Shown piece after piece: positions 1 to 64,000 of a stretch of 64,000 nucleotides of DNA; the stretch's first letter is position 1; each line of letters begins with the position of its first letter. The stretch comes from Rugalucina vietnamica (Eukaryota > Mollusca > Bivalvia > Lucinida > Lucinidae): NCBI GenBank assembly GCA_964017185.1, contig OZ024878.1:4774151-4838150 (forward strand), in the 5' to 3' direction. The translations under genes were made by a program, and so were the position numbers. The notes below the pieces were generated by a model. That model was not told the DNA's origin, made no database searches, and worked only from the letters and a program-made list of their open reading frames with translations.

Positions 1-394
1 GCATCACGAGGCTCGCCAAGTGATGCCAAATTGTGACCCGAGGGACAGATTTGTCTATCCATACCTGACACGAATGATGGATTATTTTTCTTGCTCACCT
101 TAATGCAGCGAAAATTGTATTTTATACTATTTACCTAGAAAAATGATCAAATCGTGGCGTCCGCCATTTTGATTTAAAACGTTTTGACGTCATTGTGACG
201 TGTGCGCTTAGCGACGAAATTACTTGACGTCCTATACAACCAGTGTTAAAAAAGAACACTTGAACGCAGGGTGCGACCGGGGTGAGATAACGAGGGTGAG
301 ATAAAAATTTCTCACATGGGGTAAAATGTAGGATTTCTCTATCTGGTGTGCAAGAAAGAGGCTTCCTATACTAGAAAATGTGTTTATGAAACAC
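1..394. other. no gene seen
   Basis: AT-rich sequence with no convincing exon or repeat end. GGGTGAGATAA-type words near 280-305 look repeat-derived. Confidence 0.4.
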
Positions 395-1222
395 TATGCC
401 CCCAACTGGTAAGTCAGTTTCAAGATGTAAAAATGTCCAAAAAATGACTAAGTTCAAATTGTAAAAAAAGTGACAAAAATTAATCTGAGGAGTATATCCC
501 AACCACATGCATATCTTCAAAGCATGGTCACAATGTCTGCAAAGTTTCAAAAGTATCGGTATTAAATTGTAGGAGGAGTTGCACACACAAGGTACCCTCT
601 ATCCATTCACTAAAATGCCCGAAAAAATGACTAAGTTCAAATCGTGAAAAAAAATGACAAAAAATAATCCAAGGATTATATCCAAACCACATGCATATCT
701 TCAGATCATGCCCATAACACATGTAAAGTTTTAAATGAATTGGCATGAAACTGTAGGAGGAGTTGCGCACACAAGGTACCCACTGCCCATTCACTTTCAT
801 TGTGAAAATGCCCGAAAAATGGCTAAGTTCAAATTGCGAAAAAAGTGACAAAAATTAATCTGAGGATTATATCCAAACCACAAGCATATCTTCAAAGCAT
901 GGTCACAACATCTGTAAAGTTTCAAGAGAATCGGAATAAAACTGTAGGAGGAGTTGCGCACACAAGGTAGCCACTATCTATTCACTTAATCAAGAATTAA
1001 AAAGGGAAATAACTCTCACAGAATGGGCCCCTAGCCCCTTGAATTTACCTGAAAGAAAAAAAATATGGGTCCTCTTAATTTTCATGTACAAACTACATAC
1101 CAAATTTCAAGATCCTAGCTCTGACGGTTCCTGACCGAGTGCTCACGCATCACAGACTGACTCACTGCACGGACAGACCCAAACCAATATGCCCCCTCAA
1201 CTTCTTCGAAGTTGGGGGCATA
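395..1222 (+). mobile_element. HINE-like element, TATGCCCCC family
   Basis: The left end TATGCCCCCAACT (395-407) is matched in inverse by AGTTGGGGGCATA at 1210-1222. The 3' end is a hairpin (CAACTTC/GAAGTTG). The body holds three tandem copies of a roughly 185-190-bp unit, recognisable by AGGAGGAGTTGC at about 571, 755 and 946. Subterminal inverted repeats, a terminal hairpin and internal tandem repeats match Helentron-associated elements. The class is inferred from architecture; no helicase is present. Confidence 0.5.
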
Positions 1223-1267
1223 AAAATTTGACTGATTGGAGAAGTGGTTTCAGAGATGAAGATTTTT

Positions 1268-2143
1268 ATCGCACCTGCTTATAGCAGGGTGCGATATAGG
1301 AGTTCAAATTTCCGTCCGTCCGTACGTTCGTTCGTCCGTTCGTCCGTCAACATTTACGTCGAAGTTTAGTTTTCTCGACATCAGAGATAGCTGCGAGTCT
1401 GAAACCTTGCATAGTAATTGTCCCTGACATACCCTTCAAGCACGCACCTTAACCCGGTGCCCTTGACCTATATTTCATGGTCCACTGACTTTGAAAATTT
1501 TTACGTCGAAGTTTTGTCAACATTTACGTCGAAGTTTGGTTTTCTCGCCATCAGAGATAGCTGCGAGTCTGAAACCTTGCATAGTAATTGTCCTTGACAT
1601 ACCCTTCAAGCACGCACCTTAACCCAGTGCCCTTGACCTATATTTCACGGTCCACTGACTTTGAAAATTTTTACGTCGAAGTTTGGTTTTCTCGCCATCA
1701 GAGATAGCTGCGAGTCTGAAACCTTGCATAGTAATTGTCCTTGACATACCCTTCAAGCACGCACCTTGACCCGGTGCCCTTGACCTATATTTCACGGTCC
1801 ACTGACTTTGAAAATTTTTACGTCGAAGTTTGGTTTTCTCGCCATCAGAGATAGCTGCAAGTCTGAAACCTTGCATAGTAATTGTCCTTGACATACCCTT
1901 CAAGCACGCACCTTAACCCGGTGCCCTTGACCTATATTTCATGGTCCACTGACTTTGAAAATTTTTACGTCGAAGTTTGGTTTTCTCGACATCAGAGATA
2001 GCTGCGAGTCTGAAACCTTGCATAGTAATTGTCCTTGACATGCCCTTCAAGCACGCACCTTGACCCGGTGCCCTTGAACTATATTTCATGGTCTATTGAC
2101 TTTGCCCGATGCAGGTGCGATATCGACCTCCGCGGAGTTCTTG
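1268..2143 (+). mobile_element. HINE-like element, TATCGCACCTGC family
   Basis: The inverted ends TATCGCACCTGC (1268-1279) and GCAGGTGCGATA (2111-2122) are followed by a short terminal hairpin CTCCGCGGAG (2128-2137). TCCGTCCG/TTCG simple repeats follow the left end. Most of the interior is a tandem array, annotated separately. No coding sequence is recognised. Confidence 0.5.
1349..2103. repeat. 147-bp tandem array, about five units
   Basis: The phrase TTTTTACGTCGAAGTTTGG recurs with ends at 1510, 1680, 1827 and 1974. Two intervals are exactly 147 bp; the first is 170 bp because of an extra 23-bp piece. Units are almost identical. Long open frames here reflect the unit length being a multiple of three, not a gene. 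Confidence 0.8.
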
Positions 2144-2151
2144 TTGAATAT

Positions 2152-2681
2152 TATGGTTATACATGTATATTGCCCCTGGGAGGGGGGCAGACCAATCCAT
2201 GGGGTCCAATTTTTATCATAAACATAAATCTTCTGTCCATTTGCTCATTCCTAGCAAGTTTTCTGCCATTAAATGACATTTTCCTATTTTTTCCCATTCA
2301 AATGCATAGGCGACCTAAGTTGACTACCGTAAAAAAAGGTCAGGGTCATCCCAGGGTCATGATTTACATACTTTGTAGAGCTCCTTTCCCTGATGCATCA
2401 TGCCAGGTTTCAAAATCATAGGCCTTCTGGTTCTGGAGAAGAAGCAAGAAGAGTTATAAAGGTTTTTGCTATTTATAGCCATGGTGGTGATGTGACCTGG
2501 ACCACTTATATGTTTTTTCGATCCCCCTTCCTAAAGATGCTCCACATGAAGTTAGGCTTTGATTGGCCAGGCTGTTTTAGAGAAGATCTTTGAAATTGTG
2601 GACGACGGACAGAGGACTGATGGAGGACAGAGTATGGTCTTCCTAGAAGCTCACATTTTGAGCCTTTGGCTCAAGTGAGCT
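2152..2681 (-). mobile_element. AGCTCACCTGAGC HINE-like element, truncated
   Basis: Read on the minus strand it begins at 2681 with AGCTCACTTGAGCC and a hairpin partner, then a CCGTCGTCC-type tract, like the complete copies at 12606, 15012 and 28339. The far end is missing. Confidence 0.5.
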
Positions 2682-3120
2682 AAAAAAACATGAAAGTTTG
2701 GTATTAAAATTGTTGTTTGGAAATTGTGATAAGGATTTATTAATTTTGCAGCTGGCTTGTTTACATAAATACACTTGCTTCTGTAGTTAAACATGCTTAC
2801 AAAGGCAGCCACCTGTACATTACATAGCAATGTCAGAAAGCAACTGCATATAATAATTTCTCCCAAAAAGTTAATCACCGTAAATTTTCTTTGTCATATT
2901 TGCCTTTATAAGCAGGTGCTTTGCATCCTTGCCCTTTTTTAGTTTTGAGCACCTTTGCACAGTTTTGGCACATCATTTCATCATTTCCCTACCCCGTGAC
3001 CTTTATACACTTATAGACAGGTGGGCAGTTAAGTAGGTTTGGCACAGAAGCATTGCATGAAAAAGAATGATCTTATTGGCGGAATTAAAAGTTTCAAGAC
3101 TGATTTTCGTTTTTGTACAG
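2682..3120. other. intergenic or intronic, no repeat recognised
   Basis: No gene is seen until the splice acceptor (T-rich tract, then TGTACAG) that ends at 3120. Confidence 0.4.
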
Positions 3121-3256
3121 CATACGCTACCCTCCTTACACCCAGAAAAAGATGAATTTTATTGGTAAACTAATGAGGAAGAAGCTTAACAGGACTGGCG
3201 TTGCCTCATACATCCCATACTTTCTAGTCGGAACACTGATTGCTGTACTTTTCAAG
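3121..3256 (+). CDS. internal exon of an unrecognised membrane protein
   Basis: A 136-bp open exon sits between a good acceptor (T-rich, then TGTACAG at 3114-3120) and a donor AAG|GTAAAA. It enters in phase 2 and leaves in phase 0. It encodes a basic stretch (KKMNFIGKLMRKKLNRTG) and then a hydrophobic segment (SYIPYFLVGTLIAVLFK) that looks like one transmembrane helix with a basic cytosolic flank. The protein family is not recognised. A second plus-strand exon at 8635-8678 is in a compatible phase and may be the next exon. It could also be a chance open stretch, although splice signals, phase and composition together argue for a real exon. Confidence 0.5.
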
Positions 3257-3923
3257 GTAAAACACACTATTTATACAACTCATTTGTCAGATTTAATTCA
3301 ATGAGCCACCTGTCTATAATGGTTTTAGTGATAAATAACAATATTTTTGGGTTTATCATCCCCAAAAATATTCTAACAGAATATTGATTTTAGTATGTTT
3401 AATATGTAATATGCAAGCAAATGTGTGTCTGTTTGTTCATCCAAAAATCGTTATTATGTATAGGTAATTTGGTTTCATTTTAAAACAGCTTTATAGTCAA
3501 TTTCATAGCACTTTCATACTTTTCTGTATTTCGATCGTAATCGAAGTCACATGGTGCTTTGTCATGTGACTACTTCAACCAATCAAAACTATTCCCAAAC
3601 AATAGTGTTTGAGATCATTGTACATCTGTCAACAAAATTTGATGACATGTATCTTGGGAAAGAGGTGCGTTTAAAACTTCTAGCAGCAACAGTCATTCAC
3701 AATTATACATTAAAAGTTGCCACACTCGTTCGTTTTCTTCTAAAATTCAATACAATTTAAGATATAACAGCATTTATGTTTGTTTACTTTTGACACATTC
3801 AGAATGCTTTGTCAATTTCAAGGTCGCATAATGTCACAGTCACCATGACATCTTTCAGAATCCCGCAATATCATGATGAAATTGCTAAATACATACTATC
3901 AACAAAGAAATGCAAAATAATGT
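3257..3923. other. intron-like AT-rich sequence
   Basis: No exon, RNA gene or repeat boundary is seen. If 3121 and 8635 are consecutive exons this is intron. Confidence 0.35.
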
Positions 3924-4154
3924 GAGCCTGTGCATGAGAAAACCAACAATTTGGGTCTCCGACAAGGCCCGACACAAACCAGCCTGTACAGTCACAGAAG
4001 CAGACTAGAAGCTTGAAATTTCAGTTTTAAGAAGAAGAAGAGGGATTATACTATCCGTGTAGCGAAAACAAAGTCGCTGATCAGCTTCCCGCGAAGCTGA
4101 TCTGCGCCTTTGTTTTCGCCCAAGCATTTTGTTGGTTTTCTTATGCGGTGGCTC
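3924..4154 (+). mobile_element. palindromic MITE family A, copy 1
   Basis: The terminal inverted repeat begins GAGCCTGTGCATGAGAAAAC and ends with its complement through GTTTTCTTATGCGGTGGCTC. The centre is a hairpin bounded by GCGAAAACAAAG and CTTTGTTTTCGC. In this copy the apical loop is shortened. Thirteen copies lie in the window; no transposase is encoded. Confidence 0.85.
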
Positions 4155-4567
4155 ATTTTTTGTTTCTTCTGGAAGCTGTTTTGATTTGGAAATCGCTAAG
4201 TGGCTTTTGGCATGTTTAGGGGAAAGCAAAATTGCCTATAGTTATTGGTGATAAGCTACACTATTGAATGTTTGACTAATGTGAAATCATTTTTTTTGTT
4301 TATTTTTTTTTTTATTGACATGCCTCTTTCCTCTCAAAATAACAAATTTGTAGTGTGTAAATTTTGTTTTCAATTGCAGTTAATATCTAAATATTATTGA
4401 TGAAGTAGTAAGTCAGGTTAGTTAGCTTTATCATGGGGAAACTTCTTGTTGTAGAATTTCATAAAAGAAATAAGCGTGCATTCCCAGCTGTAATTCACCT
4501 ATGAATAATATCCAGAAGAGTGCCAAATCTATTTTCTGATATTGCAGCCCAAAAATCCAAATTTCTG

Positions 4568-4636
4568 GATGCTGTTTTAATGTCTCCAAGAAGCCCTTCG
4601 GGCTTCACAGGAAGGGATTCACAGACATTAAAACAG
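4568..4636. repeat. isolated palindrome
   Basis: GCTGTTTTAATGTCT is matched in inverse by AGACATTAAAACAGC, with an inner hairpin GAAGCCC/GGGCTTC. It resembles the core of a MITE without clear outer ends. Confidence 0.6.
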
Positions 4637-4847
4637 CCCAATGTTTTTTCATCATCCAGTGAAAGCTAAAATCTGAATTTCATTCCTTAAGAATTTTCCC
4701 ATGACTTGGCATGAATATTGTGAACAAATTGCAAAAGATAGTAACCAATACTTGTCAAGAACTGCTTTTGATTTGATGTTTCGGAAATGTTTTTTTTTTC
4801 ATCAGAATATTCAATAAAATCAAACCAATAATTACCAAAGCATAAAT

Positions 4848-5080
4848 GAGCCGCGGCATGGGAAAACCAACAATTTGCATATGCGAAAACAAAGGCGCAG
4901 ACCAGCTTCGCTTTACCGCGAAGCTGATCAGCGCCTTTGTTTTCGCTGCACAGATAGTACTATCCTTCTTCTTCTAAAACCTGAAATTTCAAGCCTCTGA
5001 CCATCTTCTGTGACTGTACAGCCCGGTCTGTGTCGCACCTGGTCGGAATCCAAATTGTTGACTTTCTCACACACAGGCTC
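4848..5080 (-). mobile_element. palindromic MITE family A, copy 2
   Basis: Inverted orientation, shown by the order GCGCAGA... then ...ATCAGCGCC around the apex. Left end GAGCCGCGGCATGGGAAAAC. The right end is degenerate. Confidence 0.8.
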
Positions 5081-5900
5081 AAATGTAATATTTAGTCTAT
5101 CAGTTCATGTTGTAAATTACAGAGTGGATTCTAGAGCGCGGGAGTGTGAAAATCCCGCTTATTTTGTAATTTTGGCGCTAAATTGTGATCTTGGTGCGCC
5201 GACGATCCCGCAAAGTACCGAGAAATGGCGCATTTTTGTTAGTTTTGTGCGTATTGTGGTTCTTTTCAGTACCATTGTTGTTGTTGTATCGTAGAGCTCC
5301 GCCGCTGACTTTTCGGCGCACCCGGATAAACCGGTAAAATTGTTTGGGCGAGTAAGAATGAAAGTTTTTTTACTAAAACTAAGTTTGAGTGTAACTATAC
5401 AGTTTTACAGTTTTGTGAACTCCTTCACCAGTGTCAATCTTTCACTACTAGTCTATAGTGTATTTTTCTGTGTATATACAGTGTCACAAGCACAAATAAG
5501 TGAAAATAAAGTTTTAAAGTTTTAAAAGAACCCTTCACCAATGCACTCTCCTGATAGCTGTTTAGAATCGACGCTATTCTGGCTTTTTCAGACCTTTAAT
5601 GGCCCGACACAGGACTGCAGTATTTCAGAAAACTACAGCCGGTACAGCGTTTAAGGTCAGCTTTCCTTATAAAACAATTTCCACAATAGTCGGGAGAGTT
5701 ATAATCATCCGTGGTATCTCGAAATACGAAACAGTCCAAGGATTGCTCTCTTTCCGGACTCGAGACTAAAGGAGTAGTTAATTTCCGTTCTTTTCCGCTA
5801 ATTTCCGTCGATCACGTGGTCCGAGATTTGACAATTCTATTGGCTGAGACGGTTAACGCATGCACATATGTTTGTCTTCTTTCACTTTCGTTGACACAAG
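5081..5900. other. promoter-like stretch, no gene assigned
   Basis: Contains locally GC-richer sequence (5130-5340) and, at 5810-5900, GATCACGTGG (E-box) and ATTGGCTGAG (inverted CCAAT-like) just before the ATG at 5901. These are consistent with a promoter, but this is inference. Confidence 0.3.
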
Positions 5901-6092
5901 ATGGAGTCGAGATTTATTCTTTCTTGGCTTGCGATAACTAAAAGGCAGGAAATCGGCGTTGATGAGGCTGAGACGTCCGGTGCCACAGCCCCCGAATGTT
6001 TCCCTGAACATACCCAAGACCCACCGAAAAGGAAACGAAAGTTTGACTTCTTGTTTCGGAAGAAATGGCTTGAAAATATGTCATTTCTTTGA
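5901..6092 (+). CDS. small ORF or first exon, basic-rich
   Basis: A 63-residue open frame with an ATG that follows promoter-like CACGTG and CCAAT-like boxes. The last third is strongly basic (PPKRKRKFDFLFRKKWLEN). A KRKF...KKWLE pattern is common at the N-terminus of animal MYM/BED-type zinc-finger and hAT-derived proteins, ahead of the first finger. No finger follows in frame; the stop comes after MSFL. It may be a truncated or decayed gene of that class, or a first exon whose end is not obvious. Confidence 0.35.
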   Translation: MESRFILSWLAITKRQEIGVDEAETSGATAPECFPEHTQDPPKRKRKFDFLFRKKWLENMSFL

Positions 6093-6488
6093 AATTGAAA
6101 TACATAGAGTTTGTCCGACGGACGAGTTAACAATAGCTAGAAGAATCGAAATGCTCTGACAGAGGAATGTACCAACTACCGCAAAAGTAATTATATCAGT
6201 TATTGAATGACTCTGGCGAAAACGATGTCAAAACATTTATTGAAGGCACTAATTTTCATGACGTTTCTTCCTGTTTTGTTATTTTTGAGTTGTTTCCCTT
6301 GTTTTTACTTTAATAGTTTACGAAGATGAAAGCTTTTTTTATTAGTGTGTATTCAATAATATTACTCACAAGGAAAAGGGAAACAATATAACAAAATGCC
6401 CCAACAGGAAGTCCAGAGAAAACAGTGCAGACTCAGAGCAGCAGACAGTCAATAGACTTTGAACTTTGTTATGACTTACACCCAAATG
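6093..6488. other. no gene seen
   Basis: AT-rich sequence with no splice-supported exon. It ends at the target duplication of the next element. Confidence 0.35.
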
Positions 6489-6883
6489 GCTTGAAAGAAT
6501 CCGGGTCGTTTCGGCCCTGGGTCGTTTCGGCCTGAGTCGTTTCGGCCTGGGTCGTTTCGGCCAATTTTGGGGGTGGGTCGTTTCGGCCTTGGTAGGTGGG
6601 TCGTTTCGGCCAATTTTCTGGGTGAGTCGATTCGGCCCTTAGTCGTTTCGGCCAAAGTATATGGAAATCTTCAGGTAAGTAATAACTCAAAGATAAATCG
6701 ATCTTCTTGAGTACATGCGTTTTCGTGGACATATACATGTACATGATGTATGCATGTGGGATGTTTTGAAAGTATTGTAGTCACAGTTCTAGCCTCACAT
6801 ATTCTTAGTGTCTCGGAAAGAAGTTCCCATTAACATTTAATGATTAGTACTGGCGATAGAAAGGATTGATAGGGTTGAGGGGA

Positions 6884-6950
6884 TGAATGAATGAATGAAT
6901 GAATGAATGAATGAATGAATGAATGAATGAATGAATGAATGAATGAGATT

Positions 6951-7036
<86 letters not shown>
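6884..7036. repeat. (GAAT)n and (GATA)n microsatellites
   Basis: Roughly fifteen GAAT units are followed directly by about twenty GATA units. Both lie inside foldback-like element I. Open frames here are repeat artefacts. Confidence 0.95.
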
Positions 7037-7037
<1 letters not shown>

Positions 7038-7255
7038 TGTACAATTAAACTAAACATGTAGTTATGAAATAGTCGGCAATTGCAAGGGAAAATTTTTCAG
7101 TGATGCACCGGCTGTCGGTGATCTAATTATAAGGGTGATTAACAAGGTGTGAAAACTCGTGTCTGTAATCAGCAATGCTAGTCCATGGTGATTGATTATT
7201 AATGTACTCAATTTTAAAAGGCGTGAAAACGTGTGCTTGTCAATTTAATTTGAGT

Positions 7256-7468
7256 CTACGCATGAATAAAAACAACAGTTTTGGAATCCGACCAGGTCCA
7301 TCACAAACCAGCCTGTACAGTCACATAAGCAGGCCAGTCTTGAAATTTTGGATTTAAGAAGAAGAATGATTGTACTATCTTTGTAGCGAAAACAAAAGCG
7401 CTGATCAGCTGTGCAGTTACCTGCGCCTTTGTTTTCGCCTATGCATATTGTTGGTTTTCTTATGCGAC
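7256..7468 (+). mobile_element. palindromic MITE family A, copy 3 (degenerate)
   Basis: Recognised by GCGAAAACAAAAGCGCTGAT and CTGCGCCTTTGTTTTCGC, with the right half of the apex deleted. It lies inside foldback-like element I. Confidence 0.75.
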
Positions 7469-7804
7469 TTTGGAAAAAGATTTTAAATACCGTTAAAATG
7501 GTAGCTTTAAAAAGTTATGAAAAAACTCAAATTTTGTTACAGCTGAATCTTTAAGTTTGAACGTCAAATTCTATTAGATACATGTACTATGTTTACAGAT
7601 TTTATATAGACTTCTTAGAATTCTCTGAGATGGGATTGTTAAGTTGCTGTAAAAAATCAGGCCGAAACGACTCACCAAAATTGGCCGAAACGACCCAGGG
7701 CCGAATCGACTCAGGCCGAAACGACCCAGGCCGAAACGACCCACGGCCGAAACGACTCAAGGCCGAAACGACTCACGGCCGAAACGACCCGTTACCGCTT
7801 GAAA

Positions 7805-8260
7805 TATTAAAATGTGCATATTCATTTTTAATTGACCATTAGCATTTGGTACATCTATTTGGCTTCTTGATGATTTGTGAAGTCTGTAACTAACTGCTGT
7901 TGGTTAAACACAAGAGGTGACCATTCATGTAAATCTTCCTGAGAAAATGCCGACTGGTATGGTACCTTACTTGATTCAACATTGGCCCCTTTTTGAGAGT
8001 GTGAGGGGGGAATTGGCCCATCTTTACAAAATCCTAGAATCCACTCTGTAAAAGAAGTGCTATAAAGAGGTTGTAGTGTGTATACTGTTCAGTTTATCAT
8101 CTCCTCCTTACCCTCTTATTCCTACTTTTACTATCACATTACACATTTTCCCATCTCCCATTTTTTCCTATTAAATTTTAACTATTTTTTCAACAAAAGT
8201 TCCTTGAAAGCCTGAACAAGAATTCTGTCTTGTTTATATTGTCATTGAACAAATAAAATT
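7805..8260. other. no gene seen
   Basis: Pyrimidine-rich AT sequence with no exon or repeat end recognised. Confidence 0.3.
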
Positions 8261-8494
8261 GAGCCGCCTTGTGGGAAAACCAACAATATGGTTTCCGAAC
8301 AGGTCGGACACAAACCGGACTGTAACAGCACAGAAGACAGCTAGAAGCTTGAAATTTCGGATTTAAGAAGAAGAGGAATTGTACTTTCTGAGTAGCGAAA
8401 ACAAAGGCGCTGATCAGCTTCGCGGTTACCGCGAAGCTGATCTGCGCCTTTGTTTTCGCCTATGCAGATTGTTGGTTTTCCCATGTGGCGGCTC
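8261..8494 (+). mobile_element. palindromic MITE family A, copy 4 (intact)
   Basis: Full inverted ends GAGCCGCCTTGTGGGAAAAC and GTTTTCCCATGTGGCGGCTC. The apex CTTCGCGGTTACCGCGAAG pairs perfectly. Confidence 0.9.
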
Positions 8495-8634
8495 AATTAT
8501 TATATGAAAGTTGATCAGAAGCGCGATCTCTTTGACCATGCCGGTTTAACTCTAACCTTCCTGCAGCAATTATACTATGTCAGAGGTAAAGTGGCACTGT
8601 CAAATAGAAACAATAATAACATTTCTTTTTCCAG

Positions 8635-8678
8635 ATGTTTCTTGGCTGGTACCCGAATACAGTGTCATCAGTTACAGG
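8635..8678 (+). CDS. candidate 44-bp exon following the exon at 3121
   Basis: A strong acceptor (ATTTCTTTTTCCAG) precedes it and GG|GTAATA follows. Read in phase 0, matching the end of the exon at 3256, it encodes MFLGWYPNTVSSVT and leaves in phase 2. The residues suit continuation of a membrane protein. Linking the two exons is inference; they are 5.4 kb apart with two MITEs and a foldback-like element between. Confidence 0.35.
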
Positions 8679-9037
8679 GTAATAATAGCTACGGCAAAAC
8701 ACATGACATTCAGTTTACTGATGGACTATTTTGAAAATTTCTGGTGCTGTCTTAGAAATAAGACATTTTGTATCAAACTACTGTAAATTTGCAGATTATT
8801 TCGAAAACTTTTCATCTCCGAGCTATAGGCGAGTTCATGAGCAGGCATTGATGCAGTCTACAAAGCTTATAGTAAGTTTTATTAGCAAAAAACATTTAAT
8901 TAGGAGGCAACAAATTCACAAGTATTCAATGAAATTAAATTGTTGCAAACATTTCCAAATTTACAGTAGTACATTTATATCTTGTAAGTATTCCTGCTAG
9001 AGGCATTGATGCCTTCCCACTCACCATGCCCACATTT

Positions 9038-9271
9038 GAGCCGCCTCGTGGGAAAACCAACAATGTGGTTTCCGAACAGGTCTGACACAAACCGACCTGT
9101 AGAGTCACAGAAAAGAGCTAGAAGCTTGAAATTTTGGAGTTAAGTAGAGGAGGAATTGTACTGTCCGAGTAGCGAAAACAAAGGCGCTGATCAGCTTCGC
9201 GGTTACCGCGAAGCTGATCTGCGCCTTTGTTTTCGCCTATGCAGATTGTTTGTTTTTCCATGAGGCGGCTC
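9038..9271 (+). mobile_element. palindromic MITE family A, copy 5 (intact)
   Basis: Near-identical to copy 4, with ends GAGCCGCCTCGTGGGAAAAC and TTTTTCCATGAGGCGGCTC. Confidence 0.9.
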
Positions 9272-10183
9272 ATTTATTGCTGTATTTAGTTTTGGGATGA
9301 GAAATTCAGTTTTTAAGTTTCTAGTTATTTGTGAACTCAGGACAAGCAGCTTTATATGGATATGGTCAGTGGGATTGACATTGTTGACAGGTTTAGTTTT
9401 AGTAAAATTTTCATATTGATAGTGAATATGCAAATTGTGTAATGTACGCAAATTGTGTTATGCTGTTATGTATGCATATGAGTTATGTTGTTATGTATGG
9501 ATATATGCACATAATGACACTTATGCTTAGAAAATCATGATACTTTTATGGAAAATGGTATCTTCAAATGTTATTCAAGAATTGAAAAGGATGTAATTAA
9601 TAGCAAACTATCCATTTACAGTTCTTTTCAATGAAACTTTGAATGTAGCATGGAAGGTCTTTTCTTTAATCATTTGTTTCTTGATTTTTTTAGTGCTCTC
9701 AATAGTGCTAGTACTGTATCTTATCAAATATGCTTTTATAGTGTATGTTTACATACTTGTTTTTAAAAGAATGAGCTCTGGAAAAAGTTTAGACTGTCTC
9801 AATGAAATTGGTTTATGATGACACCCTGTATATATATGTAACTTGGATGCATAACTATTCACAAGATGATTGGGCTAATCTGACCACCAAGAAATTGAAG
9901 AAAAAAAAATATTCCTATAAAATAAATATATAAATAAACAAACAAAAGTGATCTGTTTGTGTTTGTTGACATTATATTTGATAATTCATTATTATTATTT
10001 TTAATAAATTGATTTATATTCTGACAATGTATGAAAAAGTGATCATGTCACCCTGCCAAATACTTTTGCTTTACATAGATGCCCTGAACAAGAATTTTAT
10101 TTAGCCATGTCAAAAGAAAACCAGCATGAAGAAAATCTGTCATTTGGATTTCTGACCAGAGTAGACACAAACCTTGTTCATCG
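9272..10183. other. no gene; MITE A half-copy at its end
   Basis: AT-rich. At about 10103-10175 CAAAAGAAAACCAGCATG and a TTTCTGACCAG...GACACAAACC motif look like the left half of a family A MITE, lost by truncation. Confidence 0.35.
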
Positions 10184-10413
10184 TTTAACCCATATTTGAC
10201 GAATGGATTCTCCCATCATTATCAATTGAGTCCACTTTCATTTTTAGGGGTTTTAGGAGTGATTTTTATTTTTATCTCATTTTTCAATGAAATTTCTCTG
10301 TGCAAACAGAATAGCCCCAGATGGGACGCCGCATCTGCGGTGCGGCGTCACATCTGGGGCTATGCTGTTTGCCTATGTCCCACAAAAAGGATGTCTGGCT
10401 TATATGAGTTAAA
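10184..10413. mobile_element. palindromic MITE family C
   Basis: Ends TTTAACCCATAT and ATATGAGTTAAA are imperfect inverted repeats. The interior carries a large hairpin (10301-10373) with arms GCAAACAGAATAGCCCCAGA and its complement, and an apex GACGCCGCA/TGCGGCGTC. Confidence 0.75.
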
Positions 10414-10739
10414 AGGAAGAATGCTACGAGTAACAATTTCATGAAGTGTCAGGAAACAAAGTCCATGTTTGCTATCGTTTGTGTACATGTCATATGATAG
10501 AGATTGTTCAAATTGTACCAATTTCAGAAACCAGGAATTTCTACTTTCATTATAAAGAAGACATTTTTGAAATCAAACCTATCATATGCACTGTGGTTTG
10601 ATATTTTTTACCAATATGGGCTTTTAGAAATGCAGTATATATAGTGTAGAATTTATACAGGATAGTTTGAATACTGCATATGATTAGATTTGTTAAACAA
10701 GTCAAAACAACTAGGGTAAACAGCACCTTATAATTTCCA

Positions 10740-11017
10740 CATCAGGAAAACATATCCGTGTAATGTATACCCCCTTGAACCCCAATTTTATATAGAAAAC
10801 CTGGGGTTTGCAGGGGTATGCCTATTTTTCTTATTTTTGCTCCAAAACATAGATTGTGGGTACTCGTTAGAACCGCCTCGGCGAGGCGATTCTAACGTGT
10901 ACCCACAATCTATGTTTTGAGCAAAAATAAGAAAAATATCAAAAATTTTCTACTGAAAATTTTCATTTTTACAACTTATAAAATCTCTGTATATTGCATG
11001 GGCATGTTTTCGTACTG
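10740..11017 (+). mobile_element. palindromic MITE family B, copy a
   Basis: Starts ATCAGGAAAACATATCCGTG and ends GCATGGGCATGTTTTCG. The central palindrome has arms TTGCTCCAAAACATAGATTG and CAATCTATGTTTTGAGCAA around CGCCTCGGCGAGGCG. A GGGGTATACC...GTATACCCCC motif lies on the left side. Confidence 0.85.
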
Positions 11018-11306
11018 CAAACATTGGTTCAGTCCTACCTGTTAAATTTACCTGTGACATATACAAAATTGATAGCTTACTAGAGAGTAATATGAAAATA
11101 AAGTTTTCTGATGGCATAGCTTAATGTTTATTATACTTTTCAGTATTCAGTAGTTTACATTTTCCATGTTGTTTTATTGCGAAATTTCTGTCAACATATA
11201 TACAGACATGAATATATAGTAACTAAATATGAGACAAGGATAAATATGAGACAAGGAAAAGGCAATTATAGGCCTAGCCTACGCCTAATCGTTGTCTCAT
11301 ATTTAT

Positions 11307-12602
11307 TATACCCCCGGCATTTATGCCGACGGGTATATAGTTTTCGCTTTTCCGTTCGTCCGTTCGTATGTTTGTTCGTTCGTTCGTTCGTTAGTTCGTT
11401 TCTTTGTTCGTAATTCCGGAACGTTCGTAGAATTTATGTCAAAAGTTTTGGTTAAAGTTTCTCTAGAGGTGTATATCTCATGAACCAATGGTCAGAAACT
11501 ATTCATATTTGGACCATAGGTACCCTATAGGGTTTGCTTTGTTTCCATGAGTTCGGACCCCAGGGTCCATGCCCGGGGGTGGGGCTGGAGGTCAAAATCT
11601 AGGTCACCTTTAAAATGTGCTGTTTACAATGTTAATGTTTCTTCTCTTAAGTTCATATCTTAACAAACAATCATAGGAATATATTCTTATATCGTTCATA
11701 GATACCCTTTAGGGGTCGCTTTCATATTCAGTGTCACCAAATCCTGGTTACCGTCCCCAGGGGTGGGGCTAGAGGTCAAAATCTAGGACACATTTTTATA
11801 TGATATATACCATGATAAACTTTCTGTAAGTCTGTTTTCTTGACATCCACTAAGTCTTGCCAGAATGCATTCATACTTAGACCATAGGTACCATGTAAGA
11901 TTCAGACTCTAGGGTCTATGTGCGGGGGGTGGGGCTAGAGGTCAAAATCTAGAACTTCTTTAATAATTGTATTTTCTGTACTTTTTTTTTACTACCATGT
12001 TAAGAAATCGTTCATACTTGCCCCATAGGTACTCTATAAGGTTTGCCTTGTTTCTAATGACATTAGACACTAGGGCACTTGGGGGGGGTGGGGCTAGAGG
12101 TCAAAATCTAGGACATCTTATTTTTTTTTTTTTTCTTTCTTTCTTTTTTTTTTTTTTTTTTGAGAATGACATTCTAATTTAATTTCAATCTAGGACTGAG
12201 GACCTGACCCAAAATGTCCGCGTTTATGTCCTAGATTGGGTATACACGTCAGCTCTGTATACCGCTCTAAAATAGATATGTCATTCTAAAACTACACTTC
12301 CCCATGTTTGTATGTAAAGTACTTTACACTGCTTATTTCTAAAATGTACTTGATGAGGGTGCTGTCTTTCGTTGGTGATGTGAGGTTCAATGTCAGGGGT
12401 GAGCATGTGCCGGGTTGTTTAGGTAGGGGGTAGGGAAGGGGGCTTGGTGGTTTCTAAAATGTACTTGATAAGGGTACTGTTTTTCGTTGGTGATGTGAGG
12501 TTCAATGTCAGGGGTGAGCATGTGCCGGGTTGTTTAGGTAGGGGGTAGGGATTGGGGCTTGGTGGCTATCAGCCGGGGGTATACGTGCCTCTCAGGGCAC
12601 TT
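11307..12602 (+). mobile_element. HINE-like element, TATACCCCCGGC family
   Basis: The left end TATACCCCCGGC is followed by a hairpin (GGCATTTATGCC). A TTCG repeat tract and degenerate repeats of the phrase GGGGTGGGGCTAGAGGTCAA fill the body. The 3' end has GCCGGGGGTATA (inverse of the left end) and a terminal hairpin GTGCC/GGCAC before a T-tract. A poly-T tract lies at 12119-12161. Confidence 0.6.
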
Positions 12603-12605
12603 TTT

Positions 12606-14257
12606 AGCTCACCTGAGCCGAAGGCTCACAGGTGAGCTTATAGGATAGGCAGGCATCCGTCGTCCGTCGTCGTCGTCCGTCGTCGTCGTCCGTCCACAAT
12701 TTCAAAGAAGAATATTTCTGAAGCTAGTAGGCCGATCTTGATCAAATTTAATGTGAACCATAATTGGGTTGGGGGGTTGATGGCATTAGGTTTTGGAGCA
12801 GATTGTATCAAAATTGTGGTTTCCATGGCAACAGATAGGTCCCATAGACTTACAATGGGAAAAACTAAAAAAATCTTCTTCTCTGAAACCACTAGGCGCA
12901 CAGCTTTGATATTTGGTATGTAGCAATGGCTAATGGTCCTCTACATAAATTGTGCCATTCATGCCCCTGGGGTCAAATTTGGCCACGCCCCGGGGGGTCG
13001 ATAGTCTCCATAGACTTACTTTGGGAAAAAAATTAAAAAATCTTCTTCTCTGAAACCACAGGGCCCACAGCTTTGATATTTGGTATGTGGCAATGGCTAA
13101 TGGTCCTCTACATAAATTGTGCCAGCCATGCCCCTGGGGTCAAATTTGGCCACGCCCCGGGGGTTGATAGTCTCCATAGACTTACAATTGGAAAAACTAA
13201 AAAAATCTTCTTCTCTGAAACCACTAGGCCCACAGCTGTGATATTTGGTATGAAGCAATGGCTAATGGTCCTCTAAATAAATTGTGCCATTCATGCCCCT
13301 GGGGTCAAATTTGGCCACACCCCGGGGGTTGATAGTCTCCATAGACTTACTATGGGAAAAAAATTAAAAAATCTTCTTCTCTGAAAGCTTTGATATTTTG
13401 TAGGTGGCAATGGCTAATGGTCCTCTACATAAATTGTGCCAATCATGCCCCTGGGGTCAAATTTGGCCACGCCCCGGGGGTAGATAGTCTCCATAGACCT
13501 ACAACAGGAAAAAAACTAAAAAAATCTTCTTCTCTGAAACCACTAGGCCCACAGCTTTGATATTTGGTATGTAGCAATGGCTAATGGTCCTTTACACAAA
13601 TTGTGCCATTCATGCCCCTGGGGTCAAATTTGGCCACGCCCCGGGGGTTGATAGTCTCCATAGACTTACTATGGGAAAAAAATCAAAAAATCTTCTTCTC
13701 TGAAACCACTAGGCCCACAGCTTTGATATTTGGTATGTAGCAATGGCTAATGGTCCTCTACATAAATTGTTCCATTCATGCCCCTGGGCTCAAATTTGGC
13801 CAGGCCCCGGAGGTTGATAGTCTCAATAGACTTGCTATGGGAAAAAAATTCAAAAATCTTCTTCTCTGAAACCACAGGCCACACAGCTTTGATATTTTGT
13901 ATGTGGCAATGGCTAATAGTCCTCTACATAAATTATGCCAGCCATGCCCCTGGGGTCAAATTTGGCCACGCCCCGGGGGTAGATAGTCTCCATAGACTTA
14001 CAATGGGAAAAACTAACAAAAATCTTCTTCTCTGAAACCAAAAGGCCCAGAGCTTCTATATTTTGTATGTAGCAATGTTTGGTAGTCCCCATTATAAATT
14101 GTGCCAGTCATGCCCCTGGGTCAAATTTGGCCATGCCCCGGGGGTCAATAGTGTCCATGCATAGACTTTCATTGGTCGATTCTAAATTAGTTTAAATCTC
14201 ATGAGCTTACAATGTGATAATCTCTCAGGTGAGCTACAGGACCAATGGTCCTCTAGT
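12606..14257 (+). mobile_element. AGCTCACCTGAGC HINE-like element with a 167-bp tandem array
   Basis: The left hairpin is AGCTCACCTGAGCC/GGCTCACAGGTGAGCT, followed by CCGTCGTCGTCC repeats. From about 12880 to 14160 a unit of 165-168 bp recurs about eight times (marker GGTATGTAGCAATGGC at about 12915, 13082, 13247, 13566 and 13732). The 3' end is AGGACCAATGGTCCT then CTAGTT. It inserted into the T-run at the end of the preceding element. Confidence 0.65.
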
Positions 14258-14319
14258 TCTAGTTTAGAAATATTCTGATACTATATATTCATGTCTGTAT
14301 ATATGTTGACAAAAATTTC

Positions 14320-15011
14320 CATGGTAAATTTAAAATGTTATTGATACTTGATATTGTTGTATGTACATTTATATAAAATTAGAGAAAATCAACCAAGTTG
14401 TTGTTATTGTAAAATACATGTAGGTGCAGTTGATTGTCACATTAATTGTCACTTAAAACATTTAGATTATACATACCTGGAACCTGGCCAAAATATGTAA
14501 AGCATCAGTTCAAACAAACAAACAAACAAAATGTCTTAAAACAGATTTTGAGCCCTGAATTTAAACTTTACCCATGATCCGTTGTCTGTTCATCAGTAGT
14601 CCACCATATTTTAAAGATCTCTGACACCAAGTGGCCTATCAAATGTTGTATAAATTGGTTACCTGAAAAATCCTTTCATTTGATCTGTTCCTGTCTGGAG
14701 AATCTGTACACTGTGTTTTGTTTTGAGTATCATGTAGAATAAATAAGAAAACAGGGATTAAAACAGAATACATGTATTTATCTTGAAAAAGACAGCTAAT
14801 AAGTCTGTAACACAGTTGTTGACTTGTTTTTTTCTGGGTGCTTTTCTGCATCTGAATGTAGCACATCCTACTCTGATTTTCTGGTAGTGATAAAGCAACC
14901 CTTTTGAGGAGTGCTTATTGCTCCAGGTAAAGCTTAAAACCGATTTACTGATCATCTGATTACTGATGCTTAGGAGGTCTACGCCTACTCAGTCAAAATA
15001 CCTTACTTGTT
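14320..15011. other. no gene assigned
   Basis: AT-rich. On the minus strand an open stretch ends at TTTTTCAG|GTAACC (donor-like, near 14661), but no convincing acceptor was found, so no exon is called. Confidence 0.3.
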
Positions 15012-15877
15012 AGCTCACCTGAGCCGAAGGCTCACAAGGTGAGCTTATAGGATGGCCATGATCCGGCGTCCGTCCGTCCGTCCGTCCGTCATCCGTCGTC
15101 CGTCCGTCGTCGTCCACAATTTCAAAGATCTTCTTCTCTGAAACTGATTGGCCAATCTAGTTGAAATTTTATGTGGAGCCTCCTTGGGTAGTGGCATTGT
15201 AATTTTGTTCGCGATATCTTGGTCACATGACCAAGATGGCCACCACGCCCATATATGGTAAAAACACTTCAAAAATCTTCTCCAGAACCGGTGGGCCAAT
15301 TTCCACGAAACTTGGTATGTAGCATCGGGGACTTCAGCCCATCATAGTTTGATAAAATGATGACCCTTGGATGACCTTGACCTATTTTACGGCAATGTCA
15401 AATTTGGAAACATAGGCTTTTACATGGGAAAAAGTGAAAACTATGGATTTTTTGAAAACTATTGCAGCCTGAGGCCTGAAAATTGTAGATGCAAACAACT
15501 AATGGAGTAGATGAAGGTATGTGATTAATTTAGGTCAAGGTCATCTCTTGACCTTGGCCTGTCTGTCGTCCATACACTCTTTTCAAAGATCTTCTTCTCT
15601 GAAACTGCTTGTCCAATCAAAGTGAAATTTTATGTGGAGCTTCAATGAAGGTGAGTAATTAATGAAGGCCAAGGTAATATCAAAATTAAAATCATGGTTT
15701 TCTCAGAAATCACTGGGTTTGGAAACTATTGCAGCCTGAGACCTGAAACTTTGCAGATGCAGACAACTAATGGAGTCAATAAAGGTGAGTATTCAAGGTC
15801 AAGGTCATTTCATGATGACTTAATACTCCAAGATCAGGCTTTAGGTGAGCGTTCTCAGGACCAATGGTCCTCTGGTT
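15012..15877 (+). mobile_element. AGCTCACCTGAGC HINE-like element, short copy
   Basis: Same left hairpin and GTCCGTCCG tract as the copies at 12606 and 28339. It ends with AGGACCAATGGTCCT then CTGGTT. The body has phrases such as ACATGACCAAGATGGCC shared with the 28.3-kb copy. No gene. Confidence 0.65.
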
Positions 15878-17114
15878 TATTTTGGTGGATATATTTTTAA
15901 GGCCATTTTAGATGTCATGGCATCCTAATATTGAGTAGAAGTCCCATAATCAGTAGGGCACAACCGTTAAATCGATATATTATATCTAGAAGGAGATATG
16001 CCTAATTACCATATATTTCGAACGAAATATACCCTATTATAATATATCTAAATTGACATATATGTCAATCTAAATATCATTATATATTTCGATCGAGATA
16101 TATTATTTCCTTCATCTGAACACGTGATCATTTTGCGTCATGCGCAGTCTCTCATCGAGTTTCGCATAGCGGGAAGTTTTGAATTTTGTGCAGAAACAAA
16201 TTTCCAACAAAAAATCCAGCGTCATCGAAAAGTTCACCAGGGAAGTTATGTACAGTTTGGATTTGAATATGCTCGTCGTCCGATTTACATGAGTAAACAC
16301 TATTTTACTTGCTGAACATAACGACATAAAGCGCTAGGGAAATTCCAAGAAGTGTTAATTATATCTAAAATGTTTGGACTGGTTAGATTATATGACTTCA
16401 CGTCCATATCAGCAATTGTTCAGTCATATTGGGAAGGAGCCAACGCTTTCTGTATGTAAACCAGAAGTCAAGGAAGCTTAAAATTTTGCTCAATGGCTCT
16501 TCACGACAAGATAACGTACGATCTCGCCGGGGACCTCTCTGCACGTAAATAAATCATTCTTCTTCTTCTTCTTCTTTCAAAAAATGACTCTACCACAATG
16601 CCAGGCAACAAGAATTTACCTCGAGGAACAGGCTTTTTAATGTGAGCGTGACTGCAAATGAAACCAGCGATCTCTCAAAGTTAACTAAACTGATAAGGAC
16701 GGCAAACCGATGCGACTTTGCCCATCCCCGCCCATTCAGCATTGGGGCCGTGAGAAATAGATTGGCTGCCAGACAGAGCTTATAACTGAGTGTTGACTAC
16801 ACGATAACTGGTTAACCACTTAGGTCTGAAACTGCCTAGGAAAAGTTATAAGCTTTAGTTATTGTGTGGTTATAAGTCTTCAGCACGTATTTTTAAGCAA
16901 GGCAACATCTCAATATGACCATAGATGTAGCAACACATTCGAACAATAGACCTATATGATCGAATCCCGGGATCGAACAACATATTCACACTCGTCTCAC
17001 AAATGCTCGGCGCGGGGCTCGAATCAACACTGGCCAGAGCGGTACCAAGATGCAACTCGGCAAGGGACCGTCAAACTCGGTTGCAATTACGCTACATGGC
17101 GATGGGTACATTAT

Positions 17115-17250
17115 TTGCATGGCTCCTCGTCCTCCGGGGAGTTAATATGCCTTGCTCAAGGACAACACGGTGCTGCCAGTGCCACGGTGATCGATCCCAT
17201 GACCTCTCGATTCGGATTCCCATGCTTTACCACTACGTCACCACGCTCCC
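17115..17250 (-). mobile_element. tRNA-derived SINE head
   Basis: Read on the minus strand from 17250: GGGAGCGTGGTGACGTAGTG starts a tRNA-like 5' part (A-box-like GACGTAGTGG) and GGGATCGATC is B-box-like. The 280-bp direct repeat lies immediately beside it. Confidence 0.45.
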
Positions 17251-17262
17251 TATTTATTTTAT

Positions 17263-17540
17263 GTTGGTTGGTTTGTTTGAATTAATGGTCATGTCGGGGC
17301 GCTGCCTCGATTTTAAGGGACTTTTACCAAAATTTAGGACGTCATGACATCCAATAAGCGCTTCGAATATGACCACCAAACTATACCATCAAGGCTTGTA
17401 TGTGTGGATAGACTGACATGAACCACTTTTCCTGGGCAGGCTCAGACCTGAGCGGTTAACCAGTAATCAGATGGTCAGTCAGTAGCGAAGAAGCTTTGCT
17501 TGGAGGCCCAAGCAGCCCATCTATTTCTTTTAGGTCCCAA
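17263..17540. repeat. 280-bp dispersed repeat, copy 1
   Basis: Shares phrases such as GAGCGGTTAACCAGTAATCA, GATGGTCAGTCAG and GTCATGACAT with 18147-18465 in the same orientation. It may be the body of the adjacent SINE. Confidence 0.7.
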
Positions 17541-17589
17541 TGGAAGGACAGTAAACGAGGTCTCAACACACAGGAAACGAGGAAAATAG

Positions 17590-18045
17590 CTGATACACAT
17601 TAGCATAATATAAGCCAAACGCGCGCCGGGTGTGTTGACAATAATGTAAAATTCAACATACGTCAGGAGCACATCGGAGACACGTTAGAAACGCGTTACA
17701 TGCACGCTGGCACGTTAGAAACGCGTTACATGCGCGGTTTGTACGCTTAGTGTACGCCTCGGTGTACGTTGATATACGTCGCTGTTGGTCGGTGCGCACT
17801 CCACGCGCGTATGGGCTCAAAACACTTTTTAAGCATGCTTAAAATCTTTTCTCGAATCTCGGCGTGAATCGGTCGTGTGTCCAAGCTGGAAACGACCCTC
17901 ACTCGGTTAGTACCTTCTACAACTACGTTTCGAATAAGTTCCACGCGCGATACAGGCGCGTTGAATACGCTTTGAATGCGTTTGGCGCATATTTTAGATA
18001 CGCCAGTGTACGTATCATGCGCGTTCCGATTTAAAATTTACGAAC

Positions 18046-18050
<5 letters not shown>
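17590..18050. repeat. zone dense in ACGC/GCGT words
   Basis: Words such as ACGCGT, TACGC and GCGCG recur every 10-25 bases, including a near-duplicate pair ACGTTAGAAACGCGTTACAT at 17683 and 17712. The zone resumes after the poly-T at 18051-18077. No gene. Confidence 0.5.
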
Positions 18051-18076
<26 letters not shown>

Positions 18077-18146
18077 CAGTAACGTGCCCCAAGCGTGTAT
18101 GAGACGCGCATTTAACGTTTGCTGCGCGCCTATAGCGCTTGCTTAG

Positions 18147-18465
18147 TGTTTGTTTGTTTATTTGAATTGATGCTTTACGTCCCAGTCAACAGCTAAGGTC
18201 ATGTCGGGACGTTGCATCCACTTTATGGGACATTTAACCAAAGTAAGGATGTCATGACATTCAACAAGTGCTTAAAATATAACCATCCAACAAAGCCACT
18301 CATGCTTATATGCGTAGACGGTTTGACTTGAAACCACTTTTCCTGGGCAAGCTTAGACCTGAGCGGTTAACCAGTAATCAGATGGTCAGTCAGCAGCGAA
18401 CAAGCTTTGCCTGGAGGCACAAGCTACCAATCTATTTCTTTAGGCCCCAATGAGCGATGTCTTCC
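18147..18465. repeat. 280-bp dispersed repeat, copy 2
   Basis: Direct repeat of 17263-17540, more complete on its left side (TTACGTCCCAGTCAACAGCT). Confidence 0.7.
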
Positions 18466-18825
18466 TGCTTAGTGTGTCTGGGACGTACCACAAAACGTAT
18501 TTTATTTTTTTCAGCGTTTTGATATTTTTTTTCATACGTCTGGCAAACGCTTCAGCCACGCGCTAATGTGTGACTGCCAAAACGAGTTTAAGAAACAAAT
18601 TATTTATATAGTGACACGTCCAAAATCTTCATCGTGTTGAGATTTTTCATACGCCCGGGGCGTGTTTGGGTAATACGCTAATGTTCTATCTGCAGGAAAC
18701 CACGGATTTATAAATTATAACGTTGATCGAATCGCCCGCTGCTTGCAGAATCATGCATTTTGTATCAGACCGAGAAGAAAGGCTTAACTTGTGGCTCTAG
18801 TTCAACAAAGATAATGGAAAATATA

Positions 18826-18945
18826 TAAACTGTTTATACCACCCAGTAAATTTATATTACTGACCGCTCCGATTCGGTACATCTGTTGTAGTCCTACTTG
18901 TTTTATGTTTTGCTCCTTTTATGTACATTTTCAAAGCGTTGTTGA
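18826..18945 (+). mobile_element. Naiad tail fragment
   Basis: ACCCAGTAAATTTATATTAC and CTGACCGCTCC...GTACATCTGTTGTAGT match, with divergence, the tail after the Naiad RT (28280-28335 and 31736 onward). Confidence 0.5.
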
Positions 18946-18949
18946 ATCG

Positions 18950-19520
18950 CAGATTTCACACCTGTGAAATCGGCGACACTTAATAATAAAATCTGTGAAT
19001 ATCTGGTAGTATTTTCATATGTGAAAAATTTGTACCAAATTTTCACATGCGGGACGAGTCAGTGTTTTGACGTGTGAAGAATTGGTTTAGATTCATCACA
19101 TATTTGAAGAACTGTCAATTTTACTCAGATGTGAAAGCTTGGTACAAAATGTTTACATATATTGCTATATATTGAAGAATTGGAATCAAAGGCAAAACCA
19201 CTTCAGATGGGTGGTTTTCGTGAGTGTGGAGAATACGTACAAATAGACCATGAAATTTGATTATATGCGCCTATCTCACATGCGTGTGAAATGGAATGAA
19301 ATCCGTTACATACAAATTCGTTACCAATTCTTCGCCGGCTGGGAGGATTTGGTACCAATAATTCACATAAGAACTTTGCGAAATGTGAAAATTATGGTTC
19401 AAGAACGTGTTTTCGTGTGTTAGAAGATTTAGTACCGATTTGTGTCAATTCTACACATCTGAAAAAAAAATCATACCAGTTCTTCACAGACGTTATATAA
19501 ATTCGTACCGTCAGAAACAG
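18950..19520. repeat. cluster of TTCACA/TGTGAA palindromic words
   Basis: More than a dozen occurrences of TGTGAA or TTCACA, many paired as small palindromes such as TGTGAAAAATTTGTACCA with its near-complement. The spacing is irregular, so this is not a simple tandem array. Confidence 0.55.
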
Positions 19521-19537
19521 AAAAAAAGTACAAATAG

Positions 19538-19808
19538 GCGATGATCAGGAAATGGCGCAATCAGAAAGAAATTCCCACTCCATAAAACGAGGGGTCGGAA
19601 AAACTAAAATGACACTTAGGCACTTATACCATGAAAACATGTCGTAAGCCAAGTGAGCAGCTATTCCCGAATGGGCGGCCACTCAGTTACCCGAACTGAA
19701 CTAAAAATATGAAAACGTACATAAGGCTCAAACAGCACAAAAATTCGACTCCAAAACACAAAACAGTTAGAACCACAACATAAGTATCGCCTTGGAACGA
19801 TCTTGAAG
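19538..19808 (-). mobile_element. Naiad terminal (pLTR) fragment, inverted
   Basis: Complement of the 23360-23640 tail: GATCAGGAAATGGCGCAATC, GGCCACTCAGTTACC and TCGCCTTGGAACGATC are diagnostic. Tail to tail with 18826-18945. Confidence 0.75.
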
Positions 19809-20276
19809 ACATTTGAAATTTTAGTATGAATTTCACCGCCCCCCACCCCGCCATCGAAATTTAACATACACAAATGTCACACTTCCAAAATGTGCCTTGT
19901 TGGTACCTATTTTTACACAAATGTGAAATTAAAAAATGCGGTTCAGCAAGGCTATCATCCATGTCGAGAGCATCAACACGTTATTGGAATGGTGCTGGTA
20001 CCGGTGAACCAATTTAAATTTATGCCTCCTGCGTCTGGATGCCTCAACTTTTTGATATCCCGGAACATCTCTGACATATTGAAATGAGAGAAGGAACTAT
20101 ATAAGAATGATTGCTGGAAAACAAGTAGGTAATGAACCAGCATTTTTAACGGAGTGGGGACTTGTTTACCGATGGCAAAGCTTCATACGATGAGATGGTT
20201 CATATATCTTGGCGAGTTCTAGCACACTGGAGTTTTCAAAAATAAGCAACTCGATGATCGTGTTCGCATGGCGGGG

Positions 20277-20480
20277 TAACACAGTCCTCTATGGCACAGC
20301 GGATAAGCTAAATGCGCTGTAAAAAAGGAGTCATGAGTTCGATCCCATGCTTCTCCACTCGTCCGGGTGAGACTTAAAGCCGAGGTCCCACGACGATCTC
20401 CCATGACAAACTGATGACAAGGACGTATTGTGACGAGGCTACAGACTTTGTGACCTTATTTTTTTAAGTCCAAGGGACCT
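20277..20480 (+). mobile_element. tRNA-derived SINE
   Basis: A tRNA-like head (TGGCACAGCGGATAAGC, A-box-like) is followed by GAGTTCGATCCCATGC (B box), then an unrelated body ending near a T-run. It does not fold as a complete tRNA, so it is not called a tRNA gene. Confidence 0.55.
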
Positions 20481-21240
20481 AGTCTTCAGACCTGACTGTC
20501 AGATAAAACCTGAACACACGGAATCGTTTAAACACCACCAAGATGATATTTAAGTTGTTTGTCCGTCGCCAGGTTGAACTAGGCCATGTTAGTTGCAGAC
20601 TAAGTTGCGGGCATATTCCAATGGATATAATATCTAGATCAACAAATTACATAGATCAGCTAGATAAGCCACAATCCGTTTCACTTCATCACCTAGCTCT
20701 ACTTCCGCGTGGTGTGGAGAGTTATCAAGGAACACCGACGGAAACATGTTGCTAAGGGGCGAAAAAATGTGAAAATATACGTCAATTGAGACATAATATG
20801 TCAAACGAAATATATATTTTAACCGGATGTAGAGCTGTATATCTCGAAGTAGATATTATATTTAAATTCAATTATTTTGTGTTTATATCTAGATTTAGAT
20901 ACGGTATCTAGTTTTAGATACTATATTAAAAAGGAGATATTTTGACAGTATATATCAATTTAGATATTATATGTAAAACGAAATATAGATAAGCCGGATG
21001 TAGAGTTATATATCTAGAAGGAGATACTATATGTAAATTCAAATATTTTGTGTTTATATCTAGATTTAGATATGATATCTAGTTTTAGATACTATATGAA
21101 AAAGGAAATATTATATATCGATTTAACGGTTGTGCCCTACTGATAATAGGGAGGCAACATCCGGACATGGCCATAGCTTTTGTCAGAGACATAAAACATC
21201 AAATCAAACAATCAGAATGATGGCTTCTACACAAAGTGTT

Positions 21241-21474
21241 GAGCCGTCTCGTGAGAAAATCAATGATGTGGTTTTTGAGCAGGTCCAACACAAACCGAGC
21301 TGCACAAGCACAGAAGGTTGCTAGAGTCTTGAAATTTTGGATTTAGAAAGTAGAGGAATTGTACTATCTGCGTAGTGAAAACAAAGGTGCTGATCAGCTT
21401 CACAGTTACTGTGAAGCTGATCTGCGGCTTTGAATTCGCCTATGCAGATTGTTGGCTTTCTCATATGGCGGCTC
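21241..21474 (+). mobile_element. palindromic MITE family A, copy 6
   Basis: The apex is CTTCACAGTTACTGTGAAG instead of CTTCGCGGTTACCGCGAAG: both arms have changed together. Ends GAGCCGTCTCGTGAG and CTCATATGGCGGCTC. Confidence 0.85.
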
Positions 21475-21598
21475 ATTTATAATGGTTAAGGCACACCTTT
21501 GTGGTCAAGCTTTGCTAATTATTGCTTCCAGTGATTATGAAGTCATATGGATCTATCAAGAAAGCCTGCCGAATTGTCAATGGCATTATGGGTCTTGT

Positions 21599-21770
21599 CT
21601 AAAATTTTTGCTCAAAACATAGATTGTGGGTAAACGTTACTAACGAGTACCTACAATCTATGTTTTGGAGCAAAAATAAGAAAAATAGGTATACCCTGCA
21701 TACCCCTGTTTTGCTATATAAAAGTGGGGTACTAGTGGATATATATTACATGGAAATGTTATCCTGGCCC
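21599..21770 (-). mobile_element. palindromic MITE family B, copy b (partial)
   Basis: Has GCTCAAAACATAGATTGTGG and CTATGTTTTGGAGCAAAAAT arms with the apex reduced to GTTACTAACG. The 3' part of the family is missing. Confidence 0.7.
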
Positions 21771-22120
21771 CGAGGTTATAAAACTTTTTTCATGCTCAAC
21801 TCAGCTGAGCATGAAATTTAAAGCGCTCATAATTGCTGAAATAACCCAAATTGGTTGAAATTTCAGGTTCAGATTGCCAAAGCCTGTAATTTATCCTGCT
21901 AATAAACCAAACCATTTTGTTCTTGACCATTCAAGGCATTTCTGTTGTTATTTATCTCTATTTGCTTGTTTAAACCTTGTCTGTCTGTCAGTTGCACTCA
22001 TCATCTTTGTTTTTGGTTGATGCTAGGAAAATGGCTACATTACTTGGAAAATTCTACTATCTTCCTCATGCATGTTAATACATTTGTATCTGCTCCGCTA
22101 TGTAGTCATAAGACAGACTT
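21771..22120. other. no gene seen
   Basis: AT-rich, with a small hairpin ATGCTCAACTCAGCTGAGCAT near 21793. It ends where the truncated Naiad copy begins. Confidence 0.3.
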
Positions 22121-22121
22121 T

Positions 22122-23014
22122 CCTATCTCCTGGATAATATTTATATTAGATTTGGGACCAAGTTATACAGACAAATTGTTGGAATTCCGATGGGTACAAA
22201 TTGCGCACCTCTCGTAGCTGATTTATTTTTATACTGCTATGAAAGAGATTTCATGGATTCTCTTAACCATGATAATCAAGCTGATGTTATCAAGGCTTTT
22301 AATTCCACTTCTAGGTACCTCGATGACCTTTTGAACATTGACAACCCTTATTTTGAAGGTATGGTCAATCAAATTTATCCATCTGAACTACAGTTGAACA
22401 AAGCCAATATCTCGGATACCGAAGCCCCATTTTTAGATCTACATCTTTCTGTTGCAAATGGATTTGTTTCTTCTAAAATTTATGATAAGCGCGATGATTT
22501 TGATTTTGATATAGTAAATTTTCCGTTTTTGGATGGTGACGTTCCTCGTCGTGCTTCTTATGGTGTATACATTTCGCAACTTATTAGGTTTGCTAGAGTC
22601 TGCAATCATGTTACAGACTTCAACGCTCGAAATAAATCTTTAACGGCCAAACTTCTCCAACAGGGCTATCGGTATCATAAACTTCGAAAAACCTTTTCTA
22701 AATTTTATCGTAGACACTATGAATTGATTTCCAAATATAATGTTGGGTTAAAGACGCTTTTAAGTGAGGGTCTTTCGGAACCAGAATTTTATGGTGACTT
22801 GGTTTACAAATTTAAGAAACTTATAGGAAGTAATGATTTTTCTTTTCAGTTTAGAAAAATCATAACACGTTACAGACGTATAGGTTATAACTTGAATGTT
22901 ATGCGACAGTCTGCATGCTTAGTTTTTAACCCAATCACGGTTGATAACTATGCTGCCTTCTTTAATTGCACGCCGGTGGGTCGGGCGTCAGACTCTATGA
23001 TGGCGCCAACTTAA
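22122..23014 (+). pseudogene. Naiad reverse transcriptase, 5'-truncated
   Basis: Carries RT motif B (GIPMGTNCAPLVADLF), motif C (RYLDDL) and the thumb region, but lacks fingers and motif A. About 99% identical by eye to the main copy. It ends SDSMMAPT then TAA, and the decayed copy near 63.2 kb also has this ending. The main copy lacks two bases here and reads on. Not functional alone; it shows what the native C-terminus probably is. Confidence 0.8.
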
Positions 23015-23046
23015 AGCTATTCATTTTAGTTGGTTGGGGCCGGAGC
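22995..23046 (+). promoter_or_regulatory. SECIS-like hairpin, truncated copy
   Basis: ATGA at 22997-23000, then 12 bases, AA at 23013-23014, then 28 bases, then GA at 23043-23044. The arms can pair around the AA-containing loop. Same spacing as in the two other Naiad copies. See 27945-27997. Confidence 0.5.
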
Positions 23047-24010
23047 TTCTTGTCTGTTGCTTGGCCCACCGGGGTCCAACTGATGTTTTTCTTTAGCTCC
23101 GGAGCTAGTAAGTTATTTGGCGCCCAGGGATCTCCATCGTCGGGCAGCTTACTGAATCTGTGAGTCCTGGTTTTTGATTCATCAGGATGTTTATCATGAT
23201 TTATTTGTTTGTTCTTGATGATTCATTTACTAGTTAGAGATTCACCACGAGGACCGAAGAACTAACTAAATGTTATGAACCACTGCAGAAGCTGAGGGTG
23301 AGGTTACGGCCGTGTAAAATCGATTTAAACCCGCCAGTAACTTTGTGTTACTGATCGTTCCAAGTCGATACTTCTGTGGTGGTTCTTTTTAATTTATGTC
23401 TTGGTGTTTAAAATATTTTTGTGCTGTTGGCGCCTTATGTATGTTTGCAAATTTTTAGTTAAGTTAAGGTAACTGAGTGGCCACCTATTGGGAAAATAGC
23501 TGCTCATTCGGCTTACGAAGTGTTTTCATGGTATAAGTGCCTGATTGTTAGTTTGGTTTTTTCCCACCTTGGTTTTTGGAGTGGGAGTCTTTTTCTGATT
23601 GCGCCTTTTCCTGATCTTTGCCTACTTGTACTTTTTTTATATCAGAGTTCTTGTGGTTGTGCCGTGTGGCGGCCCTAAAAAGTCTCCCCGTACATCCATT
23701 TAATGCTCTTATTTTTCCAATCCTCAGGGATTGCTTGCAATCAGTTTGTATTTTCCTATCTCTAACTACCACAACTCTTCGATACCGTATTGAAGGTCAT
23801 TAGTTGACCGTCACTCGTATCTCGTTGTATAAACGATTCTTACGTTTCTATCCATAGACTTGTATTAGACATGGACCTGAGATGTGGGCTTCGGTTATAC
23901 CTTGTTCTTTCATTTGAGAGATTTTGCATTACGATTAAGTGCATTATTTTTTCTATAACCGGTATGTGTGTCGCGCTTCTTTTGGCAGTATCAACACAGA
24001 ACTCCCAACT

Positions 24011-24884
24011 ATGACTATCACAAAAAGATTAGGAATTACATTAACTCCCCTTAGGTTGCATGCCGCGTCTACTGTACGGATTCCTCGTTCAACTAACAAT
24101 TTTCAAAATTTATTACCTACTGTTAGGGTGACACCTCTTAATTTATTTTCGGCATCTACTGTTAATCTACACGGAGCTTCTAATTCTAATATGTTTCGTA
24201 ATAATCTTCAGATAAGGTTATCTCCACTTAAATCACCAATTTTACGTAAATATATTAATCCGTTCAAGAGACCTGGAATGTACCCTAGTATTTCTAACTG
24301 CAATGCCAAGAAGTGCAACTGTTGCAATCATTTATGCTCTAAGACTACTATCACTTCATCTGTGAATGGTAGGACATTTTCAGTGGTTAATGATTCTGAT
24401 TTAGACTGAAAATCAATGGATCTTGTATATGTTCTTACTTGAAATACAAACAATTGTGGGATGCAGTATGTTGGACAAACTTGTCGAACTTTGCAAAAAC
24501 GATTTGGTGAGCACTATCGTAGAATCAGAAAGCCCAAAAATAATGATACCTTTCTGTACCAGCATTTTAAGCGCACTGGTCATTCTCCCAATAATGTTAT
24601 AGTTCAACCAGTGGAAAAAATCTCATATGATGAAAATTCTTCTGTTAGATTCAAAAACATCAAACGATTTGAAACTGAACTTAAATGGATAAAATTATTG
24701 CAAACTCCCTTTCCACTGGGATTTAACGACAACATTTACCATGAGGGAAATATTTCCAAAATGCCCGATTTTGATGTACTTACACTTTCAGAGTCTCGTA
24801 AACGTAAATCTAGATCTCATGGTATACGGAAAAAGGGTAATGACAAACGTAAACGGTGCGCTACAATGAAATTGAACACTTCCC
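24011..24884 (+). CDS. Naiad ORF part 1: zinc-binding linker and GIY-YIG endonuclease
   Basis: Read from ATG 24011 (MTITKRLGITLTPL); an upstream in-frame ATG at 23939 is also possible. A Ser/Thr/Asn-rich N-terminus leads to a cysteine-rich segment (NCNAKKCNCCNHLC), then the nuclease with MQYVGQTCRTLQKRFGEHYR (the YVG half of GIY-YIG, the catalytic Arg region) and later HF...TGH histidines of the CCHH finger typical of Penelope endonucleases. It cuts target DNA to prime reverse transcription. The frame contains TGA at 24407-24409 and 24440-24442, both exactly where relatives have Cys (about 11 residues apart, then NNCG). Otherwise it is open from 23939 to the insertion at 24885. The TGAs are either selenocysteine codons or two inactivating mutations at Cys codons. 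Confidence 0.8.
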
Positions 24885-25612
24885 TTAAGGACTTATGGGT
24901 GGTCACTGTATATACATAATTGAAGATTTACCTGTATAAAAAAGCATTGTTTATTTTGTCAACAATGCTACATTCTTTAGCATGCTTTATCATGGGACTA
25001 TTGAATATGTTGCAAATACATGGATTTGTGTATACATGATTGTGGAATGAGTGTTCAGCTCAGAGCAAGTGAGTCATTTTTCAGTTACTTCCGGGTTGAA
25101 ATCGTCGGACCCATTTTTCTTAGCTTTTTGAAAAAAATAAGACAGATTTCTCGATGTAGTCATTGACTTCAATCATATAAGAACCTGAAACAAAAGGCAT
25201 GTCATCTTTCAGCAAACAATAAGCGCACACGAGCCGCCCCAAGTTACCCACTTTCAGAATTTTTCAGAAAAATATGTTTACACTATCTTTTCCGAGAGAA
25301 ATACATTTCCATGACCCCAAAATAACCCTTTATTTGTCAGATTATGTATCCTAGACATTTAGGCTTTGCGTAATTTTTATTCAAATGCATTCCATTTTCC
25401 AGGAAATGGGTCCCACGAAAACCAGTTACATTTCCAATTTTACACCAAGCTATTTAAAATTTTAAAATAATAACTATATTGAGTCATTCCTAGAATCAGT
25501 GACGTCTATTAGCAATAAATACACATCCTCATTCGATTGAAAGATTCAAGAAAACAGCAGATTTCTGTTTTACATACCCCACCCACTCATGTCAATATTG
25601 ATAAATCCTTAA
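24885..25612. mobile_element. TTAA-type MITE inside the Naiad ORF
   Basis: Bounded by TTAA at 24885-24888 and 25609-25612, with short inverted ends GGACTTAT and ATAAATCC. A second copy is at 39391-40109, also between TTAA sites, sharing almost the whole length. Removing one TTAA plus the insert (724 bp) puts the flanking Naiad frames in register. TTAA duplications are typical of piggyBac- and Kolobok-type transposases; none is encoded here, so the element depends on one elsewhere. Confidence 0.8.
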
Positions 25613-26109
25613 TGTTTTAGCTGTTAAACTAAGGATTCACGGTCGACATCCAATGCTGTCTTATCTTAGTTCTCTGCCTATTGCTGTATTACGTTCCTTG
25701 GACACAGAGGCTAATAGATTTTACGATAGAAATCATCAAATGTATGACGCTGCACTGTTAACAAGATGTTATACCCAGCATGCTCTTCGTCCATTTATCG
25801 ATTCCGAATCTAATCACATTAGAAGTTTTATTAAAATTCCTTTCATTAATAAAGGAATTGACTTTATTGATTTACCAAGCATATTCCAGGATAAATCAGT
25901 GATACAGTCTATACCTACGTACTTCCAAAATTCAGAACCTCCTATTATTTGTTACAAATATAATAAACCAATCAGAAATACTATTTTTAATTTCAATAAA
26001 CTTGTTTCTGATCTTGATATCCATGCTAATACTCCTAAGTCTTGAGATTGTAAAGATTCAAAATTTGTTTATCAACCAGCCGGACATATAGTTACTGGAA
26101 ATTTAAAAA
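25613..26109 (+). CDS. Naiad ORF part 2: linker with CxC motif
   Basis: Continues in frame from part 1 across the MITE. It includes HGRHPMLSYLSSLP, a fingers/N-terminal region (YTQHALRPFIDSES), and the linker DCKDSKFVYQPAGHIVTGNL just after the TGA at 26043-26045. In Naiads this linker has a CxC motif; here the first position is TGA and the second is TGT (Cys), i.e. TGA-Asp-Cys. The segment joins the endonuclease to the RT. Its frame breaks in the A-run 26105-26110, where one fewer A would continue into part 3. Confidence 0.75.
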
Positions 26110-28113
26110 ATAATTTCGGATTCTAGAATTCGCAAAATTGTTTCTAAAGGTCCGAAATATAGATTCCCATCATACATCAATTTCGATAAATGTAGAGAGG
26201 AGATTGCATCTGCATTGAATGATTTCGGTAATCGATGGTTTAAACGAGAGGGTGTTGAGGATAATGCTCTTAAAGAATGGAAAAGAAGTATCTTCACTAT
26301 CGTGGATAAACGTATACAGTTTTATTCACAAAATACTAATCTTTTACCTCCTAAACCTAAATCGTCATTTAGGCATTTGAAGCAGGGTATCCAAGAATTT
26401 CACAGAAAGTATGTCTTGGTTCCGGCAGACAAAGCCGCAAACTATGTTGTTGTTTGTAGGCTTCACTACGTTAACACCTTAAAACAGGAGCTGGATGGTA
26501 CCAGGGCTTATCTGGAGACAGATACTGATGAGGTGTCTGTAGTAAATGCCCACTTAAACGATTTACCTGTTAAGTTTTCTGTTTGTGTCAATGAAGGCCA
26601 AGACAAACTTCCTACGATGTATTGGTTACCTAAGCTTCACAAAAGACCATACAAAGCAAGATTTATTGCAAATTCTAGCTCTTGTTCTACTACTGAACTT
26701 TCTAAATTATTAACTTCCTGTCTTACTGCTATCAAATCTCATGTTATAAGATACTGTGAGACAGTGTATGAAACTTCAAATAAAAATTGGTTTTGGTCAA
26801 TAAAAAATTCTGGTGAGGTGCTCAATAAATTGAAGTGTAGAGGGTTCCGTGCGACGAGCTTGTCCACATATGATTTTTCTACTCTGTATACAACTTTACC
26901 ACATAATCTAATTAAAGAAAAACTTCTGGATTTGATAGAGTGGACCTTCAAAAGGGCATTAAAAAACTATGGTTCACTTTATTTGGCATGTAATGACAGA
27001 AAGGCTTTTTTCACTTCCTCTGACCAAAGTCGGTATACACTTTGGTCATGTCAGAATGTGTGCGACGCCTTATCCTATCTCCTGGATAATATTTATATTA
27101 GATTTGGGACCAAGTTATACAGACAAATTGTTGGAATTCCGATGGGTACAAATTGCGCACCTCTCGTAGCTGATTTATTTTTATACTGCTATGAAAGAGA
27201 TTTCATGGATTCTCTTAACCATGATAATCAAGCTGATGTTATCGAGGCTTTTAATTCCACTTCTAGGTACCTCGATGACCTTTTGAACATTGACAACCCT
27301 TATTTTGAAGGTATGGTCAATCAAATTTATCCATCTGAACTACAGTTGAACAAAGCCAATATCTCGGATACCGAAGCCCCCTTTTTAGATCTACATCTTT
27401 CTGTTGCAAATGGATTTGTTTCTTCTAAAATTTATGATAAGCGCGATGATTTTGATTTTGATATAGTAAATTCTCCGTTTTTGGATGGTGACGTTCCTCG
27501 TCGTGCTTCTTATGGTGTATACATTTCGCAACTCATTAGGTTTGCTAGAGTCTGCAATCATGTTACAGACTTCAACGCTCGAAATAAATCTTTAACGGCC
27601 AAACTTCTCCAAAAGGGCTATCGGTATCATAAACTTCGAAAAACCTTTTCTAAATTTTATCGTAGACACTATGAATTGATTTCCAAATATAATGTTGGGT
27701 TAAAGACGCTTTTAAGTGAGGGTCTTTCGGAACCAGAATTTTATGGTGACTTGGTTTACAAATTTAAGAAACTTATAGGAAGTAATGATTTTTCTTTTCA
27801 GTTTAGAAAAATCATAACACGTTACAGACGTATAGGTTATAACTTGAATGTTATGCGACAGTCTGCATGCTTAGTTTTTAACCCAATCACGGTTGATAAC
27901 TATGCTGCCTTCTTTAATTGCACGCCGGTGGGTCGGGCGTCAGACTATGATGGCGCCGACTTAAAGCTATTCATTTTAGTTGGTTGGGGCCGGAGCTCCT
28001 TGTCTGTTGCTTGGCCCACCGGGGTCCAACTGATGTTTTTCTTTAGCTCCGGAGTTAGTAAGTTATTTGGCGCCCAGGGATCTCCATCGTCGGGCAGCTT
28101 ACTGAATCTGTGA
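26110..28113 (+). CDS. Naiad ORF part 3: reverse transcriptase
   Basis: The frame is open from 26110; the first ATG (26215) gives 632 residues, but true translation would come from upstream. Residues counted from that ATG: PADKAANYVVV at 70-80, LPKLHK at 138-143, RFIANSS at 149-155, motif A YDFSTLYT at 219-226, motif B GIPMGTNCAP at 307-316, motif C RYLDDL at 351-356 with the catalytic aspartates intact, then a basic thumb (TRYRRIGYNLNVMR). It copies the element's RNA at the nicked target. Compared with the truncated copy and the 63-kb copy, two bases are missing after SD, so translation runs about 60 residues into what is normally untranslated tail. Confidence 0.9.
   Translation: MISDSRIRKIVSKGPKYRFPSYINFDKCREEIASALNDFGNRWFKREGVEDNALKEWKRSIFTIVDKRIQFYSQNTNLLPPKPKSSFRHLKQGIQEFHRKYVLVPADKAANYVVVCRLHYVNTLKQELDGTRAYLETDTDEVSVVNAHLNDLPVKFSVCVNEGQDKLPTMYWLPKLHKRPYKARFIANSSSCSTTELSKLLTSCLTAIKSHVIRYCETVYETSNKNWFWSIKNSGEVLNKLKCRGFRATSLSTYDFSTLYTTLPHNLIKEKLLDLIEWTFKRALKNYGSLYLACNDRKAFFTSSDQSRYTLWSCQNVCDALSYLLDNIYIRFGTKLYRQIVGIPMGTNCAPLVADLFLYCYERDFMDSLNHDNQADVIEAFNSTSRYLDDLLNIDNPYFEGMVNQIYPSELQLNKANISDTEAPFLDLHLSVANGFVSSKIYDKRDDFDFDIVNSPFLDGDVPRRASYGVYISQLIRFARVCNHVTDFNARNKSLTAKLLQKGYRYHKLRKTFSKFYRRHYELISKYNVGLKTLLSEGLSEPEFYGDLVYKFKKLIGSNDFSFQFRKIITRYRRIGYNLNVMRQSACLVFNPITVDNYAAFFNCTPVGRASDYDGADLKLFILVGWGRSSLSVAWPTGVQLMFFFSSGVSKLFGAQGSPSSGSLLNL
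27945..27997 (+). promoter_or_regulatory. SECIS-like hairpin at the Naiad ORF end
   Basis: ATGA (27947-27950), 12 bases, AA (27963-27964) in the loop, 28 bases, GA (27993-27994). Arms GGCGCC/GGGGCC and ACT/AGT can pair. In the 63-kb copy the stem is better (GGCCCC with GGGGCC) and the 3' core is TGAG. SECIS elements recruit SBP2 to decode UGA as selenocysteine. The spacing fits eukaryotic SECIS rules; the fold was judged by eye only. It is unusual in overlapping the native stop codon. Confidence 0.5.
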
Positions 28114-28338
28114 GTCCTGGTTTTAAATTCATCAGGATGTTTATCATGATTTATTTGTTTGTTCTTGATGATTCATTTACTAGTTAGAGATTTACCACGA
28201 GGACCGAAGAACTAACTAAATGTTATGAACCACTGAAGAAGCTGAGGGCGAGGTTACGGCCGTGTAAAATCGATTTAAACCCGCCAGTAACTTTGTGTTA
28301 CTGATCGTTCCAAGTCGATACTTCTGTGGTGGTTTTTT
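28114..28338 (+). other. Naiad 3' untranslated tail
   Basis: Matches 23162-23358 of the truncated copy. It contains a second possible stem-loop (CATTT...AGTTAG with CTAACTAAATG, 28170-28217) followed by TTATGAACCACTG. No coding sequence. Confidence 0.7.
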
Positions 28339-31300
28339 AGCTCACCTGAGCCGTCAGGCTCACAAGGTGAGCTTATAGGATGGCCATGATCCGGCGTCCG
28401 TCCGTCCGTCCGTCGTCCGTCCGTCCGTCGTCCGTCCGTCGTCCGTCGTCCACCATTTTCAAAGATCTTCTTCTCTGAAACCGCTTGGCCAACCAAAGCC
28501 AAATTTTACATGAAGCATCTATGGGAAGGGGGAACCAATGTATATATAAATAATCCAGGTCACATGACCAAGATGGCCACCATGCCCATATATGGTAAAA
28601 ACCCTTCAAAAATCTTCTTCTCCGGAACCGGTGGATTGATTTCAACGAAACTTGGCATGAAGCATCGATGACTCAAGTACTACAATGTATATATAAATCA
28701 TGACCTTGCGGTGACCTTGACCTATTTTACGGCAAGGTCAACATAGGTCGCCAATGCATTTGAATGGGGAAAACTTTTAAAATGTCATTTAAAGTGAAAG
28801 TCTTGCAGGAAATGGGCAGTAGGACTGAATATTAATGATTCTGAAAAAAATTGGACCCCAGGGGCTCATATGCCCGGTAGCCGGACAACTCGGACCCAAG
28901 ACAACTCGGACCCTTGGTATTTTTCGGACCCAAGACGAATCGGACCCAAGCCTGAGACAACTCGGACCCATTTTTGAGACGACTCGGACCCAAAAACAAG
29001 GACGACCATGCAAACAGTTTCTATTTTATTATGTAGATAAAACTTGTATAAAACACACATACTTGCTAAAATCATAATGCAGCTCATGATGTTATTTTGT
29101 GTAACCTGGGTTATTGAATATACTTGAACATTTGGTAACTACTTTGATATGATGCTTCTGTGATAATATGTTAAGCAAAATGCATTTAATTGAGTCATTT
29201 ATCTGTAATAACGCAGCTCATGGTGTTATTTTGTGTAACCTGGGTTACTGAATTTACTTGGACATTTGGTGACTACTTTTTTTTTTTTTTTTTCCGAAAA
29301 CAAAAAAAAAAAAAAAAGCAAAATAATGCATGACATTGAGTCATTTATCTTTAATAATGCGGCTCATGATGTTATTTTGTGTGACCTGGGTTATTGAATT
29401 TACTTGGACATTTGGTGACTACTTTGATATGATGATTCTGTGATAATATGATAATAGTGATGTTTCAATATTATCAACTTTTTACAATACACAAAAACTC
29501 ACCTGTATGCACAAATGACACCTCAACTAAGTATCTCGATTCATTCGATAATTGTTTATCAATCACGACTTCTGTAATCGATAATCGATAAGCGATAATC
29601 AACAAACAAATTATTATTTTTATTTAACAGAGTGTATTTGGGATTTGAGTGGTAAATATGATAGACACTGATGACTTAAGTTTTTAGATACGGTGCAGTG
29701 TACTGCCTTTCAAATAAAACATAATTTACTTGGCTCGCAAATTTTGTGAGTCTTCATCGCATATGTTGTACAGACGGTACTATCACATTTGACATTCAGA
29801 TCAGACATCGTCTTAAATCACTTTTGGTCACTCTTCACAAATTTGCAGAAAACATAAAAGTTAAAAACCAAGTTTACGCAGTTAAAATGCATACAACTTT
29901 AAAAATCATAAACCAATGTTTAAAATAAATTAAAAGTCTAAAACACATCCATTCTAAAACCATTGTGTTCATTCGTTGCATTGAAATTGGTAGTTCCGTT
30001 ATACATGCAGTTGCGTAATAAAGACTGCTTACTCGTCTTATGAGTTTTATAAACATTTAAGATAATGCACTAGGTCATTTGTAGCCACGAACCTCTCGGC
30101 CCCGGGGGATTTATGATCGCGTCCGTATATCGTCCGTCAGCAAGGGTCCGATTCGTCTTGGGTCCGAAAAGGTTTGGGTCCGATTCGTCTTGGGTCCGAA
30201 AAGGTTTGGGTCCGAGTCGTCCCAGAAATTTTGGGTCCGAGTCGTCTTGGGTCCGAGTTGTCTGACATTCATATGCCCCCACCCCGGGGCAATATACATG
30301 TATATTACCATAACATTCAAACATCATCTCCTCTGAAACCGCTTGGCCAATCAAAGCCAAATTTTATGTGAAACATCAATAGGAAGGGGTAATCAATGTG
30401 TATATAAATAATCCAGGTCACATGGCCAAGATGGCCGCAATGCCCATATATGGTAAAAACCCTTCAAAAATCTTCTTCTCCAGAACCGGTGGATCGATTT
30501 CAAAGAAACTTGGCATGAAGCATCGATGGCTCAAGTACTACAATGTGTATATAAATCATGACCCTGTGATGACCTTGACCTTTTTTACGGCAAGGTCAAC
30601 ATAGGTCGCCAATGCATTTGAATAGGGAAAACTTTTAAAATGTCATTTAAAGTGAAAGTCTTGCAGGAAATGGGCAGTAGGACTGAATATTAATGATTCT
30701 GAAAAAAATGGACCCCAGGGGCTCATGTGCCCCCAACCCCGGGGCAATATACATGTATATTACCATAATATTCAAACATCTTTTCTGAAACCGCTTGGCG
30801 AATCAAAGCCAAATTTTATGTGAAGCATCTATGGAATGGGGGAATTAATGTATATATAAATTATCTAGTTCACAGGACCAAGATGGCTGCCATGCCCATA
30901 TAAGGTAAAAACCCTTCAAAAATCTTCTTCTCCGAATCTGGTGGACCGATTTCAAAGAAACTTGGCATGAAGCACCAATGGCTGAAGTACTACAATGTGT
31001 ATATAAATTATGACCCTGTGGTGACCTTGACCTATATTAAGACAAGGTCAACATAGGTCGCCAATGCATTGGAATTGGGAAAACTTTTAAAAAGTCATTT
31101 GAGGTGAAAATCTTGCAGGAAATGGGTAGTAGGACTAAATATTAATGATTCTGAAAAAAATGGACCTAAGGGCTCATATGCCCACACCCGGAGGCAATAT
31201 ACATGTATATTACCATAATATTCAAACATCTTCTCCTCTAAAACCACTTGGCCAATTGAAGCCAAATTTTATGTGAAGCATCTATAGGATGGGGGAACCA

Positions 31301-31735
31301 ATGTATATATTAATAATCTAGGTCACATGACCAAGATGGCCGCCATGCCCATATATGGTAAAAACCCTTCAAATATCTTCTTCTCTGAAACCAATAGATT
31401 GACTTCAATGAAACTTGGCGTGAAGCATCCATGGCTATAGTACTACAATGTATATATAAATCATGACCCTGTGATGACCTTGACCAAGTTTATGGCAAGG
31501 TCAACATGGGTTGCCCATGCATTTGAATGGGAAAAACTGTTAAAATGTCATTTGAAGGGAAAAGCCAGTAAGAAATTGGCAAATGGACAGAATATTGATT
31601 ATTCTGAAAAAAGAAAACGGCCCAAGGGCTTCATCTGCCCCTGCACTGGGGTTAAATACCATAATATTCAAACATGTTTGTTGGTATATGCAGCAGACTC
31701 AGGTGAGCGTTTACAGGACCATTGGTCCTCTGGTT
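28339..31735 (+). mobile_element. AGCTCACCTGAGC HINE-like element in the Naiad tail
   Basis: Starts AGCTCACCTGAGCCGTC with its hairpin partner, then GTCCGTCCG repeats, and ends with AGGACCATTGGTCCT and CTGGTT. The flanks rejoin the Naiad tail as in the uninterrupted copy at 23358. The body is about four units of roughly 450 bp (marker AACTTGGCATGAAGCA at about 28650, 30510 and 30960, variant near 31410). The first unit is split by a foldback-like element. Insertion into a T-run fits Helentron-type behaviour. Confidence 0.7.
28867..30278. mobile_element. foldback-like element II with perfect 9-bp duplication
   Basis: Element 28876-30269 (1394 bp) is flanked by CATATGCCC on both sides (28867-28875, 30270-30278), and the uninterrupted host repeat has this word once. 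The left arm is an array of words like GACAACTCGGACCCAA (28884-28997). The right arm is the inverse, TTGGGTCCGAGTCGTC (30146-30262). The interior has three partial direct repeats (marker TTATTTTGTGTAACCTGGGT at about 29091 and 29226, variant at 29373), a poly-T/poly-A stretch, and no gene. A 9-bp duplication is usual for foldback and Mutator-like elements. Confidence 0.85.
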
Positions 31736-31985
31736 TGTTTTATGTCTTGGTGTTTAAAATATTTTTGTGCTGTTGGCGCCTTATGTATGTTTGCATATTT
31801 TTAGTTAAGTTAAGGTAACTGAGTGGCCACCTATTGGGAAAATAGCTGCTCATTCGGCTTACGAAGTGTTTTCATGGTATAAGTGCCTGATTGTTAGTTT
31901 GGTTTTTTCCCACCTTGGTTTTTGGAGTGGGAGTCTTTTTCTGATTGCGCCTTTTCCTGATCTTTGCCTACTTGTACTTTTTTTC

Positions 31986-32304
31986 TATTTAAATAATTGT
32001 AGGTCTAGTAAATGTTTTGCAGTATCTTTTGTTTCTTTCCTGCCTGACATTTTTGAATTGGGGTTTTCAATTTGATCAGTTTCTAGACCTTCTATTCTTA
32101 CATTTTCATCAATGGTATGCCTGAAATAGTACTTGTTGCTTGGTACTGGGTGGTGTTTTGTGTTATCCATGTTTCAGTCAGCAGTGAAGAGTATGGTGTG
32201 TGCGTGTGTGTTTTGTCAATTTATTAACTGTCATTTCTCTTGGGGACTTTGGGGATATGATTAGTTAAAGTGGTCCTAAAATGACCATCTACTTTGAAGT
32301 CACA
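31986..32304. other. no gene seen
   Basis: AT-rich sequence after the Naiad end. No exon or repeat recognised. Confidence 0.35.
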
Positions 32305-32570
32305 TAGAAACGGTAAAAGTAGGCAGTGATCAGGAAATGGGGCAATCAGATTGAAAAACCGAGGCTGGAAAAGACTAAATTGACAATCAGAGAACTCACT
32401 TGTAAGCCGAGTGAGCAGGTATTCTCCAATAGGGGGCCACTCAGTTACACGAACTTAACCAAATACATGAAAAAAAATACATAAGGCGCAAACAGCACAA
32501 AATTTCAACTCCAAAACATAAAACAGTTTGAACCATTACAGAAGTATGGCCTTGGAATGATCAGTAATAT
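32305..32570 (-). mobile_element. Naiad terminal fragment, inverted
   Basis: Complement of the 23370-23640 tail (GATCAGGAAATGGGGCAATC, GGCCACTCAGTTAC, GGCCTTGGAATGATCAGTAA). It lies tail to tail with the main copy, 320 bp away. Confidence 0.75.
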
Positions 32571-32734
32571 AAAATTACTTACGGGCTTAAGAGAAAATAG
32601 GCAAAAGTGACCTTTGATCCTTGAACTAGAGGTTACGTGTATTTAGACTGGCCAATGGGATTTTGAAAAATTATGTTTTTCTTTTTCATTTTCCACTATA
32701 GATCTTTTCTTCTTTTTTTCTTTGCTTTGCTTCT

Positions 32735-33378
32735 TAGCTCGCCCGTACTTTTGTACGAAAGTACAGGAAGAGCTATTGCAGGTCAAGGATAAGGAGTTAG
32801 AAATGTTGTGTTAAAGTTTTCGGTCAAGGTTTTTAGAACTCTATATTCTCCTGAACGTGTCGATGGATAAAAGTGATATTATGCATGTTGTTAGAAATGT
32901 GTCTGAAGTTTTTTCTGTACCATCGAGACCCACCTGGATGACCTTGAGGTCAAGGTCACAGACTTTTAATTTTATGTTAAAGTTTTTGGTTAAAGATTTC
33001 AGAACTAGTATCTCTTGTACATGTGGATGGATCTAGTTGATACTGTGCCTCCTTTAAGATATTGGTCTGAAGTTTTACGTTTCACCAGATCGACCCACTT
33101 GAGTGACCTTTAGGTCAAGGCCATGGACTTCAAAATTTTATGTCAAAGATTTTGGTTAAAGTTTTAAGAATTCTATAACTCATAAACTTGCAAAAGGATT
33201 TAGTAAATAATTTGCCTTTTCTTAGATCTGAAGTTTTCTGCTTTTCCATTGTGACCATCTGAGTAAGGACACTCTCGATAGAGTGTCCTTGATCTGAGTG
33301 ACCTTCAAAGCAGATTGTAATAGCTTTAGTGGCAAAGCACAAGTCAGGCGAGCTACGTTGTCTTGCGACAGCTCTTAT
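32735..33378 (+). mobile_element. HINE-like element, AGCTCGCC family
   Basis: Left end AGCTCGCCCGTACTTTTGTA with hairpin partner TACGAAAGTAC. Internal repeats carry GACCTTGAGGTCAAGGTCA-like phrases. The right end has AGGCGAGCTACG then GCGACAGCTC. Confidence 0.5.
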
Positions 33379-35140
33379 TTGTGTTTGAAGCAATCAACCG
33401 TAAGCTGGCTGCCCCCAACTTGCCGTTGATAGCAAGCTTTAACTTTTAAGGCAGTTTTACAGTGATTTGTCTTTCTGTCTAAGCAGCTACAATTTGTATT
33501 TTGGACCAAAGACAAATAGTTTGGTTATATACACGTCTATAGCACCAGGGCAGGAGTTGACAACCACATGGTTTGTATCTTTGTTTCAGTAATACCAATC
33601 ATATGTCTATTTCTGCAAGGTTTTCCCCTTCCAGTTTGTCCCCTTCAGATGCATATTCGGCACAAAACTTTGTAGAGCTCCAATCTTTAATGCTACCTGT
33701 CAGGTTTACAAATCATAGAAATTTGGCTTTGATTGGTCAAGTAATTTCAGGGAAAATGACATCTGAATATAAAATCATACATGTACATATTAGCATGTAC
33801 ATATGTATGAAGCCCCGTGGCAGAGACAGACATATACCAAGGGTGTCAAACAGCGCCACTGAAATTCATCTTAAACTAAAATCATTTTATCAAACACCGG
33901 TTTACAAACCTGGCAAATCCATGGCCTACACTTGTAATGGGGGCAAGGAAAATGAATGAAGGTGGTATGTGGTATTGAAAGGAAATGTGTGTTTGGCAAA
34001 TGTCTTACACGTACATGATTTTTTAAGCCTTGTAACGTCAAACATTAGTCGTTGGATCAGATTTATTTATCCGTAACTCATACACACAAGACATTCTATA
34101 ATTGGTCACAGGGAAACATTAACAAAAACAAGTGCTAAATTAATAAAATGTTTTATTGATACAAAGCCAGTTTATGAAGTTTTTGAAGATACGGTCGACC
34201 GTCAATACAGGAGCGAAAGTTGTCCCTAAAGTTGTTTCTAGCGAGTTGTTCTAACTTCTGACAGTATACACTATGCAACATTAAAGATGATTTACACCTC
34301 CAATTTTTTATAAATACACGTATAGTTACATCACAACAAGTGATAAAAAGAAATAAAGCAGTTTGGCACAGCGTTGAAAAAAAATAAAACAAAACATAGT
34401 CTGCGTTAATGAGCTTATAAAATCTCCCCACGTGGAATTTGACGATGTTGTATTCTGCAGTTGTTCTCTTCTTATGACGTCATAATGAAGGTGATTTTGT
34501 CACATGTTACGCAATGAACCAGGAACATGATAAAATCACATTGGTTAACTAAAGTCACGTGACACGTTATTCTCGGTCAATCGTCTTCACTATTTCTCCG
34601 CAGTATGCAGGCATGAATTGCTTTGAATTGGCCTGAAATATTAATATTTCCATCTCATTGTGTCATCTAGGAATGGAGCATCGTTTATTTTGTTGTTCAG
34701 TATCTTTATATATAAATGATCCTTTCGATCTTAGTGTGTTCTTTCTCATAGCAAAAGTACATATAACAATTATTTTGCCGGCAAAATAACAAATGCTGTT
34801 AAATCAATGAATGCACATTTGTAGAAAAATAGCAAATGCGAAAAGATAACGAATTGATTGTACAAAGCGTTTATTCCAAATCTAGTGTTTTCTTTATGTC
34901 TCCAGTATATTTTGGCGACCAGCCCTTGCCGTTTGCCTATAACAGAAAAGTTAAAAAATGTGTGTTAATTACGTTACCAGTTGAAATAAATTTTAAAAGT
35001 AATAGAAAATATAACCTCGCTGCTGGAGCTTTACGTCGGTATCTGAAAATCTAGTAAAACTAAAACTAACTGTAAGGAACTTTTGAACAAAGGAAGATTA
35101 TGTGCGTATTAAACTGTTGCTATTGGAACATGCATATACA
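33379..35140. other. mostly unassigned; one degraded repeat
   Basis: 33640-33800 resembles the interior of the AGCTCACCTGAGC elements (CTACCTGTCAGGTTTACAAA, TTTGATTGGTCAAG). AAGTCACGTGACACG at 34552 is a palindromic E-box-like site. Open stretches at 34153-34431 (minus) and 34836-35054 (plus) have no recognised family or splice support and are not called. Confidence 0.35.
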
Positions 35141-35614
35141 ACACGGCCACCAATCCAGCTCTTTCATAGCAAAATGCTATCGATTATTTTCAAATCAGAG
35201 GCATACAAATGACGTTTATGATCACAAATCTTCATCATTAGTCAAAATAAAATCTTCCAAATAAAATGGACGCATTGCAGAAGTTGGAAAACGAAGTTAT
35301 TCAGTGTGTTTGTGTTGAAAATCTGGCAAACAACCTAAAAACGCTTGTGTTGCACTCACTTCAAAAGTGATTCCAGACCACGTGCTATGTTTTCAGCAGA
35401 TCGGCTGGAGGTGAAAAAAGCTAGATAAATTACCCATATCATGTCATTCTCTGATTTTTGATTGATGTCTTAAAAAAGGAGTAATTGATAATAAAACTAG
35501 AGAACACGAAGTCGCTTACACCTTTCGAACTCCGCAGCTGCATAGTGGGAAGTACCGCAAATGAATTTATTATCATTGCATTTTGCTATGAAAAAGCTGG
35601 ATTGGTGGCCGTGT
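35141..35614. mobile_element. MITE-like element with 37-bp inverted repeats
   Basis: Arms 35141-35177 and 35578-35614 are inverted copies differing at about one base; each begins ACACGGCCACCAATCCAGCT. The interior is AT-rich without a gene. A target duplication is not evident. Confidence 0.7.
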
Positions 35615-37007
35615 ACAAGGCATATTCTTCATGGAAACGTCAAAATCTTAAATTTCATTTCGTTTTAAGTCACAGTTAATTTTCCTTTGCTCATTTATTC
35701 TAAAATACAAGAAAAGGCATCTTCTATAACGGCCTTATTTGTTTGAAAAATACCTTTGCAATTATATATGCTTTATTTTCAATGGTAAATGTTATTTCTA
35801 TTTCAAAAACAGATACAGTAACTTTAGTACAATCGGTTAAAGCCCAAAGATGATATTGAACTATTATTGATATATTTACAAAAATACAAAATAGCAATTA
35901 TGATTGAATGAATTTTTTTATTTTTTTCTTTGCCTTGTCTTGTATTTGAAAGGGAAAACGAAGTAGCTAACTAAACAATTGGTTGGCAGTCTGGCATCCA
36001 CATAATGCAACACTAGTCTCACTGCAAAGAAAGGGAGAGAGAAAAATGCAAACATATGAGCCTTTGTTATATCAAATTCCACGCTATATATTGTGCAGTA
36101 TATATATTTAGTCGTGACACGTGCGAAATGTGAATTGGCTATATATTATTATTGTTGATGGCTTTTTAAGGGTGAGAAGATTAAGGCGTAGTTTCTGAGA
36201 TTTAATTTAGAATAATGTTATATTCATGAATAGACTCACATGCCTACTTTATGTTCTTGTATACAAAATGATATCTATAGGCGTTCACAACTTTGATTCA
36301 TTTTTGAAAATAAAGTGAAAAACATACATGACACAAAGTTGAATTCAAAATCTCAACACAGCCACTAGACACGAAAAGAAACTGACGACACTAAACATCG
36401 CAGTAAATTAAAACATATACTCAAGATGACCAGCCTATTCACATAAAGATGGCCGGTAATCCAACTAGCCAACAAGAAACACAACTGTCATGCTAACATA
36501 GAGGCAACAGTATAACAATGGACATAAATAAAATCGAAAATCGCAAACACATGGAGACAGAACAAGAACTCTTTTATACAAACGCTTTTTTATCATACAT
36601 ATATTCTATAAACGTTTAAGTTGTGAACGCCTATTAAATGGCATGCGTAAAAAGTCAATGCTTCTGGGTCTACGAGAGTGTGTTCCACAAATGGCGGAAA
36701 GGTACTTATTGCATAGATCTACCTTGCAATACCATGCATGCTACGTATACGTAAATAACAGACTGAAACAGTATTGGATCCAGACATTTTCTAGAACTGC
36801 TTACTTAAACATTATTTTCAAAAATTCTGGTATCTCCTAAAGGTTCGGCCAAAAGCTACTGTTCATATAAGAATATAATTAGTAGAGACAAAGTTCAGCA
36901 CTTTGCCGCATATTTTTGGAACACACGTGATAAAACTAAGTATTCCCACAGCCCTATCTTTAGCGCAATGAACAGCAACGAAATGCACAGACCAATTAAA
37001 GTAAAAT
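35615..37007. other. no gene seen
   Basis: AT-rich. The short open frame at 36643-36840 lacks support. Confidence 0.3.
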
Positions 37008-37242
37008 GAGCCTGTGCATGAGAAAACCAACAATTTGGGATTCCGACCAGGTCTGAAACAAACCAGGCTGTACAGTCACAGAAGCAGGCTAGAAACTTGA
37101 AATTTTGGATTTAAGAAGAAGAGAGATTGTACTATCCGTGTAGCGAAAACAAAGGCGCTGATCAGCTTCGCAGTTACTGCGAAGCTGATCTGCGCCTTTG
37201 TTTTCGCCTATGCAGATTGTTGGTTTTCTCATGCACTGGCTC
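37008..37242 (+). mobile_element. palindromic MITE family A, copy 7
   Basis: Ends GAGCCTGTGCATGAGAAAAC and GTTTTCTCATGCACTGGCTC, the same subtype as copy 1. Apex CTTCGCAGTTACTGCGAAG. Confidence 0.9.
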
Positions 37243-37972
37243 AAATAGAATAGGAGGGTGGGTTTATTGGATCGGGAAGGATCTAGCTGGCAAATCAGCA
37301 ACATTATATAATGGGTGTGGGTCAACTACTCATCGGTTTGGGATGGGATTACTTTAATTAAAAAAAAAATAATAATTCCTGTGGGTGAGAACAGTGGCCG
37401 TCTTCTTAGCTAGTGGATCGAACATTTCAAACCCTCTCGACAGAGGGAAATGGTTTTGAGCCAAGTAAATAATACAAGTGATTGGACCAACGTTCTCACT
37501 CATGAGGTAATTATTGGCAAATGTTTGCACATGCTGAGATAATAACAGGCTGGTCAATATTCTATTTCGAGGCACCATGAAATGGCATCAGTTGACTTGG
37601 GAAGTTTATATAGTACTAGGCCGCATACATGTCCATTTTTGTCTATATCTTTTTTTTTTTTTTTTTTTTTTTTTCAAAAAACTGTAATATATACCACATT
37701 TGTCAACAATTTTGCTCAAATATTCCGAAAATTTTAATACAGGTTTTAAATGTTCATGCAGATTGTTTTACACCAATCAATTATGAAACTTTGTTTCTTT
37801 TGTAAAATTACTATTTTTTTCACAAAAAGATTTCGACTTTTATGAAAACGAACATTTTGAATACAATTTATTAGTTTTCTTCGTGATGCCATTTCAAACG
37901 GTAATGCAACTATACTTGAATAACTCTTTTGGAATCTTTTCTAAACACCCCAGTCAAGATATATTGGAATTC
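37243..37972. other. no gene seen
   Basis: AT-rich with a poly-T tract at 37651-37674. Confidence 0.3.
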
Positions 37973-38221
37973 TGGGCCCAGTTGTTCAAAACTTCGTTAG
38001 CTTAATGTCATCGTTAAGACCTCAACTCGTTAAGTTAATGCTGACAACATTAGCAAATACACTGTTATTTGTTGTTGATAAAATGTGAGAATCCTTTGCA
38101 TTGCAAAGGATTCTCACATTTTTTCAACAAAGAATAACAGTGTACTTGTAATATTCATGTTTGAAATTTTGAACGAATCATTAACTAACGACATCGTTAA
38201 TTTTGAACAACTGGCCCAGGA
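37973..38221. mobile_element. palindromic MITE family D
   Basis: Ends CTGGGCCCAGTTGTTCAAAA and TTTTGAACAACTGGCCCAGG. The centre is a 34-bp perfect palindrome (GTGAGAATCCTTTGCA and its complement) at 38087-38120. Confidence 0.85.
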
Positions 38222-38432
38222 TGCTGTTAGGGCAATGTTCTAACTCTGAACAAAGATCCTTATGTAATTGATTTTTACTTCTACTCACAAGCTACAGAAT
38301 TAGTAAATATCTGAGCTTGTGGTTTAGACATGTGGTATTTTCTGTTGTATCAGACTGAAAATGTATGAGTTCCATTATTCCTTGACGGTGTAGTCTATCT
38401 AACTAACTGATTAACATAACTGATGAACATAT

Positions 38433-38656
38433 GAGCCGCCCCATGGGAAAACCAACAATCTGCCTAGGCGAAAACAAAGACGCAGAAGCTACCGCGAAGC
38501 TGATCAGCGCCTTTGTTTTCGCTACTCGTATATTACTATTCCTCCTCTACTTAACTCCAAAATTTCAAGCCTCTAGCCTGCTTCTGTGCTTGTACAGGCC
38601 GGTTTGTGACAGACATGTACGGAAACCACATTGTTGGTTTTCCCACGAGGCGGCTC
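38433..38656 (-). mobile_element. palindromic MITE family A, copy 8
   Basis: Ends GAGCCGCCCCATGGGAAAAC and GTTTTCCCACGAGGCGGCTC. The left part of the apex is deleted. Confidence 0.8.
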
Positions 38657-38890
38657 ATATATTGAACTGTCAATTCGGCTTCGCACGTGACCATGAGGAC
38701 TACTGAAGGAGGAAAACTGATTGAACCTGATTGAAAAGCAACTCGAATGACTGTATATTAAGTCAGGTTATGCTTATATTTGCGTATGCAAAAACAACAA
38801 CAACTTTTTGCAATAACAATGCGTTTTATATTTAAAAAGCACGTGCAAAGCTGAAAATGACAGTTACGTATTTTGGGCCGCCATACTTAC

Positions 38891-39113
38891 TACAAATCCT
38901 AAGCTATGGAGACCGTTTATAACGTTCAAGAAGGGTCCTTTCCGGATTTCCCATAAATCGCCAGATTGGAAAGTGGATTCTTTCTCCAAACCATATTGCA
39001 TACACCCTTTGTTAAAGTTTTCAATATTTGTCATAGCTACAAAAGGGGACATAACTTTCTTCTGAAATTGTATTGGTTGTTGCCCGTCGGCTTTCAGGAG
39101 TTTGTTTATTAAT
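38891..39113 (-). CDS. calponin-homology gene, exon 4 (C-terminal half of CH domain)
   Basis: 223 bp between the acceptor TTTTTCAG|A and donor GTA|GTAAGT. Its first base completes the codon left open by exon 3 (AA|A, Lys), giving the CH signature CKLINKLL. It then encodes FVAMTNIENFNKGCMQYG and SGDLWEIRKGPFLNVINGLH, the late helices of a single CH domain of the calponin/transgelin type (actin or signalling-scaffold binding). It leaves in phase 0 after LGFV. The following exon (expected linker and calponin-like repeat) was not found downstream to position 1, so the gene may continue outside the window or in a short exon missed by eye. Confidence 0.85.
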
Positions 39114-39390
39114 CTGAAAAATACAAAGCATGTTATCAACAAAATTCAATGAAATACAAACGTTGTGAACTATTCTTAGCGAGCGTGTCCTATTTGTAAA
39201 ACGTAACAATTTCTTGTAGTCCGTAACTCTTGAAGTTCTAAGCAGTCAATTTTCTCTGGTTTGGATAACATGATTAGTGGATTCAAGCAATAAAATGTCT
39301 CGTAAGACATGATTCTTTGCGCAATGTACACTTACGAGCTCATTATACTTATCGTAGATAGCCATTGTAAATTATGTAAACCAAGAAGCT

Positions 39391-40109
39391 TTAAGGACTT
39401 ATGTGCGGTCACTGTATATACATGTTTGAAGATTTACCTGTATAAAAAGCATTGCTTATTTTTGTCAACGATGTTACATTCTTTAACCTGCTTTATCATG
39501 GGGCTGTTGAAAATACATGGATTTGTGTATGCATGATTGTGAAATGAGTGGTCAGCTCAGAGCAAGCGAGTCATTTTTCATTTACTTCCGGGTTTAAATC
39601 GTGGGACCCATTTTTCTTAGCTTTTTGAAAAAAATAAGCTAGGTTTTTCGATGTTGTCATTTACTTCAATCATATAAGAACCTGAAACAAAAGGCATGTC
39701 ATCTTTCAGCAAACAATAAGCGCACACGAGCCGCCCCAAGTTACCCACTTTGAGAATTTTCCAGAAAAACATGTTTACACTAACTTTTCCCAGAGAAATA
39801 CATTTCCATGACCCAAAAATAATCCTTAATTTTTCAGATTATGTATCCTAGACATGTAGGCTTCGTGTAATTTTTATTCAAATGCATTCCATTTTCCAGG
39901 AAATGGGTCCCACGAAAACTAGTTGCATTTCCAATTCTTAACCAAGCTATTTAAAATCTTAAAAGAATAACTATATTAAGTCATTCCTTTTATCTGTGAC
40001 GTCTATTTGCAATAAATGAACATCTTCATTTGATTGACAGATTAAAAAGAACAGTAGATGTCTGTTTAACATACCCCACCCACTCATGTCAATATTGAAA
40101 AATTCTTAA
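39391..40109. mobile_element. TTAA-type MITE, second copy
   Basis: Bounded by TTAA at 39391-39394 and 40106-40109. Homologous along its length to 24885-25612 with scattered differences. It lies in intron 3 of the calponin-homology gene. Confidence 0.8.
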
Positions 40110-41204
40110 GAATAGGCAAGGTACGCATTTGACAGATTATTATCTTATATGGATTAATTAGAAGGGGACATAATCAGATGGTGTAAATAGAGAAATAAAT
40201 TTCATCAAATATGTACCTCGTTCCTAAACTTCTCAAGAGTAGTGAAATATTGGCTATACATGTATATAGCCAAAGTTTACTACCATTAAAATAAGTCACT
40301 CCATATATGTAAGGCTAGGTTTGAGGCTAAAACTTAAAAAGGGACAGGATGTTATTTCGTGATAGGTTTGGTGTGGAAGTTCAAATCCAATCTTTCAACT
40401 CTAGGGTTAAGCTGTTTAAATATTTGGGGTGGGGAAGTTTCTATCGGGTCAACAAACAACCTACATCTAAATAGTGTCAGCTCATCTTACTGCCTGCTTC
40501 CACCTATAGTGCAAAATAAAAAAGGTCTAGAAGTATAAAATGTGTTTTGCAAACGTCGCAGTGTAATTTTGTATTAGAGATATCCGTACATTTTGATTCT
40601 TTGAACAGGCCATATTCGATATAAACGGTGTTCGAAATAATGAACAATGTTCGAAATAAACGAAGTTTCATCTTTAGTTAGCATACACATGGTGACATCA
40701 TTTTGGATGATTATAACTTCGACTCACGTATGAGTTTCGAGATACATAAAAGTCTCATGAATTTTTAAGAAGAAACGATAAGAATTGCCTAAAGTAGCTT
40801 TTTAAAGTGAAGCTTTAAGATTGAACGGACTCGTTTATATATTTGACTTTGTATTTTATTTGTAAATGTAAGTTGCACTTTGAAGAAAAGCCCATGCTCC
40901 AGCTAAGCATTTGTTTTTGCATCTAAATTCAAACGGCAATTTTCATGCAGTCACTGATGGGTTCATCATTTGATGGCTTACATAGGGTAACCACCGTTTG
41001 AATTTAAGCGCATTTTGGAGCATGCATTCTAAAAGCAAATGCAGCCTTCTTAATAAGCATTTTATGATTTTAATAGGAGCAGATAAAGCAAAACAGAATC
41101 AGTCGCAAGGACTGAAAATGAGTTTAATCCTTCCTTTACTCGGAGAATCAAATAATATACCATAATTTGTCAAGGCTGAATAACTTAGATTAGATGTTAA
41201 GTAT
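40110..41204. other. intron sequence, no repeat recognised
   Basis: Lies between exons 3 and 4 of the minus-strand CH gene. Nothing else supported. Confidence 0.35.
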
Positions 41205-41420
41205 TCTTACGTTTTCATAGTTTTAGTTAAGCTCGGGTAACTGAGTGGCCGCCTATTGAGAAATAGCTGCTCACTCGGCTTACGATATGTTCTCTAAGTA
41301 TAAGTACCTAATTGTCAATTTAATTTTTTCCCGCCTCGGTTTTTGGAGTGAGAATTTCTTTCTGATTGCGCCTTTTCCTGATCATTGCCAGCCTACTTGT
41401 ACCTTTTTATCGTTATGCCC
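41205..41420 (+). mobile_element. Naiad terminal fragment
   Basis: AACTGAGTGGCCGCCTATTG, GCTCACTCGGCTTACGA and GATTGCGCCTTTTCCTGATC match 23466-23639. Confidence 0.75.
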
Positions 41421-41536
41421 CATTTCACCTTCATTCATTCAAGATTATCTGCCGTGGTTGGAAAGGTCGGGTTTGCAGATCACATGATGCGTAGCTTCTA
41501 TAAATAGCACAGTTATTCGATACAATGTATCAGGGA

Positions 41537-41651
41537 GTCGACCCTTTGGCTAAGTGGGTCTGACCAGGGGATCTTGGGTTCGAATCCCGTCAGGGACTTG
41601 GCGTGTTTTTTTTTTTTTTTTTTTTTTTTTGTTGTTGTTTTTTTTTCCAAA
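41537..41651 (+). mobile_element. tRNA-like SINE head with T-tract
   Basis: TTTGGCTAAGTGGGTCTGAC (A-box-like) and GGTTCGAATCCCGTC (B box and T-arm-like) are followed by a long T-tract. The acceptor stem does not pair well, so it is not a functional tRNA gene. Confidence 0.45.
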
Positions 41652-42602
41652 CTATGCATCATCTCTTATTTACAAAAGATTTTTCTTAACTGCTTAAAGA
41701 AGGCCATCAATGCCAGCCTCACGGAATTAAAGGAACAGCCTTTCACGGTTCTAAGTTTTTGCCGGAACCAAAAATACTTTATAGCGTTATTTTGACCAGT
41801 GTGATGTCTGTCATTTTCAGGTTTGATTTTTCTGAGTTCATTGTTTTATTTTTATAAAGCTCCTTCTAAATATTTCAAAGAAGGCATTACATAAAACAAA
41901 TGCAGATTTTTTCATTCCATGTTTTATTGATGCATGTATAAAATTACAAATAAAAACTTAAACCGCCATCATGATGACATTCAGAACCTTGTGCAAGTTT
42001 TGTGGTGATACGTTCAATTGAGCTATGGCGCATGGTGGAGGAAGATTTCATGTTAATACTGCTTTGAAGAAAATAGACTTGCCTCGTTCATGTTTGCTAA
42101 TAACATATTATTCTGAATCAAGAGGGTTTATACCGACCATATTAATAAGCATAAAACTTACCGTATTATAAATATGTGTAATTTAGGCTGTACGAGAGGC
42201 TTCAACTTAAAATGATGCTCTCTAAAACGCTTTCCATATTGGTTACAACATGCATTTGTTACTACACATTCGAATAATGGAACTTGCATGTGACTTTAGT
42301 GTTTGAGGGAAAAATATACATTGTACTCATTTGCGAACGTATCAGAAATGAATTTGACCCTTTCCTTATGTCGAAATCTGATCTAAAAATAGTTAGAACC
42401 AATATGGTTAAATATCCTGGTATGATTAGACAAAATCTCGAAGTTTCTAATAATCTTTCCGAATATTGTATTCATATTAACAAGTTCCACATTCCAACTG
42501 CAACATGCGTAGAGGGTCAGCAAAATAAGTTGAACGCCTCTTGTACAACAAAAAGATAGCAAATTTCGTATGTGACATTTGTATAGTGGCAATTTTACTT
42601 AC
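41652..42602. other. intron sequence
   Basis: Part of intron 3 of the CH gene. The open frame at 42284-42559 has no support and runs opposite to the gene. Confidence 0.35.
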
Positions 42603-42661
42603 TTGCATAAGGCTACACCGTCTCTCAAATGTGTGCACATAGACTTCCAGTCTGTTGCAGG
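42603..42661 (-). CDS. calponin-homology gene, exon 3
   Basis: 59 bp between acceptor GATTTCAG|C and donor GCAA|GTAAGT. Phase 0 in, phase 2 out. Encodes PATDWKSMCTHLRDGVALC, matching the LKDGVxLCKLIN heart of CH domains once joined to exon 4. Splice phases agree with both neighbours, which is strong evidence for a real gene. Confidence 0.85.
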
Positions 42662-42964
42662 CTGAAATCAAATAAAAAATCATAAAGAATAAAAATTAAA
42701 ACAGACCCTTTAAGAGCAGTGAAATATTAAAGCGAAATGGGCGGGTCATACCGCGGTTTCGGCTAGTGGTCCTTAAGATTTGGCAATATGGACCCAAATA
42801 GGATTACTGTAAATTTACAACTTTCAAGAGGGTAGTCAACACAAAGACTAGTATTAACCAAATGAGACCATCTACATTAAATGTTGGTTAGAAAATGAAA
42901 TTAAACTAAACCGATAACTTTCTGATTTCTCAGAATATATCCGCTGATATGACTATGGATGATG

Positions 42965-42996
42965 TACGGGGAGACTTTTTAGGGCCGCCACACGAA
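42965..42996 (-). mobile_element. Naiad 5'-region fragment
   Basis: GTACGGGGAGACTTTTTAGG followed by GCCGCCACAC is the complement of 23665-23696, just inside the main copy's unique 5' part. An (AT)n tract follows. Confidence 0.6.
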
Positions 42997-43242
42997 GTTT
43001 ATATATATATATATTTTATTAAGCACAATATGAAAAAAATGAAATAATATCCTTTTCGTTAAAAATGCAGTTACTGCATTAGGGCTGTACTCAGTTACAT
43101 GTAATATTTACTGTTCTGTTAAAACTGAGACTACGTAGTGAGTAGAAAGCATCCGGTAATACAATAGCGTTCTTCTTTGACATTGTTGGTTTTTGTGTTG
43201 TTAAGTTGTTGTTGTTCTGGTGTAACAATTTATATTTAGGAT

Positions 43243-43535
43243 TTTACTTCTGCTGTGGTTCTTATTGTTTTATGTTTTGGTGTTGAATTTTTGTGCCGTT
43301 TGCACCTTATGTACGTTTTTATTTATTTATTTATTTATTTATTTTCATATTTTTGTTAAGTTCTGATAACTGAGTGGCCACCTAATGAAAAATAGCTGCG
43401 CACTCGGCTTACGAAATGTTTTCTTAGTATAAGTACCTGATTGTCAGTTTAGTTTTTTCCCACCTCGGTTTTTGGGGAGGGAATTTCTTTCTGATTGCCC
43501 CGTTTCCTGATCATTGCCGACTTTCACCTTTAGTA
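43243..43535 (+). mobile_element. Naiad terminal fragment with microsatellite
   Basis: TCTGCTGTGGTTCTTATTG, GTGGCCACCTAATG and GATTGCCCCGTTTCCTGATC match the Naiad tail. A (TTTA)n tract (43319-43344) is embedded. Confidence 0.7.
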
Positions 43536-43646
43536 TCTCTACCATCCCGACCGTTTACCTTCGACTATATGGGGTATTTACTATGACAGAGGTAAACCGT
43601 TTCATTTTTTTATTTATCTATTTATTTATCTTATTTTTTTACAACT

Positions 43647-43697
<51 letters not shown>

Positions 43698-43733
43698 TAT
43701 ATTGCATGGGCATGTTTTCGTAATGCTATCTGT
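43647..43733. repeat. poly-T tract joined to a family B MITE end
   Basis: About 50 T followed by GTATATTGCATGGGCATGTT, the 3' end of MITE family B. Confidence 0.8.
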
Positions 43734-43753
43734 GGAAATTATAGAGTACTTAC

Positions 43754-43840
43754 AATGGGATCGTGTTCACCAGTTATGATAGCGTTGACCCAGTTTGTGA
43801 TATGTGTGGGTGTTCCTGCTGCCTCCTCTCTGTCATAATT
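43754..43840 (-). CDS. calponin-homology gene, exon 2 (start of CH domain)
   Basis: 87 bp, phase 0 to phase 0, between acceptor CTATTTTTAG and donor CCCATT|GTAAGT. It encodes NYDREEAAGTPTHITNWVNA then IITGEHDPI, the first CH helix with its conserved Trp. Joined to either first exon it reads ...KKMED-NYDREE, like the KYDxE start of calponin/transgelin CH domains. Confidence 0.9.
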
Positions 43841-45598
43841 CTAAAAATAGAATGTTACTAAATATAGATTATGTTGCACGTGGGATTAGATATACTGGCA
43901 AACAAAGAAAAATAAGTTTTTTTTTTTTTATTTTAACTGAGGCATAAACTTCATTTTCAATAATCTCACTATCATGGTCTAGACTGATTACTGATTTAGC
44001 ATTAAAGAAACGAATATACATGTATGTACATGGTAAAATTGTTAATTTAAGACAAAACAGTCTAAACACGACTGTTCAGGTTGAAAAATGAATCTCATCA
44101 ATGTTAAAAAGGAACAATAAATTGTTGTTAATCACACAAAATAAGCTGCAATGAAATGTTATTTGCTTGCTGAAATTGTTATGTATGATCTAGTAATAAC
44201 AAACAATCTTTCTCGAACTTGTAAAACGCCAGCCCCTGAAAACAGTGGGTAAGAAAAAGAAGCAAATCGTGATAGCTGAACCCTGCAATCGTCAAAGAAA
44301 TGTTACTCTCTACAAATGCACTTCTGGAAAGCAAGAATGGTGTTACACGTGCTGCCATTAGGGGTAAAACAGCAATTTTACCAACAAACATGACTAGAGA
44401 CACCGTTTTAACTGGTACCCAGAGTATTTGGTTTCTCATGTAGTACAAAGGATCATTATAATTTGCTCTTATTCTGTGCATGGAGTGTGGTTATTTTTAT
44501 TTGGTTAGCTATATTGTTATGTACAATGTATTAATGTATGTGCACTTACTTATTTTTCAATTATTATTTGATGCTTTGTCCTTTTTAAATGCATTTTTAA
44601 TTATTTAGTGTAACATATAGAGTCCAAAGTGCATTCTTCTAACAAAACATATCATCCAAAGCATAATTACACAGACAATGTTTTAGTCTCTTCTGGAAAA
44701 ATAGCATGTTATATTACTAGTGGATGAAGATCTCTGAACACAAGGAGCAACTTATGTTCATGTTAGTCCTGACGGTACTGTAGCTGTAATGACCATGAAA
44801 TGCCTGTTGATGCATGACCTCGTTCAACTTGCGGGACAACGCTGAAGGGTTGCGAGATTTTCATCTAATTAAATAATTGTTCCATTTATATAATAGGTAA
44901 TCGTACTTTTATTGAAAACAGCCTAGGTTCTGATATTATTACAGGAACATACGAGATTTAACTAGTTTATTGTTGTTATACTCAGGTAGCATTACGTCAT
45001 ACAGGTGTATATGTTGTTCAAGAATTATTGGCATGTAGACTGTAACAATCTAAATTGCTTGACGTCAGAAGGTATGTGTTTTAGAGCGTTTGACTGGAGA
45101 AAACTTGTCTTGGCTTATAATTAACAACAGAGGCTGTTGATCAATATGTGCAAAAAGAACTTAGCTAGACCAGTGAAGATTGAATACTAGTATATGTGGT
45201 GTGCCAATTGCTTAGTTAGTTGATTCAAATTTCCTATACATTATCAGGACTCTATGATTGTGAAATTCATTCTGGAAACGGCATTGAGGGTATTTACATG
45301 GTAGTGTACTATATCATGCCAGCAGTTTTGGTAGGCACCAGTTTCAACTGCTTTGGGAGAGTAAGTCAGCTAAAAACAGGTCAGGTTTTATAATGATCTT
45401 GACATACAGTACCGCTTGCGAAAAACTTGACTTACTCGGTAGCATGCACCGTGAATAAATTGCACTGGATGGAAACATTCATTTACCCTGTAATTTACTC
45501 TTATTTCTAAAATGTTACTTGCAAAATCGTTTTTGAGCACCTTTTTTTTTAACTTTTACGGCAAAAGTGAAAACCTCATTCATTTATCTCTTAAGTTT

Positions 45599-45649
<51 letters not shown>

Positions 45650-46166
45650 TTTTGCATTTCTGTGTATAATGCATTCAAATGAGAAAACAATATTTGCAGA
45701 TACATGTAATTGAATCTGGTACACAGATCGCGCACTTATCTCGTCCTACACCGCCTAAAACAGAAATGTTAATGTGCAAACTGATAAATGAAAAACACGT
45801 TCAGTGTTCAAACTAAGGGGTAGTTATTTTATGAGACTCGTCTGGTTTGATAGAAATATTGGCCACTATTCGCAAACAGTGAAAACAAAAACCTGAATGC
45901 AGGTGTCAAACAGTCTGATTAAAACTGCATGAATAGTATCTATTCTAACAACAGTTTCGACATTACGTATAAGAATTTTCTAGACTGTTGCAAAGTCTTC
46001 AGTTATATCGAAACAGTTCCGATCGAACACAAATATGACGAGACTCATTTTAACAAACAGCAAAGTGTGAGTAAGCGGCAGGTATGCGAACTTTCAGCTG
46101 AAAATTAAGCGGCAACACAGCGGTAAAATTAGCGGCAACACTGCGGCAACTCAGCGGCAACCTTAC
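43841..46166. other. intron 1 of the CH gene
   Basis: AT-rich. Holds a (TTTA)n microsatellite at 45599-45652. The minus-strand open frame at 44179-44481 has no splice support or recognised family. Confidence 0.4.
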
Positions 46167-46259
46167 ATCTTCCATCTTTTTCTCCACCTCGTAGCCGAGG
46201 CCGACTTTGTTTGCACGCATCTTCTCACTCATCTTGAGTTGTTTGGTTGCTCACAACAC
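46167..46259 (-). CDS. calponin-homology gene, alternative first coding exon 1b
   Basis: Acceptor TTTTGTTCTTCAG at 46260-46272 (minus) and donor GAT|GTAAGG. The ATG is at 46232; it encodes MSEKMRANKVGLGYEVEKKM then ED. Because it has a 3' splice site it is an internal exon fed by an upstream untranslated exon, perhaps that ending at 56233. The coding part is 22 codons and joins exon 2 in phase 0. It parallels exon 1a (GLGYEV.KKMED shared), so the two look like duplicated alternative starts. Confidence 0.8.
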
Positions 46260-46651
46260 CTGAAGAACAAAATTAGGTCATATTCAATGTCAAATGTGGT
46301 CCAAATTTAACATAACAAAACCGAAACAATGTTCTGTACGCCCACCAAAGCTTTTCACCATTTTTGCACTTTCTGCTGTTACCTAGCTTATGGATAATCA
46401 ATGTTGTAAACACAGGTAACAAGAACCTCTCTTGGAAATAATCAAGAATCCAAGGGGGTTCAGGTACTAGAATCCAGCAGACAGTGCAAAAATTGTGAAT
46501 AAATACTATCCCATCGTCTGTCATACTAGCTTTGACATGGAGAACTTAATGTATCCTTTGAGTAGTATTGGTTTGTTTCTTATATACAGCGTACAAGACA
46601 TTTGTGACTGTTTTGCCATGTTATTTTAAAGGTAAGCAATGGTTTTCTTAC
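46260..46651. other. between the alternative first exons
   Basis: AT-rich, no other exon seen. Possible promoter or intron of the CH gene. Confidence 0.35.
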
Positions 46652-46720
46652 GTCTTCCATTTTTTTCATGACTTCATACCCCAGACCGGTTTTCTGGGCT
46701 CTGTTACTTCCCCCTGACAT
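46652..46720 (-). CDS. calponin-homology gene, alternative first coding exon 1a
   Basis: ATG at 46720; 23 codons encode MSGGSNRAQKTGLGYEVMKK then MED, with donor GAC|GTAAGA. No acceptor is evident just upstream, so transcription may start nearby (an internal promoter). It joins exon 2 in phase 0, as exon 1b does. The two first exons give proteins differing only in the N-terminal leader before the CH domain. Confidence 0.8.
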
Positions 46721-47776
46721 GTTGGAAAGTTTTCTTGGAAATGTACTGAGTTCGAGGCTATACTACAGGCCGATATGTTAAAATATATCAACTACCGCCT
46801 CGTTCCAACGCGCTCGTTTCTTCCGTCTCTAATTAAGGCCAGCTTAGTGTCATCCTGGAAAATAGGCGTGTCAAAATGATGAGGAATTGCATGTAAGATC
46901 ATATCGTCATCTCAGCGCAAAGATCACAGTCATATTTTATATTTGATTATGATATAATTAAAATTGTGTCTTATATGCTCTTGATATGGCAGATACACAG
47001 TTTTTGCGCTAAAGTGACGACATAATAGCGTTCGTGTAGCGATATCTGCTCATGGGATATTTGTTCTTTCTTACATTTTTCATAAAATTATATAATGAAA
47101 GATATAAGATAGTCTGGATATCTTCAGCAAACAATGTATAAGTTTTCAGTTTCATAGCAATCAGTTTCGCCCAAGGCATATCGACAAAACATGACGCCAA
47201 AAGAATGGAATAAATGTCAATCTTTGCCGTTTATAAGAGTAATTATGGTCTAATCACAGGAAAAATATTCCTGTCGTACATTAACGAGCGATCTGATCAT
47301 TGTCTTTCTATATGCTAAATGTATGAGCAAATACCAACTTCAGCATATTTAGAACAGTAAGTCTTTATTAGCTTGGTCGCAGTGAGAGCTGGGTAAAGCT
47401 CCTCACAGACAGAAAGCAAATACTCATGATAAGACTCAAAACTGTTTAACAGACGCTAATCCAATTACTATCTATTCTGAAAATGCTTTACCTGTGCGTG
47501 TTAAGAGAAACCTTATTTTTTCTAATTTGCAAAAATAGCATAGATTGACTGCACAACTACCATGCAACTGATCAGTGCCTTTGTTTCGTCCCAGAGAAGA
47601 TATCATTTTCATTTTAAATCCGATGCTAGATGTCACTAGCCATCGTCCCTAATGGCATTGTGTGTTGGACTTGGGCGGTTATTCTCGTAGACATGTTTTC
47701 TTCCAACGAGGTTCTAATGTAAGGAAAGGTAGATTGGAATCTATCTCTGATAGCATGTATGATACAGTGTGTGAGC
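46721..47776. other. upstream region of exon 1a, no gene
   Basis: AT-rich, no repeat recognised. May include the exon 1a promoter. Confidence 0.3.
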
Positions 47777-47884
47777 ATGCCAAAAATCCACCACTTAGCC
47801 TTGCCTGAATATGAAGTATATTCATCCGCTTTCAAAATAGTTCCAGTCGAACATCAGAAGCACATAATCATTAGAGTAGTGCAG
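47777..47884 (+). CDS. candidate first exon, unrecognised
   Basis: The ATG begins 36 codons (MPKIHHLALPEYEVYSSAFK...) ending in phase 0 at GTGCAG|GTACGT, a good donor. No family recognised and no downstream exon found. It could be a chance ORF. Confidence 0.25.
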
Positions 47885-48570
47885 GTACGTTTTATTACAA
47901 TTGACAGACGTCCTTCTATGTCAAATGAGACGGAAAGAATTCAATAACTGGCTTTTAACACGCTCCTGCATGAAACGGAAACACTTTGTTATTTATTGCT
48001 CTATTGCACAAGTACACTCGGTTAAAGTTCATAAATATTCATTGTTATAAATCGTTGCCATGGCAGTAGACGAAAATAGTATTCCAGAAATCAGCACTTA
48101 CATACACTTGCACAAATAATATCCAAGAAAGTTCCAATATTTACATCTGGGAAATGTGTTTTTCAATACATCAGAGTAATCGTTTCATAGCATAAACACA
48201 CCCTTGGAAAGTCCATTCTTGGAAAGAATAATGCCTCAACAAGCACAGGCACTTAATCCAAAACTTCTCACAGTACAATGAAATAAGGGATAAAACATCA
48301 TTCAAAAAGTGACACAAAAGCATGATTCTTTAGTGTAATCTGTTCTTGAACTGTGTGTTCTGTGAGTCCTTTAAACGTTCTCTTCACTTTGACCGAAAAA
48401 TAGAGTAATAAAGACCGAGAAAACGCGTTTCACACATTGGCCGTTTTTGCTGAAGCGCGTAGCGGGAGCGTTAAATGTAAACCAATACGCCACCGGTACT
48501 GTAGATGCGATTTTAACAGCTATTTGCCACTTGATGAGGATGGTTATTGCCATGTTTGGCTTCGCGTTAT
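47885..48570. other. no gene seen
   Basis: AT-rich; nothing supported. Confidence 0.3.
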
Positions 48571-48850
48571 GCATCAGGAAAACATGTCCGTATAATGTTT
48601 ACCCCCCTAAACCCCACTTTTATACAGAAAAACTGGGGTTTGCAGGGGTATACCTATTTTTCTTATTTTTGCTCCAAAACATAGATTATGGGTACTCGTT
48701 AGAACCGCCTCGCCGAGGCGGTTCTCACGTGTACCCACAATCTATGTTTTGAGCAAAAATAAGAAAAATGTCAAAAATTTTCCACTGAAAATTTTCATTT
48801 TTTACAACTTTAAAAATCTCTGTATATTGCATGGGCATGTTTTCGTAATG
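48571..48850 (+). mobile_element. palindromic MITE family B, copy c
   Basis: ATCAGGAAAACATGTCCGTA to GGGCATGTTTTCGTAATG. Apex CGCCTCGCCGAGGCG. Confidence 0.9.
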
Positions 48851-48950
48851 GAGAGAGAGAGAGATTTAGTTTAAACATATTTTTTTATTGTCAAACTCAA
48901 AGGGGTTGGGGCTACAAGTTCTGACAACATTAATTACAGCCCGTCCCCTA

Positions 48951-48983
<33 letters not shown>

Positions 48984-49012
48984 GACAGAGAGAGAGAGAG
49001 AGAGACAGAGAG
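48851..49012. repeat. (GA)n microsatellites
   Basis: GA runs at 48851-48864 and 48952-49012 with occasional GACA interruptions, directly after the MITE. Confidence 0.9.
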
Positions 49013-50210
49013 TCACTATGCATCAGTTTTTGTACTTGTTCTCATGGACCAGTTAATGATTCTTTGCATTTGTGCTCGGGTTTCAATGGGTACATTTCTT
49101 GCCAAGTTAAGCTGTGGTAATTAAACCTGTCAATAATTATAATAGAATGAGTTTAGCTCATTAAGGTAACTTTTGTAGTTTAGTATGCTACTTAATATCA
49201 AACGTTATATACAAAAACGTTTTATCCAAGTTGGTAAAAAGTATTTAATTCTGATGATTCACGAATAGAAGTTCTTTCAGTACCAACGCCCTAGTATATA
49301 GAAGAAAACTATTGTAGAATTATAGTAATAAGTTTGGAGCTATTAAAAACCCATTAAACAATGAGGTACTAATTGTGTTGTTTTACCTATGAAGTTCGTC
49401 ATGATAGCGGCCAAATTCAGTGATGCTGTATTCTGATGCGGTCATGAATTTGTTTTGGTTCTATTATATCGAAAACAGGACCTGTTGCGTCAAATAATGA
49501 CCTAAACCTTTTAAATTGGTTCAAGATATCCATACATGATAAGGAACTAAATCATGAATTGAATGTAAAACTGTATGTGTATTAATATGATTAAAAAAAG
49601 TAAAATGACGATTTATTTTTGTCCCTGACATTTTAGGAGCATTTTCAAGTTAAGGACAGCCTTAAAATGTATTTGTTTGCTGTTTTTACCGACGTAAAAA
49701 TTTTAAGGTTGTGGAGGTAGCCTAGGTTGGAAAATAGTTTTTAACTCAGCACTGTTGTCTAAAAAAAGTATTATAATTTTATCAATACATGCTGGTCGGT
49801 AAGCAGCAATCCAAAATGTTTTATGGTCAGCCTTATGAATACTTACATGTATATGCATGTATGCTCGAAAAAGGATAGGCAGATACCCATACAATATGAT
49901 TGATGGAATTGTAAGAAAAATGTCAACTGATGAAGCATTGAAAAGTGTACTATGCTAAGTGCACTAAAACACTTTCAATAAGATCACATATTGCTATTCA
50001 GTTATCCAGCAGGCAAAGCTACTTCTTGTGGGTTTGCATGTCTGTTTCTCGCATTTGCTTTCCATTCATGTATAGTATCTATAAAACACACAGGTAAATT
50101 GCATTTCTCTACTGAGAGTGTGTACATGCATGCTTCAGAAGAATTTGCACCTGGCAGCTGATGTTTTTCAAAGAACAAACCACACCGTAATTGCCCATCT
50201 GATATGAGAT
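49013..50210. other. no gene seen
   Basis: AT-rich, no splice-supported exon or repeat end. Confidence 0.35.
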
Positions 50211-50575
50211 CAGGAAAACAAGTCTATGAAATGTTTACCCCCCTGAAACCCCGCTTTTATATATAGTAAAACTGGGGTATGCAGGGGTATACCTATTTTT
50301 TCTATTTTTTGCTCCAAAACATAGATTGTGGGTACTCGTTAGAACCGCTCCTTGCGGTTCTAACGAGTACCCACAATCTATGTTTTGAGCAAAAATAAGA
50401 AAAATATGCTGAAAATTTTCAATTTTTACAACTTAAGAAAAATCTATATTATCTTACTTTTGCTCCAGAACAGAGATTGTGGGTACTCGGCGAGACGTTC
50501 TAACGTGTACCTACAATCAATGTTTTGAGCAAAAATAAGAAAACTATTTTTAAAAATCTTCTCAAGAAAAACATG
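50211..50575 (+). mobile_element. palindromic MITE family B, copy d (double core)
   Basis: Two palindromic cores in tandem: a full one with apex CCGCTCCTTGCGG (50343-50355) and a decayed one around 50460-50545 with apex GGCGAGACG. Confidence 0.8.
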
Positions 50576-51096
50576 TATATTAAAAATGCGTGTTTTCCCA
50601 ATGTAAAGGATTTGAGGCGGCATTTCCAAATCCCTACACATGTATTTTCTACTAAAAAGGCGAAAAAAAAAACCACAAGAAAACGCTGCGTTTGTCTCAA
50701 GCTAGTGTTAGTTTAATCTGTTGATGCGCTTATTTGTTGGGACCTTATGTAAGCCAGTAATATTTAACTTGTTCCTATAATACTCGTACCGTGATTAATA
50801 TACTTGACTTCAAGAGAATGCATTCAAAAGCAGACGTTTCAGAGCACATGGCAGTTAATCAAATGTTGAGTTTTGCATTTAATTTGTAAAATCAATGTAA
50901 AAAGAAATAAGAAAGAAAAACAAACAAAAACGTTAATGCAACGCTTAAATGTGTTATCCAAAAAATAAGGCAGATTATGTCAATTATTTTCTCGATATTT
51001 CCCAAGCTTTGAAGGTTTATGAGTCAATAGTAAAGAATGGATATAATGCCTAGCAAAAGATGCAATTAAATACAGGTAGATACGTTACTGACATAC
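50576..51096. other. no gene seen
   Basis: AT-rich; lies downstream of the exon at 51097 on the minus strand. Confidence 0.3.
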
Positions 51097-51252
51097 CTCG
51101 TAGGTAAAAGAGTCGGTTCCTGGAAAAACTGGCAACACGTATTTCTTACCTGCGTAGACAGTGCGTAGCATGGGCAGTTTACGAGCGTATAATGGGTAAT
51201 TTCCCCTAGGAATTTTGCGGCATTTTGTGAAGAACTGATACGGTCCAAAGAC
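51097..51252 (-). CDS. internal exon of an unrecognised protein
   Basis: 156 bp, phase 0 to phase 0, with acceptor CTATATTAAAG and donor GAG|GTATGT. Encodes VFGPYQFFTKCRKIPRGNYP, then LYARKLPMLRTVYAGKKYVL and PVFPGTDSFTYE. It is rich in Tyr, Pro and basic residues, and short YxxKxP-like phrases resemble ciliary or flagellar accessory proteins, but no family is named. An internal GTAAGA could act as an alternative donor. Spliced to exon 1b of the CH gene it would hit a stop within three codons, so it more likely belongs to a different gene. Confidence 0.55.
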
Positions 51253-51382
51253 CTTTAATATAGAATGATCATGTCACGTTATTTGACAAGTTTTATCGTT
51301 TTCCAAGAACTTTCCATGAGCTGGCCCAAACAAATAGATCTGATGATTTGAACAGACAGTAACGGAATGTTCGGAGATATAT

Positions 51383-51576
51383 GAGTCGCCGTGTGGGAAA
51401 ACCAACAATTTGGGTTTCTGACCAGGTTCGATACGAACGGACCTGTACAGTCGCAGAAAAGAGCTAGAAGCTTGAAAGTTAGAGGAACTGTACTGTCCGT
51501 GCAGCGAAAACAAAGGCGCTGCTCAGCTGTGCAGTTACTGTTTTCGCTTATGCAAATTGTTGGTCTTCTCATGTGT
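51383..51576 (+). mobile_element. palindromic MITE family A, copy 9 (right arm deleted)
   Basis: The apex stops at CTGTGCAGTTACTG, then jumps to TTTTCGC: one half of the central hairpin is lost. Ends GAGTCGCCGTGTGGGAAAAC and TGGTCTTCTCATGTG. Confidence 0.8.
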
Positions 51577-51882
51577 CAGACTGCGAGCGTCGACTAAAAT
51601 AGATCGACAAATAAGCAAGTTTCAACGGTATTGCGAAATATACGGTTCTGAGTTACCAGCGAAGTGTTTTCGTAGGAATTGCATGGCCATGTACTGCAGA
51701 ACATGTTTTCACCGACCGTTCCAAGGTAGTGCTTATGATGTTGGGCTTGTTTGGTGACAGTTATGGTGTTGTTCATCATAAGTGTGAGAATATGAAAAAT
51801 AAGCAATGATAAGAAATTGATCTGAATCTGAATTTGAAAGGTTTACTGGTGACACGTCAATTTGACAATACCTCACCAGGTG
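51577..51882. other. no gene seen
   Basis: Unassigned sequence, followed by a poly-G tract (51884-51897). Confidence 0.3.
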
Positions 51883-51912
51883 GGGGGGGGGGGGGTTGCG
51901 CCAGGAGGGAAA

Positions 51913-52173
51913 TTAGTCCCTGGCTCTCACAAGAGATGCGAACTTGGACACACAGTCATGAGACATTTCAGCAGAGGAGATAAGAGAATCAGGGAGGTCA
52001 TTCCAGTCCCTGATAATCTGTGGAAAGAAACTACTTTTGTACGCTTCTTTTCTAGCTGAAGGTATCTGAAAAGCTAAAGAGTGTTGATTTCTACAACGCC
52101 TATTCTTCGGGATAAGGTCATCTGTGGGTATTCTGGCTTTACCCTTTAGCCCTTTTGATGCAATTAGAACCAA
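51913..52173 (-). pseudogene. LINE reverse transcriptase, C-terminal fragment
   Basis: The frame reads LIPKNRRCRNQHSLAFQIPS then YKSSFFPQIIRDWNDLPDSL. The RNSHSLAFQIP...KNSFFPRTIRDWNxLP pattern is the conserved C-terminal tail of CR1/jockey-type LINE RTs. The catalytic domain is absent, as expected for a 5'-truncated LINE copy. The short 3' end runs into the poly-G tract. Confidence 0.75.
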
Positions 52174-52308
52174 CGTTTCACCTTAAACCGAAATAGGAAA
52201 AATGAAAATTGACAATCATGTTTTGATAAGTTTCTCTGAATATCAGTTGATAACATGTATTCTAATTAAACCAAAACCTCCGCATCAGAATATTCTGTAA
52301 AAGTTCAG

Positions 52309-52309
<1 letters not shown>

Positions 52310-52363
<54 letters not shown>
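52310..52363. repeat. poly-A tract
   Basis: About 54 uninterrupted A. Confidence 0.95.
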
Positions 52364-52365
<2 letters not shown>

Positions 52366-52445
52366 TCCAGTCAAGAAGCAATTATAAACGATCAAAAACC
52401 CGACATTATACATTAAGATACTTTGTGTTACATGAACAACAATAA

Positions 52446-52530
52446 TTGGTGTACGGGTATAAACTTTTGGTGTACGGGTATAAACTTTTGGTGTACGGGT
52501 ATAAACTTTTGGTGTACGGGTATAAACTTT
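52446..52530. repeat. 21-bp tandem repeat, four units
   Basis: TTGGTGTACGGGTATAAACT plus T repeated four times without change. Confidence 0.9.
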
Positions 52531-52785
52531 AAGAGCCCAAAAACAGCAGCTGTAGTGATTTTGACTATAAATGATATACGAAAAAAAATGCTGCAACTTT
52601 TGGATTTTGGAAGAAAACCACAATGAAAACAAGACAAAAATAATTTTCCTCAATATATTATAACATGTTGCCAAGTTTCCATATGTCACGTGATTGATTA
52701 GCGATATCTATACCGGAGATCATCTTCGGCAGATTCCAGATAAACTGCTGATTGGAAATAGTCTGTAAACATGGTGACTCATACC

Positions 52786-53018
52786 TCAACCGCTGCGCCA
52801 GAAAACAAACAATCTGTATATGCGAAAACAAAGGCGCAGATCAGCTGTGCAGTTACTGCACAGTGGATCAGCGCCTTTGTTTTCGCTGAACGGATAGCAC
52901 AATCCTTCTTCTTCTTCTTAAATCCGAAATTTCAAGCTTCTAACTTTGCTCTGTGGCTGTACAGCCTGGTTTGTGTCGGACCAAAAACCAAATTGTTGGT
53001 ATCCTCATGCGAAGGCTC
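52786..53018 (-). mobile_element. palindromic MITE family A, copy 10
   Basis: The apex CTGTGCAGTTACTGCACAG shows paired changes in both arms. The outer ends are diverged. Confidence 0.8.
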
Positions 53019-53353
53019 ACTTACATACCTGGCTACTGTATATAGCATACATTCATATTATATACCAATATCAGTATGTGAGCCATCGCATGCAATAACA
53101 AATATTTGTCTGTCAAACATTCAGATCTACCGAGCGCAGATAATGCAATTTCATGACGCAGCATACCAAAAACATAATGTATACTACGGACAACGTAGCC
53201 AAGAGGCCCTGCACCCCAACTGAATGAGATGTTTTCTGCTAATTTGAGTCTTTTTGACGCACAGGTATTTTATTTAGTTTTGTAATGTGGCGGCCGTCTC
53301 AGCTAATCAGTCATTATGTGCAATTTCTGCAAGTGCATGTCTGGCATTGCCTA
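53019..53353. other. no gene seen
   Basis: Unassigned sequence between two family A MITEs. Confidence 0.3.
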
Positions 53354-53580
53354 GAGCCACATCATGAGAAAACAGGATTTTTACCTGTGCGTAAACAAAG
53401 GCGCAGATAAGCTGTACAGTAACTGATCAGCGCCTTTGTTTTCGCTACAAGGATAGTACAATCCCTCTTCTTCTTAAATCCGAAATTTCAAGCCTCTGGC
53501 TATTTTCTGAGATGGTTCAGACTGGTTTGTGTCGGACCAGGTCGGAAACATCGAAGACCGGTTTTCTCGCGTCGCGGCTC
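53354..53580 (-). mobile_element. palindromic MITE family A, copy 11 (GCGTCGCGGCTC subtype)
   Basis: The right end is ACCGGTTTTCTCGCGTCGCGGC, shared with copy 13; the left end is GAGCCACATCATGAGAAAAC. Confidence 0.8.
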
Positions 53581-53644
53581 CTTTCATGTCTGTGATAACA
53601 ATCAGTTGACTGCATGGTCTCTAAAATATTGCCAAGTGGATAGA

Positions 53645-53897
53645 TTGATGCCGTGCAATGAATACCCCCGTAAACCCCACTTTTATATAGTAAAACTGGG
53701 GTTTGCAGGGGTATACCTATTTTTCTTATTTTTGCTCCAAAACATAGATTGTGGGTACTCGTTAGAACCGCCTCGCCGAGGCGGTTCTAACGTGTACCCA
53801 CAATCTATGTTTTGAGCAAAAATAAGAAAAATATCAAACTTTTTCAGCTGAATATTTTTAAAATCTCCGTTTATTGCATGGGCAAGTTTTCGTAATA
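53645..53897 (+). mobile_element. palindromic MITE family B, copy e
   Basis: Full central palindrome with apex CGCCTCGCCGAGGCG. The left end is shortened. Confidence 0.85.
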
Positions 53898-53975
53898 ACT
53901 GTATTATGAATCAGTTGTGAAGGACGTTAAAAGGCCTTGTCATACATAACCAAAAGTACCTCGACGTATATTTAA

Positions 53976-54150
53976 GAAATAGATCAGCTCTAGCAGTGAA
54001 TTGTTGAGTAATAATTCACTGTTTGGAGGTCAGTTGTAAAGAAGATCAAATCACGAGCGCGTAGCGCGAGTGATTTATCTTCTTACAACTGACCGACAAA
54101 CAGTGAATTATTACTCAACAATTCACGCACTTGAGCTGATCTATTTCGAT
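53976..54150. repeat. 175-bp near-perfect palindrome
   Basis: Arms include AAATAGATCAGCT, AATTGTTGAGTAATAATTCA and GGTCAGTTGTA with inverse partners. Apex GCGTAGCGC. No outer TIR is certain; short inverted words ATTCTAACACAC and GTGTGTTAGAAT (54152 and 54430) flank the next 280 bp. Confidence 0.8.
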
Positions 54151-54902
54151 TCTAACACACAATAAACGGAATAAATGTTGCTGAAACCGTCGATATGGTT
54201 CAGCTTTCCGCCATTGCATTGCAGATATCCCGCCAAATATTTGACTGTAATGCTGGTATTTACACACACTTATTACGTTTGTTGTGCGCAAAAACGACGT
54301 TTCACCGTCTAACGCTGCTTTGTGGGATAGCTGACGTCACAAATGCCGCAAAGTAACGTCACGCTTATTCGCCCAGTGAAATTGTTGCACAATATAACAC
54401 GTTTTTTTACCATTGGCTATATAGGCGAGGTGTGTTAGAATTACGTTTTATTGCGAAAAGGATTTTTGTTTATTGTTACAGCTAACGTCTCGTCTCGACT
54501 CATGACCGTAGCTGTTGACTGTGACGTAAAGCAATTAATCAAACAAACAAATACTATTTTTCGCGACAAAACGCGAGTCTCCGTCGAAAAGAGGTCTTAA
54601 TGTACAGGTATAAATCAGGGTATATTTCATACTGCAAAACGACAAATAATACTATAATTCTATAATGGAGACTTCGTCCACTTTGGCATACGTCGGTAAG
54701 TGGTACCCATCATGTAACGACATAATGAGCGAAATAACGACGTCATATGAGACCAAATGAAACACAGAATTTGGAAAAGTACCATTCAAGATATACTTCT
54801 TAGTTTCACGCAAATGTTTAGGGTGAATGGTTTGTAAGAACACTGCATATGGACAGAGACCTATAATTATCGTTCCCATAAATTCCCATTCCTATCACAA
54901 AT
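54151..54902. other. no gene seen
   Basis: Contains the ATTCTAACACAC inverted pair noted above. No exon is supported. Confidence 0.3.
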
Positions 54903-55125
54903 GAGCAGCCATATGGGAAAACCAACAATCTGCATAGGCGAAAACAAAGGCGCAGATCAGCTTCGCGGTAATTACCGCGAAGCTGATCAGCGCCTTTGTT
55001 TTCGCTACTCGGATAGTACAATTCCTCCAAATTTCAAGCTTCTAGCCTGCTTCTGTGGCTGTACAGGTCGGTTTGTGTCAGACCTGGTCGGAAACCACAT
55101 TGTTGGTTTTCCCACGAAGTGGCTC
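54903..55125 (-). mobile_element. palindromic MITE family A, copy 12
   Basis: Apex CTTCGCGGTAATTACCGCGAAG, slightly longer than usual yet fully paired. Confidence 0.85.
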
Positions 55126-55149
55126 AACTCTTAGTGAACCCAATCTCAT

Positions 55150-55285
55150 TCAGCAGATGAGAGAACGCCCCACGCCGTATGCAAGTGCAGCAAGAAATAG
55201 GGTGTTGGCCAGCATCCAAGCACGGTATTTTCCGCTGTTTAGGGTCACCCAAAAATCACTACATCCGCAATTTGGCCATCTGCAT
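55150..55285 (-). CDS. possible terminal exon, hydrophobic
   Basis: After an acceptor-like GTGATTTAATTAG, one frame runs 45 codons to a TGA and includes NSGKYRAWMLANTLFLAALA then YGVGRSLIC, a plausible membrane helix at a C-terminus. No partner exon found; the plus strand is also open here. Weak call. Confidence 0.22.
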
Positions 55286-56232
55286 CTAATTAAATCACAC
55301 AATAGAACAAAGTAGTCATGGTTACACTATTATATGACAAAGACGGTTGATATATACACATTTATGACCAATTGTAGGTAGTCTTACATCTTAAATTTAC
55401 TGCGGAAGATGCGGTAGCTCTATCCACACTTTGGGCCAATCCCTTGCAACGTTACTATTAGAGGTCTCTGCCTATATATTTCAGTACAATATTTTCGATG
55501 CGTGCGTGTCTTGGGAACTTTAATCATAACAGCAGACTTTAAGCAGGAGAGTATTTGACCCAAGAAGGTATGTATACATGCAAAAGATGAATGGCAAAAT
55601 GCAAACAATAACATTTCTACAAGTTCCCTCCACCCTGCTGTCATTTAAGATACCTGTATGCAGTGTAGATGTAAACTGAGTTGGTACCAGGCAACTTTAG
55701 ACAAGGTTATGCCAGTATCTATGCACTTTGTGACGTAAAACCGAAACAATAGGCACTTATGACAAAATATAACAGTTTCCATATTACAGAAGGTTTGCAA
55801 ACCATCCACCCACTACTCTACCAATTCATTTGACCAACTCATACAAAATAGTATAACCTGCATGACAGCGACCATCACAGCGTTGTCTACTATCCGGGGT
55901 GACTCGGTACAGTATGGCAACGTCAAAACCCCCATTCTATACTGTATTTTAGATTTCAAGTAAAACGGTAAATCGAAATCTGTTGTTAAAATGCTCAGTA
56001 TGCATAAATTTAGCGCTGCGGCAAAACTATACATGCTGACTGTCGCAGTGTACCTGGCTTAGTCAGCAGATTTAGAAGCATGTTTTACAGACATCATATT
56101 TACATAATACTTTGATATAAGATCAAGTTCTGTAAGTTCTGTTTATAAATTATACTGACCAGACAATTTAATGCATAAACTATTTCAAAACAATTAAAAT
56201 GTATTTGATAAAAGTTTAAAAATCACACTCAC
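55286..56232. other. no gene seen
   Basis: Unassigned sequence; probable intron if the exon end at 56233 is real. Confidence 0.3.
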
Positions 56233-56420
56233 CGACAGTAATATAGATCAACGTATCTTCCTGAAACTCGCTATAGCACACACACAGGTGGAGAGAGAAA
56301 GTACTACTGTGCAGGTTCACTTCAGATCGAGAGTGAGGTTACCATTTATAGGCAAACCTCAACTTCTGTACGCCAGCCAATCTGTAAGAGCTGTAATATG
56401 AGATCAGCACTAGAGGCGGT
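56233..56420 (-). other. possible untranslated first exon
   Basis: On the minus strand TATTACTGTCG|GTGAGT is a strong donor and the sequence before it has no long open frame. It could be the 5' untranslated exon feeding exon 1b at 46259. The start is approximate. Confidence 0.3.
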
Positions 56421-56999
56421 TCCAGTAATGATTGGTTTCCGGTTTGTTTTCCGCAGGTGCGCTGCTTTGAAGTTACCTGGAATTTTCCGACGCTTCAGGT
56501 AGCGGGAACCGCGGTTGTTTTGAAATTACCTGGTACCTGTTTGAATGGTGAGTAGTAGAATATGCTAGAAATGTGAACGCGGAAACAAATTGTGTTGTTA
56601 TGAATACAAACCCGTTTCCAGGGAATGTCGAGGGGCGATGGGAAAGTTTTATGTCAAAGACAAACTACTGGGAAAAATTTTCCCATTGTTTTGTACAGGA
56701 GAATTTCACATGACTATTTTGTCTAATGGTATTAATTGGGAGATATTTGCGCACCAAAATAAGAAAAGGACAACTGTTCTATTTTCTGTATATCGCTGCG
56801 TAAAACAATTCGCGTTAAACCCAAATTAAATTGTAACTTTCGCTTAATTTTTGCATCGTTTAAATTGTGTTTGATTTCACTGATTACTTGAAATCTTCAA
56901 TTATACAGGAAATGTCATGCCAAAACTACGAAACAGTAAAAAACTAGAACAGTCATTCAAAGTGTTCAATATTAGCTCAAACATCACCGGAAAATTGAA
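56421..56999. other. no gene seen
   Basis: Unassigned. A short open frame at 56590-56829 has no support. Confidence 0.3.
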
Positions 57000-57627
57000 T
57001 CATACACTGTCTACATTTGCAAGAATGCATCATAGACAATTCAAATTTCAAAATTGCGAAAGGCTGTCAAAATTTGGCACACACTTTTAAAAGTTAATCA
57101 GGTGATCTACTCCTCAGGCCCAATTACTCTACCAAAATACGAAGGCTCTAGCTTAAATACTTGTTGAGATATCGTACACTCAAGATATTAAAATTTAAGT
57201 TTCATAGGGGCAAAAGTGACATAACTCGATCATGAGAAAAAATACGGGTCAACTATTTTTTCATGAGGTAAATGTAAATGAAATTTCAAAATCCTAACAT
57301 CCACCGTTGAAAAGTTTCAAATTTCACCGCAAAGTGGAAAAATCTGTCAAAATTTCAAAATTCCGTAATTCTGTCAAAATTTTACACAAACATCTTAAAG
57401 GTTATTATTTTTTTTAATTTTGTTTCCAAAGGGGCATAATTCAGAAAAGGGACATAACGCGGGCATGAGAAAAAATACGGGTCAACTGAACATGTATATG
57501 AAATTTCAAAACGCTAGCATGCACCATTCAAAAATTAAAAGACCCATGCACGCTCGCACGCACAGACAGACAGACAGACAAGCCCAAAGCAATATGCCTT
57601 CCCAACTTTGGAAAAGTTTGGGGCATA
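57000..57627 (+). mobile_element. HINE-like element, TATGCC family, degraded
   Basis: Shares the 3' end AATATGCC...TTTGGGGCATA and preceding CAGACAGACAG tract with 395-1222. Internal imperfect repeats carry GAGAAAAAATACGGGTCAAC at about 57232 and 57465. The left end is not defined. Confidence 0.45.
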
Positions 57628-58351
57628 AAAAAAGATAAATAGTCCCTGTATAGCATTTGTTCTGAAGCAGAATAAACTTTGATCTATTTGTATATTTTAT
57701 AACGGTGCACTGATTTTTGATCAGCCCTCATCCACAAATACTAGTAACATTTAAGAAACTTTTAGGTCGATTTGTCATTATTGAGGGCATGCCATTAACA
57801 ATTACTTCATTGCATCAATCTATTTGTGTGTTTAAGCGGTTGATGCTCTTTTTGAGAGAAAAAAAAAAAGACAGCAGGCAATGCACATCTTTCTTGTCTG
57901 TTCATAAAAGCTACACTTTCATTTGAATATATGCCTTTACGTATTGATGCTTTTCATGGGAAAAAACGGAACATTATTTTTTTTAATATGATTCACTTTT
58001 TTTTTTCATTTGAGTACCCATGTGGTGGGTATTAAATCTTGTGGCTCGACCCCCTTGCTTGTTTGTGTTATTTTCTAATAAGATAAGTTTAAACCAATAT
58101 AAACGCTTTGAAGGAAGGGAGACAGTTCATTATAGCGGTCATCGAGAAAAATCACCGCATAGTTATAACATGGGAATCTAACAGGTTCGTACGAGCCACA
58201 AAACCCAAGACTTTTATGTTTGCTGTTTTTAAAACGCATGCAGATCGGGTAAATTAAGCATCCTCACCATTTCGCTGTAGTTGAACAGGCTTTATAGAGT
58301 CTTGTCTGAAAGTCTGAAGAAAATTATTGCCTCATCAGGATGAGGCTCGTA
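57628..58351. other. no gene seen
   Basis: AT-rich; nothing supported. Confidence 0.3.
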
Positions 58352-58630
58352 CATTATGAAAACTTGTCCATGCAATATACAGAGATTTTTATAGTTATAA
58401 AAAATGAAAATTTTCAGCAGAAATTTTTTGATATTTTTCTTATTTTTGCTCAAAACATAGATTGTGGGTACACGTTAGAACCGCCTCGCCGAGGCGGTTC
58501 TAACGAGTACCCACAATCTATGTTTTGGAGCAAAAATAAGAAAAATAGGTATACCCCTGCATACCCCAGTTTTACTATATAAAAGTGGTGTTCAAGGGGG
58601 TATACATTTAACGGACATGTTTTCCTGGTG
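58352..58630 (-). mobile_element. palindromic MITE family B, copy f
   Basis: Full-length, reverse orientation. First of four copies within 1.4 kb. Confidence 0.85.
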
Positions 58631-58796
58631 CGTATCTGATTGAGGAAGTCGGGTTGTCTGTACGGCTTCCATGTTGCCCAGATAGCGATCTAGTGTTAAC
58701 CTCGGTTAAACACGCACAGGTCGATTAATTGTCAGTACCTATATATCAGATATATCATGGGTACAAGTATGTAATATCATGCATGCCTGCATGCAT

Positions 58797-59150
58797 TACG
58801 AAAACTTACCCATGCAATATACAGATTTTCAGCTGTACAAATTGAAAATTTTATCAGAAAAAAACTTGATATCAATATTTTTGCTCTGAAAACATTGATT
58901 GTAGGTACATGTTAGAAACACCTCGGCGAGACGAGTACCCACAATCTATGCGTTGGAGCAAAAATAAGGAAAGGGTGACTCATGTAGACCCCAATCTATG
59001 CTTTGGAGCAAAAATAAGGGGTGTACTCATGTAGACCCCAACCTATGCTTTGGAGTAAAAACAAGGGAAAGGTGTTCCCATGTAGACACCATTTTCACCA
59101 CATAAAAGTGGGATATAAAGGGGTATACATTACACAGACATGTTATCATG
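58797..59150 (-). mobile_element. palindromic MITE family B, copy g (expanded)
   Basis: A decayed core is followed by two extra repeats of the right arm (CAATCTATGCTTTGGAGCAA type at about 58990 and 59040). Confidence 0.75.
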
Positions 59151-59246
59151 ATTGCACTGTTTCTTTGTACTGAAGGTTTGGTACAGATGTCACGATTTGG
59201 ACTCATTTCAATTCTTACCCGTAAAATCACTTATTATTTGACTTGC

Positions 59247-59522
59247 ATTATGAAAACTTGCCCATGCAATAAACAGAGATTTTTTAGTTCTAAAAATTGA
59301 AAAATTTTCAGCTGAAAATTCTTGCTATTTTTCTTATTTTTGCTCAAAACATAGATTGTGGGTACACGTTAGAACCGCCTCGCCGAGGCGGTTCTAACGA
59401 GTACCCACAATCTATGTTTTGGAGCAAAAATAAGAAAAATAGGTATACCCCTGCATGCCCCAGTTTTGCTATATAAAAGTGGGGTTTGAGGGGATACATA
59501 TTGCAGGGACATGTTTTCCTGA
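59247..59522 (-). mobile_element. palindromic MITE family B, copy h
   Basis: Full-length with apex CGCCTCGCCGAGGCG. Confidence 0.85.
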
Positions 59523-59593
59523 TGTATGCCGGCTGAAAATCGAAGTATACAAGTTGCATGAGTTGGCGATTCTCCTGAATTGGCCGTAAGAAT

Positions 59594-59737
59594 ACATCAG
59601 GGAAACATGTCCGTGAAATAAATAACCCCTTATACCCCACTTTTATATAGTAAAACTGGGGTATGCAGGGGTTATACCTATTCAGTGTATTTTTCTTATT
59701 TTTGCTCCAAAACATAGATTGTGGGTACTCGTTAGAA
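59594..59737 (+). mobile_element. palindromic MITE family B, copy i, cut at its apex
   Basis: The left half is intact up to GGGTACTCGTTAGAA, then the sequence switches to the Naiad tail. Confidence 0.8.
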
Positions 59738-60005
59738 CTGATCGTTCCAAGGCGATATAATACTTCTGTGGTGGTTCTTATTGTTTTATGTCTTGATGTT
59801 GATTTGTGCTGTTAGCGCCTTATCATATTCTGTTTTAAATTAAGTTTGGGTAACTGAGTGGCCGCCTATTGCGAAAATAACTGCCCGTGTGTTTTCTTAG
59901 TATGAGTACCAGATTGTTAACTTAGTTTTTCCCACCTGGTTTTTGAAGTGGGAATTTCTCTCTGATTGCACCATTTCCTGACCATTGCCTACTTTTACCT
60001 TCATT
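59737..60005 (+). mobile_element. Naiad terminal fragment
   Basis: ACTGATCGTTCCAAGGCGAT, CTTCTGTGGTGGTTCTTATT and CTGAGTGGCCGCC match the Naiad tail through to CCTGACCATTGCC. Confidence 0.8.
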
Positions 60006-61073
60006 TCTGCTTTATACATATCTATGAAAAATGGAGACTCTCTGAAGAATTTCATTGCGACTTTCTCATTGTGACTGTTTTCAACCGACTTCAAAAATAC
60101 AATCTGAGAGATTTCAATTTTTTCTAGCCGCGAAGCAGCATTTTCGTAGACTGTTTGCAAAATGATACAAACATAATTTTGTGTGAAGAAACGACGAAGG
60201 AATAAAAGCTCATGTGCACCATTTTTTCTTGTCTCGAAGCAGCATAATGGTAGACTGCTTGCAAAAGAAAACAATATTTTTGTGAAGAAACGAGGAGGAA
60301 AAAGCACCATGCACATCAGACAGAGCTATTTCGAGAGCAAATGTTTTATGCTGAGTATTTTTGGAAGTATATTATCTTGATGAGCATACACGTCTGACAG
60401 AATGAAAACATTTATAAGCAAATACTTGTAACCTTCAAAGAAACCGCAGAAAATAATTGAGTTGCATCGCAGGAAATCTGTCTTCGTGGTTTTCGATCAG
60501 GTCTATACAAAGAGAATTCATATAATTACTGAATATAATGGCAACAAAATGATTTCAGCGAAATAAGATTTTTGTCATTTATTTTAGAATAACTTAGTCT
60601 AACGCAATGATGTCACTGATACTCAGTGTTCGAACTGACAATTTATCTACAAAGCTAATGAAAACTATTAACAAAACTCAATTTGGACAGCATGTATTTT
60701 TTATAGTATCAAAGGTGTAAACAACACGCTGCACTTATAAGCTTCCGTAGGCTACTATAAAGTTTCAATTATATGATTTGTATTTATTTTTCTTAACAAA
60801 TAGGGGACGATTCAAGACATATTGAAACGCGTGATGCTCTGTATAAGATACGTCCATTAATGCACATCCAGAAGTTTCTAATCATATCCCTTTAACGCTG
60901 ATAAAAATCCTGCAAGTTTCCTTCAGCTGAATGTACCGAATGTGATGGAAAAATTTACATAATGTCCATGGGAAAATTTCAGCTGGAGCCTAACTCATTA
61001 ACTAATATGCAGAAAAGTACATGTACATATTGTTGTACAAATAAAAAAAAAATGCTTTTCTGATGCTTGTACA
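60006..61073. other. no gene seen
   Basis: AT-rich. A partly duplicated phrase (GTGAAGAAACGA...GAGG, at about 60181 and 60280) is present. No exon is supported. Confidence 0.3.
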
Positions 61074-61350
61074 TCAGGAAAACATGTCCGTGCAATGTAT
61101 ACCCCCTTGAACCCCACTTTTATATAGTAAAACTGGGGTTTGCAGGGGTATACCTATTTTTCTTATTTTTGCTCCAAAACATAGATTGTGGGTACTCGTT
61201 AGAACCGCCTCGGCGAGGCGGTTCTAACGTGTACCCACAATCTATGTTTTGAGTAACAATTAGAAAAATATCAAAATTTTTCAGCTGAAAATTTTCAATT
61301 TTTAAAGCTAAAAAAATCTATGTTTATTGCATGGGCCTTTTTTCGTTATG
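61074..61350 (+). mobile_element. palindromic MITE family B, copy j
   Basis: Full-length with apex CGCCTCGGCGAGGCG. Confidence 0.9.
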
Positions 61351-61469
61351 ATCGTTAGGCTTGTATATTCATTTAAATGTGAAAGTATAGAATGTATGAA
61401 ATAAAAGAAGAAGCGAGTGTTAACGAACTTAATTTCTTTCAGGTAATTGGGTATACATCTTCATTATTA

Positions 61470-61701
61470 GAGCCGCGACGCGAGAAAACCGGTCTTCTGG
61501 TTTTCCGACCAGGTCCCACACAAACCGACCTGTACAGTCACAGATAGTTAGAAGCTTGAAAATTCGGATTTAGGAAGAAGAGGGGTTGTTCTATCCGAGA
61601 AACGAAAACAAAGGCGCTGATCAGCTTCGCAGTTACTGCGAAGCTGATCTGCGCCTTTGTTTTCGCATAGGCGAATATCCGGTTTTCTTATGACGCGGCT
61701 C
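61470..61701 (+). mobile_element. palindromic MITE family A, copy 13 (GCGACGCG subtype)
   Basis: Ends GAGCCGCGACGCGAGAAAAC and GGTTTTCTTATGACGCGGCTC. Apex CTTCGCAGTTACTGCGAAG. Confidence 0.9.
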
Positions 61702-62465
61702 AAATTTACCAAGTTTGTTAACATGTTTGCTAAGCTCATCAGCACCTACGAAATGACTCATTGTTCCAAAATAGCAGCATCCGAATATATTCATAGTTTG
61801 GTCGAGAAAAAAAGAAAGCATTGGTTATTAATGAATAAGTGGCAAACTAGCGTGTACAGGCGCAGTACCATGAAGATAGATTTGTGTGGTATCTAGACAA
61901 TCACGTTGATCAACTATATGTAACAACTGACGGATGCAAACCAGAATGCACATTATCCGTACCAGAACTTTTTCCTCGTGATATGTCCCGGGTGTACATT
62001 ATATTATAGTGAACTTGAACGCATATAATAAGTATACTAGTCGAAATTGTTAAAGACCCCTTTGATTAATCACTGGCGCACACACTAGTAATAAATCACT
62101 TCCACTTTTACCACAAAAAGAAAGATGACACCGTCCTGACACATTGCTTAAGTTGATTATTAACCACATCACAAAAAAAAAAATAAAAAAAATCTGCGCC
62201 TGTACTGGCTAGTTTGCACTTATTCAACCAATCAGAGTCAGAGGTCAATAATCCACCATCTGACATGGTCCTGGGCAAAACGCATTGTCATGCAGAATGG
62301 ACGTTTGAATATTCTGGGTATTTGATGTCAGGTCGCTACATACAGACTATTATTGCGTTGATGGGAATCTAGAGGACGTCCCAGAATCTCTTGCAAACAC
62401 GAACGGATACCTCTTATACTAGTACTGATGTAGTTTCTTAAAATGTCCACCCTATGTTCATGGCA
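61702..62465. other. no gene seen
   Basis: AT-rich; nothing supported. Confidence 0.3.
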
Positions 62466-62860
62466 GGGAGTTTCGCTGTGTGGTATGTACAAAATGAAGA
62501 AGACCCAATGAAGACATGAGTATTGCCGTGTGGTCTCAATGTCTGCACAATTTGATAGAGTGTTTAATTCTAAAAAGTTTCGCTTTGTAAACTCTACAAA
62601 ATAAACTTGTATGAATTACTCTAGAGAGTTTCACCTTGAGGCAGGTATACAAAAATAATAATCAATTAATGCATAATTGATAATGTATCAATTATTTCAG
62701 AGAATGTAAATGTACGTCATGAATTCAATTACCGATTCAAGAGAGTTTCGCTACATGGTCTATACAAATTGCAGAATATAAAGTTGATTCCTGATCACTT
62801 CATGATTTTAAAGAATGTTTCAATTATTCTAGAGAGTTTCGTTAAATGTGGTCGGTACAA
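62466..62860. repeat. irregular repeats of a GAGTTTCGCT...TACAAA word
   Basis: GAGAGTTTCGCT-like starts occur near 62467, 62577, 62626, 62744 and 62834, each followed about 15 bases later by TACAAA. Intervals vary from about 48 to 118 bp. Confidence 0.5.
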
Positions 62861-62885
62861 ACTGATGACTTGTATCAATTATGAT

Positions 62886-63540
62886 GACTTCTCCAACAGG
62901 GCTATCGGTATCATAAACTTCGAAAAACATTTTCTAAATTTTACCGCATACACTATGAATTTATTTCCAAATTTAATGTTGGGTTAAAGACGCTTTTACG
63001 TGAGTGCCTTTAGGAACCAGAATTTTATGGTGACTTGGAAACTTACAGGAAGGAATTATTCTTCTTTTCAGTTTAGAAAAATCATTGTACGTTATAAGCG
63101 TATAGGATATAACTTAAGCGACAGTCTGCGTGCTTAGTTTTTAACCCAGTCATGGTTGATAACTATGCTGCCTTCTTTAATTGCATGCCGGTGTGTCGGG
63201 TGTCAGACTCTATGATGGCCCCGACTTAAAGCTATTCACTTAAGTTGGATGGGGCCTGAGCTTCTTGTCTGTTGCTGGCCCACCGGGGTTCAACTGTTGT
63301 TTTTCTTTTGCTCCAGTTTTACAATAAATTGTCTGGCGCCCAGTGGATCTCCATCAGCTGATCTCCGTCGACGGACAAATTATTGTATCTGTGAGTCCTC
63401 GTTTTTTATTCATCTTGGTGGTTATTTGTTTTTGCTTAATGATTCATTGACTATTTAGAGATTCACCACGAGGACCGAACAACGAACTAAATGTTGTGAA
63501 CCACTGCAGAAACTGAGGATGAGGTAAAGCGCCTGTAAAC
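62886..63540 (+). pseudogene. Naiad RT C-terminal fragment and tail, decayed
   Basis: Begins CTCCAACAGGGCTATCGGTA, matching 22658 onward. It has a stop (TAG after GTGAGTGCCTT) and deletions. The end SDSMMAPT-type with TAA and the SECIS-like hairpin are kept (ATGA 63212-63215, AA 63228-63229, GA 63258-63259). Confidence 0.8.
63210..63261 (+). promoter_or_regulatory. SECIS-like hairpin, 63-kb copy
   Basis: The best-paired version: GGCCCC (63217-63222) can pair with GGGGCC (63251-63256), and GACTT with AAGTT. The core is ATGA...AA...TGAG with the same 12 and 28 base spacings as in the other two copies. Confidence 0.5.
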
Positions 63541-63551
63541 TGTGATTAGTT

Positions 63552-63722
63552 GAAAGGTACAAGTAGGCAAAGATCAGGAAAAGGCGCAATCAGAAAGAAA
63601 TTCCCACTCAAAAAAACCGAGGTGGGGGAAAAACTGAATTAACAATCAGGTACTTATAAAATAAAAACATATCGTAAGCCGAATGAGCAGCTATTTTCCC
63701 GATAGGTGGTCACTCAGTTACC
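63552..63722 (-). mobile_element. Naiad terminal fragment, inverted
   Basis: Complement of the Naiad tail (GGCAAAGATCAGGAAAAGGC, GTGGTCACTCAGTTACC). Tail to tail with 62886-63540. Confidence 0.75.
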
Positions 63723-63744
63723 TAAATTTAACTATAAAATATGA

Positions 63745-64000
63745 AAAGGTACAAGTAGGCAAAGATCAGGAAAAGTCGCAATCAGAAAAAGATTCCCACT
63801 CCAAAAACGGAGGTGGGGAAAAAACTAAATAAACAATCAGGTACTTATGCCATGAAAACATATCGTAAGCCGAATGAGCAGCTATTTTCCCAATAGGTGA
63901 CCACTCAGTTACCCAAACTTAACTAAAAATATGCAAACATACATCAGGCGCCAACAGCACAAAAATTTTGAACACCAAGACATAAAACAAAAAGAAACAC
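63745..64000 (-). mobile_element. Naiad terminal fragment, inverted, second tandem copy
   Basis: Same segment again, extending further (GGCGCCAACAGCACAAAAAT, CAAGACATAAAACA) and running off the window. Confidence 0.75.

Follow-up and report, generated by a model that had tools for sequence, protein, structure and literature searches.

It is very likely that the window, a stretch of 64,000 nucleotides taken from the genome of the lucinid bivalve Rugalucina vietnamica, carries a dead copy and a partial tandem copy of a Naiad-type Penelope-like element (PLE) whose intact copies encode a selenoprotein of 1077 residues with three selenocysteine (Sec) residues, inserted under the direction of a SECIS hairpin. 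In the proposed mechanism, each intact copy would give rise to one protein of 1077 residues, composed of an N-terminal GIY-YIG endonuclease, a linker and a C-terminal reverse transcriptase (RT), and the UGA codons 133, 144 and 437 (referred to below as sites 1, 2 and 3) would be read as Sec by the host machinery. This machinery would comprise the tRNA-Sec (anticodon UCA), which was found, together with SECISBP2 and eEFSec, whose participation is presumed. A single SECIS hairpin, located where the ORF ends, is predicted to direct the decoding, and the UAA codon would terminate translation. The insertion of Sec is predicted from sequence, and the three residues may have metal-binding or redox roles. 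Selenocysteine had already been suggested for the three codons in an earlier, sequence-only reading of this DNA, and the suggestion has gained support from intact ORFs, from purifying selection past the TGA codons, from the SECIS and from the tRNA-Sec, which are described in the following sections.

The element in the window

The three TGA codons of the main copy were confirmed from the letters at 24407-24409, 24440-24442 and 26043-26045. The first two are read in the frame of the GIY-YIG endonuclease segment (Pfam E 8e-6), and the third stands in the context S-TGA-D-C. The sequence-only reading had described the frame from 24407 to 26045 as otherwise open, which is wrong for the window copy and correct for intact copies elsewhere in the genome. 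When TGA is read as an amino acid, 25 stops are still in frame over this interval, because the ORF is interrupted by a 712-bp interspersed repeat and the RT segment does not share the frame of the linker segment. The interruption by the repeat and the frameshift also mean that this copy is dead. The same reading had remarked that standard tools would annotate the copy as a pseudogene; as a label for this copy it is accurate, yet intact copies in the same genome carry the identical three TGA codons. The features of the element in the window are as follows.

22118..23638, plus strand: upstream partial copy, 5'-truncated, which retains the C-terminus of the RT, the SECIS and a pseudo-LTR and forms a partial tandem with the copy that follows (99.0% identical to intact copy L033 by blastn over 1522 bp)
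22989..23056, plus strand: SECIS of the upstream partial copy, straddling the TAA stop at 23012-23014 (SECIS_1 E 4e-4 at 35.0 bits, a score that, as printed, coincides with the gathering score; fold z -4.98)
23270..23638, plus strand: pseudo-LTR of 369 bp separating the full unit from the upstream partial copy (corresponding place in the window to the 369-bp direct repeat of L033)
24011..24901, plus strand: first coding segment, N-terminal region and GIY-YIG endonuclease, codons 1-297 (tblastn 97% to the intact L033 protein; Pfam GIY-YIG E 8e-6 at about 24422-24595)
24407..24409, plus strand: TGA codon 133, predicted selenocysteine 1 (TGA in 21/21 copies; Cys in 8/9 other PLE endonuclease sequences in the masked alignment)
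24440..24442, plus strand: TGA codon 144, predicted selenocysteine 2, 11 residues past the first (TGA in 21/21 copies; Cys in 9/9 unmasked, gap when masked)
24895..25606, plus strand: nested 712-bp interspersed repeat interrupting the ORF, ends known to within about 13 bp (41 scored genome matches including itself)
25608..26108, plus strand: second coding segment, linker region, codons about 292-458 (tblastn 97.6% to the L033 protein)
26043..26045, plus strand: TGA codon 437, predicted selenocysteine 3, first position of the U-D-C (CxC-like) motif (TGA in 20/20 readable copies, one unreadable)
26107..27945, plus strand: third coding segment, reverse transcriptase, codons 458-1071, frame shifted in the window copy (tblastn 99.0% to L033; canonical PLE RT E 2e-15)
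27939..28008, plus strand: SECIS of the full window copy, weakened by changes (Rfam SECIS_1 26.4 bits, short of the gathering score, E 0.089; fold z -3.37)
28220..28338, plus strand: 3' pseudo-LTR, truncated (blastn 97.5% over 120 bp)
62887..63539, plus strand: older decayed fragment of the same element family, 83.5% identical (blastn), with its own SECIS match at 63204-63271 over the TAA at 63227-63229

The SECIS match of the older fragment scores 31.6 bits with SECIS_1 (E 5e-4), below the gathering score of 35, and folds poorly alone (z -1.38). Isolated pseudo-LTR-like pieces, 78-98% identical, are scattered over the window at 19521-19802, 31734-31988, 32402-32590, 41208-41408, 43335-43523, 59737-59998 and 63553-64000, and the part of the last piece at 63553-63937 is a two-unit tandem repeat. 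The 712-bp repeat has a second copy in the window, at 39401-40103 (90% identical), and its 41 genome-wide matches, which were scored out of 1185 candidates, are nearly all 97-98% identical. Rfam matches to twister-P1 at 23322-23385 and 28272-28336, in corresponding places of both pseudo-LTR copies, reach 23 bits against a cut-off of 67 and are probably due to chance.

The assignment to the PLEs rests on comparison with a canonical PLE of the same genome (L053), to which the element protein aligns in permuted order: its endonuclease (residues 92-239, E 7e-13) matches the C-terminal endonuclease of the canonical element, and its RT (residues 560-974, E 2e-15) matches the RT that lies upstream there. 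L053 (G000:C15:425600-428800) has an open frame of 964 aa and belongs to a run of matches spaced 3893 bp apart; many further matches of equal score exist. The Pfam GIY-YIG family is found in the separate endonuclease segments of two intact copies (L033 and L034) and the window (E 8e-6 to 1e-5); a scan of the whole L033 protein listed no GIY-YIG even at E 10, and no RT family was listed for the element protein at E up to 10. PDB sequence searches gave no match at E up to 1 for the endonuclease; with the RT (E 0.03) and the whole protein (E 0.06) as queries, a single weak match was obtained, to an unrelated protein. An AlphaFold model of the window endonuclease built without relatives had a mean pLDDT of 32.5 and was discarded. 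A CCHH motif is a feature of PLE endonucleases; in the element, two His columns align with the canonical PLE and the two Sec/Cys columns are located upstream of them. The pseudo-LTRs of L033 are 369-bp direct repeats (87-455 and 4303-4671) that are 100% identical, with a unit of 4216 bp, and tandem runs of matches about 4226 bp apart occur in the genome, for instance five on C15. No hammerhead ribozyme was detected in the four intact copies at the gathering score or in window positions 21500-29500 at E up to 1.

Three TGA codons shared across the genome

The genome that was searched comprises 1.09 Gb in 47 contigs, and 20 full copies were taken from among the highest-ranking matches to the window, a choice that over-represents young copies. 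Four of these 20 (L033, L034, L036 and L044) contain a single ORF of 1077 codons with exactly three TGA codons, at positions 133, 144 and 437, and a TAA stop, while the remaining 16 are broken or without a single spanning frame. The sequence-only reading had proposed aligning the genomic copies to look for recurrent TGA at the three columns. When this was done for the 20 fetched copies and the window copy, all 62 readable cells were TGA (21/21, 21/21 and 20/20 at sites 1, 2 and 3). As that reading had argued, decay would also be expected to yield TAA, TAG and positions other than Cys, and the ten other stop-making substitutions in the 21 copies are indeed mixed (five TAA, three TAG and two TGA), with one of the ten at a Cys codon. 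Similarly, across 30 endonuclease loci, many of which are copies already aligned, TGA occupies the three sites in 30/30, 30/30 and 28/28 cases, and stops elsewhere are five TAA, three TAG and three TGA. The three TGA codons are real features of the element and not products of decay.

Copies with TGC or TGT at these columns, which had been named beforehand as the observation that would count against Sec, were not found in force. Genome-wide counts of exact sequence patterns with TGA versus TGC, TGG or TGT gave 532 to 0 at site 1, 449 to 0 at site 2 and 995 to 5 at site 3, and the five at site 3 (two TGT, one TGC and two TGG) are as expected from scattered mutation. A Cys codon (TGT or TGC) at site 3 in an otherwise identical context occurs at G000:C1:16609595, C1:77689337 and C8:62554348. 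In a search with the endonuclease, 128 matches were scored out of 2112 candidates, and two TGA codons were present in 126 of them (three of these with other stops in addition), three in one and one in one. The search tool passes U as Cys, and Cys-bearing copies would therefore have been favoured. In the match with a single TGA, site 1 is CGA, a change that a simple transition explains and that does not give Cys.

The copies are closely related, and the common TGA is therefore partly a matter of shared descent. Given a mean codon difference from L033 of 4.0%, about two changes are expected in the 59 cells outside L033, so that the invariance of TGA alone is not decisive. It is conceivable that a defective master copy, in which the TGA codons are genuine stops, was spread by the enzymes of other elements, all copies being pseudogenes by descent: the fetched copies are all close relatives, 16 of the 20 are broken or unspanned, and the TGA codons could derive from one defective ancestor. 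We nevertheless regard this as very improbable, since the intact copies hold exactly three TGA codons and no other stop, TGA sits at a Cys column of relatives, the SECIS is less variable than the flanking 3' UTR, and pN/pS is low (0.14-0.28) both past the first TGA and past all three.

The pN/pS values were obtained by simply counting distinct substitutions relative to the majority codon and do not amount to a phylogenetic test. In the 21 copies, pN/pS is 0.49 for codons 1-132, 0.26 for codons 134-436, which include the second TGA, and 0.26 for codons 438-1077. For the four intact copies, the values for the same three segments are 0.75, 0.14 and 0.17, the first of which is based on few changes (two synonymous and five not). 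The other 17 copies gave 0.45, 0.28 and 0.28, and 0.29 over the whole ORF, which suggests that the lineages were still working when most of the differences arose. Purifying selection acts on the ORF and is stronger downstream of the first TGA than ahead of it, the reverse of what would be expected of a true stop.

The sequence-only reading had also placed all three TGA codons at conserved Cys columns. For comparison, nine endonuclease sequences from other PLEs of this genome, representing about four families as judged by eye, were selected among 150 GIY-YIG matches. In an alignment in which the TGA residues were masked, eight of the nine have Cys at site 1 and the ninth, a decayed sequence (L060), has Phe, and for this site the claim holds. 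For site 2, masking results in a two-residue gap whichever of the three alignment modes is used, and without masking the site aligns to Cys in nine of nine; the spacing between sites 1 and 2 is 11 residues in both the TGA-bearing and the Cys-bearing groups, and the equivalence of site 2 is by spacing only. At site 3, the U-D-C of codons 437-439 places TGA at the first Cys place of a CxC motif, an assignment made by position alone. An older subfamily with Cys at site 3 was sought with the 62.9-kb fragment as DNA query, and among 40 scored matches of 8115 candidates none of the eight upstream stretches reached the three sites. No relatives were found in viral contigs with the RT and endonuclease as queries, or in prokaryote genome contigs with the full protein as query.

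The SECIS hairpin and the proposed decoding of UGA

A match to Rfam SECIS_1 of 39.0 bits (cut-off 35) is located at the end of the ORF in three of the four intact copies. The fourth, L044, has an intact ORF and a four-base deletion in the SECIS loop, and is without a SECIS_1 match at the cut-off. The hairpin of L033 folds with a z of -5.1, and a stretch of L044 that covers the 5' arm incompletely with a z of -2.8. In 22 copies, the non-coding half of the SECIS has accumulated 0.009 substitutions per site and copy, versus 0.026-0.056 in the following blocks of the 3' UTR. The 3' side of the SECIS core has been given as KGAW (PMC7409322), and the element departs from this form with GGAG. A eukaryotic SECIS can serve any in-frame UGA, several per message, according to a review (PMC8704476). 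Two of 24 tRNA-Sec matches in the genome exceed the family cut-off (79 and 71 bits), both with the anticodon TCA, and 22 fall below it; as a control, 5 of 14 prokaryotes gave matches above the cut-off.

These results also bear on whether UGA could be read through as an ordinary amino acid, by a near-cognate tRNA or a suppressor, in place of Sec. Such read-through does not require a SECIS, and the SECIS match is itself a prediction. However, the score above the cut-off in three of four intact copies, the alignment of site 1 to Cys and the presence of tRNA-Sec all speak against it, as does another PLE, L055, whose frame is closed by TGA at the place where its relatives L056 and L058 have TAA. 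The use of TGA as the final stop in L055 indicates that this codon is not obviously reassigned in the genome, and we consider ordinary read-through even less probable than descent from a defective master copy. A third possibility is that the TGA codons act as regulated stops, at which ribosomes terminate and re-initiate with at most slight read-through, so that the endonuclease, linker and RT are made as distinct products. Equal selection on the segments would also be shown if they were translated separately, but only 10 codons lie between codons 133 and 144, both TGA codons are inside the endonuclease region that aligns to the canonical PLE (residues 92-239) and the SECIS would be purposeless, which makes this as hard to credit as ordinary read-through.

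The ORF of the intact copies ends in S-D-S-M-M-A-P-T-TAA; here the 5' arm of the SECIS and the AUGA of its core fall within the final codons, and adenines of the apical AAA motif form part of the UAA stop. In an alignment read by eye, the TAA letters are intact in 21 of the 22 SECIS copies, and the remaining one (L041) is deleted there. The three SECISs of the window (22989-23056, 27939-28008 and 63204-63271) all straddle the stop place in the same way, with the core in the last codons and the apical adenines within UAA, and in the main copy the TAA letters over the SECIS are not in frame. This overlap of the SECIS with the reading frame and the stop is an unusual detail, which we do not claim as unpublished. 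There is a report of a functional SECIS located within coding sequence (Mix et al. 2007, cited through PMC7409322). The location of the hairpin on the stop suggests that termination may disturb the SECIS, which is offered here as an idea. In a more specific and rather unlikely version, the overlap would be functional: a ribosome ending at UAA would melt the hairpin, and each finished protein would briefly switch off the Sec decoding of that RNA. If true, the overlap of SECIS and stop would be a built-in brake that limits the full-length RT-endonuclease made per transcript, and transposition would be sensitive to both selenium supply and translation load.

Consequences and comparison with known systems

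If the TGA codons were taken as stops, all copies of an element that is abundant and, it appears, active in recent times would be annotated as pseudogenes. Decoding as Sec would have a further consequence, as a retroelement that needs three Sec insertions is predicted to have its movement tied to the selenium supply of the host. With hundreds of copies beside Cys-bearing relatives in one genome, the element is also well suited as a natural test case for the reasons behind the replacement of Cys by Sec.

Naiads encoding multi-selenocysteine proteins were reportedly described in clams and spiders by Craig, Yushenova, Rodriguez and Arkhipova in 2021 (Mol Biol Evol). The principle of multi-Sec Naiads is thus already reported, and the family itself is already known if the host was part of the 2021 data set. 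A literature search made without the text of Craig et al. 2021 found no source in which Naiad, Penelope-like and selenocysteine occur together, or Penelope-like elements and selenoprotein. Judged by the features reportedly given by Craig et al. 2021, we take the element described here to be a Naiad: like these elements, it combines an N-terminal GIY-YIG endonuclease, a CxC-like linker and a C-terminal PLE RT in one ORF, and it shares with them pseudo-LTRs, tandem copies, several in-frame UGA codons, a SECIS and the lack of a hammerhead match. The canonical PLE with a C-terminal endonuclease (L053) has a homologous RT and endonuclease; in contrast, its domain order is reversed, and it has Cys codons and no TGA at the two endonuclease columns.

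The GPx of fowlpox virus, which is presumably unrelated to the Naiad-type protein, offers a second point of comparison. Its SECIS likewise overlaps the coding sequence (PMC7409322), whereas in the element of the window the SECIS straddles the stop codon itself. Selenoprotein P (SELENOP) is similar in that several UGA-Sec codons are present in one message (PMC8704476). However, SELENOP is a host protein, while the element of the window is a retroelement.
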